Shown piece after piece: positions 1 to 64,000 of a stretch of 64,000 nt of DNA; position 1 is the first letter of the stretch; each line of letters begins with the position of its first letter. This DNA comes from an uncultured Faecalibacterium sp. (GTDB lineage Bacteria; Bacillota; Clostridia; Oscillospirales; Ruminococcaceae), in NCBI GenBank assembly GCA_934503275.1, contig CAKSVD010000006.1:1-64000 (forward strand). Direction: 5' to 3'. The position numbers and the translations under genes are program-made. Under the pieces are notes generated by a model, which did not search any database, was not told the DNA's origin, and saw nothing but the letters and a program-made list of their open reading frames with translations.

Positions 1-466
1 CTTTTCGGTTCAGATATTTTTCAATATCGAAGGTGTTTTTGGGGTCGTAGTCGGAGGTGAGCTTGTAATTCGGATGCTGGGTCAGGTCGTATTTGTCCGA
101 AAGGAAGGGGCGCACACCGCGCAGCTGCAAGATGCACTTGCCGCCGTCCAGCACCGCCAGCTCATCCCGGCTCAATAACTCGTGCCCCATCTTTTGGAAC
201 GTAGTGCCGTAACTGGGGCTATTGCCACGGGTGTCCGAGGTGTTGAAGGCATCGATGGTCTCCTTGCCCAGCATCTCCGACAGGTCTTTCAGGGTGGTAG
301 GCTCGCTGCCGCCGAGGAAAATCTGGCTGTCCATGTTGCCCACAATGGTATCTGCCCGATGTTGGCGCACTCGTCAATCAGGCACCGCACATGGATGGGC
401 AGCTTGCCGCCGTACACATCGTCTGCCTTGTCGCACAGCAGATTGAAAAGCTGGGTGTAGACCATG
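1..466 (-). pseudogene. Truncated VirD4/TraG coupling-protein copy
   Basis: This stretch is a diverged second copy of the 3' part of the intact VirD4 gene at 3024-4790: it matches about 3090-3655 nearly base for base with scattered substitutions. At 350-355 it lacks 109 bp that are present at about 3436-3544. In the intact gene both ends of that missing stretch carry the hexamer ATCTGC, so this looks like a deletion between short direct repeats. Because 109 is not a multiple of three, the frame is broken. Homology stops near 466. The window edge cuts the copy on the left, so its 3' end is unseen. It is probably non-functional. Confidence 0.85.
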
Positions 467-579
467 ATTGATAGTTGCTTTTATAATGTAAGAGGCGGCA
501 GCACTTTTTGCTGTCGCCCCTTGATTACCCATTTGCGAAACCGGGCGTGGCTGTCAATAGCGGACGTAGCCCGTTCATT

Positions 580-1950
580 TTACTGTGGACTAATATTTGT
601 TGCATTTTTTTGCTTTCTTAATTCTGTTCCCACTAACACAATAGATAGCACAAACGCTGAAAAATCAGCAACAGGCCCCGCTAGCAATACTCCCATAATT
701 CCGAAACGAAGCGGGAGCAGCAGGGTAAGCGGAATCAAGAAAAAGGTCTGCCTTGTTAATGCCAACAGAGCACCTTTTAGCGCTTTTCCTATTGCGGTAA
801 AAAAGCTGGAAGAAAGCAACTGCACACCATTTACCAACACCATGAAAAGATAGGTACGCATGAACAAAACAGCAAATTCAAAATACAGCTCGTCCCCGTC
901 TCCGAATAGTGAAATGATAGATTGCGGGAAAAATTGAAATGCGATAAAAGCAATAGTGGAAACAACAAGATTCCACTTTATTGCAAGCATGTAAGCCTCC
1001 CGTACCCGATGATATTGCCTTGCTCCATAGTTGAAACCGATAATCGGCTGCATCCCTTGCGAGATTCCTACAACAATCGCAAGGATTATGGCATTTGTTT
1101 TCATAACAATTCCGCAAGCTGCCAAGGGAATATCCGTTCCATATTTTGTTAATGCGCCGTAATAAGTCAACGAATTGTACTGAATGATTTGAATCACGGT
1201 AACTGCAATCTGGTTTGAGCTGCTGCTTATTCCCATGCTGCAAATTTTCAGGCTTTCTTTAATGTCCAATAAAAACGACTCTTTTTCAAAATGGATTGTT
1301 TGGAAATGCCATAGATAACGGAGTGCGAGTATGAAAGAAAAAATTTGCCCAATAACCGTTGCCCAAGCTGCGCCGGCAATTCCCCAATCGCAAACAAAAA
1401 TAAAAATGGGGTCAAGAATGGTATTGATAATAGCTCCCACAACCATGCAGACCATTGAATACTTTGGTTTTCCATCTGCTCGAATCAAATTGCTCATACC
1501 ATTCGTTACAATGAGAAACGGCATTCCAATCAATGTTATGCTGGCATACTGCTTTGCATATGGAAATACATCTGTCGTTGCCCCAAATGCCTTTAGGAGC
1601 AAAGACAGAAAAGTTTCTCCAACCAGCAAATAAATAATTCCGAAAATTCCCATCAGAACAATACCATTTCCCGCTGCTTTGGCGGCAGCTTTCGGCTCTT
1701 TGCGTCCAAGACAGAGGGAAACACGGGAAGCACTGCCAATTCCGACCAGTAGTGCAATGGCAAGGCAGATGGTAGAAAACGGGTAGGCAACATTGGTTGC
1801 TGCATTTCCCAAATAACCGACCCCTTGACCAATAAAAATCTGATCCACAATATTGTAGATTGAGCCGACAAGAGACGCCACAATACTGGGAACAGCAAAA
1901 TTTTTCAACAGCTTTGAAATTTTTTCATAGCCCAGAGGATTTTCAGTCAT
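580..1950 (-). CDS. MATE family efflux transporter (ICE cargo)
   Basis: This 456-aa integral membrane protein has the MATE layout: two bundles of six hydrophobic helices, with an N-terminal region (NFAVPSIVASLVGSIYNIVD) typical of the family and a repeated pattern in the second half. MATE proteins export cationic drugs or metabolites using a Na+ or H+ gradient. Its start overlaps the stop of the upstream MarR gene by 8 bp, so the two are translationally coupled and the MarR protein probably controls it. The DNA is clearly more AT-rich than the ICE backbone around it, which suggests separate acquisition. The substrate cannot be told from sequence. Confidence 0.9.
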   Translation of the reverse strand: MTENPLGYEKISKLLKNFAVPSIVASLVGSIYNIVDQIFIGQGVGYLGNAATNVAYPFSTICLAIALLVGIGSASRVSLCLGRKEPKAAAKAAGNGIVLMGIFGIIYLLVGETFLSLLLKAFGATTDVFPYAKQYASITLIGMPFLIVTNGMSNLIRADGKPKYSMVCMVVGAIINTILDPIFIFVCDWGIAGAAWATVIGQIFSFILALRYLWHFQTIHFEKESFLLDIKESLKICSMGISSSSNQIAVTVIQIIQYNSLTYYGALTKYGTDIPLAACGIVMKTNAIILAIVVGISQGMQPIIGFNYGARQYHRVREAYMLAIKWNLVVSTIAFIAFQFFPQSIISLFGDGDELYFEFAVLFMRTYLFMVLVNGVQLLSSSFFTAIGKALKGALLALTRQTFFLIPLTLLLPLRFGIMGVLLAGPVADFSAFVLSIVLVGTELRKQKNATNISPQ

Positions 1951-2392
1951 TGAACTCCTCCCCCTTTCTCTCTATATGGAGTTCCGATGTGATATTTCTG
2001 CCCGCCTGTATTAAGAAATCCATAAAAAGGTTCTGCTCGGATTCGCTCATACCCTGCAATAAAAGAGCTTCTGTCTTTTCGCATACCGTCTGTACCTCAT
2101 CAATTACAGACAGCGCACGTTCCGTAGGATACAGCTTACACGTCCGCTTATCCTTATCATTTGGGGAACGCATAATCATTCCCTGCTTTTCTAATGCCGC
2201 AACTGTCCGTACAATATTGCTCGGATGAACATAAAACATATCCATTAAAGAATCTTGTAGAATACCGGGCGAACGACAGATTTTGATTAAGAACATATAT
2301 TGACTGTTGTTGATTCCATAGGGGGCAAGTTGCTTGTCCAAATAGATTTTGTAAAATCGGTCTGTTACGGAAAGCCATTTTAATAGTTGCAT
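1943..2392 (-). CDS. MarR family transcriptional regulator
   Basis: This 149-aa protein has the MarR winged-helix pattern: an N-terminal dimer helix, a recognition region around PGILQDSLMDMFYVHPSNIV, a wing around MIMRSPNDKDKRTCKLYPT and a C-terminal dimer helix. MarR proteins usually repress the adjacent efflux gene and release DNA on binding a phenolic or drug ligand. It is the first gene of a two-gene unit with the MATE pump, with a good ribosome site (TTGGAGG, 9 nt upstream). The AT-rich base composition is shared with the pump. Ligand unknown. Confidence 0.88.
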   Translation of the reverse strand: MQLLKWLSVTDRFYKIYLDKQLAPYGINNSQYMFLIKICRSPGILQDSLMDMFYVHPSNIVRTVAALEKQGMIMRSPNDKDKRTCKLYPTERALSVIDEVQTVCEKTEALLLQGMSESEQNLFMDFLIQAGRNITSELHIERKGEEFND

Positions 2393-2417
2393 AGATATAT
2401 ACCTCCAATCAGAACGT

Positions 2418-2446
2418 ATTATACATCAATATGCGTGCGCGCGCAA
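2418..2446 (-). promoter_or_regulatory. Promoter of the marR-MATE unit
   Basis: On the minus strand TTGCGC (2446-2441) and TATAAT (2423-2418) are separated by 17 nt, and the MarR ribosome site follows directly. This is a good sigma-70/SigA type promoter. An operator for the MarR protein would be expected here but no clear long palindrome was seen. Confidence 0.6.
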
Positions 2447-2645
2447 GCATTTTTTCTGCCAACAAATATTTCCAAATTAAGGTATTGAATCCTTATCGTG
2501 TTTTTGTAGATAGGTATGAGAGGGATTCCGCAGTAGTCGGCATTGTGGGAATGTGTATAACTGGCTGTCTTATGGAGTTGTGGGTAACTCTGTTTGCAGA
2601 ATGTGGGAAAGCTGTACTTTAGCTTTTCCATGTTCTGTGAATGTA

Positions 2646-2665
2646 CAGGCGGGAAGACCCGCCTG
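2646..2665 (-). terminator. Hairpin downstream of the Maff2 gene
   Basis: CAGGCGGG and CCCGCCTG form an 8-bp stem with an AAGA loop just beyond the Maff2 stop. No real T-run follows, so termination is only probable. Confidence 0.4.
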
Positions 2666-2671
2666 CGGCTC

Positions 2672-2887
2672 TTAGCCGAACAGACCAGACAGCAGAGGAA
2701 TCAGGGTGATGCCCACCAGCGCAACGCCGCCGCCAGCCATGAGCTGCTTCATGCCCTGGCTCTTGCTGCCGGGGTTGTCGTTACCGTAACCTTCCAGCAG
2801 ATTGATGGCACCCCACACGCCGAGACCGGCACCCAGAGCGACAACCAGAGTCTGAAGAACTTCGATAGCAGAGTTAAAGAATTCCAT
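2672..2887 (-). CDS. Maff2 family small membrane protein
   Basis: This 71-aa protein starts MEFFNSAIEVLQTL and has two hydrophobic helices around a GYGNDNPGSKSQGMKQL loop. That is the signature of the Maff2 family, found in the conjugation modules of many clostridial ICEs and comparable in size and layout to VirB2/TrbC-like pilin subunits (a functional analogy, not shown). The ATG at 2887 was chosen because AAAGGAG lies 7 nt upstream; a longer in-frame reading from 2935 has no ribosome site. It sits just downstream of VirD4, as in related elements. Confidence 0.88.
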   Translation of the reverse strand: MEFFNSAIEVLQTLVVALGAGLGVWGAINLLEGYGNDNPGSKSQGMKQLMAGGGVALVGITLIPLLSGLFG

Positions 2888-3023
2888 AGTCGTTTCTCCT
2901 TTTATAAATGAAAGTTGTAGACCGTCCGTACACACCTGAAGCCGCTGTTGTTAAGCCGCAAACTGCGGCGGAAGTGGACTTTCTGGTGTACCTTTCCGGT
3001 CAAAAATAAAACCGCCTACCGGG

Positions 3024-4790
3024 TCAGGCAGACGGGAGCGAATCAGCGTCCACCACGATGAACTCATCACCGGGGTGGATCTTTTCTTTTCGGTTCAGAT
3101 ATTTTTCAATATCGAAGGTGTTTTTGGGGTCGTAGTCCGAGGTCAGCTTGTAGTTGGGGTGCTGGGTCAGGTCATACTTGTCCGAAATAAAGGGGCGCAC
3201 ACCTCGCAACTGCAAAATACACTTGCCGCCGTCCAACACAGCAAGCTCGTCCCGGCTCAATAATTCGTGACCCATCTTCTGGAACGTAGTGCCGTAGCTG
3301 GGGCTGTTGCCACGGGTATCCGAGGTGTTGAAGGCGTCGATGGTCTCCTTGCCTAGCATTTCGGACAGGTCTTTCAGGGTGGTGGGTTCGGAGCCGCCCA
3401 GAAATATCTGGCTGTCCATGTTGCCTACAATGGTATCTGCGTTATCCTTGTAGATGGCTTTCAACTGGCTTCTCGCCTGCAAAACAAGGCAAGCGGAGAT
3501 CTCACGGCTGCGGATGGTCGCCACCAGCTTTTCCAGATTGGGAATCTGCCCAATGTTGGCGCACTCGTCGATAAGGCATCGCACATGGATGGGCAGCTTA
3601 CCGCCGTACACATCATCCGCTTTATCGCACAGCAGATTAAAAAGCTGGGTGTACACCATGCTGATGAGGAAGTTGAAGGTGCTGTCTGTATCGCTCATGA
3701 TGAGGAACAGTGCCGTTTTCTTATCGCCCAGCGTGTCCAGCGCCAGCTCATCGTACATCGTTAAATCACGCAATTCTTGGATGTCGAAGGGAGCTAATCT
3801 GGCACCGCAGGAAATCAGGATGGATTTTGCGGTTTTTCCGGCAGCCAGCTTGTAAAGTTTGTACTGCCGTCCGGCAAAGCTGTTGGGCTTCTTTTTTGCC
3901 AGTTCTTCAAACAGCAGATCCACCGGATTCTGGTATTCCTCGTCGTCCTCCAGTACCTGCATGGTGTTGAGCATTTCCAGCAAAGTAGCGAAGTTTTGTT
4001 CCTCCACCGGGGCTTCATAATGCAGATACGCGATCAGTGCGGTCAAAAGCAGTCTTTCGGACTTTTCCCAGAAAGGGTCTCCGCCGGACCCTTCGCCCTT
4101 GGTGTTGGTCATCAGGGTCGTGACCAGTTTCAGAATGTCCTTTTCGCTGTGGACATAGGCGAAGGGGTTGTAGTGCATCGACTTTTTGAAGTTGATGGTG
4201 TTCAGAATCCTGACCTTGTAGCCGTTCTTCAACATCGCGTTGCCACATTCAAGCACGATAGTTCCTTTCGGGTCAGTAACCACATAGGAACTGTGACATT
4301 GTAAAAGGTTGGGCTTGAGCCAAAACCGGGTCTTGCCGCTGCCGGAGCCACCCACCACCAGCACGTTTTTATTCCGGGCATTCTTGGGGTCAGGCGGACG
4401 GTTGGACATCATCAGCCGTTCCGTTTTGGTCAGGATGATATTGTCGGCAAACTTGGGAGCCATGAACGGCTCAATATCCTTGGCGGTGCCCCACCGGGCA
4501 GAGCCGTACTCTATGCCGTGCCGGTACTTTTTGGCGTTTTTTCCACGCAAATAGACCGCCAGCCGTAACCCTGCACCGCAGCACAAGCCCACCAGCAAAT
4601 CCAGAGGGTGCAGGCTGGGGAGAGGATTCGCAAATGCCAGCGGAACAGTGCCCATCATGGACATGATCTTATCGCCCAGTTCCTTGCCCTCGGCAAGCCG
4701 CCACGCTTCACCAAAATTTGTTGCCGCCAGCCCCAGCAAAATATAGGGCAGATACAGTGCCAGCAGCTTTGTCAGCTTTTTCGTGGTCAC
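3024..4790 (-). CDS. VirD4/TraG-type conjugative coupling protein
   Basis: This 588-aa membrane-anchored ATPase recruits the DNA-relaxase complex to the type IV secretion channel. Two hydrophobic segments lie at about residues 8-25 and 60-82. Walker A is GGSGSGKT at 147-154, with VVTDPKGTIV shortly after, and a Walker B-like LIDECANIG is at about 406-414. The region after Walker B (RSREISACLVLQARSQLKAIY) is characteristic of TraG/VirD4. Its start overlaps the PcfB stop by 4 bp (ATGA), showing translational coupling. The gene looks intact, unlike the second copy at 1-466. Confidence 0.95.
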   Translation of the reverse strand: MTTKKLTKLLALYLPYILLGLAATNFGEAWRLAEGKELGDKIMSMMGTVPLAFANPLPSLHPLDLLVGLCCGAGLRLAVYLRGKNAKKYRHGIEYGSARWGTAKDIEPFMAPKFADNIILTKTERLMMSNRPPDPKNARNKNVLVVGGSGSGKTRFWLKPNLLQCHSSYVVTDPKGTIVLECGNAMLKNGYKVRILNTINFKKSMHYNPFAYVHSEKDILKLVTTLMTNTKGEGSGGDPFWEKSERLLLTALIAYLHYEAPVEEQNFATLLEMLNTMQVLEDDEEYQNPVDLLFEELAKKKPNSFAGRQYKLYKLAAGKTAKSILISCGARLAPFDIQELRDLTMYDELALDTLGDKKTALFLIMSDTDSTFNFLISMVYTQLFNLLCDKADDVYGGKLPIHVRCLIDECANIGQIPNLEKLVATIRSREISACLVLQARSQLKAIYKDNADTIVGNMDSQIFLGGSEPTTLKDLSEMLGKETIDAFNTSDTRGNSPSYGTTFQKMGHELLSRDELAVLDGGKCILQLRGVRPFISDKYDLTQHPNYKLTSDYDPKNTFDIEKYLNRKEKIHPGDEFIVVDADSLPSA

Positions 4791-5245
4791 AGTCCACGCT
4801 CCTGTTCCTTATGCCGGACTTTGCCGGGGAGTTCTGCCGCCGCCTGCACCAGTTCCTGCAATCGTGCCAGCACCGAGGGTCGTTTGTCCTTGTTCAGCAG
4901 GGATGCCGAATACTCCTTGAACGCCGATTGAAAGGCTTCTGCGTCCGGGGCTTTGAAAAAGACCAGATACCGGGGCGGCACCTCGGAGGTGTCCTTGCGG
5001 ATGGCATAGTCGATGCCGTACTTTTTGGCATAGCGTTCCAGACCACGGATGCCGGTCTTGCTGATCTCCACGCTGGACACGCCCCGGTTCTGCCGCAGAA
5101 GTGTGCGGACGCTCTGCTTACCTTGGGATGCCTTGGACTGGTACAGCCGAAACGCCGCCTTTACCGCTCTGAGAACAGTTCGGGCAGATAATTTCGTGGT
5201 CGAGATCATCAGGTTGAAGGATTTCTGTTCGATTTCTTCCTGCAT
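4787..5245 (-). CDS. PcfB family conjugation protein
   Basis: This 152-aa basic protein resembles the PcfB (DUF3801) family, which lies immediately before the coupling protein in Gram-positive conjugation operons such as pCF10. It contains the family-like segments RTVLRAVKAAF and IRGLERYAKKYGIDYAI and ends in a charged helix. It probably assists the VirD4 protein or relaxosome in the cytoplasm; its exact job is not established. The stop overlaps the VirD4 start by 4 bp, and the beginning overlaps the end of the DUF3789 micro-protein. Confidence 0.85.
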   Translation of the reverse strand: MQEEIEQKSFNLMISTTKLSARTVLRAVKAAFRLYQSKASQGKQSVRTLLRQNRGVSSVEISKTGIRGLERYAKKYGIDYAIRKDTSEVPPRYLVFFKAPDAEAFQSAFKEYSASLLNKDKRPSVLARLQELVQAAAELPGKVRHKEQERGL

Positions 5246-5346
5246 CGTTCATCACCATCCCTTGCCGCCTGCATCAGCGCAGCCACGAAAAAGCCGCAGA
5301 GTGCGCCAAACTCAAAAAATGCGAATCCGATAAAAAAGTTCAGCAT
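5209..5346 (-). CDS. DUF3789-like membrane micro-protein
   Basis: This 45-aa reading frame begins MLNFFIGFAFFEFGALCGFF, a single hydrophobic helix followed by a short polar tail, the pattern of DUF3789 proteins that precede PcfB in this ICE family. GAGGTG lies 4 nt upstream of the ATG, and the start is only 8 nt after the stop of the 156-aa gene, so it belongs to the same operon. Its 3' end overlaps the PcfB start by 37 bp in another frame. Function unknown; a membrane helper in conjugation is a guess from position. Confidence 0.65.
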   Translation of the reverse strand: MLNFFIGFAFFEFGALCGFFVAALMQAARDGDERCRKKSNRNPST

Positions 5347-5354
5347 GGCACACC

Positions 5355-5825
5355 TCAGTCAATGCAGATGCAGGTCAGCTTGTCGCGGTCGATCATCAGG
5401 GTTACACTTTTGGCTTCCAGATATTTCTGGATGGTGTACATATCACCCATCGTCAGGGATGCGAAGTTGCCATCCTCATCGAAACGATGAAAAATGACCG
5501 GACCGACCAGATACCGCTGACCCATCAGCTTGACGACCTGTTTGGGATTGTAGCGGAAGCCCAGCGGCTCGTTCTCGGAGATGCCGATGCCCTCATCTGC
5601 TTCGTCAAAGCAAGCCAGAATGTGCGGCGCATCGTCAGGGCGAATAACCGTCAAGTCCAGAACCGGCGAGGTTGCGGCGAAATAAGGCTCTGCGCTGCCA
5701 AGCTCGTGCTTCATCGCTATGTGCATGACCGAGAAGAAGCCGGTCACGGCATCGTCGATGTGGTCGAGTTTCTTGCTCATGTTGTCGATGGTCTTTGCGG
5801 TCTTGAAATCAATCGTATTGTTCAT
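5355..5825 (-). CDS. ICE backbone protein of unknown function, 156 aa
   Basis: No family is recognised with confidence. The protein is soluble and acidic, with no signal peptide or membrane segment. The middle (FDEADEGIGISENEPLGFRY, then RYLVGPVIFHRFDEDGN) vaguely recalls DUF3846 proteins, which occur in similar elements, but this is weak. GAGGT sits 9 nt upstream of the ATG. The gene heads the DUF3789-PcfB-VirD4 operon, and the IS110 element lies directly upstream, so its original promoter may have been displaced. Confidence 0.6.
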   Translation of the reverse strand: MNNTIDFKTAKTIDNMSKKLDHIDDAVTGFFSVMHIAMKHELGSAEPYFAATSPVLDLTVIRPDDAPHILACFDEADEGIGISENEPLGFRYNPKQVVKLMGQRYLVGPVIFHRFDEDGNFASLTMGDMYTIQKYLEAKSVTLMIDRDKLTCICID

Positions 5826-5889
5826 AGGCGTTACCTCGTATAATAAAATAGTAGTATTTATAGACCGCTCTCCAGCGGAATGCTACAAT

Positions 5890-6080
5890 AGTTTCAGGGT
5901 GCTGTGGATTGGTGAGGCGTTACTACCGCAAAGACGGTTTTTGGGAGGCTCCAACCACAGCTTCTTTGTTGAAATGTTAATCAGTTAGATACCGCCAGAC
6001 GGTTTATTTAGAACGAGGTTACAAGAGCAAAGAAGTCTGTGGTCCTGAACAGCATCGAAATAAATACGCCGGAGGTATCA
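5890..6080 (+). ncRNA. Candidate bridge RNA of the IS110 element
   Basis: IS110 transposases are guided by a bridge RNA made from non-coding DNA beside the gene. Here GCTGTGGATTGG (5901-5912) pairs with CCAACCACAGC (5951-5961) apart from one bulged A, closing a 38-nt loop like a guide loop. The loop holds ACCG/CGGT around CAAAGA, and a near copy (ACCGCCAGACGGT) occurs at about 5990-6002. The boundaries and the assignment of target and donor guides are inferred. Confidence 0.45.
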
Positions 6081-6082
6081 AA

Positions 6083-7258
6083 ATGGTTTGTGTTGGAATT
6101 GACGTTGCCAAGGATAAGCACGACTGCTGTATTCTCGACTCGGACGGAACGATTCGTGCCGACTGCATTACCATCCCCAATAACATGGATGGCTTCAAGC
6201 AGTTGCTTCAGACGATTCGAGACTGTACCAAAAGGTCAGACAAAATAAAAGTAGGACTTGAGGCTACCGGGCATTATAGCTACAACATTCTTGGATTTCT
6301 TCTTGACAATGACCTGGCCGTCTATGTCATGAATCCTTTGCATACCAACCTGTACCGAAAAAGTCTCAGCCTTCGCAAAACCAAAACCGATCGTGTGGAT
6401 GCAAGAACGATTGCAACTATGCTATTGTCCGATGTAGACCTCAAGTCCTACACGGATACAGCATACCACAACGAAGAGTTAAAGTCACTAACAAGATACC
6501 GATTCGATAAGGTTCGTGAAAGAGCCAAGCTGAAGCAGTCAGTGTCCAGACTGGTCACGATTCTGTTTCCAGAACTGGAGAAGCTCGTTCCCTCTCTCCA
6601 TATTGCTTCGGTTTATGCGCTCCTCAGTGAATATCCCGGTGCAAAACAGATTTCAGAAATTCATCTCACCAAGCTGACAAACCTTCTTGTGACAGCATCC
6701 AAGGGTCGTTATGGCAAAGATAAGGCTATCCAGATTCGAGATGCTGCCAGAACTTCCATTGGTTCCGTTATGCCTGCTAAATCTCTGGAGCTGAAGCATA
6801 CCATTAAACTCATTCGGGAACTCACCTCCGAGATTGATGAAATTGAAGTTTCTATTCAGAAAATCATGGATGAACTGAATCCACCGATTCTTTCTATTCC
6901 CGGTGTCGGTATCCAGTCAGCAGCCATGATTCTTGCTGAAATCGGTGATTTTTCCAACTTTGAATCTCCTGACAAAGTCCTTGCTTACGCTGGCTGCTCT
7001 CCATCTACATACCAGTCCGGAAAACTTACAAACTGTTACGCTCACATGGAGAAGCGTGGTTCGCGATATCTGCGATATGCCCTTTACAATGCGACCAAGT
7101 ACGTCTGCTATTGGAATCCTGTCTTTGCTGAATACCTTGCCAAGAAACGTGCCGAAGGAAAGCATTACAATGTTGCCTTGTCCCATGCCACAAAGAAACT
7201 TGTACGGCTGATCTATGCTCTACAGAAGTCTGGAAAAGCATATCTTACAGCTGCCTGA
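6083..7258 (+). CDS. IS110 family transposase
   Basis: This 391-aa recombinase has the two IS110 domains. The N-terminal RuvC-like fold carries the DEDD residues: D7 in GIDVAKD, E60 in GLEATGHY, D103 and D106 in KTDRVDARTIA. The C-terminal Tnp20 domain contains SIPGVGIQSAAMILAEIGDF and AGCSPSTYQSGK, including the probable catalytic serine. Length is normal and no frameshift was seen, so it is likely active. GGAGG lies 7 nt before the ATG. It acts with an RNA guide encoded next to it. Confidence 0.95.
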   Translation: MVCVGIDVAKDKHDCCILDSDGTIRADCITIPNNMDGFKQLLQTIRDCTKRSDKIKVGLEATGHYSYNILGFLLDNDLAVYVMNPLHTNLYRKSLSLRKTKTDRVDARTIATMLLSDVDLKSYTDTAYHNEELKSLTRYRFDKVRERAKLKQSVSRLVTILFPELEKLVPSLHIASVYALLSEYPGAKQISEIHLTKLTNLLVTASKGRYGKDKAIQIRDAARTSIGSVMPAKSLELKHTIKLIRELTSEIDEIEVSIQKIMDELNPPILSIPGVGIQSAAMILAEIGDFSNFESPDKVLAYAGCSPSTYQSGKLTNCYAHMEKRGSRYLRYALYNATKYVCYWNPVFAEYLAKKRAEGKHYNVALSHATKKLVRLIYALQKSGKAYLTAA

Positions 7259-7302
7259 TTTTCTCCAGAGCCTGAGCTAACCCCAAGAACCACTTAGCTG
7301 GC

Positions 7303-7450
7303 GCAGCGAACCCTTGACAAACCGAAGCATTCAAATGCTATCCTGATTTTGCGAGGGCTGGCTGGGCTTGCTTTGCTGTTCTCTCCGTCGCCCTCGCTGT
7401 TCCAAGACCAGCATTTGAAGGCTGTTTGTCATGGGCAGCGAATGGTTGAC
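7303..7450 (+). repeat. Nested inverted repeats with flanking direct repeats, downstream of tnp
   Basis: Three nested pairs are visible: TGACAAAC/GTTTGTCA (7315-7322 with 7424-7431), TTCAAATGCT/AGCATTTGAA (7330-7339 with 7410-7419) and GCGAGGGC/GCCCTCGC (7351-7358 with 7390-7397). The block is bounded by a direct repeat, GCAGCGAANNNTTGAC, at 7303-7318 and 7435-7450. It could be the IS right end, a second structured RNA or a small inserted element. Confidence 0.6.
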
Positions 7451-7504
7451 GGATTTTTTCATTTTGGGGCTTGACTTTTAATAGTTAGTCTCCAAATTTT
7501 TGCA

Positions 7505-7528
7505 AACAAAAAAGACCCCATCGGGTCT
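7505..7528 (-). terminator. Terminator of the repA-parA-parB operon
   Basis: On the minus strand AAGACCC and GGGTCTT form a stem around GATG and are followed by a T-run, 10 nt past the ParB stop. It is a standard intrinsic terminator. Confidence 0.8.
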
Positions 7529-7538
7529 TACGTTACGG

Positions 7539-8471
7539 TCAGCGCTCGTTGCGGCGCTGCTGCTTTTTCTGCCACGCATCCAGAAGCTGGATGATCTTCT
7601 CCTCCATCTGTTTGGGCGTGTAGCTGCGGGGGAAATACTTTCGCAGGGTCTCGTTTTTGATGGTCACGGTGTCTTTCTCGCTCTTTTTCTCCTGTCCCAT
7701 CACATCAAAGGCTTTTTCGTAGCTGAACTCTCCCTGCTGTGCCATCTTTTTCAGTTGCTGCGCCTGCGATAAGGACGGCGCGTTCTGGGTATCCTCCATG
7801 GCTTCTAAAAAATCCCGCTGTTGGCTTTCGTCCAGATAGGAAAGTTCCACAGCGGGATTGAAGGAGATTTTCTTCTCGTCTACCATGTCCAGTAACTCCG
7901 GGATAAGGTTAGTCAGACGGATAAAGCGCTGGACTTGTCTGCCGCTTTCTCCGCTTTCCTTTCCGACAACATCGGCGGTTTCAAAATTCCCGACAAGTTG
8001 TCGGGGATTTTCTTTTGACGGTCTACCGCTAGTTCTTCGCATGGCATCCAGTTTCATCTTGTAAGCCAAGGCACGTTCACTGGGTAGAATGTGCTCACGC
8101 TGCAAATTGGAATCCACCATCAATATCACAGCAGCATCGTCCGACATCTGCCGGACAATGACCGGCAGCGTATCCAGCCCGGCAAGTTTGGCTGCATACT
8201 GACGGCGGTGCCCGGAGATGATCTCGTAGCCGTCACCGTCCGGGCGGGGACGGGCAATCAGCGGAGCCAGCACACCGTACTGTGCGATACTCTCCACCGT
8301 CCGGGTCATGGCTTCATCGTCCAGCACCTTGAAAGGGTGGTTGGTGAAGGGGTGCAGCGCATCAATAGGAATCTGCTGCACCTGTTCCCGCTGTTCCTCC
8401 TGTCGGTTTTCTTCGGTGGAAAACAAGTCATCTAGCCCTTTCAGAGCTAAGTTTCCGCTGTCGATCGGCAT
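7539..8471 (-). CDS. ParB/Spo0J family partition protein
   Basis: This 310-aa DNA-binding protein would load on a centromere-like site and work with the adjacent ParA to stabilise the element, especially when excised. The ParB N-terminal domain spans about residues 32-125 and includes the nucleotide-binding GHRR at 87-90. A helix-turn-helix and linker region follows, then a charged C-terminus. The ATG at 8471 was preferred over an upstream frame because AAGGAGG lies 8 nt before it and ParB homology starts soon after. It overlaps ParA by 44 bp. A partner parS site was not identified. Confidence 0.9.
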   Translation of the reverse strand: MPIDSGNLALKGLDDLFSTEENRQEEQREQVQQIPIDALHPFTNHPFKVLDDEAMTRTVESIAQYGVLAPLIARPRPDGDGYEIISGHRRQYAAKLAGLDTLPVIVRQMSDDAAVILMVDSNLQREHILPSERALAYKMKLDAMRRTSGRPSKENPRQLVGNFETADVVGKESGESGRQVQRFIRLTNLIPELLDMVDEKKISFNPAVELSYLDESQQRDFLEAMEDTQNAPSLSQAQQLKKMAQQGEFSYEKAFDVMGQEKKSEKDTVTIKNETLRKYFPRSYTPKQMEEKIIQLLDAWQKKQQRRNER

Positions 8472-9288
8472 CTGCCAGCACCTCCTTCGCAAGAGATTTG
8501 TAGGCTTCTGCCACCTTGCCTTTGGGGTCATAGGCAAAGATGCTCTTGCCTGCCGCACTGGTTTCTGCCGCACGGACAGACCGTGGAATAGTCTGCTCGA
8601 ACACTTTCAAGTGCTTTCCGTATGCCTGCCGAATCAGATTGCTGATCTGCTTTCCGTAGTTGGTGCGGCTGTCGGTCATGGTCAGCAGAATGCCCTCGAT
8701 TTTCAGCTTCGGGTTGATCTGCCGCCGAACCTTTTGGACGGTCTGCAAAAGCTGTTCCAGACCTTTTGCGGACAGGTATTGCGCCTGCACCGGAATCAGG
8801 GCAGCGTCTGCCGCCGCCAATGCGTTAATCGTCAGCATCCCCAGCGAGGGCATACAGTCCAGCAGAATAAAATCGTACTCCCGTTTGGCACTGTCCAGCA
8901 CCTGTTTCAGCATCTTTTCCCGGTTCATGCTGTTTACCAGAGCCACTTCCAGCCCTGCCAGTTCAATATTTGCCGGAATCAGGTCAACGCCCTCTGCGTG
9001 GTGCAGAATGCCCTCACCGGGCTGGATGGGCTGGTCGTTCATGGCTTTCTGCATCAGGGTGGAGAGGGTCGTGGACAGTTCATCGGGCTGCTGCCAGCCC
9101 ATGCTGATGGTCAGTGACCCCTGCGGGTCGGTATCCACCAACAGAACTTTCTTGCCCTCCATTGCCAGCCCGATGCCCAGATTCTCACAGGTGGTGCTTT
9201 TCCCTACACCGCCTTTTTGATTGGTGACTGCGATAATCGTAGCTTTCTTTGCGATAACATCACCCCGCCTTCGGTGAACCGCGCGCAA
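8428..9288 (-). CDS. ParA family ATPase (AAA, Soj-like)
   Basis: This Walker-type partition ATPase has the deviant Walker A KGGVGKST (residues 25-32), switch-like VDTDPQGSLT and Walker B FILLDCMPSLG. It should segregate the ICE with ParB. The start is unusual. The only standard start in frame is TTG at 9288, inside the end of repA. The well-placed GGCGGGGTG ribosome site is followed by ATG in the wrong frame (9257-9259), and homology begins about 15 codons after the TTG. Either TTG is used by coupling or there is a small indel here. Called 286 aa. Confidence 0.88.
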   Translation of the reverse strand: MRAVHRRRGDVIAKKATIIAVTNQKGGVGKSTTCENLGIGLAMEGKKVLLVDTDPQGSLTISMGWQQPDELSTTLSTLMQKAMNDQPIQPGEGILHHAEGVDLIPANIELAGLEVALVNSMNREKMLKQVLDSAKREYDFILLDCMPSLGMLTINALAAADAALIPVQAQYLSAKGLEQLLQTVQKVRRQINPKLKIEGILLTMTDSRTNYGKQISNLIRQAYGKHLKVFEQTIPRSVRAAETSAAGKSIFAYDPKGKVAEAYKSLAKEVLADADRQRKLSSERAR

Positions 9289-10126
9289 AGTCGTGGTTCG
9301 TCTTGTTCTGATAGTAGAGGTTTATGGTGGTGGGCGCATTGTAGAGCATTGCCAGCAGATACTGCTTCATGTTCCGCACCGGGGCGGTGTTTTCTGCCAG
9401 ACAACCCAGCACAAAACGGATGTGGTCAGCGTTCAGCTTTTTCAGCCGACTGCGCACCACCTCGGTGGGCTTATCATCTCCGGCAATCCGCAACATCTTG
9501 CGTTTGGTGGAACAGGTATCCACAAGCAGGTCTACGATCTGGTAGATGGTGTCCTCATCGTCCGGGCAGAGCCGGAGCAGGAGGTCCACCTCCAAAGACT
9601 GATAAAAATAATCCTCAAGCTGCTCCCGGATGCCCTCGGAATAGATAGGGTCAGGATCGTTCCACTCTGTTTTATTCTTATCAGTCTTATTTGCTTGCGG
9701 TTTTGGCTGCTCCAGAATTGCGCTTTCGGCAGCACCAGAATTGCTGTTTGGGCAATTCTGTACTTGCGCTTTTGGCAAGCCGGAGGAAAAGTCCTTGACG
9801 TAGATCAGGCTGGGTCTGCCCAGACCACGGCGTTTACGCTCGATGAGGTCGATGTCCTCCAACTCCCGGAACAGCTTGACCGCCTTGTGTTCGGCGCAGC
9901 AAAGGGATTCCTGCACTTCCCGGACGGTGTAGATGATATACACCCGCCCTTGCTCGTCCAGCCAGCCATTCTTTACGGACAGGCTCATGCGGTCCAGTAG
10001 AATGCCGTACAGTGTCCGGGCATCGGTGGAAAGCTGCCGGAAGCGGTGGTCTTGGAACAGTGCCTTGGGGATGCGGAAGTAGGAGAACAACTCGCCCGAC
10101 TGACCATAAAAGTAGTCCAGCGTCAT
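9260..10126 (-). CDS. RepA_N-type replication initiator protein
   Basis: This 288-aa protein has the replication initiator A N-terminal domain at residues 1-100 (YFRIPKALF, LSTDARTLYGILLDRM, winged-helix VREVQESLCCAEHKAVK), found on Firmicutes plasmids and ICEs. The C-terminal half is family-variable and helical. It may drive autonomous replication of the excised element. The ATG at 10126 was chosen because GAGGT precedes it and RepA_N homology starts at MTLDYFYG. It heads the repA-parA-parB operon and overlaps ParA. Confidence 0.85.
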   Translation of the reverse strand: MTLDYFYGQSGELFSYFRIPKALFQDHRFRQLSTDARTLYGILLDRMSLSVKNGWLDEQGRVYIIYTVREVQESLCCAEHKAVKLFRELEDIDLIERKRRGLGRPSLIYVKDFSSGLPKAQVQNCPNSNSGAAESAILEQPKPQANKTDKNKTEWNDPDPIYSEGIREQLEDYFYQSLEVDLLLRLCPDDEDTIYQIVDLLVDTCSTKRKMLRIAGDDKPTEVVRSRLKKLNADHIRFVLGCLAENTAPVRNMKQYLLAMLYNAPTTINLYYQNKTNHDFARGSPKAG

Positions 10127-10208
10127 TTGGTGTGACCTCGGATTTTCAACTGTGAGTGCTTGTTCATGTGGAAAACTATCCCTCCCTCCGAAATGAATGA
10201 AAAACAGG

Positions 10209-10238
10209 TTGACATTCACCAGAAAAAACGCTTACAAT
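10209..10238 (+). promoter_or_regulatory. Strong promoter of the DUF4869-ATPase pair
   Basis: TTGACA (10209-10214) and TACAAT (10233-10238) are 18 nt apart. Transcription would begin near 10245, so an in-frame ATG at 10237 lies inside the -10 box and cannot be the start. This supports the ATG at 10285. Confidence 0.75.
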
Positions 10239-10284
10239 GGTGATAATAAAAGTGTCAACCGATGTAACAGGAGAAGATGCTTAT

Positions 10285-10722
10285 ATGCTTAATGTTTTTT
10301 ACGGTGATATGCCGAACGTGATCTACAACACCGCTGTTTATTTTAAGAACACTTATGCAGAGGAGTGGATCACGGCTCCGCTTACTCGTGAGATGATACA
10401 AGACGTAGACCATTCCACTGTACTGGACAGCGGTGTGATTGATAGTCCGGTGCTGGGGAAAATTCCCCCGGTGCAGTTGTCGGGCGGAGTAAAGACCCTG
10501 ATTTTGATTGCCAACGAGCCGGAAAAGGTGTTCAACGCTTCGACCTGTGGAGATAACTGTGCCAAATGGCTGTTAAAAATCGCTGAAAATCGGGATGTTA
10601 CCATCAACCTTCGACATCTCATGGATTTTGGAAATGGAACATTTACCATCCGCATCCTGAACACCAATCAGATCGTTCACTCCATGCGGGAACTTGTCCC
10701 CGTTGCAGGACTTTATGTGTGA
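10285..10722 (+). CDS. DUF4869 domain protein
   Basis: This 145-aa soluble protein is recognised as DUF4869: it starts MLNVFYGDMPNVIYNTAVYF and includes GVIDSPVLGKI, LSGGVKTLILIA and GDNCAKWLLKIAE. No catalytic motif is evident and the function is unknown. AGGAG lies 11 nt before the ATG, and the promoter position excludes an earlier start. It is followed after 9 nt by the ATPase gene, and the pair runs opposite to the ICE backbone with its own promoter and terminator. This is the layout of a self-contained accessory module. Confidence 0.8.
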   Translation: MLNVFYGDMPNVIYNTAVYFKNTYAEEWITAPLTREMIQDVDHSTVLDSGVIDSPVLGKIPPVQLSGGVKTLILIANEPEKVFNASTCGDNCAKWLLKIAENRDVTINLRHLMDFGNGTFTIRILNTNQIVHSMRELVPVAGLYV

Positions 10723-10731
10723 GGATTTTTT

Positions 10732-11709
10732 ATGACAGGAGCATATCGGGTCGTTGTACAAAACCGAAAAATCAAGTTCGATTTTGAAATACGCCGGAAC
10801 ATCACGATCTTGCGTGGAGATAGTGCCACAGGAAAAACAACGCTCGTGGAGATGATTCGGGAATACGAGGAACTAGGCCCGGACAGTGGAATAGAACTGC
10901 AATGCGAGAAGGATTGCGTTGTTCTTTCCGGGCGGCAGTGGGAAAAACAGCTTGCCGACCTTTCGCAGAGTATTGTTTTTATTGATGAAGGGAATGCTTT
11001 TACTGCTTCAAAGGAATTTGCCGCAGCGATTCAGAAAACAGACAACTACTATGTCCTCGTCACGCGGGAAGGACTTGAAACATTACCGTACAGCGTGACG
11101 GAAATTTACGGCATCCGGGCATCCAAACACTTCGGAGACTTGAAACAGACCTACAATGAGTTTTTCCGAATTTACGGAAAGCCGATGGGACTGGAGAAAC
11201 TAAAACCAACGGCAATCATTACAGAGGATTCCAATTCGGGGTTCCAGTTTTTTCAGGCTGTTTGCGCCGAAAACGGAATTTTCTGCGAATCTGCTGGTGG
11301 AAAGTCCAACATTTTCAAAATGCTGTCCGACCGTGCAGGGGAGAATGTTCTGGTGGTTGCAGACGGTGCGGCATTTGGTTCGCAGATGGAGCGCATTATG
11401 CAACTGCTTGCCCTCCAGCCGGATTCCCATATTTACCTTCCAGAATCATTTGAATGGTTGATTCTTCGCTCTGGATTGCTCGAAGACACAGAGGTCGATG
11501 AAATTCTGAAATCGCCGGAAAATCATGTGGAAAGCCAGCAGTATTTCAGTTGGGAGCGGTACTTTACAGCTGTGCTGATGCAAAAGACTGTTGACAGCTA
11601 TCTGAAATATACGAAGTCAAAACTAAATCCGGTGTACTTGCAGGAACACGAAAAGAAAGCTGTTCTTTTGGAGATGTCCCACATCCAGCTCGACAAGAAA
11701 GACATATAA
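10732..11709 (+). CDS. P-loop protein with possible TOPRIM-like C-terminal half
   Basis: This 325-aa protein has Walker A GDSATGKTT at 29-37 and a Walker B-like VFIDE at 83-87, an ABC/AAA-like nucleotide-binding core. The second half shows TAIITEDSNSG (161-171), AGGKSN (189-194) and LVVADGAAFG (208-217). That spacing of a Glu after a beta strand, a Gly-rich turn and an Asp after a beta strand resembles TOPRIM domains of OLD-like ATPase nucleases. This is an inference from motif shape, not a database match. It is cotranscribed with DUF4869. A nuclease or defence role is possible but unproven. Confidence 0.7.
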   Translation: MTGAYRVVVQNRKIKFDFEIRRNITILRGDSATGKTTLVEMIREYEELGPDSGIELQCEKDCVVLSGRQWEKQLADLSQSIVFIDEGNAFTASKEFAAAIQKTDNYYVLVTREGLETLPYSVTEIYGIRASKHFGDLKQTYNEFFRIYGKPMGLEKLKPTAIITEDSNSGFQFFQAVCAENGIFCESAGGKSNIFKMLSDRAGENVLVVADGAAFGSQMERIMQLLALQPDSHIYLPESFEWLILRSGLLEDTEVDEILKSPENHVESQQYFSWERYFTAVLMQKTVDSYLKYTKSKLNPVYLQEHEKKAVLLEMSHIQLDKKDI

Positions 11710-11724
11710 ATCCCTACTAAGCAA

Positions 11725-11766
11725 ACAGGACTGCCTCACATACATTGCGCTGTGGAGCAGTCCTGT
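11725..11766. terminator. Bidirectional terminator hairpin
   Basis: ACAGGACTGC (11725-11734) pairs with GCAGTCCTGT (11757-11766) between two convergent genes. The T-rich flank is short on both strands, so it probably serves both. Confidence 0.65.
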
Positions 11767-11770
11767 TCGT

Positions 11771-12406
11771 TTAATATGTAATTGTCATTGCACCTTCATG
11801 GCAGTCCTGTGCATAGGTGCGGAGCAGATCAAGGTGCTTTGAGGATTTTCGGACGATAGCCGTTGCACGGTCACCAGACATAAACTCAACGACTGCAAGC
11901 CGTGGAATCGTCAGCGTGCCACGAATTTTGAAACCAACAAGGATCTTCTGATTGCACCATCGCTGGATGCTTTGTGCAGAGTAGCCCGTCAGTTCCGAAA
12001 CTACTGGGGTGGTCAGCAGATCATCATATCCAACCGTGAGTTTTTCCCATAGGGTGTATAGCCCTGTTTTTTCCGGTTCTGTAAAATTGAAGCGGATGAT
12101 CTCTGCGCGAGGCTTGTCCGGGTGTCGCTTGGAGCAGCCGTTCTTTCCGATATAAAAGCCCATTGGCACTTTATACTTTTCGGGGTTATCTTCACGGTCG
12201 CACAAGTAGGTGATCACGTCGTGGGTCGCAATATGGTATTTGCGTGTTTTCTTTCCTGTATTGATACACGGAACGAGACCGGAATCCAGAAGGTACTTTG
12301 CGTGTTGCTTGTTGATGCGGGCAACACGGTAGAACTGGTCTTTCGTCATTCCGTTGGGATAATCTTCGAGAATTTTATAGCACTCTAACAGAGTCCTCAT
12401 GTTCAT
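11771..12406 (-). CDS. HTH-domain ICE protein, 211 aa
   Basis: No precise family is recognised. Two regions look like helix-turn-helix units: residues 18-40 (GMTKDQFYRVARINKQHAKYLL) and about 133-155 (VVSELTGYSAQSIQRWCNQK). The latter is followed by a short wing, as in MerR/excisionase-type DNA-binding proteins. It is the last ICE gene before the tRNA junction, a common place for excision or regulatory proteins. A role in excision control is an inference from position. It ends at a terminator shared with the plus-strand pair. Confidence 0.6.
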   Translation of the reverse strand: MNMRTLLECYKILEDYPNGMTKDQFYRVARINKQHAKYLLDSGLVPCINTGKKTRKYHIATHDVITYLCDREDNPEKYKVPMGFYIGKNGCSKRHPDKPRAEIIRFNFTEPEKTGLYTLWEKLTVGYDDLLTTPVVSELTGYSAQSIQRWCNQKILVGFKIRGTLTIPRLAVVEFMSGDRATAIVRKSSKHLDLLRTYAQDCHEGAMTITY

Positions 12407-12695
12407 CCATCCTTTGCTGCTTTGATTTTGTCAGCGTCAGAAGCAACATATTGTATGGATGGATTCTGGCTCCCGGAATCTCTCTCGCCCGTTCTCTCCA
12501 AAGGGCGTAAAATCTCTCCCAATTCTCTCCAAAAGGCAGATTTTTCTGCGTTTTGGAAAGTGGGTTCAAATCCGCATGGAGCCTAGTGATTTTGGATTTT
12601 GATGAAATTTTGAGCGTAAATTCGATGGTTTGTATCTTCTGGCAAAGTGGGCTAATTACCTCTATCTTCCACCAAGTATCGTGAGACAGGAAAAA
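12407..12695. other. ICE terminal non-coding region
   Basis: No convincing gene lies between the HTH gene and the tRNA fragment. TTCTCTCCAAAGG (12492-12504) recurs as TTCTCTCCAAAAGG (12523-12536), with ATCTCTCCC between them. Such short direct repeats near an element end could be arm-type integrase sites or an operator. Confidence 0.45.
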
Positions 12696-12753
12696 CTCGA
12701 AATCGTTTTGTCCTTAACCGGGCACGTGGGTTCGAATCCCACCATCTCCGCCA
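12696..12753 (+). tRNA. 3' half of tRNA-Ser(CGA): ICE attachment junction
   Basis: The sequence reads as a tRNA from the anticodon loop onward. Loop CTCGAAA (12696-12702, anticodon CGA) is followed by TCGTT, then a variable-arm stem TGTCC/GGGCA, a T-arm GTGGG-TTCGAAT-CCCAC, acceptor strand CATCTCC, discriminator G and encoded CCA (12751-12753). The 5' half is missing: the bases before the loop (AAAAA) do not pair with TCGTT. This fits an ICE integrated in the anticodon region, with the rebuilt full tRNA expected at the other end, outside the window. Confidence 0.8.
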
Positions 12754-12759
12754 ACAAAA

Positions 12760-12787
12760 GGCATCAGCTCAGGCTGGTGCCTTTTTT
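12760..12787 (+). terminator. Native terminator of the tRNA-Ser gene
   Basis: GGCATCAGC pairs with GCTGGTGCC (one G-U pair) and is followed by six T residues, directly after the tRNA CCA end. It supports the view that chromosome begins here. Confidence 0.8.
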
Positions 12788-12828
12788 GTATATCCAACCG
12801 GATTTTTCCAGCCTTCCAAAAGAATGTA

Positions 12829-13356
12829 TCAATAATTTTTGCTCAGAATCTTCTCAAGCGTGTCCGCAAATCTGACATCCTGCTCCTTCGTCCGCTTTGG
12901 GCTCCCCTTGGGGTGCTTTCCAGCACGGAGGAGTTTTTTGTTTTCATAACGCCGCAGCATGAGAGCGTCTATGTTGTCGGCGGTGTATTCCAGACCGTTC
13001 TGGTTCAGCACCCGGGCGCACTTGGCAAGGCACATACTCGCAAGGCCGTAGTCCTGTGTTACGACCACATCCCCCTGCTTTACCCGGTTCACCAGCGCAA
13101 AATCCACGCTGTCCGCTCCTTTGTCGAACACCAGCGTCTGCGCACCTTCCCGCTCGATTTGGTGAGAGGTGTCGCACAGGATGATGACCGGAACATCAAA
13201 CTGTTTTGCAATCTGCAACGTCAGATCGACGACCGGGCAGCCGTCTGCATCGATCAGAACTTGTCGGGGCAAGACCCCTCCATTTGCTTCGCAAACCGTT
13301 CTGTCGCTTAAACGCCCCACTGGGGCGTTCATTGCTTCGCAAACGCGAATGGTCAT
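12829..13356 (-). CDS. YaiI/YqxD family protein (UPF0178)
   Basis: This 175-aa protein matches the YaiI/YqxD family: VLIDADGCPVVDLTL, VIILCDTSHQ, DFALVNRVKQGDVVVTQDYGLA and a basic C-terminus. These are PIN-like proteins of unknown function. Family members normally begin at the ILIDADGCP strand. This one has about 30 extra N-terminal residues, encoded partly by a 48-bp duplicated and palindromic DNA segment (13284-13344). The ATG at 13356 overlaps the stop of the upstream esterase, so translation is coupled. A shorter start inside the repeat is possible. Confidence 0.85.
   Translation of the reverse strand: MTIRVCEAMNAPVGRLSDRTVCEANGGVLPRQVLIDADGCPVVDLTLQIAKQFDVPVIILCDTSHQIEREGAQTLVFDKGADSVDFALVNRVKQGDVVVTQDYGLASMCLAKCARVLNQNGLEYTADNIDALMLRRYENKKLLRAGKHPKGSPKRTKEQDVRFADTLEKILSKNY
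13284..13344. repeat. Direct repeat around a perfect palindrome inside yaiI
   Basis: TTGCTTCGCAAAC occurs at 13284-13296 and 13332-13344, exactly 48 bp apart, and between them lies the palindrome AACGCCCCACTGGGGCGTT (13311-13329). The 48-bp period keeps the reading frame and adds 16 codons to the YaiI N-terminus. Confidence 0.7.
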
Positions 13357-14036
13357 GTGTGTTCCTCCATCACCCACTGAAATGCTTTCGCCGTGCGCAG
13401 GTCGGCGTCTTTGAAATGCCCGCCGCTGTTCCATTCAAGGGTGCAGTCTGTGCCACGCTCTGCAAGTCGGCTGTGCAGGGTGCGGATATTATCACCTACT
13501 GCAGCCATGACGGCGTTTTTCGTGTGTTCCTCCTTGTCGCCAAGGCTCAGATAAACGTGCTGTGCCTGTATCGGGTGCTGCTGTTCAAACTCCATCCAGC
13601 CCGGAAACCAAACAGAGGGCGAAGCGGCAGCGACACCGTAGAACAGATCAGTCTGGGTGGAGGCCCACAAAGCAAACAGCCCGGCTAGCGAGTAGCCGCC
13701 CAGAATGATTTTGATGTCTTCCGGGAGACGAAACTGCTGCTTCAGCGTGGGAATGACCTGTTCCGTCAGAAAGCGCAGGGTGTCCATAGCATTGCCGCCA
13801 AATCCTTGCTTTCCCCACACAGCAGGGGCTTCCCACGGAGAAAGTGCATCGTTCCAGCTTTCCACAGGCACGGCCGCAAACAGAAAGTGGTGCGCACTCT
13901 GTGCAATAGCGGCAACCTCGCTTTCCATGCTTTGCAGCTCGTGTTCGCCGGTCATTTGGAGCAGTAGGTATTCTGCATGGGCTTCGCCGTATATGCGGCA
14001 AGGTCTGTTCCCGATTTGCCTTATCTGTGCAGTCAC
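13353..14036 (-). CDS. Alpha/beta-hydrolase fold esterase
   Basis: This 227-aa protein of the putative esterase (Esterase D/Fes-like) family has a nucleophile elbow GGYSLAG, preceded by LPEDIKIIL and followed by AAASPSVWFPGW, and a late His in GGHFKDAD. The natural ester is unknown. GTG at 14036 was chosen because GGGAGG lies upstream; an in-frame ATG at 14099 falls inside the promoter (TTGCAA-17-TATACT) and cannot be transcribed as part of the mRNA. It is coupled to yaiI by a 4-bp overlap. Confidence 0.8.
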   Translation of the reverse strand: MTAQIRQIGNRPCRIYGEAHAEYLLLQMTGEHELQSMESEVAAIAQSAHHFLFAAVPVESWNDALSPWEAPAVWGKQGFGGNAMDTLRFLTEQVIPTLKQQFRLPEDIKIILGGYSLAGLFALWASTQTDLFYGVAAASPSVWFPGWMEFEQQHPIQAQHVYLSLGDKEEHTKNAVMAAVGDNIRTLHSRLAERGTDCTLEWNSGGHFKDADLRTAKAFQWVMEEHT

Positions 14037-14070
14037 TGCGGTATCCTCCCGAAAAAACTTTGATAAGCCC

Positions 14071-14099
14071 AGTATAGCAACTAAAAAATCATTTTGCAA
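14071..14099 (-). promoter_or_regulatory. Promoter of the esterase-yaiI operon
   Basis: On the minus strand TTGCAA (14099-14094) and TATACT (14076-14071) are 17 nt apart, about 35 nt before the GTG start. Confidence 0.7.
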
Positions 14100-14120
14100 T
14101 TCGAAAAGCGTTCATAAGGG

Positions 14121-14172
14121 AAAAGCCAAACCTCGGCCTGTACAGGATGTACGGTGAGGCTTGGCTTTTTAA
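14121..14172. terminator. Terminator hairpin
   Basis: AAAAGCCAA followed by CCTC pairs with GAGG and TTGGCTTTTT around an internal GTACAGGATGTAC palindrome. It sits just past the stop of the 41-aa reading frame and would stop transcripts in either direction. Confidence 0.65.
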
Positions 14173-14174
14173 CA

Positions 14175-14300
14175 TCAACTGCTTTTCCGATTCTCATTCA
14201 TGATCCTTCTGGCTTGTCCGCGCGTGGTGTCCTCAAAGGTTTCATCTTCGCTTAGGTGGGCAATTTCTTTTTTATCCATCATCAATTTCAGATAGGCCAT
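14175..14300 (-). CDS. Possible small protein, 41 aa
   Basis: A short frame begins MAYLKLMMDKKEIAHLSEDE, is very hydrophilic and ends NENRKSS. GGGGTGA lies 4 nt before the ATG. It follows a 47-aa frame by 4 bp and precedes a terminator, which resembles a small operon. No family is recognised; it could be a remnant of a larger gene. Confidence 0.4.
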   Translation of the reverse strand: MAYLKLMMDKKEIAHLSEDETFEDTTRGQARRIMNENRKSS

Positions 14301-14304
14301 TTTA

Positions 14305-14448
14305 TCACCCCATGGCGGCTTTCAGGTAGTGCAGGCGGTATTTCAGGTATTGACAGATCGCAGATGCTCTTTTTCGCTCAACAATGCAAGAATAGGCGAA
14401 ATAGCCTGCATGATTTCTGTATACAGCGTATTGATATGTACCCCCATA
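14305..14448 (-). CDS. Possible small protein, 47 aa
   Basis: The frame from ATG 14448 encodes MGVHINTLYTEIMQAIFAYS and ends in a basic amphipathic segment QYLKYRLHYLKAAMG. No good ribosome site precedes it, and an in-frame stop lies a few codons upstream. It may be the tail of a degraded gene. It is paired with the 41-aa frame immediately downstream. Function unknown. Confidence 0.35.
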   Translation of the reverse strand, partial: YGGTYQYAVYRNHAGYFAYSCIVERKRASAICQYLKYRLHYLKAAMG

Positions 14449-14678
14449 CTGGGTGTCCAGTATTAGGGATACCTATCAAAGCGGAGGGCTTTTTATATAT
14501 TGTGTCCAGCCTTGGCGTCACCGGCACCCTCTGCCCCGATAACATGGAGAAAAAATCCCCGCTTTTCTTGCATTTTGGTGCGCGGTATGGTATCTTTTAT
14601 ACAGGTAAACACTTCAGGGTCGGCAAACATTTTGTTGCATTTGCCGTCCTTGCATGATGACAGGAAGGAATGATACTT

Positions 14679-15191
14679 ATGGGTTTTTTTGACAAGCTTT
14701 TTGGCGGCAAGTCCAAGGACGAAAACACCGCCAAGTTCACCAACCAGAGCAAGACCGTGCTGACCCCGCTGCAGGGCAAGGTGCTGGCACAGGCCGACAT
14801 CCCGGACGAGACCTTTGCACAGGGCATTCTGGGCCCCGGCTGCGGCATCGAGCCCACCGGCGACACCGTGTACGCCCCCTTTGACGGCACTGTGACCCAG
14901 ATCGCCACCACCCTGCACGCTGTGGGCATTACCAGCAACGACGGCATCGAGCTGCTGATTCACGTCGGCATGGACACCGTGGACATGAAGGGTCAGGGCT
15001 TTACCGTTCTGGTCAAGGAGAACCAGAAGGTCACCGCAGGCACCCCGCTGCTGAAGGTGGATCTGGACGCTATCCGCGCCGCTGGTCACCCCACCGCCAC
15101 CGCCATCATCGTGACCGATGGTGCCGGCGATGAAGTGAAGATGCTGGCAGAGGGCGATGTTGCCCCCGGCACCCCGCTGTTCAAGGTCTGA
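14679..15191 (+). CDS. crr: PTS glucose-type EIIA component
   Basis: This 170-aa free-standing IIA-Glc protein receives phosphate from HPr and passes it to an EIICB transporter. The family histidines are present: H80 in TTLHAVGITSNDG and the phosphorylated H95 in LLIHVGMDTVDM. The N-terminal amphipathic MGFFDKLFGGK resembles the membrane-anchoring helix of enterobacterial IIA-Glc. The second ATG was chosen because AGGAAGGA is 10 nt away from it and only 1-2 nt from the first (14670). The obvious partner is the EIICB gene at 16600-18066, which lacks its own IIA domain. Confidence 0.92.
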   Translation: MGFFDKLFGGKSKDENTAKFTNQSKTVLTPLQGKVLAQADIPDETFAQGILGPGCGIEPTGDTVYAPFDGTVTQIATTLHAVGITSNDGIELLIHVGMDTVDMKGQGFTVLVKENQKVTAGTPLLKVDLDAIRAAGHPTATAIIVTDGAGDEVKMLAEGDVAPGTPLFKV

Positions 15192-15206
15192 TTTTTGCAT
15201 CATAAA

Positions 15207-15240
15207 AGAGGCCGCTGCATTGGCAGCGGCCTCTTTTTTT
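15207..15240. terminator. Bidirectional terminator between crr and nagA
   Basis: GAGGCCGCTGC and GCAGCGGCCTC form an 11-bp stem with an ATTG loop, A-rich before and seven T residues after. It serves crr and, on the other strand, nagA. Confidence 0.85.
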
Positions 15241-15267
15241 GCGGAAAGTATCTCTTTTTTACAAAAC

Positions 15268-16395
15268 TCAGACGATGCGGACACCCTTCTGGATAACGGC
15301 CTTGAGGTTCAGTTCCTTGTCTGCAAGGATCACGTTGCCGTAGCGTCCGGCAGCAAGGCTGCCGTAGTCGTTATCCACGCCGATGCTCTTGGCGGGGGTC
15401 TCGCTGGCGGCGCGGACGGCGCTTTCCAGCGGCACGTTCATCTCCAGCACGGCACGCTTCATGCAGTCGTACAGGCAGGTGTTGCTGCCCGCAATGGTGT
15501 CCGGGTGCTCGGTCAGGGTAGCGCGCGGCCCCTTGACTGTGATGGCCTGTCCGCCCAGACTGTACTGGCCGTCCGGCAGGCCGCAGGACATGGCGCTGTC
15601 TGCGATCAGGCAGATGCGGTCATCCCCGAAGGTGTTGAAGGTGAACCGCACCATGGCGGGGTGGATATGCACGTTATCGGTGATGAGCTCCACCTCGGCA
15701 TCGTGCTCCATGGCCGCGATGATGGGGCCGGGCGCACGGTGGGTGATGCCGGGCATGGCGTTGTACAGGTGGGTCATGTGGGTGGCACCGGCCTCAAAGG
15801 CCTTGACGGCGGTGTCGTAGTCGGTGCAGGTGTGGGCGATGGAGATGCGCACCTCGTTGTGGCACTCCTTGATAAAGTCCAGATTGCCCGGCTCCTCGGG
15901 GGCAACGTCCACCAGCTTGATCAGGCCATTAGCGCGCTTCTGCAGGCGGCGGAACATGGCGGCGTCTGCGCCCTGCACATACTCCGGGTTCTGCGCACCC
16001 ACCTTTTTGGGGCTGATGAAGGGGCCTTCCATGTTGATGCCCACAAGGTCGGCGCCCTTGCCGTTTTTATGGGCGGCAGCGGCGTCCATCACCTTGTTCA
16101 GGATCTCCTCGGGGTAGGTCATGGTGGCGGGGCAGATGGCCAGCACACCCTTGCTTGCCTCGAAATCTGCCAGCGTCTGGATAGCCTCCTCGGTGCCGTC
16201 GCAGAAATCCTTGCCCATTGCCCCGTGGAAGTGGATATCCACAAGGCCCGGCAGGGCGTACAGACCCTCGGCGTCCAGCACCTCCTCGCCCTCTTCCGGG
16301 GCGGCAAAGGGCACGATACGGCCATCGCGGATGACGATGGTGCCGCGCTCAAAGGTGTGGCGCGGGGTATAGACCAGTGCATTCTGAAGGATCAT
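15268..16395 (-). CDS. nagA: N-acetylglucosamine-6-phosphate deacetylase
   Basis: This 375-aa amidohydrolase removes acetate from GlcNAc-6-P, giving GlcN-6-P. Metal-site features are visible: HFHG (H55, H57), the Glu in NMEGPFISPKK, His residues in ISIAHTCTDY and THLYNAMPG, and the catalytic Asp in LIADSAMSCGLPDG. GAGGTG precedes the ATG at 16395; the longer frame upstream has no ribosome site. The neighbouring EIICB imports and phosphorylates the sugar, making a GlcNAc entry pathway. The deaminase nagB is not in the window. Confidence 0.95.
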   Translation of the reverse strand: MILQNALVYTPRHTFERGTIVIRDGRIVPFAAPEEGEEVLDAEGLYALPGLVDIHFHGAMGKDFCDGTEEAIQTLADFEASKGVLAICPATMTYPEEILNKVMDAAAAHKNGKGADLVGINMEGPFISPKKVGAQNPEYVQGADAAMFRRLQKRANGLIKLVDVAPEEPGNLDFIKECHNEVRISIAHTCTDYDTAVKAFEAGATHMTHLYNAMPGITHRAPGPIIAAMEHDAEVELITDNVHIHPAMVRFTFNTFGDDRICLIADSAMSCGLPDGQYSLGGQAITVKGPRATLTEHPDTIAGSNTCLYDCMKRAVLEMNVPLESAVRAASETPAKSIGVDNDYGSLAAGRYGNVILADKELNLKAVIQKGVRIV

Positions 16396-16493
16396 ACAAA
16401 ACACCTCGTTCTTTCTTCTTTTCACCCAGTATAGCACGCCGGATGTTTTTTCAAAAGTCCTTTTGTGTGAACATTGTACCGCTGTGCACAAAA

Positions 16494-16543
16494 AGCGGGC
16501 CGCCGGGAGAGGGCGCTGTGCACCCCGCCCCCGGCGGCCCGGT
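16494..16543 (-). terminator. Terminator after the EIICB gene
   Basis: A long GC-rich stem (CCGGGCCGCCGGG with CCCGGCGGCCCG on the minus strand) is followed by CTTTTTG, about 60 nt past the EIICB stop and before nagA. Confidence 0.7.
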
Positions 16544-16599
16544 TCATGCTGCAAAATCAACCAGACTTTTGCAGTTTATTCTTTTTCAGAAGTGCAGGC

Positions 16600-18066
16600 T
16601 TACAGCATCTTCTTCAGCTCGTCGTACACGAACTGAACCTTGGTGCCGATGATGACCTGGCAAGCGTTCTTGCTGGGACGGATGACACCGGCAGCACCGG
16701 CAGCCTTGACAGCCTTCTCGTCAACCTTAGCGTTGTCGAGCACCTCAAAGCGCAGACGGGTTGCGCAGTAGCCAACATCCTTCACGTTCTCCTTGCCGCC
16801 GACAGCAGCCAGAACAGCAGAAGCGACTTCGGTGTAGTTGTTGTTAGCCAGAACGACCTTCTTCTCAGCCTCTTCGTCGTCATCCTCGCGGCCGGGGGTC
16901 TTCAGGTCGAACTTGGTGATAGCGAAGTAGAACACGAAGTAGAACACCAGGAATGCAGCGATGCCCAGAGGAATGATCATCCAAGTCTTAGCAGCTGCGG
17001 GCAGAGAAGCGGAGAACACCAGGTCGGTAGCGCCTGCGGAGAAGCAGAAGCCAGCACGGAAACCGGAGTAGTAGGTGATGATGGTGAAGATGCCGTACAG
17101 AGCGGAGTACACAACGTACAGCGGGAAGCACAGGAACATGAAGCCGAACTCGAAGGGCTCGGTAACGCCGCAGACGAATGCGCAGATTGCAGCAGACAGA
17201 ACCAGACCGATGGCGGCCTTCTTGTTCTTAGCGGTCTTGACCATAGCCAGAGCAGCACCGGCGATACCGAACATCATGCAGGGGAAGAAGCCGGACATGT
17301 ACATACCCAGGCTCCAGCTCACATCTGCGCTGGTCTCGCCAGCCCAGAAGTGGGACAGGTCGCCCAGGCCGATGGTGTCGAACCAGAACACGTTGTTCAG
17401 AGCGTGGTGCAGGCCGGTGGGGATGAGCAGACGGTTCAGGAAGGCGTAGATGCCGGCGCCGATGCCGCTCATGCCAGCGATGCCCTTGCCCAGAGCGACC
17501 AGCGCGCCAAAGATGACGGGCCAGACGAACAGCAGAACCACGGACACCAGAATGGAGATCAGGCCGGTAGCAATTGCAACGAAGCGCTTGCCGGAGAAGA
17601 ATGCCAGCCAGTCAGGCAGCTGGATATTCTTGAACTTGTTGTAGCAGGCAGCACCCACAACAGCGGCCAGAATGCCGATGAAGGAGTTGCCGGCGACCTT
17701 CTGGAAGGCGATGTAGGTAGCGGTGCCCTCTTCCAGAGTGCGCACCATGCTGACCACGCCGGGGTTCAGCAGCTGCTGCATCATCAGGAAGCTGACCAGA
17801 CCGGCCAGACCTGCGGTACCATCGTTGTCAGCAAGGCCGACAGCGGCACCAATGGCGAACAGCCATGCCATGTTATCGATCAGAGCGCCGCCTGCCTTGA
17901 CCAGCAGGAAGCCGACGGTGTATGCTGCGCCGGAAGTCGGTGCACCGGGAACGCCCATAACGCCCGGAGCGAGGGCATAACCAAGACCCATCAGGATGCC
18001 GCAGATCGGCAGCACGGCGACGGGAAGCATCAAAGCTTTGCCCAGTTTCTGGAGATACTTCATCAT
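16600..18066 (-). CDS. PTS transporter EIICB, N-acetylglucosamine/glucose type
   Basis: This 488-aa membrane protein has an EIIC domain at about 1-370 (around ten hydrophobic segments, with GLHHALNNVFWFD and GVTEPFEFGFMF typical of the glucose superfamily). A linker rich in Asp and Glu follows, then an EIIB domain at about 395-488 with the phospho-cysteine motif GYCATRLRFEV (C near 432). No IIA domain is fused; the free crr product probably supplies it. Adjacent nagA suggests GlcNAc as substrate. The start at 18066 fits AAGGAGG about 10 nt upstream. Confidence 0.92.
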   Translation of the reverse strand: MMKYLQKLGKALMLPVAVLPICGILMGLGYALAPGVMGVPGAPTSGAAYTVGFLLVKAGGALIDNMAWLFAIGAAVGLADNDGTAGLAGLVSFLMMQQLLNPGVVSMVRTLEEGTATYIAFQKVAGNSFIGILAAVVGAACYNKFKNIQLPDWLAFFSGKRFVAIATGLISILVSVVLLFVWPVIFGALVALGKGIAGMSGIGAGIYAFLNRLLIPTGLHHALNNVFWFDTIGLGDLSHFWAGETSADVSWSLGMYMSGFFPCMMFGIAGAALAMVKTAKNKKAAIGLVLSAAICAFVCGVTEPFEFGFMFLCFPLYVVYSALYGIFTIITYYSGFRAGFCFSAGATDLVFSASLPAAAKTWMIIPLGIAAFLVFYFVFYFAITKFDLKTPGREDDDEEAEKKVVLANNNYTEVASAVLAAVGGKENVKDVGYCATRLRFEVLDNAKVDEKAVKAAGAAGVIRPSKNACQVIIGTKVQFVYDELKKML

Positions 18067-18350
18067 AAGACACATTCCTCCTTAAGAAATGTTTGTGTTT
18101 ACAGACAGTCCCTGGTTGCAGGCTGTCCATAGTTCCGTAACAGAATAGTAACATATTTTTGCAAAAAAAGAAAGTGGTTTTTTCTTTTTTCTATTAAAAT
18201 GCACCAAAAGTCCTTATTTAACGGTACGCTTGTCGGTATTTTTGTTTTTTCTGCACGCTTCCTGATTTAAGTGCTGAAAATTCCTTTCTTTTTATGTGTA
18301 TTTTGTCCAAACGGTTGCATCCCACCATAGGTTTCTACATCCGTACATTT
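18067..18350. other. AT-rich intergenic region
   Basis: This 284-bp stretch holds the untranslated leader and presumed promoter of the EIICB gene (TACTAT on the minus strand near 18150, no clear -35). The leader contains a GACAG/CTGTC inverted repeat at about 18097-18120. It resembles no antiterminator site I know. The rest is AT-rich with no gene seen. Confidence 0.4.
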
Positions 18351-18860
18351 TTAAACGATGCGTTTTCCGTCCAGCACAGCCTGCTTGAGTGTATCGCCGT
18401 CATACACCAGCTTAAGGGAAAAGTAGGGGTGCTCTTCCTCCAGCAGACGGAAAAAGAGCTTGTCCCCCTCCCAGATGGGCAGCGTTTGCACCTCGGCCTT
18501 TTGCACCCACTGCAATTCCCCCTCGGCGCAGGCATTGCCCCTTATCATCTCGCCCTCCCACCGGTCGGCGGTGTACAGGTGGATGAACTCGGTCATGTTG
18601 CCCCACACAAAGGTCAGCAGTCCCCGGGCGCGGTAGCGCGTCAGGGTAAGGCCGGTCTCCTCCTGCACCTCCCGCACAAGACAGTCCTCCGGGCTTTCAA
18701 ACCGCTCAAATTTGCCGCCCACGCCCACCCATTTGTCGTGGTTGTAGTCGTCCTGCTTTTTGATGCGGTGCAGCATCAGGTAAGCGTCCTCCCGCTCCAG
18801 ATAGCACAAGGTGGTGCTGAAGATGGGAAATTCCGGGTTCATAAATGCGCCTAAGTTCAT
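18351..18860 (-). CDS. NUDIX hydrolase (MutT/8-oxo-dGTPase-like)
   Basis: This 169-aa protein carries a perfect Nudix box at residues 49-71: G49, E55, then REVQEETGL (63-71). It hydrolyses a nucleoside diphosphate linked to another group. The pattern FSTTLCYLEREDAYLMLHR before the box and GNMTEFIHLY after it resembles 8-oxo-dGTP diphosphatases, so a nucleotide-pool cleaning role is likely. AAGGAGA is 8 nt before the ATG at 18860. Substrate not proven. Confidence 0.88.
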   Translation of the reverse strand: MNLGAFMNPEFPIFSTTLCYLEREDAYLMLHRIKKQDDYNHDKWVGVGGKFERFESPEDCLVREVQEETGLTLTRYRARGLLTFVWGNMTEFIHLYTADRWEGEMIRGNACAEGELQWVQKAEVQTLPIWEGDKLFFRLLEEEHPYFSLKLVYDGDTLKQAVLDGKRIV

Positions 18861-18886
18861 TGGGTCGTTCTCCTTATCATTCTCAT

Positions 18887-18927
18887 AAAAAGGGCTGCTG
18901 CATGAAATGCTGTGCAGCAGCCCTTTT
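18887..18927 (-). terminator. Terminator after the lectin gene
   Basis: AAAAGGGCTGCTGCA pairs with TGCAGCAGCCCTTTT around an 8-10 nt loop, between the lectin stop and the NUDIX gene. Confidence 0.8.
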
Positions 18928-18981
18928 GGAAATCTCTCCGCTGCGGATGCCCACACAAAGCAGCGGAAGTGTTTTTGGGAT

Positions 18982-19572
18982 TTATGCCTTGCGCCCGGTG
19001 CGTCCCTTGCCTGCGCTGTTCAGCTTGCGCACCAAGTCGTTCTGGTGCTTGCGCTGGCTGGGGGTAGGCTGGGAGTCCTTTGCCTCCCCGGCGCGCTTGC
19101 CGGTCTGGGCAACATCGGGGTCGATGCGTTCCAGCGTCCACTCCTGATTGCCGCCCGCCACATAGTTCCAGATCTGCGCCTGTGCGCCGTTGGCGGTGTT
19201 CATGCCCACAAGGTCGATGTATTTATCCGCCAGCACATTGCGGATGCGGGTGCGTCCGCTGCGGGTAGGCTCCAACGCCCAGCACTGGCTCAGCCCGCTG
19301 GTGCGGCTCCACTGGTGCAGCCATGTGCCCTCCACCACGCCGCCAAGCGCCAGATCGATCATCTTGCCGGTAAAGCGGTTCTGGATGCGCCAGCGTCCCT
19401 CACCCGCGTCCACAAACTGCCACTGCTGCCACGGATGGCCCGCATAACTCCACAGCTGGATGCCGGCGCCGTTCTCCGTGTTGAAATCCTTTACTTCCAG
19501 TACCTTCCCGTTGGGGGACTCGATGATGTAGTATTCCCCTTCCATAATGACGACCTGCGATGCCTTTGCCAT
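18982..19572 (-). CDS. Ricin B-type lectin domain protein
   Basis: This 196-aa protein is largely one beta-trefoil of the ricin B type, at about residues 8-140. The three lobes each show the Q-x-W hallmark: WQQWQF, SQCWALE and NQEWTLE, with G-x-x-L/I-D loops (GKMIDL, DKYIDL). It should bind a sugar or glycan. There is no signal peptide and no catalytic domain, so it appears cytoplasmic or exported by an unknown route, which is odd for a lectin. The tail from about 150 is basic and disordered. AAAGGAG is 9 nt before the ATG at 19572. Confidence 0.8.
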   Translation of the reverse strand: MAKASQVVIMEGEYYIIESPNGKVLEVKDFNTENGAGIQLWSYAGHPWQQWQFVDAGEGRWRIQNRFTGKMIDLALGGVVEGTWLHQWSRTSGLSQCWALEPTRSGRTRIRNVLADKYIDLVGMNTANGAQAQIWNYVAGGNQEWTLERIDPDVAQTGKRAGEAKDSQPTPSQRKHQNDLVRKLNSAGKGRTGRKA

Positions 19573-19735
19573 AGAGCACAACTCCTTTCCGCTATGGTAG
19601 CCCTATTATACCCGATTTGCCCGCTGGCAACAAGAATGCTTTTTCATAATCTTTCTTTTGTTTTTTGTGCATTCTGTCGTGTTTTTGCAGCGCAAACGTT
19701 TTCGGAAACCAGCAGTGTTTTTTCCAGCAGGCACT

Positions 19736-19764
19736 TTGCACTCCGGCGCAGGTTGTGGTACAAT
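19736..19764 (+). promoter_or_regulatory. Promoter of the nitroreductase-GNAT operon
   Basis: TTGCAC (19736-19741) and TACAAT (19759-19764) are 17 nt apart, about 30 nt before the start codon. Confidence 0.7.
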
Positions 19765-19796
19765 AAAACCATCCACTATTAAGGAGGGAATCTTTC

Positions 19797-20318
19797 ATGA
19801 CCAACGAGACTTTACAAACCATTCGCAGCCGCCGCAGCTGCCGCGCCTACGAGCCCCGGCAGATCACAGATGCCGAGCTGGAGGCTGTGCTGGAGGCCGG
19901 CACTTACGCCGCCAGCGCCATGGGACGCCAGAGCGCGAAGATCGTGGTCGTGCAGGATGCCGCTACCCGCGCCCAGCTGACCCGGATGAACGCCGCCGTC
20001 ATGGGCGCCGACAGCGACCCCATGTACGGCGCGCCCACCATTCTGGTGGTGCTGGCCGATGCCCACGCAAACTGCGCCGTGCAGGACGGCAGCCTTGTCA
20101 TGGGCAACCTGATGCTGGCTGCTGCATCGCTGGGGCTGGGCAGCTGCTGGATCAACCGCGCCCGGGAGGAGTTCGACTCCGCCGAGGGCAAGGCGCTGCT
20201 GAAAAAGTGGGGCATTGAGGGCGACTGGATCGGCGTAGGCCACTGCATTCTGGGCTACCCCGCCGCCGCGCCCAAGCCCGCTGCGCCCCGCAAGCCGGAT
20301 TACATCGTAAGAGTATAA
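19797..20318 (+). CDS. Nitroreductase family protein
   Basis: This 173-aa flavoprotein of the nitroreductase superfamily begins TIRSRRSCRAYEPRQI, the FMN phosphate-binding Arg-rich start, and has GAPTILVVL, NLMLAAASLGLGSCWI and GHCILGYP in the usual order. Such enzymes reduce nitro groups, quinones or flavins with NAD(P)H. It is short, as in the minimal clostridial type. AAGGAGGG lies 6-7 nt before the ATG. The GNAT gene follows after 8 nt in one operon. Physiological substrate unknown. Confidence 0.9.
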   Translation: MTNETLQTIRSRRSCRAYEPRQITDAELEAVLEAGTYAASAMGRQSAKIVVVQDAATRAQLTRMNAAVMGADSDPMYGAPTILVVLADAHANCAVQDGSLVMGNLMLAAASLGLGSCWINRAREEFDSAEGKALLKKWGIEGDWIGVGHCILGYPAAAPKPAAPRKPDYIVRV

Positions 20319-20326
20319 GGAGTTTT

Positions 20327-20821
20327 ATGAAGCCTGATTATAAGCTGGTCGCAAAGGCCAAATACATCCACAACACCGCCGACCTTGCCAGCGAACTGTG
20401 GCACGAGGTCTACAAGCGCTACTACCCCGCAAAGCAGCTGGACACCCTTGTGGAGGAGCTGCAAAGCGCCGATGCCATTGAAGAGGACATCGACAATGAC
20501 GTGAACTATTTTCTGGTGTTTCTGGGGGGCAAACTCATCGGCTACTTCGCGTGGAAGATGGAGAACACCGCCCTGCACCTGATGCACCTGTACCTCAAGC
20601 CGGAGTACCGCGGCAAAGCCATCGGCCGGGATATCGTGCAGACCTGTGAGCGGCTGGCCAAGGGCGAGGGCAAAGGCCGGGTGTGGTGCACCATCCACGC
20701 CAAGGCACTGCCGGTGCAGCAGTTCTTCAAGGCGCTGCGCTACCGCGAGCTGCGCCCCGCCGAGCAGGAAAACGGCACCGTGCCCCGCAACGAACTGGTG
20801 TATGAGCACACCCTGAGCTGA
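20327..20821 (+). CDS. GNAT family N-acetyltransferase
   Basis: This 164-aa protein shows a GNAT core: a beta-strand pair around YFLVFLGGKLIGYFAWKM, MHLYLKPEYRGKAIGRDIV (the acetyl-CoA binding Q/R-x-x-G-x-A-like loop), and VWCTIHAKALPVQQFFKALRYRE near the end. It would transfer an acetyl group to an amine. AAGGAG precedes the ATG, and it is cotranscribed with the nitroreductase. The acceptor cannot be predicted. Confidence 0.85.
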   Translation: MKPDYKLVAKAKYIHNTADLASELWHEVYKRYYPAKQLDTLVEELQSADAIEEDIDNDVNYFLVFLGGKLIGYFAWKMENTALHLMHLYLKPEYRGKAIGRDIVQTCERLAKGEGKGRVWCTIHAKALPVQQFFKALRYRELRPAEQENGTVPRNELVYEHTLS

Positions 20822-20846
20822 TTTCCGAAAAATCACAAAATAGCCA

Positions 20847-20886
20847 TTGAAATTTATCCGCGTTTGTACTACACTGATGTAGTGTA
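20847..20886 (+). promoter_or_regulatory. Promoter with overlapping palindromic operator, yerC
   Basis: TTGAAA (20847-20852) and TACACT (20870-20875) are 17 nt apart. The -10 box lies within two overlapping dyads: ACTACA-CTGA-TGTAGT (20868-20883) and TACACT-GATGT-AGTGTA (20870-20886). A repressor bound here would block RNA polymerase. Confidence 0.6.
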
Positions 20887-20932
20887 ATAAAGCCGCTGTC
20901 TGCGGGCATTCTGTGCAAAAAAGGAGACTATC

Positions 20933-21226
20933 ATGGCGAAAGATCATCCCACCGGCAACTCCGGACTGTACCGGGCTTTTCTGCAACTCAAGACCCCGGA
21001 GGAATGCTATCGTTTTCTACAGGACGTGTGCAGCTATTCGGAACTCAGCGCAATGGAGCAGCGCTACAACATTGCCGAGTTGCTGGCCGATAAGTGCATC
21101 TACACCGAGATCATGGACAAGACCGGTGCATCCAGCGCCATCATCAGCCGGGTCAGCCGGGTGCTGAGCGCGGACGACAGTGTACTGCGCACGCTGCTGG
21201 AAGCCGAAAAAAAGTCCGCTGACTGA
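20933..21226 (+). CDS. YerC/YecD family TrpR-related protein
   Basis: This 97-aa all-helical protein belongs to the YerC/YecD branch of the TrpR superfamily: FLQLKTPEECYRFLQDVCSYSEL, then LSAMEQRYNIAELLADKCIYTEI and the recognition helix TGASSAIISRVSRVL. TrpR-fold proteins bind short palindromes as dimers. The function and ligand of YerC are not established. AAAGGAG is 7 nt before the ATG. The palindrome over its own promoter suggests autorepression. Confidence 0.88.
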   Translation: MAKDHPTGNSGLYRAFLQLKTPEECYRFLQDVCSYSELSAMEQRYNIAELLADKCIYTEIMDKTGASSAIISRVSRVLSADDSVLRTLLEAEKKSAD

Positions 21227-21231
21227 TACCA

Positions 21232-21270
21232 AAAGCCGCGTACCGCCCAAAGCTGCGGCACGCGGTTTTT
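21232..21270. terminator. Terminator after yerC
   Basis: AAAAGCCGCGT with CCGC pairs with GCGG and ACGCGGTTTTT around a short loop (one or two mismatches), with a T-run following. Confidence 0.7.
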
Positions 21271-21301
21271 CTTTTTAAGATTTGAACAGGAGGTTATTCT
21301 T

Positions 21302-21853
21302 ATGGCAAAAGCTGTTGTATTTTTTGCGGAGGGCACCGAGGAGTGCGAGGCTCTGCTGGTGGTGGACCTGCTCCGCCGCGCCAAGGTGGAGGTGCTGGTG
21401 GCCAGCGCCTCCGGCAGCCGGGAGATCCTGAGCAGCCATAAGGTGCATATCACCGCCGATGCGCTGGCGGAGGAAGTCGATTATTCCGACGTGGATCTGG
21501 TGGTGCTGCCCGGCGGCATTCCCGGCACGCCGAACCTTGCCGCCAACAAGACGGTGACGGATACCTGCGTTGCCTTTGCAAAGGCGGGCAAAAAGGTAGC
21601 CGCCATCTGCGCCGCACCCAGCGTGCTGGCATCGCTGGGTCTGCTGGAGGGCAAAAACGCCACCGCCCACGCTGCATTTCAGGACAAGCTTGCCGGCGCC
21701 CATGTGCTGGACACCGAGGTGGTCGTGGACGGTAACATCACCACCAGCTACGGTCTGGGCGGTGCCATCCCCTTTGCGCTGGAACTGGTGCGTCAGCTGG
21801 CCGGAGAAGCGGAAGCCGAGCGCATCCGCAGCGCCATCGCCTACCGGCACTGA
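21302..21853 (+). CDS. DJ-1/PfpI family protein
   Basis: This 183-aa protein of the DJ-1/ThiJ/PfpI superfamily has the acidic FFAEGTEECEA strand-turn, LVVLPGGIPGT and the nucleophile elbow AAICAAPSVLASLGLL with its conserved Cys. The C-terminal GLGGAIPFALELVRQLAGE is typical of the YajL/DJ-1 branch. Members act as glyoxalase III or stress proteins; the exact role here is open. AGGAGG lies 7-8 nt before the ATG. The FAH-family gene follows after 14 nt in one operon. Confidence 0.9.
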   Translation: MAKAVVFFAEGTEECEALLVVDLLRRAKVEVLVASASGSREILSSHKVHITADALAEEVDYSDVDLVVLPGGIPGTPNLAANKTVTDTCVAFAKAGKKVAAICAAPSVLASLGLLEGKNATAHAAFQDKLAGAHVLDTEVVVDGNITTSYGLGGAIPFALELVRQLAGEAEAERIRSAIAYRH

Positions 21854-21867
21854 GGGGAGGGGACTGT

Positions 21868-22752
21868 ATGCGTTTTGTTACCTGCCGCCTGCCGGACGGC
21901 ATGGAGGACCCCGCCATCCTCTCGCAGGACGGCACACAGGTCTGGCCGCTCAGCTGGCTGGGGCTCTCCTACGAGACCCTGTCCGATGCCATCCCCTTCC
22001 TCACTCCGCAGGTGCGGTTCGGCCTGCAGCTGGCCGTCAGCGGCATCCCCGCACTGCCGGTGGAGGCCGTCACCCTGCAAAGCCCCATCCCCAGCCCTGC
22101 ACAGGACGTGGTCTGTCTGGGCATCAACTATATGGCGCATTCGGACGAGGCCGAAAAGTACTCTGCGGACGCCTTTTCTACCAAGCATCAGGACGCCATC
22201 TACTTCTCCAAGCGGGTCAGCCGTGCAGTGCCGGATGGCGGTTTTATCGAGGCCCACACCGACCTTGTGCAGAAGCTGGACTACGAGTGTGAGCTTGCCG
22301 TAGTGCTGGGCAAGGACGCCAAGGACGTGCCCTCCGGGCAGACCAAAGACTATGTGTTCGGCTACACCATCCTGAACGACGTCTCCGCCCGGGACGTGCA
22401 GACCGCCCACAAGCAGTGGTACTTCGGCAAAAGTCTGGACGGCTTTACCCCCATGGGGCCCTGCATCGTTACTGCGGATGAATTTGACACCTACCCGCCC
22501 GCGCTGCCCATCCGCAGCCGGGTGAACGGAGAACTGCGGCAGGATTCCAACACCAAGCTGCAAATTTTTGATATCGACCACGTCATCCACGAGCTTTCGC
22601 AGGGCATGACCCTGAAAGCCGGTACCATCATCGCCACCGGCACCCCCGCCGGGGTGGGCATGGGCATGGACCCGCCGCAGTTTTTGCACCCGGGCGACAC
22701 CGTGCAGTGCGAGATCGAAGGAATCGGCACGCTGACCAACACCGTGCGCTGA
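21868..22752 (+). CDS. Fumarylacetoacetate hydrolase family protein
   Basis: This 294-aa protein has the FAH C-terminal fold: DVVCLGINYMAHSDEAEK, IYFSKRVSRAVP, metal-binding Glu residues in KLDYECELAVVLGKDAKD, FGYTILNDVSARDVQ and a Gly-rich GTPAGVGMGMDPP. Such enzymes cleave or decarboxylate C-C bonds of keto acids (for example oxaloacetate or acylpyruvate). Many family members are poorly specific. It is cotranscribed with the DJ-1 gene. The substrate is unknown. Confidence 0.88.
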   Translation: MRFVTCRLPDGMEDPAILSQDGTQVWPLSWLGLSYETLSDAIPFLTPQVRFGLQLAVSGIPALPVEAVTLQSPIPSPAQDVVCLGINYMAHSDEAEKYSADAFSTKHQDAIYFSKRVSRAVPDGGFIEAHTDLVQKLDYECELAVVLGKDAKDVPSGQTKDYVFGYTILNDVSARDVQTAHKQWYFGKSLDGFTPMGPCIVTADEFDTYPPALPIRSRVNGELRQDSNTKLQIFDIDHVIHELSQGMTLKAGTIIATGTPAGVGMGMDPPQFLHPGDTVQCEIEGIGTLTNTVR

Positions 22753-22845
22753 AGTCCCTTGTGGAACTGCCCAAAATTTTACACAGATTTCAGTCCGATT
22801 GCACGAAATGCCGCCGCAGCACTGCTCTTTTGCGGAAAAATATGG

Positions 22846-22851
22846 TATACT
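22846..22851 (+). promoter_or_regulatory. Extended -10 promoter of glucokinase gene
   Basis: TGGTATACT provides an extended -10 box (TG one base before TATACT at 22846-22851) with only a weak -35, about 50 nt before the start codon. Confidence 0.5.
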
Positions 22852-22902
22852 ATAAAATACTGATAAAAAATGCGGCGCATCCGCATCAAAGGGGTAAATG
22901 AC

Positions 22903-23853
22903 ATGAAGGAATACGCATTTGGCATCGATCTGGGCGGCACCACTGCCAAGGTCGGCCTGTTCACCACCAGCGGCAAGCTGCTGGAAAAGTGGGAGGTAGG
23001 CACCGATACTTCTAATAACGGTGCTCACATTCTGGAAAATCTGGCTGCTGCCGTGCAGCAGAAGATGCAGGAAAAGGGTCTGTCCGCAGACGAAGTCGAG
23101 GGTGTCGGTCTGGGCGTGCCCGGCCCGGTGCTGGATTCCAGCATCGTGCCCATCGTGTGTGCAAACCTTGGCGGCTGGGGCAACCGCAACGTGTCCATTG
23201 AACTCAGCGAACTGCTGGGCGGCATCCGGGTGCTGGTGGGCAACGACGCCAACGTGGCGGCTCTGGGCGAGATCTGGATGGGCACGGCACAGGGCTGCCG
23301 CAGCGCAGTCATGGTCACGCTGGGCACCGGCGTGGGCGGCGGTGTCATCGTGAACGGCAAGGTCATCGACGGTGCTCACGGTGCCGGCGGCGAGATCGGC
23401 CACATCACCGTCAACCCCCACGAGACTGCCGTCTGCGGCTGCGGCAAGCGCGGCTGCCTTGAGCAGTATTCCAGCGCCACCGGCGTTGTGCGCTGCATGA
23501 AGAAGCTGCTGGACGCAAACCCGGACACCGCCTGCACCCTGCGCGGCAAGGACTTTGAAGCCAAGGACGTGTTCGACGCCGCCCGCGCCGGGGACGCACT
23601 GGCCGCCCGCGAGGTGGACGAGATGGCTTCTACGCTGGGTATGGCGCTGGCCAACATTGCCGCCACCACCGACCCCGAGATGTTCATGATCGGCGGCGGC
23701 GTGGCCCGCGCCGGAGAGATCCTCTTCGACCCGCTGGTGCGCCACTACAAGCAGTACGCCTTCCAGTCCTGCAAGGAGACCCCCATCAAGGCCGCCAGCC
23801 TTGGCAATGACGCCGGTATTTACGGCGCCGTGCGCCTGATCGTGGGTGCCTGA
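22903..23853 (+). CDS. glcK: ROK family glucokinase
   Basis: This 316-aa sugar kinase of the ROK family begins YAFGIDLGGTTAKVGL (ATP-binding), has the catalytic Asp in LVGNDANVAALGE, and the ROK zinc motif built from His in EIGHITVNP and Cys in CGCGKRGCLEQYSSATG. It phosphorylates free glucose (or a related hexose) in the cytoplasm. The ATG at 22903 follows AAAGGGG by 8 nt; the longer frame from 22870 lacks a site. Related ROK kinases also act on GlcNAc or mannose, so the sugar is likely but not certain. Confidence 0.9.
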   Translation: MKEYAFGIDLGGTTAKVGLFTTSGKLLEKWEVGTDTSNNGAHILENLAAAVQQKMQEKGLSADEVEGVGLGVPGPVLDSSIVPIVCANLGGWGNRNVSIELSELLGGIRVLVGNDANVAALGEIWMGTAQGCRSAVMVTLGTGVGGGVIVNGKVIDGAHGAGGEIGHITVNPHETAVCGCGKRGCLEQYSSATGVVRCMKKLLDANPDTACTLRGKDFEAKDVFDAARAGDALAAREVDEMASTLGMALANIAATTDPEMFMIGGGVARAGEILFDPLVRHYKQYAFQSCKETPIKAASLGNDAGIYGAVRLIVGA

Positions 23854-23875
23854 TAAGGGAATAACGACAGCTTTC

Positions 23876-23911
23876 AAACCAGCCAAGCCTGCGGGCTTGG
23901 CTGGTTTTGTT
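23876..23911 (+). terminator. Terminator after glcK
   Basis: AAACCAGCCAAGC and GCTTGGCTGGTTT form a 13-bp stem closed by the UNCG-type loop C(TGCG)G, followed by TGTTTTT. Confidence 0.85.
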
Positions 23912-23981
23912 TTTACGGGAGATAAAACAAGTCTGATTTTCCAAAAGCGTTGCATATCAGCGCAAAAAAGCAACTGCCGTC

Positions 23982-24010
23982 TTGTTTATTTTGTACATTT
24001 ATGCTAAAAT
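23982..24010 (+). promoter_or_regulatory. Promoter of the 5'-nucleotidase gene
   Basis: TTGTTT (23982-23987) and TAAAAT (24005-24010) are 17 nt apart. The leader to the ATG is about 100 nt. Confidence 0.6.
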
Positions 24011-24116
24011 AACGGACGGATAGTTGATTTTTATAGAACGATATTACTTTTTCAGATGCTGTAAGAGATCGGCTGAGCCGAAAAAAAATAAGGACGCAAC
24101 AAAAGGAGAACACGCC

Positions 24117-26069
24117 ATGAAGAAATTTTTTTCCATGACAGTGGCCGTGCTGCTGCTGTTTTCGGTGCTGCTGGGCATTCCCGCCGCCTATGGGCAGGCA
24201 CCGGAGACGGGCAAAACGCTGGACATCCTGTTCAGCCACGACACCCACTCCCACCTGAACGCCTTTACCACCGTGGTGGAGGACGAGGAAACGGACATCG
24301 GCGGCTTTGCCCGCGCCAACACCCTCATCAAGGCGCAGCGCGACAAAGACCCGGACATCCTTGTGATCGATGGCGGTGACTTTTCCATGGGCACCCTGAT
24401 CCAGACGGTGTTTGAAACACAGGCCGCAGAGCTGCGGATGCTGGGCTACATGGGCTACGATGTGACCACCTTCGGCAACCACGAGTTCGACTACCGTTCC
24501 AAGGGTCTTGCCAATATGCTTACCAGCGCCCGCACCTCCGGCGATGCCGTCCCGGCCATCGTGGTCTGCAATGTGGACTGGGATGCCATGGAGGCCGCAG
24601 GCCTCACCGAGGGCCAGCAGCTGCTCAAAGACGCCTTTGCCGCCTACGGCGTGCAGGACTACACCGTGGTGCAAAAGGGCGATGTGCGCATTGCCGTGGT
24701 GGGCGTTTTCGGCAAGGACGCCCTCTCCTGTGCACCCACCTGCGAACTGAAATTCAAGGACCCGGTACAGGCGGTAAAGGCCACCGTGGCAGAGATCAAG
24801 GCGAGCGAAAACGTGGATATGATCGTCTGCGTTTCCCACAGCGGCACTTGGGACGACCCCAAAAAGTCTGAGGACGAGCTGCTGGCCAAGGGCGTGCCCG
24901 AGCTGGACCTCATCCTGAGCGGACACACCCACAGCCGCATCCGGGAGCCCATCCGGCACGGGGACACCTATGTGGTGTCCTGCGGCGAGTACGGCAAAAA
25001 TCTGGGCAGCCTTTCCATGGCACAGAAAGCGGACGGACGCTGGCAGGTGACCGATTACCAGCTGATCCCCATCACTGCCGACATTCCCGCCGATGCGGAC
25101 ACGCAAGAGGTCATCGACCGCTTTATGGACACGGTGGACGAGGACTATCTGGCGCAGTTCGGCTACACCAAGGATCAGGTGCTGGCAGAAAATGACGTTG
25201 TTTTCTCCAATCTGAAGGATCTGGAAAAGGTGCACACCGAGCACAATCTGGGCGATATCATCGCAGATGCCTATGTGTATGCGGTGGAGAACGCCGCCGA
25301 CTATGACGGTGTACCGGTGGATCTGGCTGTTGTGCCCAGCGGCACGGTGCGCGACACCTACGCCCGGGGCGATATCACAGTGGAGCAGGTGTTCAACTCC
25401 TTCTCGCTGGGCATCGGCGCGGACGGCGTGCCGGGCTATCCCCTCATCGAGGTCTACCTCACCGGCAAGGAGCTGCGCACCGCCGCCGAGATCGACGCTT
25501 CCGTGTCGGATTTCATGACCACGGCGCGGTTGTATTGCAGCGGCCTGAACTTTACCTATAACCCCCACCGCCTGTTGCTGAACAAGGTGACGGACGTCTA
25601 TCTGGTCAAGGACGGGCAGCGCGTGGAACTGCAGGATGACAAGTTGTACCGCATCGTGGCAGACCTTTACAGCGGGCAGATGCTGAGCGCTGTCACGGAT
25701 ATGTCCTACGGCATTCTGTCCATCGTGCCGAAGTACGCCGACGGCACCCCCATCGAAGATTTTGAGGACGTTATCATCACTGAAAACGGCAGGGAACTGA
25801 AGGGCTGGGACGCCATTGCGCGGTACATGGCCTCGTTCGAGGATACCGACGGCGACGGCATCGGCAATGTGCCGGACTACTACAGCACCCTGCACGACCG
25901 CAAAAAAGTGGAGGACAGCCGCAGCCTTGCCGCGCTGCTGAAAAAGCCCAACCGCTTTGCCTTTATCCTCCTTGGCGTGATCCTCACCGTAATTCTGCTG
26001 GTGGTGTGCCTTGTGCTGCTGCTCCGTAAGCTGGTGCGCAAGCTCCGCCGCAGAAAAAAGACACATTAA
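24117..26069 (+). CDS. Membrane-anchored 5'-nucleotidase/metallophosphatase
   Basis: This 650-aa exported protein of the UshA/5'-nucleotidase family releases phosphate from nucleotides or related esters outside the cell. Residues 1-26 form a signal peptide ending GIPAAYG. The metallophosphatase domain has FSHDTHSHL, GGDFSMG, TFGNHEFDY, VSHSG and SGHTHSR. The C-terminal 5'-nucleotidase domain spans about 345-560. A hydrophobic helix at about 618-638 followed by KLVRKLRRRKK anchors it in the membrane. AAAAGGAGA sits upstream of the ATG at 24117. It is a single-gene unit ended by a strong terminator. Confidence 0.93.
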   Translation: MKKFFSMTVAVLLLFSVLLGIPAAYGQAPETGKTLDILFSHDTHSHLNAFTTVVEDEETDIGGFARANTLIKAQRDKDPDILVIDGGDFSMGTLIQTVFETQAAELRMLGYMGYDVTTFGNHEFDYRSKGLANMLTSARTSGDAVPAIVVCNVDWDAMEAAGLTEGQQLLKDAFAAYGVQDYTVVQKGDVRIAVVGVFGKDALSCAPTCELKFKDPVQAVKATVAEIKASENVDMIVCVSHSGTWDDPKKSEDELLAKGVPELDLILSGHTHSRIREPIRHGDTYVVSCGEYGKNLGSLSMAQKADGRWQVTDYQLIPITADIPADADTQEVIDRFMDTVDEDYLAQFGYTKDQVLAENDVVFSNLKDLEKVHTEHNLGDIIADAYVYAVENAADYDGVPVDLAVVPSGTVRDTYARGDITVEQVFNSFSLGIGADGVPGYPLIEVYLTGKELRTAAEIDASVSDFMTTARLYCSGLNFTYNPHRLLLNKVTDVYLVKDGQRVELQDDKLYRIVADLYSGQMLSAVTDMSYGILSIVPKYADGTPIEDFEDVIITENGRELKGWDAIARYMASFEDTDGDGIGNVPDYYSTLHDRKKVEDSRSLAALLKKPNRFAFILLGVILTVILLVVCLVLLLRKLVRKLRRRKKTH

Positions 26070-26075
26070 AATAGC

Positions 26076-26117
26076 ACAATGCCGGACAGCCTGCGGGCTG
26101 TCCGGCATTGTATTTTT
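26076..26117. terminator. Convergent terminator (UNCG loop)
   Basis: ACAATGCCGGACAGC and GCTGTCCGGCATTGT form a perfect 15-bp stem with loop CTGCGG and a T-run. It lies between the convergent 5'-nucleotidase and HAD genes. Confidence 0.85.
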
Positions 26118-26121
26118 ACAA

Positions 26122-26775
26122 TCAGAATCTTCCCTTCTGCAAACCGTCCAGCACCTCGTACAAATCGCGGCACTCGGTGGTGTACAGGCGGCGCATCTCG
26201 TCGTTGGCGGGGGCCATGTCCGGCACCATCACGGTAACAAAGTGCCCGGCGGCACCGGCGCGCACGCCGTTGTAGCTGTCCTCCAGTACAAGGGTGCGGC
26301 CGGGCGCAGTGCCCAGTGCCTCGGCGGCGCGCAGAAAAATTTCCGGGTCAGGCTTGGAGGCCGAGAACTGCTCGCCGGAGATGACCGCCTTGAAGTAGTG
26401 GGTCAGTCCCCAGCCGTCCAAATGGTGCCGGATAGACGCCATCCGGCTGGAGGAGGCCACCACCATGGGGATGTGCTGCGCGTCCAGCCAAGTCAGGATC
26501 TCGTCCAGCCCGGGCTTTTTGGGCGGCGGTGCCTGAAAGGCCTTTTCCGCCTGCGCGTGCAGCGCCGCGATGATGGCATCCGTGTCGCAGTTTTCCCCGT
26601 AGAAGCGGCGCAGCACCGCCCGCATGGAGTCCCCCGCCGTGCCGCGGGCGGCAACATCCAGCCCTTCCTTATAAGAAAGCCCAAGGGTGGCCAGTGCCGG
26701 TGCCCACAGGGTGGCCCAGACTCTCTCGGTGTCGAACATCAGGCCGTCCATATCAAAAATAACGCCGTCGATCAT
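26122..26775 (-). CDS. HAD hydrolase, beta-phosphoglucomutase-like
   Basis: This 217-aa haloacid dehalogenase superfamily enzyme has motif I DMDGLMFDTE (nucleophile and acid Asp), motif II VASSS, the Lys of motif III in SASKPDPEIF and motif IV VLEDSYNGVRAG, with a helical cap between I and II. This arrangement fits phosphatases or mutases of the beta-phosphoglucomutase group (YcjU/GS1 type). AAGGAG is 9 nt before the ATG at 26775. It runs convergent with the 5'-nucleotidase. The substrate is likely a small sugar or nucleotide phosphate. Confidence 0.88.
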   Translation of the reverse strand: MIDGVIFDMDGLMFDTERVWATLWAPALATLGLSYKEGLDVAARGTAGDSMRAVLRRFYGENCDTDAIIAALHAQAEKAFQAPPPKKPGLDEILTWLDAQHIPMVVASSSRMASIRHHLDGWGLTHYFKAVISGEQFSASKPDPEIFLRAAEALGTAPGRTLVLEDSYNGVRAGAAGHFVTVMVPDMAPANDEMRRLYTTECRDLYEVLDGLQKGRF

Positions 26776-26925
26776 GGCAGTATGCTCCTTCCATAGAAAA
26801 GCGGGGCTGTGCCCCGCAAAGTGCTCTGTGCCCCTATTGTACCATAGATTTGGCAGTTTGCACACCTTTGTGCTCATAATCTGGTGCAACTTACCGGGTG
26901 GAAAGATGAAACATTTTGCGATTCC

Positions 26926-26953
26926 TTGCAAAACCGCTCCGGAACATTATAAT
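26926..26953 (+). promoter_or_regulatory. Promoter of ilvE
   Basis: TTGCAA (26926-26931) and TATAAT (26948-26953) are 16 nt apart, with a leader of about 70 nt. The leader is too short for a T-box and none is visible. Confidence 0.7.
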
Positions 26954-27026
26954 AGAAACCAACATTTGTGTCATAAAGCGCCGGAAATCGTGCGCACGCG
27001 CATAAAAGGAAAGAGGGAAACTCACT

Positions 27027-28106
27027 ATGTTGGATATCAAGATCACCCGCACGGCTGCGCCCAAGGCAAAGCCCACCGATGAGACGAAGCTTGGCTTCGG
27101 CAAAAAGTTCTCTGACCATATGTTCGTCATGGATTACACCGAGGGCGAGGGCTGGCACGATGCCCGCATCGTCCCCTATGGCCCCTTTGAGCTGGACCCC
27201 GCCACCGTGGTGTTCCACTACGCACAGGAGATCTTTGAGGGCATGAAGGCCTACCGCACCGCCGACGACACCGTGCAGCTGTTCCGCCCGGACTGCAACG
27301 CCAAGCGTTTTCAGGATTCTGCCGACCGTCTGTGCATCCCCAAGATCCCGGTAGAGGACTACATTCAGGCTGTCAAGGCTCTGGTAGACGTGGACCGCGA
27401 CTGGGTGCCCCACACCGACGGCGCTTCCCTGTACATCCGTCCCTTCATCTTTGCCAATGATGTGGGTCTGGGCGTGCACGCCTCCAAGCACTATATCTTC
27501 TGCATCATCTGCGCTCCCTCCGGCGCTTACTACGCCGAGGGCATCAACCCCGTGCGCATCTATGTGGAGGACGAGTATATCCGCGCCGCCCCGGGTCTGA
27601 CCGGCTTTACCAAGTGCGGCGGCAACTACGCCGCCTCCATCAAGGCCGGCGAGCTGGCCGAGGAGCAGGGCTACGCACAGGTGCTGTGGCTGGACGGCGT
27701 TGAGAAGAAGTACGTTGAAGAAGTTGGCAGCATGAACATCATGTTCAAGATCGACGGCAAGGTTTACACCGCCGCTACCGTGGGCACCGTGCTGCCCGGC
27801 GTCACCCGCCGCAGCTGCATCGAACTGCTGAAGGACTGGGGCTACGAGGTCGTTGAGGGCAAGATCGCCATTGCCGACATCATGGCTGCTGCCCGCGAAG
27901 GCAAGCTGGAAGAGGTGTTCGGCACCGGTACCGCCGCTGTTGTCTCCCCCGTCAAGGAACTGGTCTGGAAGGGCGAGCACGCCTTCATCGGTGACGGCAA
28001 GATCGGCCCTGTCACCCAGAAGCTGTACGACACCATGACCGGTATGCAGTGGGGCAAGCTGCCCGACACCAAGGGCTGGATCGTGCCTGTGGAAAAGCAA
28101 TACTAA
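27027..28106 (+). CDS. ilvE: Branched-chain amino acid aminotransferase
   Basis: This 359-aa PLP enzyme of fold type IV makes the last step to Leu, Ile and Val from their keto acids with glutamate. Family features include VFHYAQEIFEGMKAYR, the PLP lysine in GGNYAASIKAGELAEEQGY, VEEVGSMNIMF and GTVLPGVTRRSCIEL. Length and order match BCAT class II (eukaryote/Firmicutes long type). Codon use is strongly biased to common codons, suggesting high expression. It is a monocistronic unit with a clear promoter and terminator. Confidence 0.95.
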   Translation: MLDIKITRTAAPKAKPTDETKLGFGKKFSDHMFVMDYTEGEGWHDARIVPYGPFELDPATVVFHYAQEIFEGMKAYRTADDTVQLFRPDCNAKRFQDSADRLCIPKIPVEDYIQAVKALVDVDRDWVPHTDGASLYIRPFIFANDVGLGVHASKHYIFCIICAPSGAYYAEGINPVRIYVEDEYIRAAPGLTGFTKCGGNYAASIKAGELAEEQGYAQVLWLDGVEKKYVEEVGSMNIMFKIDGKVYTAATVGTVLPGVTRRSCIELLKDWGYEVVEGKIAIADIMAAAREGKLEEVFGTGTAAVVSPVKELVWKGEHAFIGDGKIGPVTQKLYDTMTGMQWGKLPDTKGWIVPVEKQY

Positions 28107-28133
28107 GAAGCCGCCTGTCACCCTACGGCTTTT

Positions 28134-28174
28134 AAAGGGACTGTTGCACACCGTCTGGGGCAACAGTCCCTTTT
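28134..28174 (+). terminator. Terminator of ilvE
   Basis: AAAGGGACTGTTGC pairs with GCAACAGTCCCTTTT around a 12-nt loop, 28 nt after the stop. Confidence 0.8.
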
Positions 28175-28179
28175 GCATC

Positions 28180-28320
28180 ACCGCAGATGCCGTTTGCCGT
28201 CACGGCTCCTCCCGTGAAAATGCGTTTGTCGCGGCCCGCAGGCCGCGACAAACGCGAAATTTATAATATTCTTTCCGCTGAATATGGCTAGAGCGCAAGC
28301 GGAAGCCATTCTAAATCGTC
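28180..28320 (-). repeat. Hairpin-cassette repeat, copy A
   Basis: Minus-strand copy of a four-member family. Conserved parts are the left block ending ATTCAGCGGAAA (28278-28267) and the right block starting TTTTCACGGGAGGAGCCG. The central hairpin (28222-28255) is GCGTTTGTCGCGGC with its exact complement and loop CTGCGG. The stem differs from every other copy. Copy A fills most of the 333-bp gap between ilvE and the next gene. Confidence 0.75.
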
Positions 28321-28439
28321 CCGCCGCCCCTTTGCGCATAAAGATTGCAATTCCCGCCGCATGGTGCTACACTACCTATAAAGGGCGTTGGCTTGCCGCC
28401 TGTGCCCTTTGCAGGAAGATTTGAGAGGAAAGAAGCACC

Positions 28440-29210
28440 ATGATCAAAAAATGGAGCATGAGTTACCCGGCGGTCAACGGCACCGAGCAGCGCCGGGCGT
28501 ATGTCTACCTGCCCACCATGTACGAGGCGCAGCCGGAGCGCCGGTTTCCCGTGCTGTATATGTTCGATGGGCAGAACGTGTTTTTCAACGAGGATGCCAC
28601 CTACGGTAAAAGCTGGGGCGTGGCAGATTATCTGGACTATACCGACACCCCGCTGATCGTGGCGGCCATCGAGTGCAACGCCGGGGCAAACAACGAGCGT
28701 CTGGTGGAGTATTCTCCCTACCGCTTCGATGACCCCACCTACGGCCACTTTGACGGCAAGGGACAGGCCACCATGAACTGGTTCATCCACCGGTTCAAGC
28801 CTTTGATCGACCAGAATTTCCGCACCCTGCCGGACAGGGCGCATACCTTTATCGGCGGCAGCAGCATGGGCGGGCTGATGAGCCTGTACGCCCTGCTGCA
28901 ATATAACGATACCTACAGCCGCGCAGCGGCGCTGTCGCCCTCTATCTGGGTGGCACCGGATAAGCTTTCCGGCCTTGTGGGGCGCGCAAAACTTGACCCC
29001 GGCACGGTGTTGTACATGGATTACGGCTCCCGGGAGATGGGCAACCACGATGGCATCCGCCGGGAGTTTTCTGCCTTGAGCGGCAAGCTGATGACCCGGG
29101 GCATCCACCTGACCAGCCGCATCGTGCCCGGCGGCACCCACTGCGAGGCCAGCTGGGAAAAGCAGCTGCCCTTCGTGTTCCACACCCTGCTATATGAGGT
29201 GGAGGAATAA
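28440..29210 (+). CDS. Alpha/beta-hydrolase fold esterase (first of a trio)
   Basis: This 256-aa protein of the putative esterase family (Esterase D, Fes, antigen-85 fold) has FPVLYMFDGQNVFFN, PLIVAAIECNAG, the nucleophile elbow GGSSMGG (Ser142), LSPSIWVAP, the likely acid in YMDYGSREMG and the His in PGGTHCEASW. There is no signal peptide, so it works in the cytoplasm. It stands directly before a second, different hydrolase and an ATP-grasp ligase on the same strand. GAGAGGAAAG lies upstream of the ATG. The substrate is unknown. Confidence 0.87.
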   Translation: MIKKWSMSYPAVNGTEQRRAYVYLPTMYEAQPERRFPVLYMFDGQNVFFNEDATYGKSWGVADYLDYTDTPLIVAAIECNAGANNERLVEYSPYRFDDPTYGHFDGKGQATMNWFIHRFKPLIDQNFRTLPDRAHTFIGGSSMGGLMSLYALLQYNDTYSRAAALSPSIWVAPDKLSGLVGRAKLDPGTVLYMDYGSREMGNHDGIRREFSALSGKLMTRGIHLTSRIVPGGTHCEASWEKQLPFVFHTLLYEVEE

Positions 29211-29216
29211 AAGAAG

Positions 29217-29252
29217 GGTGACAGCTTCCCCCGGCCGGGGGAAGCCTTTGTC
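29217..29252. repeat. Short CCCCCGGCCGGGGG repeat, copy a
   Basis: GTGACAGCTTCCCCCGGCC followed by its palindromic partner lies in the 83-bp gap between the two esterase genes. Longer relatives occur at 31747-31800, 33512-33700 and 43514-43660. Confidence 0.7.
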
Positions 29253-29293
29253 TACCGACACCATAGCACGACAACATCAAAGGAGGAAACACC

Positions 29294-30052
29294 ATGGAGA
29301 TGCAGTATTTTAAAGAGTACAGTCCGGAGCTGGGCCGGGATATGGAGTGCAAGCTTTACGGCCATGCAGGCCGCCCGATGCTGTATATCCCCTGTCAGGA
29401 CGGCCGTTTTTTCGATTTTGAAAACTTCCACATGACCGACACTCTTGCCCCGTGGATCGAGTCCGGGCAGATCATGGTGCTTTCCATCGACACCATGGAT
29501 CAGGAAACATGGTCGGACGCACAGGGCAACCCCTATTGGCGCATCCGCCGCTACGAGCAGTGGCTGCGCTACATCACCCGCGAGGTCGCCCCGAAGCTTC
29601 AGCAGCTGGCGCAGCAGCGCAACGGCTGGAGCGATCTGCCCGGCATCATCGCTTTCGGGTGCAGTCTGGGTGCCACCCATGCGGTAAACCTGTACCTGCG
29701 CCGCCCGGATATCTTCTGCGGCTGTCTGGCGCTCAGCGGCATCTACACCGCCTACTACGGCTTTGGCAACTACATGGACGAACTGGTGTACATGAACTCC
29801 CCCGTGGACTACATGAAGAACTTCCCGGAGGATCACCCCTATATGCAGCTGTTCCGCAGCCAGAAGGCGGTCATCTGCTGTGGTCAGGGAGACTGGGAAC
29901 AGCCGGACACCACATGGCTGCTCAAGCGCATCTTTGAGGCAAAGCATATCCCCATCTGGGTAGACCTGTGGGGACACGATGTCAACCACGACTGGAACTG
30001 GTGGTATAAGCAGGTGGCGTACTATATGCCCTACGTTCTGGGCCAACAGTGA
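29294..30052 (+). CDS. Alpha/beta-hydrolase fold protein (second of the trio)
   Basis: This 252-aa protein belongs to the same broad esterase superfamily but is quite different from its neighbour. It starts MEMQYFKEYSPELGRDMECKLY, has GRPMLYIPCQDGRFFDFENF, a nucleophile elbow FGCSLGATHA (Ser near 124), CLALSGIYTAYYGFG and a terminal WGHDVNHDWNWW that supplies the His. No signal peptide. AAAGGAGG precedes the ATG. Position between the first esterase and the ATP-grasp gene suggests a shared pathway. Confidence 0.82.
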   Translation: MEMQYFKEYSPELGRDMECKLYGHAGRPMLYIPCQDGRFFDFENFHMTDTLAPWIESGQIMVLSIDTMDQETWSDAQGNPYWRIRRYEQWLRYITREVAPKLQQLAQQRNGWSDLPGIIAFGCSLGATHAVNLYLRRPDIFCGCLALSGIYTAYYGFGNYMDELVYMNSPVDYMKNFPEDHPYMQLFRSQKAVICCGQGDWEQPDTTWLLKRIFEAKHIPIWVDLWGHDVNHDWNWWYKQVAYYMPYVLGQQ

Positions 30053-30070
30053 CCCATCCCATGAAAAAAC

Positions 30071-30106
30071 GGCACAACGGCGCGTCCATGGACGCGCCGT
30101 TGTGCC
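30071..30106. repeat. 36-bp perfect palindrome
   Basis: GGCACAACGGCGCGTCC followed by AT and its exact complement is centred on CCATGG. An A-run on its left means it would act as a terminator only for minus-strand transcription, although no minus-strand gene lies here. It sits between the second hydrolase and the ATP-grasp gene. Confidence 0.7.
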
Positions 30107-30179
30107 CCAATTTAAAGTCTGTCCCGCCCCGCAGGGGCTTTTGCAATAGAGGTAACGGAAAGAGGAATCAACAAACACC

Positions 30180-31463
30180 ATGCAGAACTTTATTTTTATC
30201 TCCCCCAACTTCCCCACGAACTACTGGCAGTTCTGCCGGGAACTGAAAAACAACGGCCTGAACGTGCTGGGCATCGGTGACCAGCCCTACGAGGAACTGA
30301 AGCCCGAACTGAAGGCAAGCCTGAACGAGTACTACAAGGTAAACAGCTTGGAAAACTACGACGAGGTGTACCGCGCCGTAGCCTTTTTCACCTTCAAGTA
30401 TGGCCGCATCGACTGGCTGGAGTCCAACAATGAATACTGGCTGGAGCGGGATGCCGCCCTGCGCACCGATTTCCACATCACCAGCGGCTTCCAGACCTCT
30501 GATATGCCCCGCATCAAGTACAAGAGCAAGATGAAGGAGTACTATCAGAAGGCTGGTATCGCCACCGCCCGCTACCACATGGTGGACGATTTTGCAGGCT
30601 GCAAGGCCTTTGTGGCGCAGGTGGGCTACCCGGTGGTGGTCAAGCCGGACAACGGCGTGGGCGCTTCGGATACCCACCGCCTTTCCACCGACAAGGAGCT
30701 GGAGGAATTTCTGGCCTACAAGGAAAAAGAGCACCCGGATGTGGCCTACATCATGGAGGAGTTCGTGCGCGCCGAGGTGAACAGCTACGATGCCATCATC
30801 GACGCCCACGGCAACCCCATCTTTGAGGCGGGCAACGTAAGCCCGGTGTCCATCATGGACATTGTGAACAACGATGACAACTCCATCTACTACATCATCA
30901 AGGATCTGCCGGAGGACACCCGCGCCGCGGGTCGTGCCGCCGTCAAGAGTTTTGGGGTGAAGAGCCGCTTTGTTCACTTCGAGTTCTTCCGCATGACCGA
31001 GGATCAGACCAGCATGGGCAAAAAGGGTCAGATCGTGGCCTTGGAGGTCAATATGCGCCCCTGCGGCGGCTTTACCCCGGACATGATCGACTTTGCCCGC
31101 TCCACCAACGTGTACAAGATCTGGGCGGACATGATCGCCTTCGGCGGCACCGATATGCCGGTGGGTGAGCACTACTACTGCGCCTTTGTCGGCCGCCGGG
31201 ACGGCAAGCGTTTCGTTTACAGCCACGAGCAGCTGATGCAGAAGTATCAGGACAATATGCGCATGGTAGACCGCATCCCCGAGGCGCTGTCCGGTGCCAT
31301 GGGCAACCAGATGTATGTGTCCACCTTCTCCACCCGCGATGAGATGGAAAAGTTCTACTCCGATGTGCTGGCCGTCACCGACGCCACCAACGCCAAGGTG
31401 CAGTCCGAGTTGACGAAGGTACTGGCTCTTGGCGAGCCGGAGGCGGCAGTAGCTGAAAAGTAA
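30180..31463 (+). CDS. ATP-grasp ligase (third of the trio)
   Basis: This 427-aa ATP-grasp enzyme would join a carboxylate, activated as acyl phosphate, to an amine or other nucleophile. The pre-ATP-grasp domain (1-120) begins FIFISPNFPTNYWQF. The ATP-grasp core shows YPVVVKPDNGVGASDTH, VAYIMEEFVRAEVNSYD and VALEVNMRPCGGFTPDM, including the metal-binding E-x-N. It resembles biotin-carboxylase-like or peptide-ligase ATP-grasp proteins of unknown product. It follows two esterases on the same strand. The substrate pair is not predictable from sequence. Confidence 0.85.
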   Translation: MQNFIFISPNFPTNYWQFCRELKNNGLNVLGIGDQPYEELKPELKASLNEYYKVNSLENYDEVYRAVAFFTFKYGRIDWLESNNEYWLERDAALRTDFHITSGFQTSDMPRIKYKSKMKEYYQKAGIATARYHMVDDFAGCKAFVAQVGYPVVVKPDNGVGASDTHRLSTDKELEEFLAYKEKEHPDVAYIMEEFVRAEVNSYDAIIDAHGNPIFEAGNVSPVSIMDIVNNDDNSIYYIIKDLPEDTRAAGRAAVKSFGVKSRFVHFEFFRMTEDQTSMGKKGQIVALEVNMRPCGGFTPDMIDFARSTNVYKIWADMIAFGGTDMPVGEHYYCAFVGRRDGKRFVYSHEQLMQKYQDNMRMVDRIPEALSGAMGNQMYVSTFSTRDEMEKFYSDVLAVTDATNAKVQSELTKVLALGEPEAAVAEK

Positions 31464-31746
31464 TTGGGATTGCGCGGCGCAGGGGAAGTTACTACTCGCT
31501 GCAAGCGTGCAGGGACGCTCCGCTGGGCCAGAGGCAGGGAGGGGTGTTCCGACTCCCCCCTCCCTACCTCTGGACTCCACCCACCCCGCAACGGGCCAAG
31601 GGCTACTCGCCCTTGACAATCCTAAAGAAGAAGTCGAAGCACAAAAAAGCTAGCGCTGCGCCAGTCGGCGCTATCGCTTTAACGCTTTTTTCGCTTCTCC
31701 ATTTATAGCCCCTCAGTCTCGCTACGCTCGACAGATTCCCCTTTTT

Positions 31747-31800
31747 GTCACCTGCGGTGACATCTTCCCCCGACCGGGGGAAGTCGGCCCTCTCGGGGGA
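31747..31800. repeat. CCCCCGACCGGGGG repeat, copy b
   Basis: GTCACCTGCGGTGAC (31747-31761) followed by CTTCCCCCGACCGGGGGAAG (31764-31783). The same two-hairpin motif with the same order and spacing occurs in copy c at 33653-33690. Confidence 0.75.
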
Positions 31801-31844
31801 GCAAGCGCTCGCTCGCAGCGCCGCGCTTTCGCAGAAAGCGGCGC

Positions 31845-31981
31845 TGCAAATGCCGTTTTCCGTTACGACCCAATCTGTGAAAATACAATGCCGGAGCGTC
31901 CGCAGACGCTCCGGCATTGTTCTATTAAAAATAGTTTTTCCGCTGATTATGCGCAGAGCGCAGCGGAGCGCATTCCAATCG
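31845..31981 (-). repeat. Hairpin-cassette repeat, copy B
   Basis: Minus-strand copy. The left block contains ATGCGC...GCGCAT and ATCAGCGGAAAA; the right block contains TTTTCACAGATTGGGTCGT. The central hairpin (31885-31899 with 31906-31920) is a perfect 15-bp stem with loop CTGCGG and a stem sequence unlike copies A, C and D. Confidence 0.8.
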
Positions 31982-31987
31982 TATATG

Positions 31988-33355
31988 TTACACCTTTGCA
32001 GCGCCACGCTCCAGAATACCGTTGAAGCGGGAGAAGAAGGTGATGGTGGTGATGGTGGCGGCCAGAATATCGCTGACCGGCTCTGCCAGAAAGACACCGA
32101 ACACCGGGTCCGGCAGCAGGTGCGGCAGAATGAAGATAAGCGGGATCAGCAGAATGATCTTGCGCAGGCAGGCCAGCAGCAGGCTGACCTTGGCTTGGCC
32201 CAGCGCCATAAAGCTTTGCTGGCAGGCGATCTGGAAGCCCATGGCAAAGATACCGGCCATGTAGATGCGCATGGACCATGTGGTGTAGGAAATGAGCGCC
32301 GTATCCGAGGTGAAGATGCCCGCCACAGCCCCCGGCGCCAGCATCATGAGCAGCCAGAACAGGCAGGTGTAGCAGCCGCACAGCAGCAGCTGGAAGTGGA
32401 ACGCCTCCTTGACACGGGACTTTTTGCCCGCGCCGAAGTTGAAACTCATCACCGGCTGACCGCCCTGACAGATACCCTGAATAGGCAGGGTGCACAGCTG
32501 GGAGGCGCTGGTGATAACGGTCATAGCACCCACAGCCACATCGCCGCCGTACCGTGCCAGACTGGAACTGAAGCTGATGGACAGTAAACTCTCGGTGGAC
32601 ATCATCACAAAGGTGGAGATGCCCAGCGCCATCACCGGCAGGATGACCTGCTTTTCCGGGCGCATATAGTCCTTGCGCAGGCGCAGGATGGTCTTTCTGC
32701 CGGTAAGGAAGCGCAGGATCCACGCCGCGCCCACGGCCTGACTGAGCACGGTGGCAATGGCAGCGCCCCGCACGCCCAGACCCAGACCAAAGATTAGGAT
32801 GGGGTCGAGGATAATGTTGATGACCGCACCGATGACGGTGGTAAGCATACTGGTCTTGGCAAAGCCCTGCGTGGTGATGAAGGGGTTCATGCCCAGCACC
32901 AGCAGCACAAACACCGAGCCCAGAATGTAGATGCGGCTATATGCCAGCGCATAGGGCAGGGTAGCGTCACTGGCGCCAAAGAGCCGCAGCAGGGTAGGCG
33001 CTCCGGCGTAGAACACCACGGTCAGCACCACCGAAAAGAGCAGCAGCATGGTAAAGCTGTTGGAAATGATCTTTTCTGCCTGCTCCTTATCGCCCTGTCC
33101 CAGCGCAATGGCGGTACGGGGTGCGCCGCCCGCGCCCACCAGCATGGCGAACGCGTTCAGCAGCATAAGGATGGGGGTGAACAGTCCCACGCCGGTCAGC
33201 GCTGCCGCGCCGATGTCGGCGATATGTCCGATGTAGATGCGGTCCACGATGTTATACAGCAGGTTGACCACCTGTGCAACGACCGCCGGGATCATGAGCT
33301 GCAGCATCAGCTTTTTTACGCTGCCAGAGCCCATATCCTGTTTTGCCTGTGCCAT
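31988..33355 (-). CDS. MATE family efflux transporter (chromosomal)
   Basis: This 455-aa multidrug and toxin extrusion pump has about twelve membrane helices. The first helix region LMIPAVVAQVVNLLYNIVDR and its pseudo-repeat in the second half are characteristic. It is only distantly similar to the ICE-borne pump at 580-1950 and has the GC-rich composition of its neighbours, so it is the native gene. No regulator is adjacent. The substrate is unknown; it would use an ion gradient. Confidence 0.92.
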   Translation of the reverse strand: MAQAKQDMGSGSVKKLMLQLMIPAVVAQVVNLLYNIVDRIYIGHIADIGAAALTGVGLFTPILMLLNAFAMLVGAGGAPRTAIALGQGDKEQAEKIISNSFTMLLLFSVVLTVVFYAGAPTLLRLFGASDATLPYALAYSRIYILGSVFVLLVLGMNPFITTQGFAKTSMLTTVIGAVINIILDPILIFGLGLGVRGAAIATVLSQAVGAAWILRFLTGRKTILRLRKDYMRPEKQVILPVMALGISTFVMMSTESLLSISFSSSLARYGGDVAVGAMTVITSASQLCTLPIQGICQGGQPVMSFNFGAGKKSRVKEAFHFQLLLCGCYTCLFWLLMMLAPGAVAGIFTSDTALISYTTWSMRIYMAGIFAMGFQIACQQSFMALGQAKVSLLLACLRKIILLIPLIFILPHLLPDPVFGVFLAEPVSDILAATITTITFFSRFNGILERGAAKV

Positions 33356-33962
33356 GGATGTGATTCTCCTTTTACTTCAAATTTGAACTATCTCTTCTAT
33401 ATTATACTCAAAACCCGCAAAAATACCAGCCCCTTTTTGCAAATTTTTCCGTGTTGCGCAAAAAAGCTGTTGCCGTTACAGGAATCTTTTTACTCGACCC
33501 GGAGCAAAAGCCTTCACCCCTTGGGGACAGATTTCCCCCGGCCGGGGGAAAATGTCGCGCAGCGACAAAAGGGGGAACGGGTGGCTGCGAACGTAGTGAG
33601 CAGACGGATGAGGGGTATGTAGGGTAAAAGCTGCTGTCCCGCGCCCTCATCAGTCACCTGCGGTGACAGCTTCCCCCGACCGGGGGAAGCCTTCATTCGG
33701 AAAATCTATTTCCGTGTGTTGCTGCTGCGCACCCTTTGCGGTGCAGCATTCCGGGCGGCAGCGGCCTTTGCATCCAAGTTTTCGGCGATATGTCTGTAAA
33801 AAAGCAAGGTTTTTCGTTAGGTTTGTGTCTTGTGCACAGCGGCATTTTTCAGTACAATAAAGAAGCAGAGAAGAAAAATAAGCGCAGCAGCCAGAATGTG
33901 TTGCCGCGCTGTTTTGTATTTTGCGGCGCAGCTGCGCCCGGTGAAAAAAGGAGTGCTGTACA
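33356..33962. other. Repeat-bearing intergenic region, no gene
   Basis: These 607 bp between the divergent MATE and phosphoribosyltransferase genes hold both promoters and the long CCCCCG repeat copy c (33512-33700). A MATE-gene -10 (TATAAT on minus, near 33405) is visible. No purine-type riboswitch core was recognised before the phosphoribosyltransferase. Confidence 0.6.
33512..33700. repeat. MITE-like repeat, copy c
   Basis: About 190 bp are bounded by AAGCCTTC on one side and GAAGCCTTC on the other. Inside are TTTCCCCCGGCCGGGGGAAA, a GTCGCGCAGCGAC hairpin, GGATGAGGGG, CGCCCTCATC, GTCACCTGCGGTGAC and CTTCCCCCGACCGGGGGAAG. The same ordered blocks (CCTTCCCCC, GGATGAGGGGTA, CTGCGCCCTCATC, CCGGGGGAAGGCTT) make up copy d at 43514-43660. 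Confidence 0.75.
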
Positions 33963-34598
33963 ATGATCAACATGGTCAAGCTTCCCACCAGCAAAAGCGA
34001 ACTGTTCCTGCGGGTGGCCAAGGGACATTTTGCCACCAGCCACAGCCACATCAACTATTACATCGACGTGACAACCCAAAAGACCCGCCTTTCCGAGGCC
34101 AAGGCCGTGGCAAAGGAGCTGGTCAGCGCTTACCAGCACAGCACCATCGTGGACACCGTGCTCTGTCTGGACGGCACACAGGTCATCGGCACCTGCCTTG
34201 CAAACGAGCTGACCAAGGACGGCTTTACCAATATGAACGCCCATAAGACCATCTATGTGGTCACGCCGGAATACACCTCCGGCAGCCAGATCATTCTGCG
34301 GGATAATCTTGCCCCCATGGTCAAGGGCAAGCACGTGCTCATCCTTGCGGCATCCATCACCACCGGCTACACCATTCAGGCAGCCGTGGAGGCCGTGAAC
34401 TACTACGGCGGCATCGTGGCCGGACTTTCGGCTATTTTTGCCACCACCCACGAGTGCCTTGGCTACCCGGTCACCTCCATCTTCGACCCCACCAGTCTGC
34501 CGGATTACGCCAGCTTCGACTCCCGCGACTGCCCCCTGTGCAAGGCCGGGCAGCACATTGACGCGCTGGTGAACAGCTTCGGCTATTCGGCGCTGTAA
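33963..34598 (+). CDS. Phosphoribosyltransferase family protein (OPRT-like)
   Basis: This 211-aa protein resembles orotate-type phosphoribosyltransferases: SHINYYIDVTTQKTRLSEAKAVAKEL and VDTVLCLDGTQVIGTCLANEL in the core. The PRPP loop, however, is VLILAASITTGYTIQAAVEA, with Ala-Ala-Ser where classical enzymes carry an acidic pair (DD or ED). That loss makes ordinary transferase activity uncertain. A late CPLCKAGQHIDALV has two Cys and a His. AAAGGAG lies 9 nt before the ATG. It may be a pyrimidine or purine salvage enzyme or a regulatory relative. Confidence 0.75.
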   Translation: MINMVKLPTSKSELFLRVAKGHFATSHSHINYYIDVTTQKTRLSEAKAVAKELVSAYQHSTIVDTVLCLDGTQVIGTCLANELTKDGFTNMNAHKTIYVVTPEYTSGSQIILRDNLAPMVKGKHVLILAASITTGYTIQAAVEAVNYYGGIVAGLSAIFATTHECLGYPVTSIFDPTSLPDYASFDSRDCPLCKAGQHIDALVNSFGYSAL

Positions 34599-34611
34599 AT
34601 AGAACCAATCT

Positions 34612-34644
34612 GGAGCTGCGGCAACATTGCCGCAGCTCCTTTTT
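34612..34644 (+). terminator. Terminator after the phosphoribosyltransferase
   Basis: GGAGCTGCGGCAA and TTGCCGCAGCTCC form a 13-bp inverted repeat followed by five T residues. Confidence 0.85.
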
Positions 34645-34727
34645 GTTGTCCCACGGGCGGGATTGTGCTATACTGATACCAGACAAAACTAAGGTGTATC
34701 TGAAAGTAAAGAAGAGGTATCAAATCC

Positions 34728-35558
34728 ATGAAAATTCCCGCAAACGGCTTTACCCACGCCGGCAAGTTCCATGCCGATGACGTGTTTGCAACGGCGCTAT
34801 TGCAAATTCTGCGCCCGGATATCAAGATCACCCGCGGCTTTACCGTGCCTGACGATTTTGACGGCATCGTGTATGATATCGGCTTCGGGATGTTCGACCA
34901 CCATCAGGAGCCCCGGGAGTACCGCGCCAACGGCGTGCCCTACGCAGCCTTTGGTCTGCTGTGGCGGGTGCTGGGCCCCGGCCTTGTGGGCGAGCGGCAG
35001 GCGCGGCTCATTGACGAAAACTTCATCCAGCCGCTGGACCTGAACGACAACACCGGCGAGCAGAACAGCCTGTGCGATGCCATCGGCTTTTTCAACCCGG
35101 TGTGGGACTCCAAGGAGGATCAGGACAGCTGCTTTTTCAAGGCGGTAGCCGTGGCAAAACAGATCCTGGAAAACCAGATCGACAGCGCCAACGCCGTGAA
35201 CCGCGCGGACGAAAAGGTGCAGCAGGCCTACCGCAGTTCCCGCGACGGCATCGTGGTGCTGCCCTGCTATCTGCCGTGGAAAAACGGCCTGTACAAGACC
35301 GATGCCCTGTTTGTGGTGTACCCCAGCCAGCGTGGCGGGTGGAGCGCCCAGTGCGTCACCGACCACAAGACCAAAAAGTCCAAGCTGCCCTTCCCCCAGT
35401 CTTGGGCGGGGCAGCCGCAGGAGGTCATCGAGCAGAAAAGCGGCATCCCGGGCATCAGCTTCTGCCACGCCAGCCGCTTCCTCATCACCGCTAAGGACAA
35501 GGAGACCGCCCTTGCGGCTTGCCGTCAGGTACTGAAAAACAATGGACGCCTTGCCTGA
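34728..35558 (+). CDS. MYG1 family protein (DHH-like phosphoesterase)
   Basis: This 276-aa protein of the MYG1/UPF0160 family has the metal-site pattern: THAGKFHADDVFATALL (His and Asp-Asp), YDIGFGMFDHHQEPREY (D-H-H), FIQPLDLNDN and a late LPCYLPWKN. Eukaryotic MYG1 is reported as a 3'-5' RNA exonuclease, and bacterial members are probably metal-dependent nucleases or phosphodiesterases. The gene overlaps the following GIY-YIG nuclease by 17 bp, so the two are coupled. Confidence 0.88.
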   Translation: MKIPANGFTHAGKFHADDVFATALLQILRPDIKITRGFTVPDDFDGIVYDIGFGMFDHHQEPREYRANGVPYAAFGLLWRVLGPGLVGERQARLIDENFIQPLDLNDNTGEQNSLCDAIGFFNPVWDSKEDQDSCFFKAVAVAKQILENQIDSANAVNRADEKVQQAYRSSRDGIVVLPCYLPWKNGLYKTDALFVVYPSQRGGWSAQCVTDHKTKKSKLPFPQSWAGQPQEVIEQKSGIPGISFCHASRFLITAKDKETALAACRQVLKNNGRLA

Positions 35559-35835
35559 CGCCGCCTACGTCTACATGGTGCGCTGCACCGGCGGGCAACT
35601 GTACACCGGTTGGACGAACCACCCCGCCGCCCGGCTGAAGGCGCACCAGAGCGGCAAGGGCGCGCGCTACACCCGCGCCCACGGCGCGGTGGGCTTTGCC
35701 TATATAGAGCGCTGCGCGGACAAGCGCGCCGCTTTACGCCGGGAAGCCGCCCTGAAAAAGCTTTCCAAGGCGGAAAAAGAGGTGCTGTGCGCCGCATGGC
35801 ACGCCGCCGGGTGCCCCGGGGTGGAGAACGATTGA
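35542..35835 (+). CDS. GIY-YIG nuclease family protein (UPF0213-like)
   Basis: This 97-aa single-domain protein of the YhbQ/UPF0213 type starts AAYVYMVRCTGGQLYTGWTN, the GIY-YIG motif reading VYMV...LYTGWT. It has the catalytic Arg in AARLKAHQSGKGARYTR and continues through IERCADKRAALRREAALKKL. Stand-alone members have weak nuclease activity and are linked to DNA repair or remain uncharacterised. Overlap with the MYG1 gene implies joint expression. Length is normal. Confidence 0.9.
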   Translation: MDALPDAAYVYMVRCTGGQLYTGWTNHPAARLKAHQSGKGARYTRAHGAVGFAYIERCADKRAALRREAALKKLSKAEKEVLCAAWHAAGCPGVEND

Positions 35836-35967
35836 AAATGCCCTCCGCTTGCTTCCGGGTTGCGACACCCAGCATCCGCATCGTGCCTTGGGCGGCACTC
35901 GCGTCTTACTGGCCGCTGCCCCAACAACTCCTCCCTGTTTCCGCCACTGGCGGCGGTCGTCGTCGTT

Positions 35968-36085
35968 GCTAGCCATATTCAGCGGAAGAATTATTTATAA
36001 TTTCGGGGTTCAGGAAAGTCTGCGGACTTTCCTGAACCCCTTTTTCACAGGTGGGGTCGCAATGGCAAGCGGCATTTGCAGCGCC
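35968..36085 (+). repeat. Hairpin-cassette repeat, copy C
   Basis: Plus-strand copy: CTAGCCATATTCAGCGGAA, then a perfect 15-bp hairpin (36005-36040, GGGGTTCAGGAAAGT, loop CTGCGG), then TTTTTCACAGGTGGGGTCGC and GGCATTTGCAGC. The left block shares GCTAGCCATATTCAGCGG with copy A. Confidence 0.8.
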
Positions 36086-36139
36086 TGCTTCCTGCGGAAG
36101 CGGCGGCGCTGCGGGGAATCCCCTCCTACACAACGCAAC

Positions 36140-36169
36140 AAGGCCGTCCGGCGAATGCCGGACGGCCTT
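36140..36169 (-). terminator. Terminator of the adhesin-like gene
   Basis: AAGGCCGTCCGGC and GCCGGACGGCCTT form a 13-bp stem with a 4-nt loop about 40 nt past the stop. The T-run is weak. Confidence 0.6.
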
Positions 36170-36210
36170 GCTGCGCTTATTGGAAAGGATCGATCGGGAG
36201 ATGGCAATTG

Positions 36211-39200
36211 TTATTTCGCCAGACCCAGCTTTTTCAGCTGGTTCCATGCGCGGATGACCTGTACCTTGGTCACACGCTTGCCGGGCGTAAAGGCGCCCTC
36301 GCCCATGTCGGGCAGCAGACCGGCCTCCACAGCCCAGCGGGCTGCCTTGGCGGTATCCGGCTCCGCTACATCGCTGTAAACAGCGGGTGCAGCGGGTTCG
36401 GGCTTGCCTGCGGTGCTCCACAGCAGCACTGCAAGCTGTTCCCGGGTGCTCGGGATGGCCGTGCCCTTGGGCAGCAGGTCTGCAAGGATGCTGCCGGTAA
36501 CGGCCTCGTAGGCCAGCACGGTACCGCCTGCAAACCATGCCGTTGTACCGGCCAGAATGGCTACCGTTTGCAGCGTGCTGTACTCGGTGCTGTCCTCCTG
36601 CGGCGGCTGCTCCACCGCGGTGGTCTCGGCGGTGATATTCAGGCTCTGTGCGGGCATCTTAAAGGTCAGGGTGCGCTGCTTAAAGGCGTCCTCTGTCAGC
36701 GGTTCGCCTGCTTTATCCATCAGGGTCAGTTCCTTGCCGTCAGAACTGCTCACCACCCACTGGGCAAAGCGCTCGGTGGCGGTATCCGGGTAAGCGGTCA
36801 GGCTGACCAGCTGCCCTGCTTTCAGGGCGCTGGCGTCTGCATCCTCGGGCAGGGTGATGTCTGCACCGGCAACGGTAAGCTGATAGGTCTCTTCCGGTTT
36901 AGGTTCCGGCTTCGGGTCAGGCTCCGGTTCGGGTTTCGGGTCGGGTTTCGGGTCAGGCTCCGGCTTCGGGTCAGGCTTGGCGGCTTCTTTGATGCGGAAC
37001 GAGCCGCTTGCCACAAGACCGCCCTCGTACAGCGCGCCGCCCGCGGCGTTGACGATGTAGTAGTACACGCCCGGCTCAACGGGAGCGCCGTGAAGCACCA
37101 CGCCGTCTGAATTGTAGGGGTCGTTCCGGTAGGTCACGGTGATCTCGCCGTAATCCTTGTCGCTGTTGTTTTGTACCGTTACTTCCTTAGCGGTGCCGTC
37201 GTAGGTCAAGTCAGGCTCCGTCACGGTAAAGTCCGAGATGTACAGCGGGGCGCGCCAGATATCCAGCACCCAGTTCTCGCTCCGCAGTTCCGAGTCCACA
37301 TAATGGTTTGCATCGGCAGTCACCCGGATGCTCAGGCGGTAGTGCCCGGGCTTTGTGGGCGTACCGGTGCCTGTGCCGATCTTGTTGCCGTTGTCGTCCA
37401 GCACATCATAGTCGCCCATGACGGCAGCGGTGTAGGCAGCAGGCTTAGCAACGGCATCCGCATAGGGAACGATCTTGTACTCAGTGATCGTATCGTTGTA
37501 GCGCAGAACGAGCGGGGAATCGGGGCTCTGCTCATTCATATAAGCTGTATAGCTCTGTCCATCGCTGACGGTAGTGTAGCTGACCAGAATGTTGAAATCC
37601 GTTGCCTTCAGCTCGGCCTTCTGGATGGTAAATTTGTTATCCTTCGGGGTGATATCGCCGCCCGCGCAGCTGTCGGTAGCTGCTGCCACGGCGGTGAAGG
37701 TGTAATCACCTGCGTTTACAGGCTGCTTGCCGCTCAGCAGCGCGCCGTCCGCATCGTAAACTGCGGTAAGCTTCTCTGCGCCGGAGATATAGGTCACGGT
37801 AACATTGCCATAACCCTTCCCGGCAGATGCACGCACTGTCACACCATGCTCCTCGCCGTCATATACGGCGTTTGCAGGCACGGTAAAGGCAAAGTCTGCG
37901 GGGTCAGGTTCCGGTTTGGGGTCAGGCTTGACGTCATTTGTGATGGTGAATGTACCATCTGCCACAGAGCCGCTCTTGTACCGTGCGCTGCCTTCGGTGA
38001 CAACGCTATAGTAGTATTTACCCGGCTTAACAGGCACACCATGGACCACTATGCCGCCGCTCATCTCATAGATCACGGTGATCTTACCGTAGTCCTTGGT
38101 GCTGTTGTTTGTCACAGTCACTTCCTTGGGGTTGCCGTCATAGGTCAGGTCAGCGGGCTCTGTCACGGTAAAGTCTTTGGGGTTCAGCGTGCCCTTCAAG
38201 ATGATAAACGTGTTATCCTTCGGGGTCACATCACCGCCCGCACAGGTGGCAGTAGCTGCTACATTCGCGTTAAAGGTGTAATCGCCCGGCTCAATAGGAG
38301 CACCGTTCAGCACCTTGCCGTCCTGCTTGTAGGTCACGGTAACAGCGCCATAGTCCTTGGTGGCGTTGTCCTTAACGATCACATCCACCCTCTTGGGGTT
38401 GCCGTCATAGGTCAGGTCGTTGGGCAGAGCAAAGACAAAGTCTGCGGGGTCAGGTTCCGGTTTGGGGTCAGGCTTGACGTCATTTGTGATGGTGAACGTA
38501 CCTTCTGCCACAGAGCCGCTCTTGTACCGTGCGCTGCCTGCGGCGGTGACGGTATAGCTGTATTCGCCCGGTTCAGTAGGAGCACCGTTCAGTGCTTCAC
38601 CGTTCTGCTTGTAGGTCACGGTGATCTCGCCGTAGTCCTTATCACTGGTGTTCTTAACGGTTACTTCCTTGGGCTTGCCGTCATAGGTCAGGTCAGTGGG
38701 CTCTGTCACGGTAAAGTCTTTGGGGTTCAGCGTGCCCTTCAAGATGGTAAACATGTTATCCTTCGGGGTCACATCGCCGCCCGCGCAGGTGGCAGTAGCT
38801 GCTACAGTAACGGTAAAGGTGTAAGTGCCCGGCTCAATGGGCACGCCGTCAAAGGTGTCGCTGTTCAGCTTTCTCTGATAGCGCACGATAATATCGCCGT
38901 ATTTCTTGGTGGCGTTTTCCTTAACGTTCACCTCCACGATCTTGGGGTTCCCGTCATAGGTCGGGTTGGTGGGCAAGGCAAAGGTAAAGTCTGCGGGGTT
39001 TGCCGGCGGCAGCTCTGCCGCACCCTCGCCGGTGGCGCTCAGGTTAAGGATACGGGTCTGCGGGATGTTATACTTACTCAGGTCGATGGGACTGGAGTAG
39101 CGCTTTCCCTCGGGCACAGAGCCGTTATAGGCTACGCCGTTCACGCTCGTGATACGGTCGCAGGTCAAGGCCGAAATGCTGTCATCGATCGTCGCAACGT

Positions 39201-41136
39201 AGAGGGTGGTAAGGTGGTCACGCCAAATGCCCGTAAGCGTCCCATTGAGGCCACTGATGTACTTTGCATCGTAGCGGGCATTCTCCGGCGGGGTGTACTT
39301 CATGGTGTAGCAGGTAGCACCGGGCAGGACTTTTGCGTCCTCCTCTTCTTTTGCCGCCATCACATGGATGATGGGATCATTCAAGTAGATGCCTTTCTTA
39401 TTATAGACAAAGGTATACTCGCCGCCGTCAATGATGGGCTGGTTGTATTTTGCGTTACCGTCATAGCCATCCGTATTTTCCACTGCCAGCTTCAGGGTGC
39501 TTCTGCCGTCTTTGATCGTGCCGCCGTTGTCGATAGAGCCGTTGCCGGTATAATCATCGCTGTTATAGCAGTCCTCCAGCACGGCTTGGTAGGTAGAGCT
39601 GTTGCCCACACTCCCGCTGACGTCCAGCGCAGAGCTGCGGATGGTAGCAGGCTGCGCCGTTTTGCGCTGGCCGTTGGTGATGTGGCTAAAGCACAGCACC
39701 GAGTTCTCTACGCGGCCGTCATTGTAAAAGCGATTCTCCAGACTGTTCAGCTTGGCATCCGTGATGACGCCGCCCTCCTTGTTGTACACATACTCGGTGG
39801 AGTTCAGGGTGCCGGTAAGGGTGCCGTTGTTTTCAATCGCAAAATTTACCGTAGCATTATCCTCGTTTTTCACCTTGTCGAGGTTCAGTTCCGTCCCCTC
39901 TTCAATGGTCAGGACGGGGGTATCGCTCGTATGCCACTCTGCGTGCTTGTGGTTCGGGTCAAAGGACCAGCCGTTGCCCTTTGCTTCGTAGACGCCGCCG
40001 TCTGTGCCCTCGGGGAAGCCGTCCTTTTCAATGACAAGCTCCCCTACGGTAAGGCTGTTGAACTGGACAGCTTCCGTGCCCGCAGTAAAGCTGACCGCGC
40101 CGCCCTTGGCGTTATAATTCAGCTTTGCGTCGCCGCTGACGATGCTTTCCAGCTTGCGGGTGGGCTTCAGGGTGACGCTGGTATTGGGCGCGACATAGAC
40201 GGTACTATAAGTATCTGCCGACCACGCGGTCACCGTGCCGTCCGCTGCCACCGCGACAGGGAGGTACACCGGGTCTTTGGATGCATCGATAGCTACAAGC
40301 CCTGTGTGTTCTGCCGTGAAATAGCCGCTCTTGACGGTTGCGCCCTCGGGCAGCGGGTCATTTTCAGCGGTGAACAGACCGCCGTTGACGGTACATTTAT
40401 CTCCTGCAACATACAGCTTGTCGTTGAACAGACCGCCATTGATGATGATTTCCGTTGTCCTTTTAAGATCCGTGAGCGAGCTTTCAAAGCTGCCGCCGTT
40501 GATGACGATTTTTTCACAATTGTTGATATCCACGGAGCAGATGCGCTTGCCCTTAAAGGTGCCGCCGTTGATGGTAAGGGTACCCGCTGCTTTAACGGTC
40601 ACGCCGCTGGTATAACTACCCTCTTCAAAGGTGCCACCTTCAATGGTGACCTCGCCGCCCGCAGCATTAACAATGGCATTTCCTTTAAAGGTGCCGCCGC
40701 TGATGACAGCCCCGGCTTCACAGATCACCTTGCCGTAGAAGGTGCCGCCGGAGATAGTGCCCGCGTTGGTCACGGTGTAGCCGTTATGGTATCCCGAGCC
40801 GATCCGCGCCTCCTGCAGGGTAGCACCGGGCTTGATCTTCACGTTCAATTTACTGTAATTATTGGATCCGCTATTACTATGATGGTAGAGCCGGAAGGTG
40901 CCGTCTACCAGAGTGAGCGTCTTGCTGGCCTCATCGTAGGACCAGCTGTCCCTGCTGCCGCCGGAGGGCTTGCTGGACCAGTCATCTGTATAGATATTGA
41001 TGACATCGTCGTTTTCCTCTGCCAGTGCCGCAGCGCTGGCGGTGTCGGGCGGGGTGCTCTGGGCAAGGGCGGGCACAGGCAGAGCAGAAAATGCCATGCT
41101 TAACGCCAGAACCATGCTGATGAGCCGTTTGTGCAT
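36211..41136 (-). CDS. Large secreted surface protein with MBG-like repeats
   Basis: This 1,641-aa protein is exported. A signal peptide (1-25) ends PVPALAQ. Residues about 110-240 carry GGTF/GGSF repeats of a beta-helix type. From about 715 to 1,380 it has tandem MBG-like beta domains, recognised by LTYDGNPKEVTV, DYGEITVTYKQ and VEPGEYSYTV. A Pro-Asp-Lys-Glu spacer lies at about 1,384-1,414, a bacterial-repeat-like domain follows, then a hydrophobic segment (about 1,525-1,550) and an SLH-like module (1,555-1,641; PSTREQLAVLLW, FTPGKRVTKVQVIRAW). No LPXTG motif. It is probably a wall-associated adhesin or structural protein. AAAAGGAGAGG precedes the ATG. Confidence 0.85.
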   Translation of the reverse strand: MHKRLISMVLALSMAFSALPVPALAQSTPPDTASAAALAEENDDVINIYTDDWSSKPSGGSRDSWSYDEASKTLTLVDGTFRLYHHSNSGSNNYSKLNVKIKPGATLQEARIGSGYHNGYTVTNAGTISGGTFYGKVICEAGAVISGGTFKGNAIVNAAGGEVTIEGGTFEEGSYTSGVTVKAAGTLTINGGTFKGKRICSVDINNCEKIVINGGSFESSLTDLKRTTEIIINGGLFNDKLYVAGDKCTVNGGLFTAENDPLPEGATVKSGYFTAEHTGLVAIDASKDPVYLPVAVAADGTVTAWSADTYSTVYVAPNTSVTLKPTRKLESIVSGDAKLNYNAKGGAVSFTAGTEAVQFNSLTVGELVIEKDGFPEGTDGGVYEAKGNGWSFDPNHKHAEWHTSDTPVLTIEEGTELNLDKVKNEDNATVNFAIENNGTLTGTLNSTEYVYNKEGGVITDAKLNSLENRFYNDGRVENSVLCFSHITNGQRKTAQPATIRSSALDVSGSVGNSSTYQAVLEDCYNSDDYTGNGSIDNGGTIKDGRSTLKLAVENTDGYDGNAKYNQPIIDGGEYTFVYNKKGIYLNDPIIHVMAAKEEEDAKVLPGATCYTMKYTPPENARYDAKYISGLNGTLTGIWRDHLTTLYVATIDDSISALTCDRITSVNGVAYNGSVPEGKRYSSPIDLSKYNIPQTRILNLSATGEGAAELPPANPADFTFALPTNPTYDGNPKIVEVNVKENATKKYGDIIVRYQRKLNSDTFDGVPIEPGTYTFTVTVAATATCAGGDVTPKDNMFTILKGTLNPKDFTVTEPTDLTYDGKPKEVTVKNTSDKDYGEITVTYKQNGEALNGAPTEPGEYSYTVTAAGSARYKSGSVAEGTFTITNDVKPDPKPEPDPADFVFALPNDLTYDGNPKRVDVIVKDNATKDYGAVTVTYKQDGKVLNGAPIEPGDYTFNANVAATATCAGGDVTPKDNTFIILKGTLNPKDFTVTEPADLTYDGNPKEVTVTNNSTKDYGKITVIYEMSGGIVVHGVPVKPGKYYYSVVTEGSARYKSGSVADGTFTITNDVKPDPKPEPDPADFAFTVPANAVYDGEEHGVTVRASAGKGYGNVTVTYISGAEKLTAVYDADGALLSGKQPVNAGDYTFTAVAAATDSCAGGDITPKDNKFTIQKAELKATDFNILVSYTTVSDGQSYTAYMNEQSPDSPLVLRYNDTITEYKIVPYADAVAKPAAYTAAVMGDYDVLDDNGNKIGTGTGTPTKPGHYRLSIRVTADANHYVDSELRSENWVLDIWRAPLYISDFTVTEPDLTYDGTAKEVTVQNNSDKDYGEITVTYRNDPYNSDGVVLHGAPVEPGVYYYIVNAAGGALYEGGLVASGSFRIKEAAKPDPKPEPDPKPDPKPEPEPDPKPEPKPEETYQLTVAGADITLPEDADASALKAGQLVSLTAYPDTATERFAQWVVSSSDGKELTLMDKAGEPLTEDAFKQRTLTFKMPAQSLNITAETTAVEQPPQEDSTEYSTLQTVAILAGTTAWFAGGTVLAYEAVTGSILADLLPKGTAIPSTREQLAVLLWSTAGKPEPAAPAVYSDVAEPDTAKAARWAVEAGLLPDMGEGAFTPGKRVTKVQVIRAWNQLKKLGLAK
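37895..38990 (-). repeat. Two tandem 546-bp repeats within the surface-protein gene
   Basis: The blocks 37895-38440 and 38441-38990 are highly similar, with a period of 546 bp (182 codons); GGGTCAGGTT recurs at 37901 and 38447. Each encodes two MBG-like units plus a KPDPKPEPDPADF linker. Such repeats can expand or contract by recombination. Confidence 0.8.
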
Positions 41137-41295
41137 AAGATCCTCTCCTTTTCAAGCGCCCTCCAAGCCGGGCGCTTTTTGTTGTACCCAGTGTACCACT
41201 TTTTGCCCGCCTTGGACGATTTCAGACACGAATCGCCCTGCAAATGCGCTGAAACGCCCCGAAAGCGCAAAAACTGCGGGGCACACCTGCAAAAA

Positions 41296-41328
41296 AGGGG
41301 CTGCTGCACAGCGCTGTGCAGCAGCCCC
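41296..41328 (-). terminator. Terminator of the arginine operon
   Basis: GGGGCTGCTGCACAGC and its exact complement form a 32-bp palindrome followed on the minus strand by CTTTTTTG, about 20 nt past the argF stop. Confidence 0.85.
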
Positions 41329-41348
41329 CTGTATGGGTTCATTGCGTT

Positions 41349-42263
41349 TTACTTGCCCGCCAGCAGCACCGCCAGCACGGCTTTCTGGACGTGCAGACGG
41401 TTCTCTGCCTCGTCAAAGATCTCGTCCGCGTGCTGCTCGAACAGGGCGGTGGAGATCTCCTCGCCCCGGTGGGCGGGCAGACAGTGCAGCACCAGCGCGT
41501 CCGGCTTGGCGTTTTCCAGCAGACGGCCTGTCAACTGGAAGCCCACAAAATCCCGCAGACGCTGCTCGCTTTCGGCAGTGCCGGGGGCGGTGGTGTTCCA
41601 CGCGGCGGTGGCCACGATGTCTGCGTCCCGCAGACCTTCGGCGGGGTCGGTGGTCAGGTGGAAGGCATTGCCGTATTTGCGGGCAAACATCAGCACATCC
41701 GCCGCCGGGCGATAGCCCGGGGGACAGACGCAGGATACCTGCATCCCCGCCAAAAGGCCGCCCACGATCAGGCTGTTGGCCATGTTGCTGCCGTCGCCCA
41801 CAAAGCAGAGTTTCAGCCCTGCCAGCGTGCCCCGACGCTCCCGGATGGTCATCAGGTCAGCCAGCACCTGACAGGGATGGGCGTAGTCGGTAAGGCCGTT
41901 GATCACCGGAATGCCGGAAAGTTCGGCCAGTTCTTCCAAGTCCCGCTGGCGGTAGGTGCGCCAGACGGCGCAGTCGTAGTAGCGCCCCAGCACCCGGGCG
42001 GTGTCCCGCAGCGGCTCGCCGCGCCCGGCCTGTAATTCGGCGGTGTTCATGTAGTTGCCAAGACCACCCATCTGGTACACGCCCACCTCAAAGCTGGTGC
42101 GGGTGCGGGTGGACGCCTTAGAGAACAACAGCGCCACGCTTTTGCCCGCCAGCAGCGGCTCGGTGCGGCCCGCCTTGCAGTCCGCTTTCAGCTGGTCTGC
42201 CACATCCAGAATGTGGGTCAGCTCGGCGGGGGAAAGGTCGCTCATTTTCAGCAGATTTTTCAT
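41349..42263 (-). CDS. argF: Ornithine carbamoyltransferase
   Basis: This 304-aa enzyme combines ornithine and carbamoyl phosphate to citrulline. Carbamoyl-phosphate site: FSKASTRTRTSFEVG. Further motifs: DYAHPCQVLADL, WRTYRQRDLEEL region, SKxAWNTTAPG-like segment near 230 and the ornithine-site VLHCLPAHRGEE. Full length. It is the last gene of the argGHCJBDF operon and its start overlaps the argD stop by 4 bp. Biosynthetic rather than catabolic use is inferred from the operon. Confidence 0.96.
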   Translation of the reverse strand: MKNLLKMSDLSPAELTHILDVADQLKADCKAGRTEPLLAGKSVALLFSKASTRTRTSFEVGVYQMGGLGNYMNTAELQAGRGEPLRDTARVLGRYYDCAVWRTYRQRDLEELAELSGIPVINGLTDYAHPCQVLADLMTIRERRGTLAGLKLCFVGDGSNMANSLIVGGLLAGMQVSCVCPPGYRPAADVLMFARKYGNAFHLTTDPAEGLRDADIVATAAWNTTAPGTAESEQRLRDFVGFQLTGRLLENAKPDALVLHCLPAHRGEEISTALFEQHADEIFDEAENRLHVQKAVLAVLLAGK

Positions 42264-43462
42264 GCCTGCTCCTTCGGAGCCGTCGGCTCCATCGTGCCCA
42301 GCACCTCGGCCAGCACCTCCAGCGCCATGTCTACCTCGTGCTCAGAGACGGTCAGCGGCGGCAGCAGACGCAGCCGGGTCTTGGCGGTAAGCACCAGCAG
42401 GCCTTTTTCGCGGCAGGCGGCCAGCACATCCGCAGCCTGCACATCAAAGAACTCGATCCCCACCATCAGGCCGATGCCGGAAATGTTCTTGACGTGGGGC
42501 AGCTTTGCCAGGCCGGTGCGCAGCTGTACGGCGCGCTCGCTGACCTGTGCAAGGAAACTCTGGTCCAGACGGTCTACCACCACGTTGGCACCGGCGCATA
42601 CCACCGGGTTGCCGCCAAAGGTAGAGCCATGGGTGCCGGGGCCCATGCCCTCGGCCACCTTTTCATTCATCAGCACCGCGCCGATGGGCAGGCCGCCGCC
42701 CAGCCCTTTGGCAAGGGTGACAATGTCCGGCTTGAGGTTATAGTGCTCGCAGCACAGGAAGGTGCCGGTGCGGCCTACGCCGGTCTGCACCTCGTCCACG
42801 ATGAGCACAAGGTCTTTTTCGTCGCACAAAGCGCGCACGGCCTGTACATAGTCCGGGTCCAGCGCCATCACGCCGCCCTCGCCCTGAATCAGTTCCATCA
42901 TCACGGCGCAGGTGTGACGGTCTACCAGTTCCCGCAGCGCTTCGATATCGCCCGCCGGGACGTACTGGAAGCCCTCGTTGAAGGGGCCGAAGTAGTTGTG
43001 GAACACCCCCTGCCCGGTGGCGGTCAGGGTGGCAAGGGTGCGGCCATGGAAGCTGTTGACCAGCGTGATAACGTTGTAGCGGTCCTTGCCGTAATGGTCT
43101 ACGCTGTACTTGCGGGCGGCCTTGATGGCGCCCTCGTTGGCCTCGGCACCGGAGTTGCCGAAGAACACCTTACTCATACCGGTGCGCTTGCACAGCTTTT
43201 TGGCCAGCTTGCCGCAGGGTGCGGTGTAGTAGAGGTTGGAGGTGTGCTGCAGCTTGTGCGCCTGCTGGGACACGGCCTCTGCCCATGCAAGGTCGCAGTA
43301 GCCAAGGCTGTTCACCCCGATGCCGCTGGTGAAGTCCAGATACTTCTGTCCCTCAGGGCCCTCGGCGTACAACCCGTGGCCTTTTTCCAGCACGATGGGG
43401 TTGCGGTTATAGGTGTGCAAGACGTACTCGTTGTCCCGCTTGATGACTTTTTCAGAATCCAT
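42260..43462 (-). CDS. argD: Acetylornithine aminotransferase
   Basis: This 400-aa class III PLP aminotransferase converts N-acetylglutamate semialdehyde to N-acetylornithine. It has GIGVNSLGYCDLAWAEAV, KVFFGNSGAEANEGAIKAARK, the PLP Asp in VLIVDEVQTGVGRTGTF and the Schiff-base Lys in VTLAKGLGGGLPIGA. Full length. It overlaps argF by 4 bp. A 279-bp gap holding a MITE-like repeat separates it from argB upstream, which is unusual inside an otherwise tight operon. Confidence 0.95.
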   Translation of the reverse strand: MDSEKVIKRDNEYVLHTYNRNPIVLEKGHGLYAEGPEGQKYLDFTSGIGVNSLGYCDLAWAEAVSQQAHKLQHTSNLYYTAPCGKLAKKLCKRTGMSKVFFGNSGAEANEGAIKAARKYSVDHYGKDRYNVITLVNSFHGRTLATLTATGQGVFHNYFGPFNEGFQYVPAGDIEALRELVDRHTCAVMMELIQGEGGVMALDPDYVQAVRALCDEKDLVLIVDEVQTGVGRTGTFLCCEHYNLKPDIVTLAKGLGGGLPIGAVLMNEKVAEGMGPGTHGSTFGGNPVVCAGANVVVDRLDQSFLAQVSERAVQLRTGLAKLPHVKNISGIGLMVGIEFFDVQAADVLAACREKGLLVLTAKTRLRLLPPLTVSEHEVDMALEVLAEVLGTMEPTAPKEQA

Positions 43463-43513
43463 AGGTGTACCTCCTGTAACATGGAGTTCTTGCGCAATGC
43501 TGTGCGGACTCCT

Positions 43514-43660
43514 CTGAAGCCTTCCCCCCTTGGGGGGAAGGTGGCGCGTAGCGTCGGATGAGGGGTAATTTGCCGTAAGCTGCTGCTTGCCTGCGCCCTC
43601 ATCCGGCTGTTCACTGCGTTCACATCCACCTTCCCCCGTCCGGGGGAAGGCTTTTGCAAC
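43514..43660. repeat. MITE-like repeat, copy d, inside the arginine operon
   Basis: The ends are GAAGCCTTCCCCCC and GGGGGAAGGCTTTTG in inverted order. Inside are GGATGAGGGGTAA and TGCGCCCTCATCCGGC. It has the same block order as copy c. It sits between argB and argD and fills most of that 279-bp gap; no gene is seen there. Confidence 0.8.
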
Positions 43661-43741
43661 GGCAAGCTTTCCGGCAAAGGAAAAAGCGGAGCGGTTTCGT
43701 TGTCTTTATTATAGCTTTCCGCCGGCGATTGCGCAATCTTT

Positions 43742-44596
43742 TTATTCGCGGTGGCTGCGGCGGTAGAAGCGGGTACCGGAGCCGCGGTCAGAGAACAGTT
43801 CCAGCAGGATGGAGTGCGGCACACGGCCATCAATGATAACAGCCTCGTGCACGCCCTGATAGATGGCGTCCGCCATGCCGCCGATCTTGGGGATCATGCC
43901 GCCCGCAATGATACCGGCGGACTTGTAGCCCTCGATCTCGGTCACCTCCACCTCGGGGATGAGGGTGGTCTCGTCCTCCTTATCCCGCAGCAGACCCGCG
44001 ATATCGGTCATAGACACCAGCTTTTCGGCCTTGAGGGCAATGGCGATCTGGGCAGCGGCGGTGTCCGCGTTGACGTTATACGCCTGCCCGAGGTCATCCA
44101 TGCCCACGGTGGCGATGACCGGGATAAAGCCGCCGTCCAGCAGGCTTTCGATCAGGGTGGCGTCCACATGGACGATCTCGCCCACATGACCCAGCTGGGG
44201 GTCCAGTTCGGTGCAGCGGAGCATCTGTCCGTCCATGCCGCACAGACCCACGCCGCGCCCGCGCAGCTTTGCCACAAGATCCTTGTTCACCTTACCGGCC
44301 AGCACCTGCTGCACGATCTCCATGGTGGCATCGTCTGTCACCCGCAGACCGTTTGCAAAGTGGCTCTCCACGCCCACCTTCTTGAGCATCTCGTTGATGG
44401 CGGGGCCGCCGCCGTGCACCAGCACCACCCGCACGCCCAGCAGCGTCAGGGTGACAAGGTCGTTCATCACGGCGTCTTTCAGCGTCTCGTTGATCATGGC
44501 GTTGCCGCCGTATTTGATGACCATGGTCCTGCCATGGTATTTCTGGATATAAGGAGTGGCCTCCGAAAAAAGCCGCGCCATTTCTTCGTTTTTCAT
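43742..44596 (-). CDS. argB: Acetylglutamate kinase
   Basis: This 284-aa amino-acid kinase phosphorylates N-acetylglutamate. It has the family motifs TMVIKYGGNAM, RVVLVHGGGPAINEML, the arginine/substrate-binding GLRVTDDATMEIV, VIATVGMDDLGQAYNVNAD and IIAGGMIPKI. It has a long N-terminal helix (residues 1-20), the feature of hexameric, arginine-inhibited forms, so feedback control by arginine is likely (inference). It lies 16 nt downstream of argJ. Confidence 0.95.
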   Translation of the reverse strand: MKNEEMARLFSEATPYIQKYHGRTMVIKYGGNAMINETLKDAVMNDLVTLTLLGVRVVLVHGGGPAINEMLKKVGVESHFANGLRVTDDATMEIVQQVLAGKVNKDLVAKLRGRGVGLCGMDGQMLRCTELDPQLGHVGEIVHVDATLIESLLDGGFIPVIATVGMDDLGQAYNVNADTAAAQIAIALKAEKLVSMTDIAGLLRDKEDETTLIPEVEVTEIEGYKSAGIIAGGMIPKIGGMADAIYQGVHEAVIIDGRVPHSILLELFSDRGSGTRFYRRSHRE

Positions 44597-44612
44597 CTGT
44601 TCCGCGCTCCTG

Positions 44613-45842
44613 TCAGGTTCTGTAATCGCCGTTGATCTTCACATAGTCGTAGGTCAGGTCACAGCCCCACGCCTTGGCGCTTGCCTCGCCGGTGCCCATA
44701 TCCACCTTGACCAGAACATCGTGCTCAGCCAGCACCTTGGCGGCTTCGTCCTCGCTGTAGGGGTGGTAGGCAGCGTTCTCGCACACATACACCTCGCCCG
44801 CCTTGCTGGAAAGCCAGACGCAGACCTTATCAATGGAGAAATCGCCGGGGGTATAGCCGATGGCACACAGGATGCGTCCCCAGTTGGCGTCGCGGCCAAA
44901 GACCGCCGCCTTGAACAGGTTGGAGCAGACCACGCTGCGGCTGACGGCGCGGGCGGTCTTGAGGTCGGGTGCATGGGTCACCTCGCAGGTGATCAGGTGG
45001 GTGGCGCCCTCGCCGTCTCCGGCGTGCTCGGCGCACATATGCTCTGCAATGGCGGTCAGCGCTGCCACAAAGGCGGCGTAGTCCGCATTTTCCTCGCAGA
45101 TCTCCGGGTTGCCCGCAAGACCGGACGCCATGATGATCAGGGTATCGTTGGTGGAGGTGTCCAGATCCACGCTCATCTGGTTATAGGTGCCGGGCACAAC
45201 GGTCTTGAGCGCCTTTTCCAGCAGCGCGGGCGAGACGGCAGCATCCGTGGTGTAGAACGCCAGCATGGTCGCCATGTTGGGAGCGATCATGCCGCTGCCC
45301 TTACCGATGGCACCCACGGTGCACACCTTGCCGCCCAGCTCGAACTGGATGGCGTACTCCTTTTTATGGGTGTCGGTGGTCATGATGGCGGTGGCAGCGT
45401 CCGTGCTGCCCTGCGCGGTGGCAGCCAGCTTTTCCGCCGCCGCCGGGATGCCCCGGGCAAAGGGGTCGATGACCATGGGCTGACCGATGACGCCGGTGGA
45501 GGCGGGCAGAACGTCCTTTTCATCCATGTTCAGCGCCTTGCCCACCAGCGCACAGCACTCCTCGGCCAGCGCCACGCCGTTGGCGGCGCAGGTGTTGGCG
45601 TTGCCGCTGTTTACCACAATGGCCTGTGCATAGCCATCGGCCAGATGGGCGCGGTCCACCTTGATGGGCGCACCACAGACCTTGTTGGTGGTGTACACGC
45701 CCGCAGCGGCGCAGCGCACCTCGGCCTTGATGAGCGCCAGATCGTATTTTTCGCTGTGATTTGCCCGGATGCCGCAATGGACACCGGCGGCGGCAAAGCC
45801 CTTGGGCGCGCAGATGCCGCCCGCAACTTCCTTATACTGCAT
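44613..45842 (-). CDS. argJ: Glutamate N-acetyltransferase / amino-acid acetyltransferase
   Basis: This 409-aa Ntn-type enzyme recycles the acetyl group from N-acetylornithine to glutamate. The self-cleavage site is in the PASTGVIGQPM segment (Thr before Gly as new N-terminus), with GGICAPKGFAAAGVHCGI at the start and VEEV-like FFAAVFGRDANWGRI (here LFKAAVFGRDANWGRI) later. Its presence, with no argA or argE in the operon, indicates the cyclic pathway. The ATG at 45842 follows AAAGGA; a TTG seven codons earlier has no site. Confidence 0.95.
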   Translation of the reverse strand: MQYKEVAGGICAPKGFAAAGVHCGIRANHSEKYDLALIKAEVRCAAAGVYTTNKVCGAPIKVDRAHLADGYAQAIVVNSGNANTCAANGVALAEECCALVGKALNMDEKDVLPASTGVIGQPMVIDPFARGIPAAAEKLAATAQGSTDAATAIMTTDTHKKEYAIQFELGGKVCTVGAIGKGSGMIAPNMATMLAFYTTDAAVSPALLEKALKTVVPGTYNQMSVDLDTSTNDTLIIMASGLAGNPEICEENADYAAFVAALTAIAEHMCAEHAGDGEGATHLITCEVTHAPDLKTARAVSRSVVCSNLFKAAVFGRDANWGRILCAIGYTPGDFSIDKVCVWLSSKAGEVYVCENAAYHPYSEDEAAKVLAEHDVLVKVDMGTGEASAKAWGCDLTYDYVKINGDYRT

Positions 45843-45875
45843 AACGATTTTCCTTTCCCACAAAGAAAAACAAGT

Positions 45876-46813
45876 TTATTCCAACCCTTTGGTCTCTTCC
45901 AGACCCAGCATCAGGTTCATGCACTGGACGGCGGCGCCGGAGGAGCCCTTGCCCAGATTATCAAACAGCGAGACCAGCATCATCTGATCCCCGGCGGCGT
46001 TCACGGTCAGGTACAGTTCCATGCGGTCGGTGCCCGCCATGGCATTGGAGTACAGGCCGTTTTCCGGCAGCGGCTCGTTCAGGCCGTGCACCTTGACGGT
46101 GGCGGCGTCCTTGTAGTAGTCCGCAAGGGCGGCAGCCACGGCCTCGGCGGTAGTGCCCGCAAGGGTAAGATCCAGCGGCACCAGTACCTGCATCCCGCAG
46201 TAGTAGTCACACACCACCGGCACGAACATCGGTGTGTGCGCAAGGCCGCTGATCTTCTGCATCTCCGGCAGGTGTTTGTGGCCAAGGCTCAGGCCGTAGC
46301 TTTTGGGCGCATCCAGCTTGCTGTGCGCCGGGCGGTCGGGGCTTTCGTAGTCCGCGATCATCTTTTTACCGCCGCCGGAGTAGCCGGAGATGCCGGTGCA
46401 GCTGAAGGGGTATTCCTTTGCCACCAGCCCCAACTCCACCAGCGGGCGGGCAATGCTGATAAAGCCGCTGGCATAGCAGCCGGGCACTGCCACGCGGCAG
46501 GAGTTCCGGATCTTTGCCTTCTGCCCCTTCAACTCCGGGAAGCCGTAGTCCCATGCGGCGTCGGTGCGGAAGGCGGTGGAGGTGTCCAGCACCTTCACGT
46601 CCGGGCGCAGCAGGGGCATGACTTCTTTAGAGGCCGCATCCGGCAGGCAAAGGAAGGCAAGGTCGGCAGAATTGATGACCTTTGCCCGCTCGTGCACATC
46701 CTTGCGCCCTTCGGCAGAGATGGACAGCAGTTCGATCTCCGGCCGTTCGGCCAGACGGTCGGCAATGCGCAGGCCGGTGGTGCCGGAAGAGCCATCAATA
46801 AATACCTTTACCT

Positions 46814-46817
<4 letters not shown>
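45876..46817 (-). CDS. argC: N-acetyl-gamma-glutamyl-phosphate reductase, short type
   Basis: This 313-aa NADPH enzyme reduces acetylglutamyl phosphate to the semialdehyde. It is the shorter, type 2 form: VFIDGSSGTTGLRIADRL (nucleotide-binding), LAFLCLPDAASKE, the catalytic Cys in AVPGCYASGFIS and the His in LGHKHLPEM. The start at 46817 overlaps the argH stop by 4 bp and follows GGAGGA by 9 nt. Type 2 ArgC within an otherwise standard Firmicutes set is worth noting but not rare. Confidence 0.94.
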
Positions 46818-48214
<1,397 letters not shown>

Positions 48215-48242
48215 AATATAAACTCCTTATAAAAACGGCAAA

Positions 48243-48282
48243 GCCGCCGCAGGGGAAAACGCTCCTGCGGCGGTGCCGCCGG
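48243..48282 (-). terminator. Terminator or attenuator between argG and argH
   Basis: GCCGCCGCAGG and CCTGCGGCGGC form an 11-bp stem with a 10-nt loop, followed on the minus strand by TTTGCCGTTTTT. It could reduce expression of argHCJBDF relative to argG. Confidence 0.65.
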
Positions 48283-48348
48283 CTACGATGCCGGTGTGAG
48301 AACCCGCGTGTGAAAGTGTGAAAACACACGCAGTCGAAAATGTTGCGG

Positions 48349-49581
48349 TTACTTGACCACCGGCCAGTTCTTGGACAGCTTTGCGCGCTCCTTGATGGAC
48401 AGGCCGAACAGGTTGATGAAGCCTGCGGCATCGGCCTGATTGTAGTCCTCGTCCTCACCGAAGGAAGCGGTCTGCTCGTCGTACAGGGTGTAGGGGGAGG
48501 TGACGCCGGCGTTGATCATGTTGCCCTTGTAAAGCTTCAGCTTCACATCGCCGGTCACGGTCTTTTCCAGACTGTCGGCAAAGGCATCCAGTGCCTCGCG
48601 CAGCGGGGTGAACCACTGGCCGTTGTACACGATGTCGGCGTACTTCTGTGCCAGCTGTGCCTTGAAGTGAGAGCTTTCCTTGTCCAGCGTGATGGTCTCC
48701 AGCACGTCGATGGCCTTGTACAGGATGGCGCCGCCGGGAGTCTCGTACACGCCGCGGCTCTTCATGCCCACCAGACGGTTCTCCACGATGTCCAGCAGAC
48801 CAATGCCGTTTGCGCCGCCCAGCTGGTTCAGGTACTCCACCAGCTCCACAGCGCCCATCTCCTTGCCGTCCACAGCAGTGGGAACGCCCTTTTCAAAGTG
48901 GATGGTCACATAGGTGGGAACATCGGGTGCCTGCTCGGGGCTGACGCCCAGTTCCAGGAAGCCGGGCTTATTGTACTGGGGCTCGTTGGCGGGGCACTCC
49001 AGATCCAGACCCTCGTGGCTCAGGTGCCACAGGTTCTTGTCCTTGGAGTAGTTGGTCTCACGGTTGATCTTCAGGGGGATGTGGTGAGCCTCGGCGTAGT
49101 CGATCTCTTCGTCACGGCTCTTGATGTCCCACTCACGCCACGGAGCAATGATGGCCATATCGGGGCACAGGGCCTTGAGGGTCAGCTCAAAACGCACCTG
49201 ATCGTTGCCCTTGCCGGTGCAGCCGTGGCAGATGGCATCTGCACCTTCCTTGATGGCGATATCAGCCAGTGCCTTGGCGATGCACGGACGTGCAAAGCTG
49301 GTGCCCAGCAGGTAGTCCTCGTACTTTGCGCCGAACTTCAGGGTGGGGAAGATGTAGTTCTCCACAAAGTCCTTCTTCAGGTCCAGCACATACAGCTTGG
49401 ATGCGCCGGTAGCCTTGGCCTTTTCTTCCAGACCGTCCAGTTCGGTGCCCTGACCTACGTCACCGGAAACGGCGATGACCTCGCAGTTGTTGTAGTTTTC
49501 CTTCAGCCAGGGAATGATGATGGAGGTATCCAGACCGCCGGAGTAAGCCAGCACGACTTTTTTGATGTTTTCCTTTTTCAT
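48349..49581 (-). CDS. argG: Argininosuccinate synthase
   Basis: This 410-aa enzyme condenses citrulline and aspartate with ATP. The PP-loop is [18 protein letters not shown] at the N-terminus; [26 protein letters not shown] and [14 protein letters not shown] also match the family. It is the first gene of the arginine operon, behind a strong promoter. The ATG at 49581 follows AAAGGAG by about 11 nt. The longer upstream frame lies in the promoter region. Confidence 0.97.
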
Positions 49582-49675
49582 GATAAACGCGCTCCTTTTA
49601 ATAAAAATACACTTTTGTTCTCTGATGCGCATTTCCCTTCGCATCCTCTGTCTTTCGTTTGCGGTTGATGTTTTT

Positions 49676-49703
49676 ATTATACGCAGCGCGGTTTTTCCGT
49701 CAA
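49676..49703 (-). promoter_or_regulatory. Promoter of the arginine operon
   Basis: On the minus strand TTGACG (49703-49698) and TATAAT (49681-49676) are 16 nt apart, with a leader of about 90 nt before argG. Confidence 0.8.
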
Positions 49704-49774
49704 TGCTAAAAACTGCCAAACATAGCGCCCGTTTCGCTTTTCTTTTGGTTCAATCTGTATCTTTATGCAAATGT

Positions 49775-49805
49775 TCTTAAATATATACGCATTTTATGCA
49801 ATTTG
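49775..49805 (-). promoter_or_regulatory. Possible ArgR operator upstream of argG
   Basis: An AT-rich segment with GCAT-TTT-ATGC (49789-49799) and neighbouring TATATA resembles degenerate ARG boxes, which are AT-rich 18-bp palindromes. It lies about 75 bp before the -35 box. The match is weak. Confidence 0.3.
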
Positions 49806-49836
49806 AGTGTATTTTTTCATGGAGTTAGAGAGAAAT

Positions 49837-49872
49837 AAACCACCGGAGCATCTGCGGATGCTCCGGTGGTTT
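49837..49872. terminator. Terminator of the PTS IIC gene (UNCG loop)
   Basis: AAACCACCGGAGCAT and ATGCTCCGGTGGTTT form a perfect 15-bp stem with loop CTGCGG, 13 nt from the IIC stop. Confidence 0.85.
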
Positions 49873-49884
49873 AACTATAACTAT

Positions 49885-50943
49885 TTAGTTCAGCTTCAGG
49901 TCGCCTTCCTTGATCCAGCCCAGCTTGCGCTCCACCTCGCAGAACACTACGCTGAGCACGGCGGGCAGCACAAAGCACAGCAGCACCATGGCGGCCCAGT
50001 CCATGGGGGTGATGGCAGCCTTGGTACCGGCGGCAATGTCGCTGACCCAGCCGGTGTAGACGCCGATCTGACCCACCAGACCGCAGGTACCCATGCCGGA
50101 GGAGACAGCCGCGCCGTTCATCTCAAAGTGGAACAGGCAGGTAGCCAGCGGGCCGGTGATGGCACTGGCCAGCGTGGGGGCGATCCAGATGCGGGGGTTC
50201 TTGATGATGTTGCCCATCTGCAGCATACTGGTGCCCAGACCCTGACTGACAAGGCCGCCCACGCCGTTCTCCTTGTAACTCATCACGGCAAAGCCCACCA
50301 TCTGGGCGCAGCAGCCTGCCACGGCAGCGCCGCCTGCAAGGCCGGTCAGACCCAGTGCGGCGCAGATGGCCGCAGAGGAGATGGGCAGGGTCAGTGCCAC
50401 GCCCACGATGACCGACACCAGAATGCCCATGACCAGCGGAGCCTGCTCGGTGGCCCACATGATCAGGGTACCCACCTGACTTGCGGCTGCACCGATGGGG
50501 GCGGCGATGAGCATGGAAAGCCCGACACCCGCAAAGATGGTCACCAGCGGGGTGACAAGGATATCCACCTTGGTCTCCTTGCTCACGGCCTTGCCCAACT
50601 CTGCTGCCACGATGGCAATCATGAGCACGGCCAGCGGGCCGCCTGCGCCGCCCAGCGCATTGGCCGAGTAGCCCACGGTGATCAGGCTGAACAGCACCAG
50701 CGGCGGGCAGTGCAGTGCCCAGCCGATGGCGCAGGCCATGGCAGGACCGCTCATGGCAGTGGCATAGCCACCCAGATCCACCAGCAGTGCAAGACCGGTC
50801 TGCTGACCCACCGTCTTGATGATGGTACCGATGAGCAGGCTGGCGAACAGGCCCTGTGCCATTGCGCCCAGCGCGTCAATGAGGTAACGCTGCGGAGAGA
50901 TGACGATATCCTTCCGCGCCAAAAATTCTTTCAGCTTCGACAT
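49885..50943 (-). CDS. Orphan PTS transporter subunit IIC
   Basis: This 352-aa membrane protein has about nine or ten hydrophobic segments and resembles the PTS_EIIC_2 family (SPQRYLIDALGAMAQGLFASLLIGTI near the start; GYATAMSGPAMACAIGWAL). No IIA or IIB gene is adjacent, so it would need components from elsewhere or act without them. The ATG at 50943 follows AAAGG by 9 nt. The substrate is unknown. Some members of this family are listed as regulators, but no sensory domain is visible here. Confidence 0.8.
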   Translation of the reverse strand: MSKLKEFLARKDIVISPQRYLIDALGAMAQGLFASLLIGTIIKTVGQQTGLALLVDLGGYATAMSGPAMACAIGWALHCPPLVLFSLITVGYSANALGGAGGPLAVLMIAIVAAELGKAVSKETKVDILVTPLVTIFAGVGLSMLIAAPIGAAASQVGTLIMWATEQAPLVMGILVSVIVGVALTLPISSAAICAALGLTGLAGGAAVAGCCAQMVGFAVMSYKENGVGGLVSQGLGTSMLQMGNIIKNPRIWIAPTLASAITGPLATCLFHFEMNGAAVSSGMGTCGLVGQIGVYTGWVSDIAAGTKAAITPMDWAAMVLLCFVLPAVLSVVFCEVERKLGWIKEGDLKLN

Positions 50944-51335
50944 AAAACTTGCCTTTCTATCCAAAACAGATCGTTAAGGTTACAAACGTATGCCCTGTAT
51001 CATACCATACACCTGTCAAGACAGCAAGGGGTTGCTGGAAAAATTGTGAAATTTCGGCTTTGTGCAATGTTCTGCCCTGCCGGAACGTATTCCATTTGGA
51101 ACTTTTTCCGACACATTGCCCCGGTGGAGAATTTGTGTAGAAGCCCGCTGTGCCGTTGACGGCTCCCCGCGTGCGGGTGTATACTAAGGAAAGAGTAAAG
51201 TTATCATCCGCCGTCCTTTTTATCCTGATCCCATGGGCGGCGTGGAATAAAAACGGGCCCGCCCCGGGCAAGGGAGCAAGGGCCCGGTGCAGCACAGCGC
51301 TGCACCACCGGGAGATTCGGAGGCAGAGACAACAG
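50944..51335. other. Divergent intergenic region, IIC and lysozyme
   Basis: These 392 bp carry the lysozyme promoter and, for the IIC gene, a possible extended -10 (TGGTATGAT on the minus strand near 51004-50999). The lysozyme leader ends in a strong hairpin (51283-51312, CCCGGTGCAGC with GCTGCACC and CCGGG) just before the ribosome site. Confidence 0.5.
51156..51185 (+). promoter_or_regulatory. Promoter of the lysozyme-HAD operon
   Basis: TTGACG (51156-51161) and TATACT (51180-51185) are 18 nt apart, giving a leader of about 145 nt with a hairpin next to the ribosome site. Confidence 0.65.
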
Positions 51336-52724
51336 ATGAAAAAGCGATTTGACCGATCCGGCACAGCCCGCCGTAAGGCGGCAGCTGCCGTTGCAGCGCT
51401 GACCATGGCGCTGGTTCTGGCTGTGGGCGGCACAGGGGCCGCGACCCTGCTGTCTGCACAGCCGGAGACTTTGACCGTGGGCGCAGTCGTGCCCCACATC
51501 ACCGCCGAAGCACCGCAGACCCCGGCAGCGGAGAGCACCGCGACCGCCCCGGCGCAGGCAGCGGAAAGCCCCGCGCAGCCGCAGCAGACTGATCCCGCCC
51601 CGGTGCAGACAGAAAAACCGGAAACCGCCGAAACCGAAGCCACCGCACCGGAAGAGACCGTAGAGGCGCCGGAAGCTCCGGCACAGCCCGCCGAGGACAC
51701 CGCACCGGAGGAGGAGAACTCCCCCGCCATCCTGCTGGAGGAGACCCCGGAGCTGGCCGCACAGGATCCGCAGGCTCCCGCAGCGGACGGCACCGCCCAG
51801 AACGACACCGCCGCCCAGCACACCCCGGAGGACAGCGTACTGCTGACCCCGGAGCAGATCCAGCAGGCGCTGGATTCCGGCGCGCTGGAGGATGCCGAGG
51901 CGCAGTGCATCGACCTGACTGATGAAAACGGCTTTCTGCAGTGGCTGTTCAACTGGCTGTTCGGCATTAAGGAGGAGCCCGCCTACTCCGGCTGGCGCAC
52001 CGAGAACGGCAAGACCTACTACTACGCGCAGGACACCAACAAAAAGGTCACCGGTCTGCGCTCCATTGACGGCAAGCTGTATTATTTCGATGCCAACGGC
52101 GTAAAGCAGGACAACGTGACCTTTGGCATCGACGTGTCCAAGTATCAGTCCGGGCTGGACTGGAACAAGATCAAAAAGTCCGGCGTGAGCTTTGTCATCA
52201 TCCGCATCGGCTACCGGGGCTACGGCGCCGAGGGCAAGCTGGTCAAGGACCCCATGTTCGAGGAGCACTTCACCAACGCCCGCAACGCGGGGCTGAAGGT
52301 TGGCGTATATTTCTTTACACAGGCCATGAACGAGGCCGAGGCGCAGGAGGAGGCCGAGGCCTGCAACAATGCGCTGAACGGCCGGATGCTGGACTACCCC
52401 ATCTTCTACGATACCGAGGCTTCCACCGCCCCGGGCGGCACCGGCCGCGCCGACGGTCTGGGTGTTGAGGACCGCACCAAGTGCGCCATCGCCTTCTGCG
52501 AGCGGGTGAAGGAACTGGGCTACCAGCCCGGTGTGTACGCCTCCACCACATGGTACCGCAAGCGGGTGGATTACAACACCCTGCGCAGCCGCTACACCAT
52601 CTGGAACGCCCACTACGGCGTCTCCTCCAGCCCCATCGGCTGCGACCTGTGGCAGGGCACCGAGAAAGCCCGCATCAACGGCTACAGCGGCGAGCTGGAC
52701 GCCAATATCAGCTACATGGGATGA
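51336..52724 (+). CDS. Secreted GH25 lysozyme with cell-wall-binding repeats
   Basis: This 462-aa exported muramidase has an N-terminal signal or membrane anchor (residues 10-40), then a long Ala-Pro-Glu-rich stalk to about 195. One or two CW-binding repeats follow at about 215-260 (GWRTENGKTYYYA, GLRSIDGKLYYFD). The GH25 catalytic domain runs from about 265 to the end: VTFGIDVSKYQ, VIIRIGYRGYG, GVYFFTQAMNEAEA, PIFYDTEAS and CDLWQGT, including the catalytic Asp and Glu pair. It cuts peptidoglycan between MurNAc and GlcNAc. GGAGG is 12 nt before the ATG. Confidence 0.92.
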   Translation: MKKRFDRSGTARRKAAAAVAALTMALVLAVGGTGAATLLSAQPETLTVGAVVPHITAEAPQTPAAESTATAPAQAAESPAQPQQTDPAPVQTEKPETAETEATAPEETVEAPEAPAQPAEDTAPEEENSPAILLEETPELAAQDPQAPAADGTAQNDTAAQHTPEDSVLLTPEQIQQALDSGALEDAEAQCIDLTDENGFLQWLFNWLFGIKEEPAYSGWRTENGKTYYYAQDTNKKVTGLRSIDGKLYYFDANGVKQDNVTFGIDVSKYQSGLDWNKIKKSGVSFVIIRIGYRGYGAEGKLVKDPMFEEHFTNARNAGLKVGVYFFTQAMNEAEAQEEAEACNNALNGRMLDYPIFYDTEASTAPGGTGRADGLGVEDRTKCAIAFCERVKELGYQPGVYASTTWYRKRVDYNTLRSRYTIWNAHYGVSSSPIGCDLWQGTEKARINGYSGELDANISYMG

Positions 52725-52737
52725 TGGGAGAAACAGT

Positions 52738-53571
52738 ATGGATCATATTCGTCTGATTGCATCGGACATGGACGCGACCCTGCTGGATGGGCACAGCCAG
52801 CTGCCGCCGGACTTTCTGCACACGGTGCAGGCACTGGCAGAGGAAGGCATCCTGTTTGCGGCCGCCAGCGGGCGGCCGCTGTGCAAGCTGGAAGAGATGT
52901 TTGCTTCGGTGCTGGAGCAGACCATTCTGGTGGCCGACAACGGCGGCGCGGTGCGCTGGCGCGGCAAAGACCTGTTCGTTTCCCGCATGGAGCCGGAGGT
53001 CTGGCACCGGTTAACGGCCTGTGCGGAGGAAAACGGCGATTCCTTTGTGGTCTGCGGGCTGGAGAGCACCTATCTGCGCCCCTGCGACCGGTGCTATGAC
53101 AGCGTATACCGCAACTTCTACAGCCGCATTGCCTATGTGCAGGATCCGTACACCATCGATGCGGCGGTGGACAAATTCACCATCTATCTGCCCAGAGATA
53201 ACGCTCAGGAAGTGTATGAGACGGTCTACGGCCCCCGCTTCGGGCAGGAACTGGCTGTGGCAGTGTCCGGCAAGTGCTGGATCGATGTGACCAACCCCGG
53301 CGTGACCAAGGGGGCGGCCATTGGGCACCTGAGCCGGGTGCTGGGCATCCCGGCAGAGACTATAATGGCTTTTGGCGACACCTACAATGACATCGAGATG
53401 CTGGAGGCTGTGGGCTATGGCTTCCTGATGGAGAACGGTAGCCCGGAGCTGCGCAGCCGGGTGCCGTATCTGGCTCCGCCCAACACCGAATATGGGGTAG
53501 TTCAGGTGCTGCAGCAGGTACTGCGGCAGAAGGGCTGCGTCGACCCGGCGGATTTTACAAAAGCACACTGA
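52738..53571 (+). CDS. HAD phosphatase, Cof-type
   Basis: This 277-aa HAD superfamily IIB (Cof) protein starts IRLIASDMDATLLDGHSQLP (motif I, Asp-x-Asp), has AAASGRPLCKLEE (motif II), the conserved Lys in GVTKGAAIGHL and motif IV MAFGDTYNDIEML. It contains a C2-type cap between residues about 85 and 185. It dephosphorylates a small metabolite, often a sugar phosphate or pyridoxal phosphate. It lies 13 nt after the lysozyme gene, with GGGAGAA at the ATG. There is no evident functional link. Confidence 0.9.
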   Translation: MDHIRLIASDMDATLLDGHSQLPPDFLHTVQALAEEGILFAAASGRPLCKLEEMFASVLEQTILVADNGGAVRWRGKDLFVSRMEPEVWHRLTACAEENGDSFVVCGLESTYLRPCDRCYDSVYRNFYSRIAYVQDPYTIDAAVDKFTIYLPRDNAQEVYETVYGPRFGQELAVAVSGKCWIDVTNPGVTKGAAIGHLSRVLGIPAETIMAFGDTYNDIEMLEAVGYGFLMENGSPELRSRVPYLAPPNTEYGVVQVLQQVLRQKGCVDPADFTKAH

Positions 53572-53576
53572 ACCCA

Positions 53577-53611
53577 CAAAAGGCCCTTCCGGCAGCGGAA
53601 GGGCCTTTTGG
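53577..53611 (+). terminator. Terminator of the lysozyme-HAD operon
   Basis: AAAAGGCCCTTCCG and CGGAAGGGCCTTTT form a 14-bp stem with a GCAG loop, just after the HAD stop. Confidence 0.85.
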
Positions 53612-53689
53612 CTGCGGCATACCTGCCCATGGTGTCGCATACACTGGTGGCAGAGTATGCAAGCGCAAATGGCGGGGAGGCATGGGGAT

Positions 53690-54343
53690 ATGTTTGTGGT
53701 AACACTGAGCAAGACGAGCCTGAAAAAACTGGGAGCAGGGGCAGCGTGCTGCGCGCTGGTGGTGTTCAGCGCCATGCTGGGGCGGTTCATCAGTACCCGG
53801 ACGGTGGCGGTAGCTGCCCCGGTGAACCGTATCGAGAGTGCGCAGGACATCCAGACATGGTTTACCGGCTACGGACTGGAGGTGGACGGCGCGTCCATCA
53901 CGGCGGATAAGGTCAAGATCCCCCGCAGGTGGGATGACAGCTTTTCCGCCTTCAACGGAGTGGTGCAGCAAAGCGGCATGGATCTTGCCCGGTACAAGGG
54001 CAAAACGGTGGAAAAATGGTCGGCGCTGCTCCCGGCGGCAAGCAGCGGCGAGACCAGCCGCTACGGCGTGCTGCTTGTGTATAAAAAGAAGGCCGTGGGC
54101 GCGTATCTGCTGGAAAAGCCTTCCGGTACGGTGCTGGGGCTGCAGGACGCCCAGAACGAACTGGCAAAGCAGACCTCCGGCGAGGATTACAGCGGCGACT
54201 GGGGCGAGCGGCACGACGAGCAGCTGACCGACAGCACCGCACAGCAGACCTCCGGCGAGCCGGAGACAGAGCCCGAGGCCGCCCCGCAGGCAGCCCCCTA
54301 CACCGAGCTGCCGCTGGACGCGGAGGGGTATCCCGTGGAATAG
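53690..54343 (+). CDS. DUF4830 domain membrane-anchored protein
   Basis: This 217-aa protein begins MFVVTLSKTSLKKLG and has one membrane helix at about 15-34 and a domain resembling DUF4830 at about 45-145: IQTWFTGYGLEVDG, KIPRRWDDSFSAFN, QSGMDLARYKGKTVEKW. The C-terminal 60 residues are acidic and disordered. DUF4830 proteins are found in spore-forming and related clostridia and have no known role. The start at 53690 follows GGGGAGG by 9 nt. Confidence 0.75.
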   Translation: MFVVTLSKTSLKKLGAGAACCALVVFSAMLGRFISTRTVAVAAPVNRIESAQDIQTWFTGYGLEVDGASITADKVKIPRRWDDSFSAFNGVVQQSGMDLARYKGKTVEKWSALLPAASSGETSRYGVLLVYKKKAVGAYLLEKPSGTVLGLQDAQNELAKQTSGEDYSGDWGERHDEQLTDSTAQQTSGEPETEPEAAPQAAPYTELPLDAEGYPVE

Positions 54344-54386
54344 GGACGGCATTGCTTAAAAACCGACCTTTTTTGTGCTCTTGTCC

Positions 54387-54413
54387 GGCAGTTGCGCAAA
54401 CTGCCTAGTTTTT
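54387..54413 (+). terminator. Terminator after the DUF4830 gene
   Basis: GGCAGTT and AACTGCC around GCGCA, followed by TAGTTTTT. Confidence 0.6.
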
Positions 54414-54513
54414 ACACACGATTGGACAAAAATTAGACAAAGCACGGATTTTTGTAGCATCCGTATGTTCAAATCTAACAAAAAATTCTTGTAAAAATCG
54501 GCAATATGAAACG

Positions 54514-54542
54514 GTGCAAAAATACCGGCACGGGTTTATAAT
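54514..54542 (+). promoter_or_regulatory. Promoter of ptsHI
   Basis: GTGCAA (54514-54519) and TATAAT (54537-54542) are 17 nt apart, about 90 nt before the ptsH start. Confidence 0.65.
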
Positions 54543-54630
54543 AATAGTATACCGATCCCCATTGGCAAAGCGATGCTCCGGGGCTGAATGTGCAGCCCGG
54601 GCAGAGGGATCAAGTAAGGAGAAAATGATT

Positions 54631-54888
54631 ATGAAGGAATTTCAGTACACCGTTAAGGATGCCTGCGGCATCCATGCCCGTCCCGCCGGCCTGCTGGTCA
54701 AGACCGTGAAGGGCTTTGCAAGCACCGCCACCCTCGAGAAGGACGGCAAGAGCTGCGATATGCGTAAGCTGATGGCTCTGATGGGCATGGGCGTCAAGCA
54801 GGGCGAGACCGTGACCATCAAGGTCGAAGGCGATGATGAAGAAGCAGCCGCAGAGGCCATCCAGAAGTTCCTGAGCGAGAACGTCTGA
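54631..54888 (+). CDS. ptsH: Phosphocarrier protein HPr
   Basis: This 85-aa protein passes phosphate from enzyme I to PTS EIIA domains. The active H15 is in ACGIHARPAG. The usual regulatory site is not: where Firmicutes HPr has Ser46 (KSIMGLMS), this protein has D43-M-R-K46-L-M-A-L-M, with Lys at 46. It therefore cannot be phosphorylated there by HPr kinase. The ATG at 54631 follows AAGGAG by 9 nt. ptsI follows after a weak attenuator, so this looks like the main HPr of the cell, pending other copies. Confidence 0.92.
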   Translation: MKEFQYTVKDACGIHARPAGLLVKTVKGFASTATLEKDGKSCDMRKLMALMGMGVKQGETVTIKVEGDDEEAAAEAIQKFLSENV

Positions 54889-54903
54889 TCCGCGGCTTAA
54901 AAG

Positions 54904-54936
54904 CCGAGCCCTCGCGGGAAAACTGCGGGGGCTTTT
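54904..54936 (+). terminator. Weak terminator/attenuator between ptsH and ptsI
   Basis: An imperfect GCCCTCGCGG / CTGCGGGGGC stem is followed by six T residues. It would give more ptsH than ptsI message. Confidence 0.55.
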
Positions 54937-54990
54937 TTGACAAAACGCCGGGCGCCGCACGCCCGGCCACAAGTGGAAGGAGAACGTGCT

Positions 54991-56634
54991 ATGCAGGTAG
55001 GCACCGGCAAAAGCGTGCTCAATGGCATCGCCATTGGCAAGCTGAAGATCTATAAGAAAAAAGATACCGCTATTTCCACCGCTCCTGTAGCAGATACCGC
55101 CGCAGAACTGGAGCGTTTTGAAGCTGCCCGCCAGAAGGCTATTGAGCAGCAGACCACCCTGTACGAAAAGGCACTGGCAGAAGCCGGCGAGGACATCGCC
55201 GAGGTGTTCAACATCCACGCCATGATGCTGGATGACGATGACTTTGTGGATGCTATCAAGGAGATCATCAACGGGCAGAAGATGTGCGCTGAGTACGCCG
55301 TCAAGACCGCCGGCAATAATCAGGCTGCGGTGTTCTCTGCCATGGATGACCCGTATCTGCAGGCCCGCAGCGCCGATGTGCTGGACATTGCACAGGCCAT
55401 GCTGGACATTTTGCAGGGGGTGGACAACGCCTCGCTGCAGGGCACCGAGCCCAGCATTCTGGTAGCCGAGGATCTGGCTCCCTCCGAGACCGTGCGCATG
55501 GATAAAAGCCTGCTGCTGGGCTTCATCACCCGCGAGGGCAGCTCCAACAGCCACACTGCCATTCTGGCACGCAGCATGAACATCCCCGCCCTGATCCAGT
55601 GCAAGGACATTCAGGAAGACTGGGACGGCAAGATGGCTGTGGTGGACGGCTACAACGCCTGTGTGTATGTGGACCCCACCCCCGACCTGCTCAAGAGCCT
55701 GAAAAAGCGCCAGCAGGAGGACCAGAAAAAGCAGGCTCTCTTACAGGAGTTGAAGGGCAAGCCCAACACCACGCTGGACGGCAAGACCATCAACGTGTTT
55801 GCCAACATCGGCGGCATGGGAGACGTGGGCGCTGTGCAGCAGAACGATGCCGGCGGCGTGGGTCTGTTCCGCACCGAGTTCGTTTACCTGAACTGCAAGG
55901 ATTTCCCCACCGAGGACTACCAGTTCGAGGCTTACAAGCAGGTGCTGGAAAGCCTTGCACCCCGCAAGGTGGTGGTGCGCACCTGTGATATCGGCGCAGA
56001 CAAGACCGTGGATTACATGAAGCTGGATCACGAGGATAACCCCGCGCTGGGCTACCGCGCCATCCGCATCTGCCTGACCCGCAAGGACTTCTTCAAGACC
56101 CAGCTGCGTGCGCTGCTGCGGGCCTCCGCCTACGGCAACATGAGCATCATGTTCCCCATGATCACCAGCCTGCGGGAGCTGCAGGACGCCAAGGCTGTTC
56201 TGGAAGAGTGCCGCACCGAACTGACCGCCGAGGGGGTCAAGATGGGGCAGAACATTGAAGTGGGCACCATGATCGAGACCCCCGCCGCCGTGTTCATTGC
56301 GGACGAGCTGGCCGCCGAGTGTGACTTCTTCTCCATCGGCACCAACGACCTGACCCAGTACACCTGTGCACTGGACCGCCAGAACGCAAAGCTGGAGCCC
56401 TTCTTTAACCCCCATCACCCCGCCGTGCTGCGCGCCATCAAGATGACCATTGAAGCCGGTCACCGCCACGGCATCTGGGTAGGCATCTGCGGCGAGTTGG
56501 GCGCCGACACCGCCCTGACCGAGACCTTCCTGCGCATGGGCGTGGACGAATTGTCCATGAACGCCAAGAGCATCCTGCCGGTGCGCAAGATCATCCGCAG
56601 CGTAGACCTGAGCAAGCCCTCTGAGAAGGCCTGA
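54991..56634 (+). CDS. ptsI: PTS enzyme I (phosphoenolpyruvate-protein phosphotransferase)
   Basis: This 547-aa enzyme I starts the PTS relay, taking phosphate from PEP to HPr. The phospho-histidine is in EGSSNSHTAILARS (His near 188). The PEP-binding TIM-barrel domain has GIGLFRTEF-like GGVGLFRTEFVYLN, RTCDIGADK, FFSIGTNDLTQYT and the catalytic Cys in VGICGELGAD (near 500). Full length. AAGGAGAA is about 8 nt before the ATG at 54991; the longer frame upstream lacks a site. Confidence 0.96.
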   Translation: MQVGTGKSVLNGIAIGKLKIYKKKDTAISTAPVADTAAELERFEAARQKAIEQQTTLYEKALAEAGEDIAEVFNIHAMMLDDDDFVDAIKEIINGQKMCAEYAVKTAGNNQAAVFSAMDDPYLQARSADVLDIAQAMLDILQGVDNASLQGTEPSILVAEDLAPSETVRMDKSLLLGFITREGSSNSHTAILARSMNIPALIQCKDIQEDWDGKMAVVDGYNACVYVDPTPDLLKSLKKRQQEDQKKQALLQELKGKPNTTLDGKTINVFANIGGMGDVGAVQQNDAGGVGLFRTEFVYLNCKDFPTEDYQFEAYKQVLESLAPRKVVVRTCDIGADKTVDYMKLDHEDNPALGYRAIRICLTRKDFFKTQLRALLRASAYGNMSIMFPMITSLRELQDAKAVLEECRTELTAEGVKMGQNIEVGTMIETPAAVFIADELAAECDFFSIGTNDLTQYTCALDRQNAKLEPFFNPHHPAVLRAIKMTIEAGHRHGIWVGICGELGADTALTETFLRMGVDELSMNAKSILPVRKIIRSVDLSKPSEKA

Positions 56635-56650
56635 TAACACTGTGCCATAA

Positions 56651-56693
56651 AACAACACCGGAGCATTTTCGGACGCTCCGGTGTTGTTTTTTA
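56651..56693. terminator. Convergent terminator, ptsI and Crp/Fnr gene
   Basis: AACAACACCGGAGC and GCTCCGGTGTTGTT form a 14-bp stem with an inner UUCG-type loop and a T-run on both strands. Confidence 0.85.
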
Positions 56694-56696
56694 TTC

Positions 56697-57392
56697 TTAT
56701 TTTCCTCTTGCCAGCGCCTGCAGCTTTTGCTTGTCCAGCACCTGCACGCCGCCGCGGTACAGCCGCACCCAGCCCTCCTGCGCAAAGTATTTGAGCATCC
56801 GGCTCACCACCTCGCGGGCAGAGCCCATGTACCTTGCCATCTGGTCGTGGGTCATGCGGATGTCCGCGCCGCCGGTCTTGGCAAGTTCGTCGGTCAAAAA
56901 GATTGCCAGCCGCCGGTCGGCGCTCATGAACAAGATCTGCTGCATCGTCCACATGGTGTCGGAAAAACGCTCTGCCGTCATCTGGTAGGCGTAGCAGCGC
57001 ACATAGACATTCTCCTGCATCAGCTGCCGGAAGATGCCCGCGCTGATGCACAGTGCCTCGGTGTCCTCCTCGGCGTCGATGTAGAGGTCGATGTTCACCG
57101 CGTCCATCACGCAGGAGGCGGACAGGATGCACACCTCCCCGCCGAACAGGCGGTACAGCGTCACGTCCCTGCCATCCTCGGACAGCAGATAGGAGCGCAG
57201 CTGTCCGCTGCGCAGCAGCAGAATGCCCACGCAGCTTTCCAGCGGGCTGTGCACCCGGGCGCCCTTGGCGTAGTGCACCGGGCGGGTAAAGCGGCACAGC
57301 CGCTCCTGTTCTTCCGGGGTCAGCTGCTCCCAGAACGGGAACGCACAGGCCAGACACCGGGCGTGCGGAGATGCTTCTGCCATACGGCTCAC
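56697..57392 (-). CDS. Crp/Fnr family transcriptional regulator
   Basis: This 231-aa protein has a cyclic-nucleotide-binding-like jelly roll at 30-140 (GILLLRSGQLRSYLLSEDGRDVTLYRLFGGEV), a dimer helix and a C-terminal winged helix (RMTHDQMARYMGSAREVVSRMLKYF). The N-terminus carries R-C-L-A-C-A-F, a Cys pair, and further Cys lie in the sensor domain, so redox or metal sensing is possible. It overlaps the upstream flavoprotein gene by 4 bp. It probably controls that operon. The ligand is unknown. Confidence 0.88.
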   Translation of the reverse strand: MSRMAEASPHARCLACAFPFWEQLTPEEQERLCRFTRPVHYAKGARVHSPLESCVGILLLRSGQLRSYLLSEDGRDVTLYRLFGGEVCILSASCVMDAVNIDLYIDAEEDTEALCISAGIFRQLMQENVYVRCYAYQMTAERFSDTMWTMQQILFMSADRRLAIFLTDELAKTGGADIRMTHDQMARYMGSAREVVSRMLKYFAQEGWVRLYRGGVQVLDKQKLQALARGK

Positions 57393-58246
57393 CCCTTTCG
57401 CAGCGCCTTGGCGGCTTCCGTGCCCGCCAGTGCGCCCTCGTAAACAGCCTTTGCCACCTGTAACAGCCCACCGGTGCAGTCCCCGGCGGCGTACAGGCCG
57501 GGCACGGTGGTCTGCATCTTGTCATCCACCACGATGCGGCTGCCCTCTACGGCTGCGCCCAGCTTCCGGGCCAGTGCGGTGCTGCCCGCCACCCCCAGCG
57601 CCACGAACACGCCGGATGCCTCCCGCACCGCGCCGTCCGCCAGCTGCACGCCGGTAACGGTCTGCTCGCCCAGAATGGCCTCCACCTTTTGGGTGCAGAC
57701 GGTCACCTCGGGCGGGAAGTCTGCGGTCAGGGCTGCGCCGTCCGTCAGCAGGGTGACGCTTTTTACCACCGGCAAAAGCGCCTGCACCTCGTGCAGAGCG
57801 TACTCGCCGCTGCCCAGCACCGCCACATCCTTTCCGCGGTAGAAAAAGGCATCGCAGGCGGCGCACCAGCTTACGCCGTGGCCCTCCAGCCCGGTCAGCC
57901 CCGGAATGCGGGGCACCGCGCGGGAAGCGCCGGTGGCCAGAATGACCGCGTCTGCCGGGTACGCGCCCGCCAGCGTTTCCACGGTCAGGCGGTCGGTCCA
58001 TGTCAGCCCCACGGCCTCGGTCTGCACGAACTGCACCCCCAGCCGCCGGGCGTTCTCGATGCTGCGGCGCTCCAACTCCTGCCCGGAGACCGGCTGGGCA
58101 AAGCCGTAATAGTTTTCGATCTTTTCGGCGCGTGCCAGCGCCCCGGAGCCCTTGGTCAGCACGGTGGTCTGCACCCCGGCGCGCACGGCGTACAAAGCGG
58201 CGGATACCCCCGCCGGGCCGGAACCTACGATAACGATGTTGGACAT
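57389..58246 (-). CDS. Thioredoxin-reductase-like FAD/NAD(P) oxidoreductase
   Basis: This 285-aa flavoprotein has the two-dinucleotide-fold TrxB layout: FAD motif VIVGSGPAGVSAALYA at 5-20, the redox pair C128-A-A-C131, NAD(P) motif VAVLGSGEYALHEV at about 141-154, and a final GLYAAGDCTGG. A classical TrxB has CATC and a GGGDSA site. Here CAAC and GSGEYA differ, suggesting an unusual partner or NADH use. It is cotranscribed with the Crp/Fnr regulator (4-bp overlap). AAAGGAG precedes the ATG at 58246. Confidence 0.85.
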   Translation of the reverse strand: MSNIVIVGSGPAGVSAALYAVRAGVQTTVLTKGSGALARAEKIENYYGFAQPVSGQELERRSIENARRLGVQFVQTEAVGLTWTDRLTVETLAGAYPADAVILATGASRAVPRIPGLTGLEGHGVSWCAACDAFFYRGKDVAVLGSGEYALHEVQALLPVVKSVTLLTDGAALTADFPPEVTVCTQKVEAILGEQTVTGVQLADGAVREASGVFVALGVAGSTALARKLGAAVEGSRIVVDDKMQTTVPGLYAAGDCTGGLLQVAKAVYEGALAGTEAAKALRKG

Positions 58247-58361
58247 GGTGTTGCTCCTTTGCATGGTCTATTGCCCTTATTATACACCAAAGCCGCGCAG
58301 ATTTCTGTGACCGGGTCGCAAAAACTTTTAGGCGGCGGGCACTGTTCAAGCCCCGGGGCGT

Positions 58362-58371
58362 GTGCTATACT
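58362..58371 (+). promoter_or_regulatory. Extended -10 promoter of the asparaginase gene
   Basis: TGCTATACT (58363-58371) is an extended -10 with no good -35 hexamer, about 40 nt before the start. Confidence 0.5.
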
Positions 58372-58412
58372 GTTGTCATGTTGAAATTACTGCCACAGGG
58401 GGCTTTTGCTTT

Positions 58413-59420
58413 ATGTCCAAACAACGTCTGCTTTTTATCACCACCGGCGGCACCATTGCCAGCGTGCGCACCCAGCAGGGGCTGAAGCCCGTGCTTACCA
58501 GCGAGGAGTTGCTCGCCCATCTGCCGGAACTGAAGGAGTTGTGCTGCCCGGAAACGCTGGCGCTGTGCAGCATCGACAGCACCGACCTCGGGCAGGAGCA
58601 CTGGCTCATGATGGCACGCGCTATTCAGGAAAACTACGCCCTGTACGATGGCTTTATCATCTGCCACGGCACGGATACGCTGGCCTACTCTGCGGCGGCG
58701 CTCTCCTATCTCATCCAGAACGCAGATAAGCCCATCATCCTTACCGGCGCGCAGCAGCCCATCTCCAACGAGATCACAGATGCCAAGAAAAACCTGCGGG
58801 ACAGCGTGGTCTGCGCCATCGACCCGGGCAGCCGGGGCGTGATGGTAGTGTTTGGCGGGCACGTCATCGCGGGCACCCGCGCCAAAAAGAACAAGACCAT
58901 CAGCTACGACGCCTTTGCCTCGGTCAACTTCCCGGAGCTGGCGCTGGTGCAGGGCGACCGGCTGGTGCGGTACATTCCCTCGCCGTGGCCCACCGGCCCG
59001 GTGGAGTTCAGCCGCACGCTGGACAGCCGGGTATTCCTGCTCAAGCTGACGCCCGGGATGTCCCCGGCGCTCATCCCGGAGATCTTCCACCTGTACGACT
59101 GCGTCATCGTGGAAAGCTTCGGCGTGGGCGGCATCCCGCAGCAGCTGATGGACGCCTTTGCCGCCGGGCTGGGCGACTACGAGACCACCCACAAGGTGCT
59201 CATCATGACCACGCAGGTCACCTACGAGGGCAGCGACGTGGGCGTGTACGAGGTGGGCAAGCGGGTGCGCAACCGCTTCCGCTTCTTGGAGGCCCACGAT
59301 ATGACCATCGAGGCCGTGGTGACCAAAAGTATGTGGCTGCTGGCGCAGAACTGCGAAAGCTTTGATCAGCTGCAGCAGCGGTTCTACCGTCAGGTGAACT
59401 TTGACACCTTCTACCACTGA
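58413..59420 (+). CDS. ansA: L-asparaginase, type I
   Basis: This 335-aa cytoplasmic amidase hydrolyses asparagine to aspartate and ammonia. Both catalytic triads' motifs are present: FITTGGTIASVRT (first Thr near 10) and FIICHGTDTLAYSAAAL (Thr-Asp near 87). The type I C-terminal domain includes SFGVGGIPQ. There is no signal peptide, unlike type II enzymes. The ATG at 58413 follows CAGGGGG by 10 nt. A hairpin-cassette repeat and a terminator follow. Confidence 0.93.
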   Translation: MSKQRLLFITTGGTIASVRTQQGLKPVLTSEELLAHLPELKELCCPETLALCSIDSTDLGQEHWLMMARAIQENYALYDGFIICHGTDTLAYSAAALSYLIQNADKPIILTGAQQPISNEITDAKKNLRDSVVCAIDPGSRGVMVVFGGHVIAGTRAKKNKTISYDAFASVNFPELALVQGDRLVRYIPSPWPTGPVEFSRTLDSRVFLLKLTPGMSPALIPEIFHLYDCVIVESFGVGGIPQQLMDAFAAGLGDYETTHKVLIMTTQVTYEGSDVGVYEVGKRVRNRFRFLEAHDMTIEAVVTKSMWLLAQNCESFDQLQQRFYRQVNFDTFYH

Positions 59421-59437
59421 GCCGCGCGGACGCGGGA

Positions 59438-59575
59438 CGATCTTGAATGCGCTCCGCGTTGCTCTGCGCATCTTCAGCGGAAAAGATATTTTTATTTGCA
59501 GCTCCGAAACGCCTGCGGGCGTTTCGGAGCTGCTTTTTCACGGGAGGGGTCGTGGCGGGAAACGGCATTTATTCC
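59438..59575 (+). repeat. Hairpin-cassette repeat, copy D
   Basis: Plus-strand copy: GAATGCGCTCCGCG and TGCGCATCTTCAGCGGAAAA, then a perfect 15-bp hairpin (59498-59533, GCAGCTCCGAAACGC, loop CTGCGG), then TTTTTCACGGGAGGGGTCGT and AAACGGCATTT. It is nearly identical to copy B in both flanks but not in the stem. Confidence 0.8.
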
Positions 59576-59583
59576 TGAAAGCG

Positions 59584-59618
59584 CAAAAGCAGCCAGACCG
59601 GGCGGTCTGGCTGCTTTT
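59584..59618. terminator. Convergent terminator, asparaginase and c-di-GMP gene
   Basis: AAAGCAGCCAGACC and GGTCTGGCTGCTTTT form a 14-bp stem with a GGGC loop. Confidence 0.8.
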
Positions 59619-59635
59619 ATGCTTATAAAAATATT

Positions 59636-62302
59636 TTACTCTACATCTTCATCCGCAAAGATCCACAGCACCTCGTTGATGTGGGAGCCGCTGCGGGAGT
59701 AGGGGGTCACACGGATACAGAAGCTGCGGCCATCCGTTTTGCGGTAGCGGTGCTCCAGCAGATTGCTGCTGAACACGGTGCTGCGCACAAGGCCGAAATC
59801 CAGCAGCTTTGCAAAGCCGTCTCTTTCCTCCGGCGCTACCAGCGTATCGCGGTAGTTGGTCAGCGCCGCGCGGAAGGAGCCGCCGCAGGTATCCAGAATG
59901 GACTGGAAGTAGTCCGGCACAATAACGGGGCGCACGGTGTCCTCCTGCAGGTCCACCACGATCACCGTCTTGTATTTGGGGGCAAGCACCTTCAAAAAGT
60001 GCTCCGCGTCCCGCTTTTCCTGCAGGGTGCGCTCCATCTTTTCGTTCAGGCCCTCCAGCTGGCGGGCGTGGCCGTTGTGCTCGTAGTAGGTCTGCCGGTC
60101 CTGCCGCATGGCAGCCTCGGCCTTGGCCACGGCTTCGTCCACACGGCGCAGGTCGGTGGTCTGCCGGATGCCCACCGAGATGGCGTGGTCCTTTTCCTTC
60201 AGGAAGGCGCGCATCCGGTCTACGGTGCTCCACACGCTATAAGGCGGCTCGTTGGGGGTGAGGATGATAAATTCATCGCTGCCGATGCGGTATACCCGGC
60301 TGGTAGCAAAGAACTTGCGAGCGGCGTTGGCCAGACAGCACAGCAGGGTGTCGCCGCTGCGGTGTCCCAGATGCTCGTTCACCTCGTGCATTCCCACCAC
60401 ATCAATGTAGGTGCATACCACGGATTCGTACCCGCTATGGGGCAGTTCCCGTAGGTCGGCCTCGTACCGGCTGCGGTTGGCAAGGCCGGTCAGGGTGTCG
60501 TGGCTATAAGAGAAATCCAGTTCCTCGCTGAGCTGGTCGGCCTGTGCGTCGTTGCGCACCAGCACGGTCGCCCACGGGTTCTGGGCGCAGCAGCCACGGC
60601 AGGGCAGCACCTCTGTGGTGACCCAGATGAACTGGCCGGACACATTCTCGCGGTAGCGGTAGAACTCCGGCGCAGTGGCGTGGTACAACACAGAGCGCAG
60701 AGCCTCCAGATCGGTCTGCTCCAGGAACAGGTCTGCGTCCTCCTCGTGCACGATCTTCTCGTTCACCATGCGGTCGCAGTAGTTGACAAAATCCTCTTCC
60801 TTTTCCAGATCCTGACCCAGCAGGCGGGCGTCCCGCTTGATCACCCGGTATGTACCGGTGGCAAGGTTCAGCAGCGAGATCTCCAGAACATTGTCGGTAA
60901 AGATCTGGTAGGCCTGCAAGGCCAGCGCGGTCTTTTCGGTGCCCGGGTTCTCCACCCGGCGGTCGCGGCGCATCAGGTCGCGGCGCAGATCCCAGTAATC
61001 CTGATTGGTGGGATCTGCCAGCAGCTTTTCGGCGTTTTCCACCGGCATGGGCTTGAAGAAGTAGTAGCCCTGCGAGTACAGGCAGTCTGCCGCCTGCAGC
61101 ATGGACACCTGCTCCGGGGTCTCCACGCCCTCGGCGATGATGGGCAGGTTCAGTCGGTGTGCCATATCCACCACCGACTCCACGATCTGCACGCCCTTGC
61201 TGCGGTTCTCCTGATTCATGTCGATCAGCTTCATGTCCAGCTTGATGGCATCGACATTGGTATCCTTGAGCATATTCAGCGAGGAGTACCCGCTGCCAAA
61301 GTCGTCCATCATCACCGCAAAGCCCTTGCGGTGCAGGCCCTGAATAGCGTCTTCCACCATTCTGGTGTCCTCGGCCACCATGGTCTCGGTGATCTCGGCC
61401 AGCAGAAGCTTTGGCTCCAGCTTATATTTTTCCACCAGATCCGCAAAGATCTGCGGCACATCCAGATTGAGGATATCCTGCACCGAAACGTTCACCGATA
61501 CCGGCACAAGGTTGCTGCCGCTCTCCTGCCACTTGTGCAAAGTCTGGCAGACGGATTCCCAGATGTACTGGTCCAGCCTTGTCACAAGGCCGGTGCGCTC
61601 CAGCAGCGGCATGAACTCGGCGGGGGGAACACAGCCACGGGTGGGGTGGTTCCAGCGCACCAGCGCCTCCATGCCCACGATGGCGCGGGTGATGCTGTTG
61701 CACTTGGGCTGCAAAAAGAAGCAGAATTCGTGGTTATCCAGTGCGTGCTCCAACTCGCCCAGCAGCTGCTGCTGTTCCTTGAGTTCGTTGAGCATGGTGG
61801 GCTCAAAGCGATGCAGATAGCCGCCGTCCGTCGTTACACCGGCGATCTGGGCATAGTTGCACAGGGTGGCGGCATCCGCACCGGAGTTTGCCTGCACAGA
61901 GCACACGCCCATCGCCACAAAAAAGGTGACATCCTGCCTGCCGGCATTCATGCAGGTCTGCAGCGTGGCAAGCACGGCAGTCTGATCGGCCTTTTCGTCC
62001 GGCAGGCACAGGAAAAAGTCATCATTTCCAAAATAGCCCACAGGGTAGCCGGTCTGCTTGCTGTAGCCCAGCAGACAGTTTGCCATGTTCTCCAGCAAAG
62101 CATCGCCCTTTACGGTACCGTAAAGCTCGTTATAAAGCTTGAAGTGCTGGATATCCACGGCGGCGACAGCCCATTCCGTTCCCTGATGCGCGGTCAGGAA
62201 TGTATGCAGGGCCTGTAAAAATGCGTCCTTGCGGTCGATCCGTTGTAACGCAGCAGATGCCGGTGCGGCGGCATCTGTTTTGGTCTTCCGTTCCTCTGAC
62301 AT
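59636..62302 (-). CDS. GGDEF-EAL-GGDEF protein, c-di-GMP metabolism
   Basis: This 888-aa cytoplasmic protein has three signalling domains. A degenerate GGDEF (about 28-165) reads GNDDF at 92-96 and is probably inactive. The EAL domain (about 180-430) keeps its catalytic residues: MEALVRW (211-217), VNVSVQD, AEITET, MDDFGSGYS, KLDMKL, AEGVET and YSQGYYFFKP, so it is likely an active phosphodiesterase. A second GGDEF (about 600-770) reads GSDEF near 676 and has no RxxD inhibitory site. A C-terminal PAS-like part ends the protein. No membrane segment. The balance of synthesis and breakdown cannot be read from sequence. Confidence 0.9.
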   Translation of the reverse strand: MSEERKTKTDAAAPASAALQRIDRKDAFLQALHTFLTAHQGTEWAVAAVDIQHFKLYNELYGTVKGDALLENMANCLLGYSKQTGYPVGYFGNDDFFLCLPDEKADQTAVLATLQTCMNAGRQDVTFFVAMGVCSVQANSGADAATLCNYAQIAGVTTDGGYLHRFEPTMLNELKEQQQLLGELEHALDNHEFCFFLQPKCNSITRAIVGMEALVRWNHPTRGCVPPAEFMPLLERTGLVTRLDQYIWESVCQTLHKWQESGSNLVPVSVNVSVQDILNLDVPQIFADLVEKYKLEPKLLLAEITETMVAEDTRMVEDAIQGLHRKGFAVMMDDFGSGYSSLNMLKDTNVDAIKLDMKLIDMNQENRSKGVQIVESVVDMAHRLNLPIIAEGVETPEQVSMLQAADCLYSQGYYFFKPMPVENAEKLLADPTNQDYWDLRRDLMRRDRRVENPGTEKTALALQAYQIFTDNVLEISLLNLATGTYRVIKRDARLLGQDLEKEEDFVNYCDRMVNEKIVHEEDADLFLEQTDLEALRSVLYHATAPEFYRYRENVSGQFIWVTTEVLPCRGCCAQNPWATVLVRNDAQADQLSEELDFSYSHDTLTGLANRSRYEADLRELPHSGYESVVCTYIDVVGMHEVNEHLGHRSGDTLLCCLANAARKFFATSRVYRIGSDEFIILTPNEPPYSVWSTVDRMRAFLKEKDHAISVGIRQTTDLRRVDEAVAKAEAAMRQDRQTYYEHNGHARQLEGLNEKMERTLQEKRDAEHFLKVLAPKYKTVIVVDLQEDTVRPVIVPDYFQSILDTCGGSFRAALTNYRDTLVAPEERDGFAKLLDFGLVRSTVFSSNLLEHRYRKTDGRSFCIRVTPYSRSGSHINEVLWIFADEDVE

Positions 62303-62317
62303 GACGATTCCCCACAA

Positions 62318-62452
62318 TTTGGATAGATTTCAATGCGGATAAGCCGATTGCGGTCGGTTGTTATACTTTATAATCAGTATAACACGGTTTAAGTCGTTTT
62401 GAAATAGGTTTTTCACACTTTCTAACAACATTATTCTAGCAAAGTGCAACAA
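62318..62452. other. Upstream region of the c-di-GMP gene
   Basis: It contains GTTATACT and AGTATAAC as an inverted repeat (about 62361-62386) over a likely minus-strand -10. No gene is seen. Confidence 0.4.
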
Positions 62453-62487
62453 AAATGCCACACGCGGCGGAGCCGGTGCGGCATTCA
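62453..62487 (-). terminator. Terminator of the CmpB-type gene
   Basis: AATGCCGCAC and GTGTGGCATT pair around CGGCTCCGCCGC, with T residues following on the minus strand. Confidence 0.7.
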
Positions 62488-62489
62488 AA

Positions 62490-63578
62490 TCATTTGGCAT
62501 CCTTGCTGTTGTCGTCCTTGTTTTCCTGCTCGGCGCGGTGCAGCATCTCCCGCAGGGCCGACAGGCTCAGCAGCTTGCTGCCATGCTTCAGTTTTGGGAA
62601 GGCGCGCAGCATACGGCGGGGGCCCACGATGCGGGGCAGGCGCAGCAGCTGTGCCTGCATCTCCTCGCTGCGCTGCTGCAGTTCTGCGGCCAGCTGCTCC
62701 AGCTGCAACAATTCAGCAGCACGCTCGGCAGTGCCCTTGGCAGCAAGACGGGCGGCTTCGGCGGCCTCGGCGGCGTTCAGGCGGGCGTCCTCGCTGGCGC
62801 GGCGGGCAGCCTCGCTGGCCTCGGCAGCCTTGGCGCGGATAGCGGCCATGGTCTCATGGACAGAGGGGCGCTTTCCGGCGGCATCCCGCGCTTCGGCGGC
62901 GGCAAGCTTGAATTGCAGCCGTCCCTCGTCCAGCTTTTTGTCGGCGGTCAGGGTGGTGGTGCCCAGCAGCTGGGTCATGGCATCGCTGACGGCGTGGATG
63001 CTGTCGCCCAGCTGCTCCATGGTGTCCAGCGTATCGGCCAGCGCAGAGGCGGCAATGGCGGTAGCCACCACGTCCGCTGCGTACACGGCGTACAAAAAGC
63101 ATATGACGATGACCCCCGCAAGGGGCGGGACAAGGTCTACAAGGTTGGCTACCACCGGGTGCACGACGCGCATGACGACCAGCGTGCCCACACCCCACAG
63201 CAGGCAGAATTTCAGACAGATATAGCCCCCGATGTTAAAGGGAAAATCGCTGTAATCCCACCAGCGAGTATGGTAGATCTTATACAGTGCCCAGCCGCCC
63301 ACCAGTTCCAGTGCACTGGGCAGGATGACGCCGCCGATATAAAGCAGCAGGATGCTGTGCTGCAAGGGTGTAAGGGTAAACAGCACAATGATCATGCCAA
63401 AGCCGTAGATGGGACAGACCGGGCCGTTGAGAAAGCCCCGGTTCACCAGCTGTCCGGTGGCAGCAGCGGCGTAGATGACCTCCAGACACCAGCCCAGACA
63501 GGAATAGATCAGGAAATAAGCCAGAATGTGGTACAGGGAAAACCCGCATACCATGGTCCCGGTAAGAAAGCTTACCAT
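62490..63578 (-). CDS. CmpB-type membrane protein (putative ABC permease) with coiled-coil tail
   Basis: This 362-aa protein has about five membrane helices in residues 1-185 with the CmpB-family signature YFLIYSCLGWCLEVIYAAA, VNRGFLNGPVCPIYGFG and WWDYSDFPFNIGGYICL. From about 190 to 320 it is an Ala- and Glu-rich helical, probably coiled-coil, region (ARDAAGKR, ASEAARRASEDARLNAAEAAEAARL). The database name ABC permease is weak: no ATPase or partner is adjacent. It follows DUF6472 with GGAGG at its ATG. The role is unknown, presumably at the membrane. Confidence 0.82.
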   Translation of the reverse strand: MVSFLTGTMVCGFSLYHILAYFLIYSCLGWCLEVIYAAAATGQLVNRGFLNGPVCPIYGFGMIIVLFTLTPLQHSILLLYIGGVILPSALELVGGWALYKIYHTRWWDYSDFPFNIGGYICLKFCLLWGVGTLVVMRVVHPVVANLVDLVPPLAGVIVICFLYAVYAADVVATAIAASALADTLDTMEQLGDSIHAVSDAMTQLLGTTTLTADKKLDEGRLQFKLAAAEARDAAGKRPSVHETMAAIRAKAAEASEAARRASEDARLNAAEAAEAARLAAKGTAERAAELLQLEQLAAELQQRSEEMQAQLLRLPRIVGPRRMLRAFPKLKHGSKLLSLSALREMLHRAEQENKDDNSKDAK

Positions 63579-63593
63579 AAGCGCCTCCGTTCT

Positions 63594-63773
63594 TCAGTTC
63601 TGCTTGGATACGATCTTATACTCGTCCCCCGGCTCAAAAAAGGGGCAGGCAGCGGTATTGTGCGCAAGATAGCGTGCCATCTCGTCCTCGTCCAGCGCAG
63701 CGCCCTGTGCGCAGTAATAGCCGCCGTATTCGTCCTGAAGATTATTCAGGCACAGTTCACAGGGGTCAGACAT
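63594..63773 (-). CDS. DUF6472-like Cys-rich small protein
   Basis: This 59-aa frame reads MSDPCELCLNNLQDEYGGYY, then CAQGAALDEDEMARYLAHNT and CPFFEPGDEYKIVSKQ. The four Cys (C5, C8, about C21, about C44) and the ending match DUF6472, a probable metal-binding micro-protein. It overlaps the stop of the upstream TrmB-like gene and is 15 nt before the CmpB-type gene, so all three form one operon. Function unknown. Confidence 0.7.
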   Translation of the reverse strand: MSDPCELCLNNLQDEYGGYYCAQGAALDEDEMARYLAHNTAACPFFEPGDEYKIVSKQN

Positions 63774-64000
63774 TCGCTTCGCCTTCCTGTGCGGCGGCTT
63801 CGGCGGCGGCAGCCTCCCGCGCCATCCGCTTGAGCACCTTGGGGTCTACCCAGGTCACGCTGTCGGCACCGGGCTTCTTGCGGGCGATCAGCGCCTTGAT
63901 CTTGATGCCCATCTCGGTGAACATTCCCTCGTGCTCGGTGCGGATATTCCACTCCGGCTCGTTCTCGTGCAGGTCATAGGTGATCCACTCGATCTCGTAG
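63766..64000 (-). CDS. C-terminal end of a TrmB-like tRNA methyltransferase (partial)
   Basis: The window edge cuts this gene; 77 C-terminal residues are visible: YEIEWITYDLHENEPEWN, IRTEHEGMFTEMGIKIKALI, then an Ala-rich tail. The pattern of a TEYE/TEHE box, F, G and I matches the end of tRNA (guanine-46-N7)-methyltransferase. The tail of about 35 residues after it is longer than usual. Only the end is seen, so the family call is provisional. It overlaps DUF6472 by 8 bp. Confidence 0.6.
   Translation of the reverse strand, partial: YEIEWITYDLHENEPEWNIRTEHEGMFTEMGIKIKALIARKKPGADSVTWVDPKVLKRMAREAAAAEAAAQEGEANV

Follow-up and report, generated by a model that had tools for sequence, protein, structure and literature searches.

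The window, which is the whole 64,000-nucleotide stretch of uncultured Faecalibacterium DNA that was analyzed, carries two adjacent plus-strand genes with a near-consensus promoter of their own, as an earlier sequence-only reading had claimed (Table 1). Four promoter-like sites were observed between positions 9800 and 12200, compared with 3.0 +/- 1.9 in shuffled sequences, and only the site at 10209-10238 is exceptional in quality. The first gene probably starts at 10285, because the alternative upstream ATG of the frame, at 10237, sits within the −10 box; the 145-residue start also matches most of the homologs listed. The hairpin reported 3' of the pair is present as a strong fold, equaled in none of 200 shuffles, though it has no clean T run, and a consensus scan returned no entry for it.

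Table 1. Features of the two-gene locus, in window coordinates
Feature	Position	Strand	Basis
Promoter-like TTGACA-18-TACAAT	10209..10238	+	11 of 12 consensus positions; consensus match only
Likely ribosome-binding site AGGAG, 5' of the DUF4869 start	10269..10273	+	Sequence inspection
DUF4869 gene, 145 aa, predicted miniature ABC-ATPase head	10285..10722	+	PF16163, AF2 model, hhalign, Foldseek
LSGG, ABC signature-like, DUF4869 residues 65-68	10477..10488	+	Conservation in 73 sequences; helix after it
ATPase-Toprim-like protein, 325 aa	10732..11709	+	ORF, AF2 model, homologs
Walker A GDSATGKT, residues 29-36 of the 325-aa protein	10816..10839	+	Conservation
LSGRQW, degenerate signature position, residues 65-70 of the 325-aa protein	10924..10941	+	Family LxGxxW
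Walker B FIDE, residues 83-86 of the 325-aa protein	10978..10989	+	Conservation
Toprim-like domain, residues 160-246 (E165, D166, GKSN 190-193, D211, PESFE 237-241)	11209..11469	+	Conservation, strand/helix order, profile comparisons
Hairpin, likely terminator	11718..11773	+	-27.9 kcal/mol, z -4.84

The placement of the pair on an integrative element comes from the sequence-only reading; a RepA_N protein adjoins the pair in the window (Pfam scan). The same stretch is found in Faecalibacterium longum (L001), at 93.7% over 4.3 kb. A further locus (L189) has the replication block in common with the window at 75% DNA identity, its sequence diverges ahead of the insertion point, and tblastn found no match to the pair there; the pair is therefore variable cargo in the window. 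A search for plasmid relatives of the window stretch found no match. The next gene after the pair, on the opposite strand (11771-12406), encodes a 211-residue HTH_17 protein (E 5.1e-9), and a 391-residue open reading frame at 6083-7258 presumably resembles an IS110-type transposase, judged by motif.

Pfam assigns the first gene to DUF4869 (PF16163, E 3.1e-63, 211.8 bits against a curated cut-off of 28.9), a family listed there without function. Its AF2 model is confident (pLDDT 97.0), and a Foldseek search with the model returned ABC-type rows, the first of which are the Septu protein PtuA (8ee4_C, probability 0.97, E 8e-3), itself a complete ABC ATPase. Profile comparison of DUF4869 with ABC ATPases by hhalign gave P values of 1.4e-5 and 3.7e-6; a search of the PDB by sequence found no match. 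Across 73 DUF4869 sequences the LSGG motif is strongly conserved (L65 88%, S66 99%, G67 95%, G68 100%), and in the model it is followed by a helix at residues 67-77. The consensus of these sequences has no GKT/S of a Walker A motif, and the Walker B acids are absent, positions 82-86 reading mostly I/V-F-N-A-S. In its alignment and predicted structure, DUF4869 resembles an ABC-ATPase head in miniature that kept the signature and lost the Walker motifs, a likeness new relative to the sequence-only reading.

The 325-residue protein encoded by the second gene shows the opposite pattern. Its Walker A and B motifs, claimed earlier, were assessed in an alignment of the window protein with 205 homologs, near-identical ones retained, in which G29 and S31-T36 are conserved at 98-100%, K35 at ~100%, and D85 and E86 at 99% each. 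The place of the ABC signature reads LxGxxW in this family (G67 96%, W70 99%), with no SGG at the expected position. By alignment, this is a protein that keeps both Walker motifs and is missing a recognizable ABC signature. Database matches are confined to the P-loop: all Pfam matches are sub-threshold P-loop matches, PADLOC gave weak P-loop matches only for the pair, and the sole PDB match to the whole protein by sequence is an unnamed phosphate-loop protein (2e-4, residues 22-61). The AF2 model has a pLDDT of 84.6.

Within an ABC dimer, the ATP that one head binds through its Walker motifs is touched by the signature of its partner head (excerpts of PMC7049728). Since the two proteins have lost opposite motifs, one composite ATP site is the simplest reading. 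The ABC motifs of TsOLD themselves vary (same excerpts), and therefore a missing signature alone does not prove a separate donor. Our main reading, to which we give a probability of about one half, is that the pair is a split ABC-type ATPase governing a Toprim-like nuclease, and acts as a solitary abortive-infection or addiction module. DUF4869 would be a shrunken ABC head, having lost the nucleotide-binding Walker motifs and kept LSGG, its partner would supply Walker A and B, and the two heads would form a physical complex by docking around ATP, so that a single composite site results. If this complex closed, opened, or was disrupted, for example with a phage product as trigger, the Toprim-like domain would be restrained or set free, and the free domain would cut its nucleic acid substrate and stop growth. 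A broader version is more tentative, falling a little short of an even chance: DUF4869 and the ATPase may be two halves of a single ABC ATPase that have decayed in opposite ways, with one composite site, spread over two genes, keeping a Toprim nuclease in check, and, with the nuclease as a third gene in divergent relatives, would constitute a three-part conflict-module family spread as tight cassettes. That the two proteins have lost opposite ABC motifs, as the alignments show, is the more surprising part of the proposal; the nuclease idea is plausible.

The sequence-only reading proposed a self-contained two-gene system, and the pair is a conserved unit. Species-representative genomes were searched with the ATPase, and the best 80 matches, beyond which more exist, correspond to 79 loci, one of them (L004) a duplicate of another (L003). 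DUF4869 is directly upstream of the ATPase in 77 of these 79 loci, with some copies cut by a contig end. In the remaining two loci, L038 and L061, the contig itself begins less than 150 nt 5' of the ATPase. Of the 67 loci where the spacing between the genes was measurable, 59 have -4 to 16 nt. A second survey covered 295 genomes of one order, in which DUF4869 is present in 20 genomes and ATPase matches in 21, one of these at E 9e-4. Among the matches listed, all 11 full-length ATPases adjoin DUF4869, a count based on no more than seven scored candidates for each genome listed, so that a lone ATPase could be missed. The gene order is reversed in two full-length pairs (G213 C3 and G249 C1).

DUF4869 itself occurs at 42 places in the 295 genomes, 14 of which were dropped because the partner was too divergent to judge; G252 accounts for 11 of these, all divergent, and G246, G113, and G002 (3786540) for one apiece. 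At the 28 comparable places, which include partial or broken copies (G002 5116149, G002 5217658, and G260 1910), the ATPase is intact in 11, broken or truncated in 11, and absent in six; thus an intact ATPase is missing at 17 of 28 copies. The asymmetry between DUF4869 alone and ATPase alone gives a Fisher value of 7e-4, for two groups that overlap, and one genome (G002) contains eight DUF4869 places. Preferential damage to the Toprim half was considered and rejected, since the ATPase half survives in seven of the 11 broken ATPases, as expected from its fraction of the length, and the count carries no weight.

Such an asymmetry, together with the multi-copy, decaying distribution, is what a toxin-antitoxin pair might produce, with the ATPase-Toprim protein as putative toxin, never full-length without DUF4869 in 11 cases, and DUF4869 as a neutralizer derived from a toxin-like head, its LSGG a docking relic and not part of a working ATP site. 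Split HipBST provides a precedent (excerpts of PMC9325769). However, S66, G67, G68, and K70 of DUF4869 are kept at 93-100%, beyond the need of a relic, the small gene is usually first, hence 3' losses strike the ATPase anyway, and a lone ATPase might escape the few candidates scored in most genomes. We regard a toxin-antitoxin pair as unlikely, on these sequence comparisons, while giving it real weight. Three further observations concern the organization of the pair. Two proteins, P0002 (490 aa) and P0111 (329 aa), combine DUF4869 and ATPase in one chain, as real fusions or frame errors; L027 holds two complete pairs and several DUF4869 fragments inside 17 kb; and in L005 (6032-7531) four short plus-strand frames of 105-114 residues lie ahead of DUF4869.

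The C-terminal half of the 325-residue protein had been likened to a TOPRIM domain, and acidic residues numbered E166, D167, and D211 were singled out. These acids are conserved along with the Walker residues, with D211 correctly numbered and the other two corresponding to E165 and D166. Indeed E165, D166, D211, E238, and E241 are all ~100% conserved in the window protein and 205 homologs. In the AF2 model, residues 160-246 form four strands alternating with three helices, with E165 after the first strand, D211 after the third, and E238/E241 after the fourth, and the Toprim core of TsOLD has the same strand and helix content (excerpts of PMC7049728). The usual second aspartate of the DxD motif is missing. 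Small comparison profiles were matched at P 8.5e-4 over 42 columns for DUF4435 and P 1.7e-3 over 86 columns for RloB, with the SFE motif aligned in the latter. Both outrank all 43 decoys (best decoy 0.042), which OLD, at 0.076, does not. A structure search with the whole model was dominated by the ATPase half, whose matches occupied the rows; the PDB rows include receiver domains, and the viral structure library gave mixed weak rows, including two viral 'ATP-dependent endonuclease' entries.

In three divergent, split relatives (G246, G113, and G002), the ATPase part (frames of 150-173 aa) and the Toprim-like domain (frames of 232-285 aa) are separate genes near a DUF4869-like gene, and no other places of the separate Toprim-like protein family were found in the 295 genomes. 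The family comprises at least 1,164 proteins, and its profile matches the C-terminal half of the window protein at P 5.6e-7 over 139 columns; against DUF4435 (0.04), RloB (0.02), and OLD (0.78) it does no better than chance. One separate protein (L177) contains IIVEG...GGFSN...ISFDN, a VEG-type motif, another (L117) matches DUF4435 at E 0.006, under the curated cut-off, and a distant fused relative (L174) matches OLD-like_TOPRIM at 0.057. L177 and L178 gave no Toprim match, and a PDB search by sequence with the split Toprim family and the C-terminal half returned nothing below 0.1.

Because of the invariant acids, the strand and helix order, the weak profile matches, and the split relatives, the C-terminal half is likely to be a Toprim domain and plausibly a nuclease; the earlier claim stays short of proof, as the separate-protein family gave no convincing match to any known Toprim profile. 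Alternation of strands and helices is common to many folds, and, with Toprim profile matches weak and receiver domains among the PDB rows for the whole model, the domain could instead be another Rossmann-like, non-nuclease domain within a regulatory ATPase pair. The five invariant acids and the VEG-type motif in a split relative argue against this, and we consider it improbable.

OLD, Gabija, retrons, AbiL, MADS, and PARIS are anti-phage systems that join an ABC ATPase and a Toprim domain, and AriB of PARIS cuts tRNA (excerpts of PMC12409363 and PMC10568477). The OLD family (classes 1-3, including GajA) likewise has an N-terminal ABC-like ATPase and a C-terminal Toprim-like domain, and class 1 OLDs are described as single genes distant from candidate defense genes (excerpts of PMC10568477). 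The window protein shares with OLD a P-loop ATPase carrying both Walker motifs, but the OLD profile gave no match, the ATPase half is only ~140 residues long, and a small signature-bearing protein is its constant neighbor. The signature place reads LxGxxW here, OLD motifs being variable too, and the helical dimerization insert of TsOLD is absent from residues 1-141 of our model (excerpts of PMC7049728). PARIS consists of an ABC ATPase (AriA) and a Toprim effector (AriB), fused or split (excerpts of PMC12409363); both forms also occur here, with the DUF4869 partner as an extra component. PADLOC matched AriA over residues 13-48 only, the P-loop region (E 0.019), and did not match AriB. Nor did PADLOC call Septu, the best PtuA-type match being E 0.0022 over residues 16-44, and no HNH domain was matched in the five window proteins scanned. 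Asymmetric ABC heterodimers such as CydDC and BmrCD have one degenerate site, complementary motif loss leaving one competent site. The motif loss is complementary here as well, but those proteins carry full-size transporter domains, whereas DUF4869 has 145 residues.

Literature searches found no description of DUF4869 or of the pair, and Krishnan et al. 2020, in classifying ABC ATPases, may already have named the family. If the split-ATPase reading is true, DUF4869 would change from a domain of unknown function to a signature-donating ABC subunit, ABC-Toprim systems would gain a form with the ATP site split over two genes, and a gut-bacterial conflict-module family would be open to testing by a handful of point mutants. 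This matters since homologs at E 0.001 or better number in the thousands (at least 7,028 ATPase and at least 7,992 DUF4869 proteins), and no described function was found for them.

In comparisons of flanking sequences, the pair acts like a sharply bounded cassette. Copies that are 87-93% identical in DNA lie in different places in L011/L016, L034/L047, L039/L043, and L045/L046, and the similarity extends from ~40-180 bp 5' of DUF4869 to at most ~40 nt from the ATPase stop. Two pairs of loci of like identity have a common upstream flank, of 2.6 kb in L048/L053 and 1.8 kb in L023/L032, and L031/L046 have 7.4 kb upstream in common and nothing past the stop. In the 64 loci with sufficient flank, direct repeats within 450 bp were found at seven of 64 copies, compared with one of 244 control positions drawn at random from these loci (Fisher 9e-5). 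Four loci with DUF4869 cut by a contig end gave self-matches and were set aside. The repeats are 31 to 129 bp long and differ between loci. In L008, an exact 59-bp repeat of the 3' end of the upstream host gene (7443-7501 and 8980-9038) straddles the end of the ATPase frame, the picture expected had an insertion duplicated host sequence; in L057 the repeat is, by eye, a tmRNA- or tRNA-like 3' end; and in L012 and L028 the repeats are of the DUF4869 start. Empty sites were sought with the L039 and L045 flanking sequences and with the HTH gene next to the pair, and none was found, nor were viral-contig relatives of that HTH gene. That the pair is mainly a self-spreading cassette, whose ATPase-Toprim protein acts in its own insertion or recombination, would fit the near-identical copies with similarity confined to the pair and its promoter region and the excess of repeats, but is very improbable given the long common flanks of other close pairs, the variable length, sequence, and position of the repeats, two of which are remnants of a second DUF4869 start, and the failure to obtain a clean empty site.

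In two Faecalibacterium loci (L031 and L046), a repeat-terminator-promoter block, its terminator and promoter recognized by eye, stands ahead of a type I Wadjet operon and again ahead of the pair. A repeated block of ~40 nt (L046:531-687, 7360-7401, and 9416-9457, and also in L031 and L045) separates gene cassettes there, among them a PRiA4_ORF3 gene as well as the type I Wadjet operon and the DUF4869 pair; some copies of the block have terminator- and promoter-like parts.

Plasmid and phage collections seldom contain the ATPase: it was found in 3 plasmid records among 72,556, in 5 phage records among 50,697, and at one viral-contig locus. Two plasmid-collection records have the pair amid housekeeping genes, such as proS and tilS in one and aro genes in the other. 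The 461 neighbor genes of at least 150 aa include just four families with at least four members, of which ABC ATPases form the largest, and therefore the pair is an accessory module without constant neighbors; the position as cargo near an element end, proposed from the window, is not general. A scan for defense models compared 136 of 138 near neighbors (two of L064 excluded) with 115 far neighbors, and matched 112 near and 67 far models, which are redundant. Among the 25 commonest models listed, none occurs in more than three proteins, near or far: the most frequent are mad2 (three), JetD (two), and type I and type II methyltransferases (two each) near the pair, and DpdF, JetA, PsyrT, mad3, and BrxHI (two each) far from it. 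The Wadjet-linked Faecalibacterium context occurs in two genomes.

By analogy with the anti-phage systems that combine an ABC ATPase and Toprim, we reason that the pair is probably a conflict module, of the abortive-infection or addiction type. In favor, its distribution is patchy, multi-copy, and decaying, and DUF4869 often survives alone, with no full-length ATPase seen alone. Counting against a conflict module, the 25 commonest of 161 Pfam families in near neighbors are mostly regulators, sugar-binding proteins, and metabolic proteins. In one locus (L052), a CRISPR-like array with repeats of ~32 nt, recognized by eye, lies a few hundred nucleotides downstream of the ATPase.
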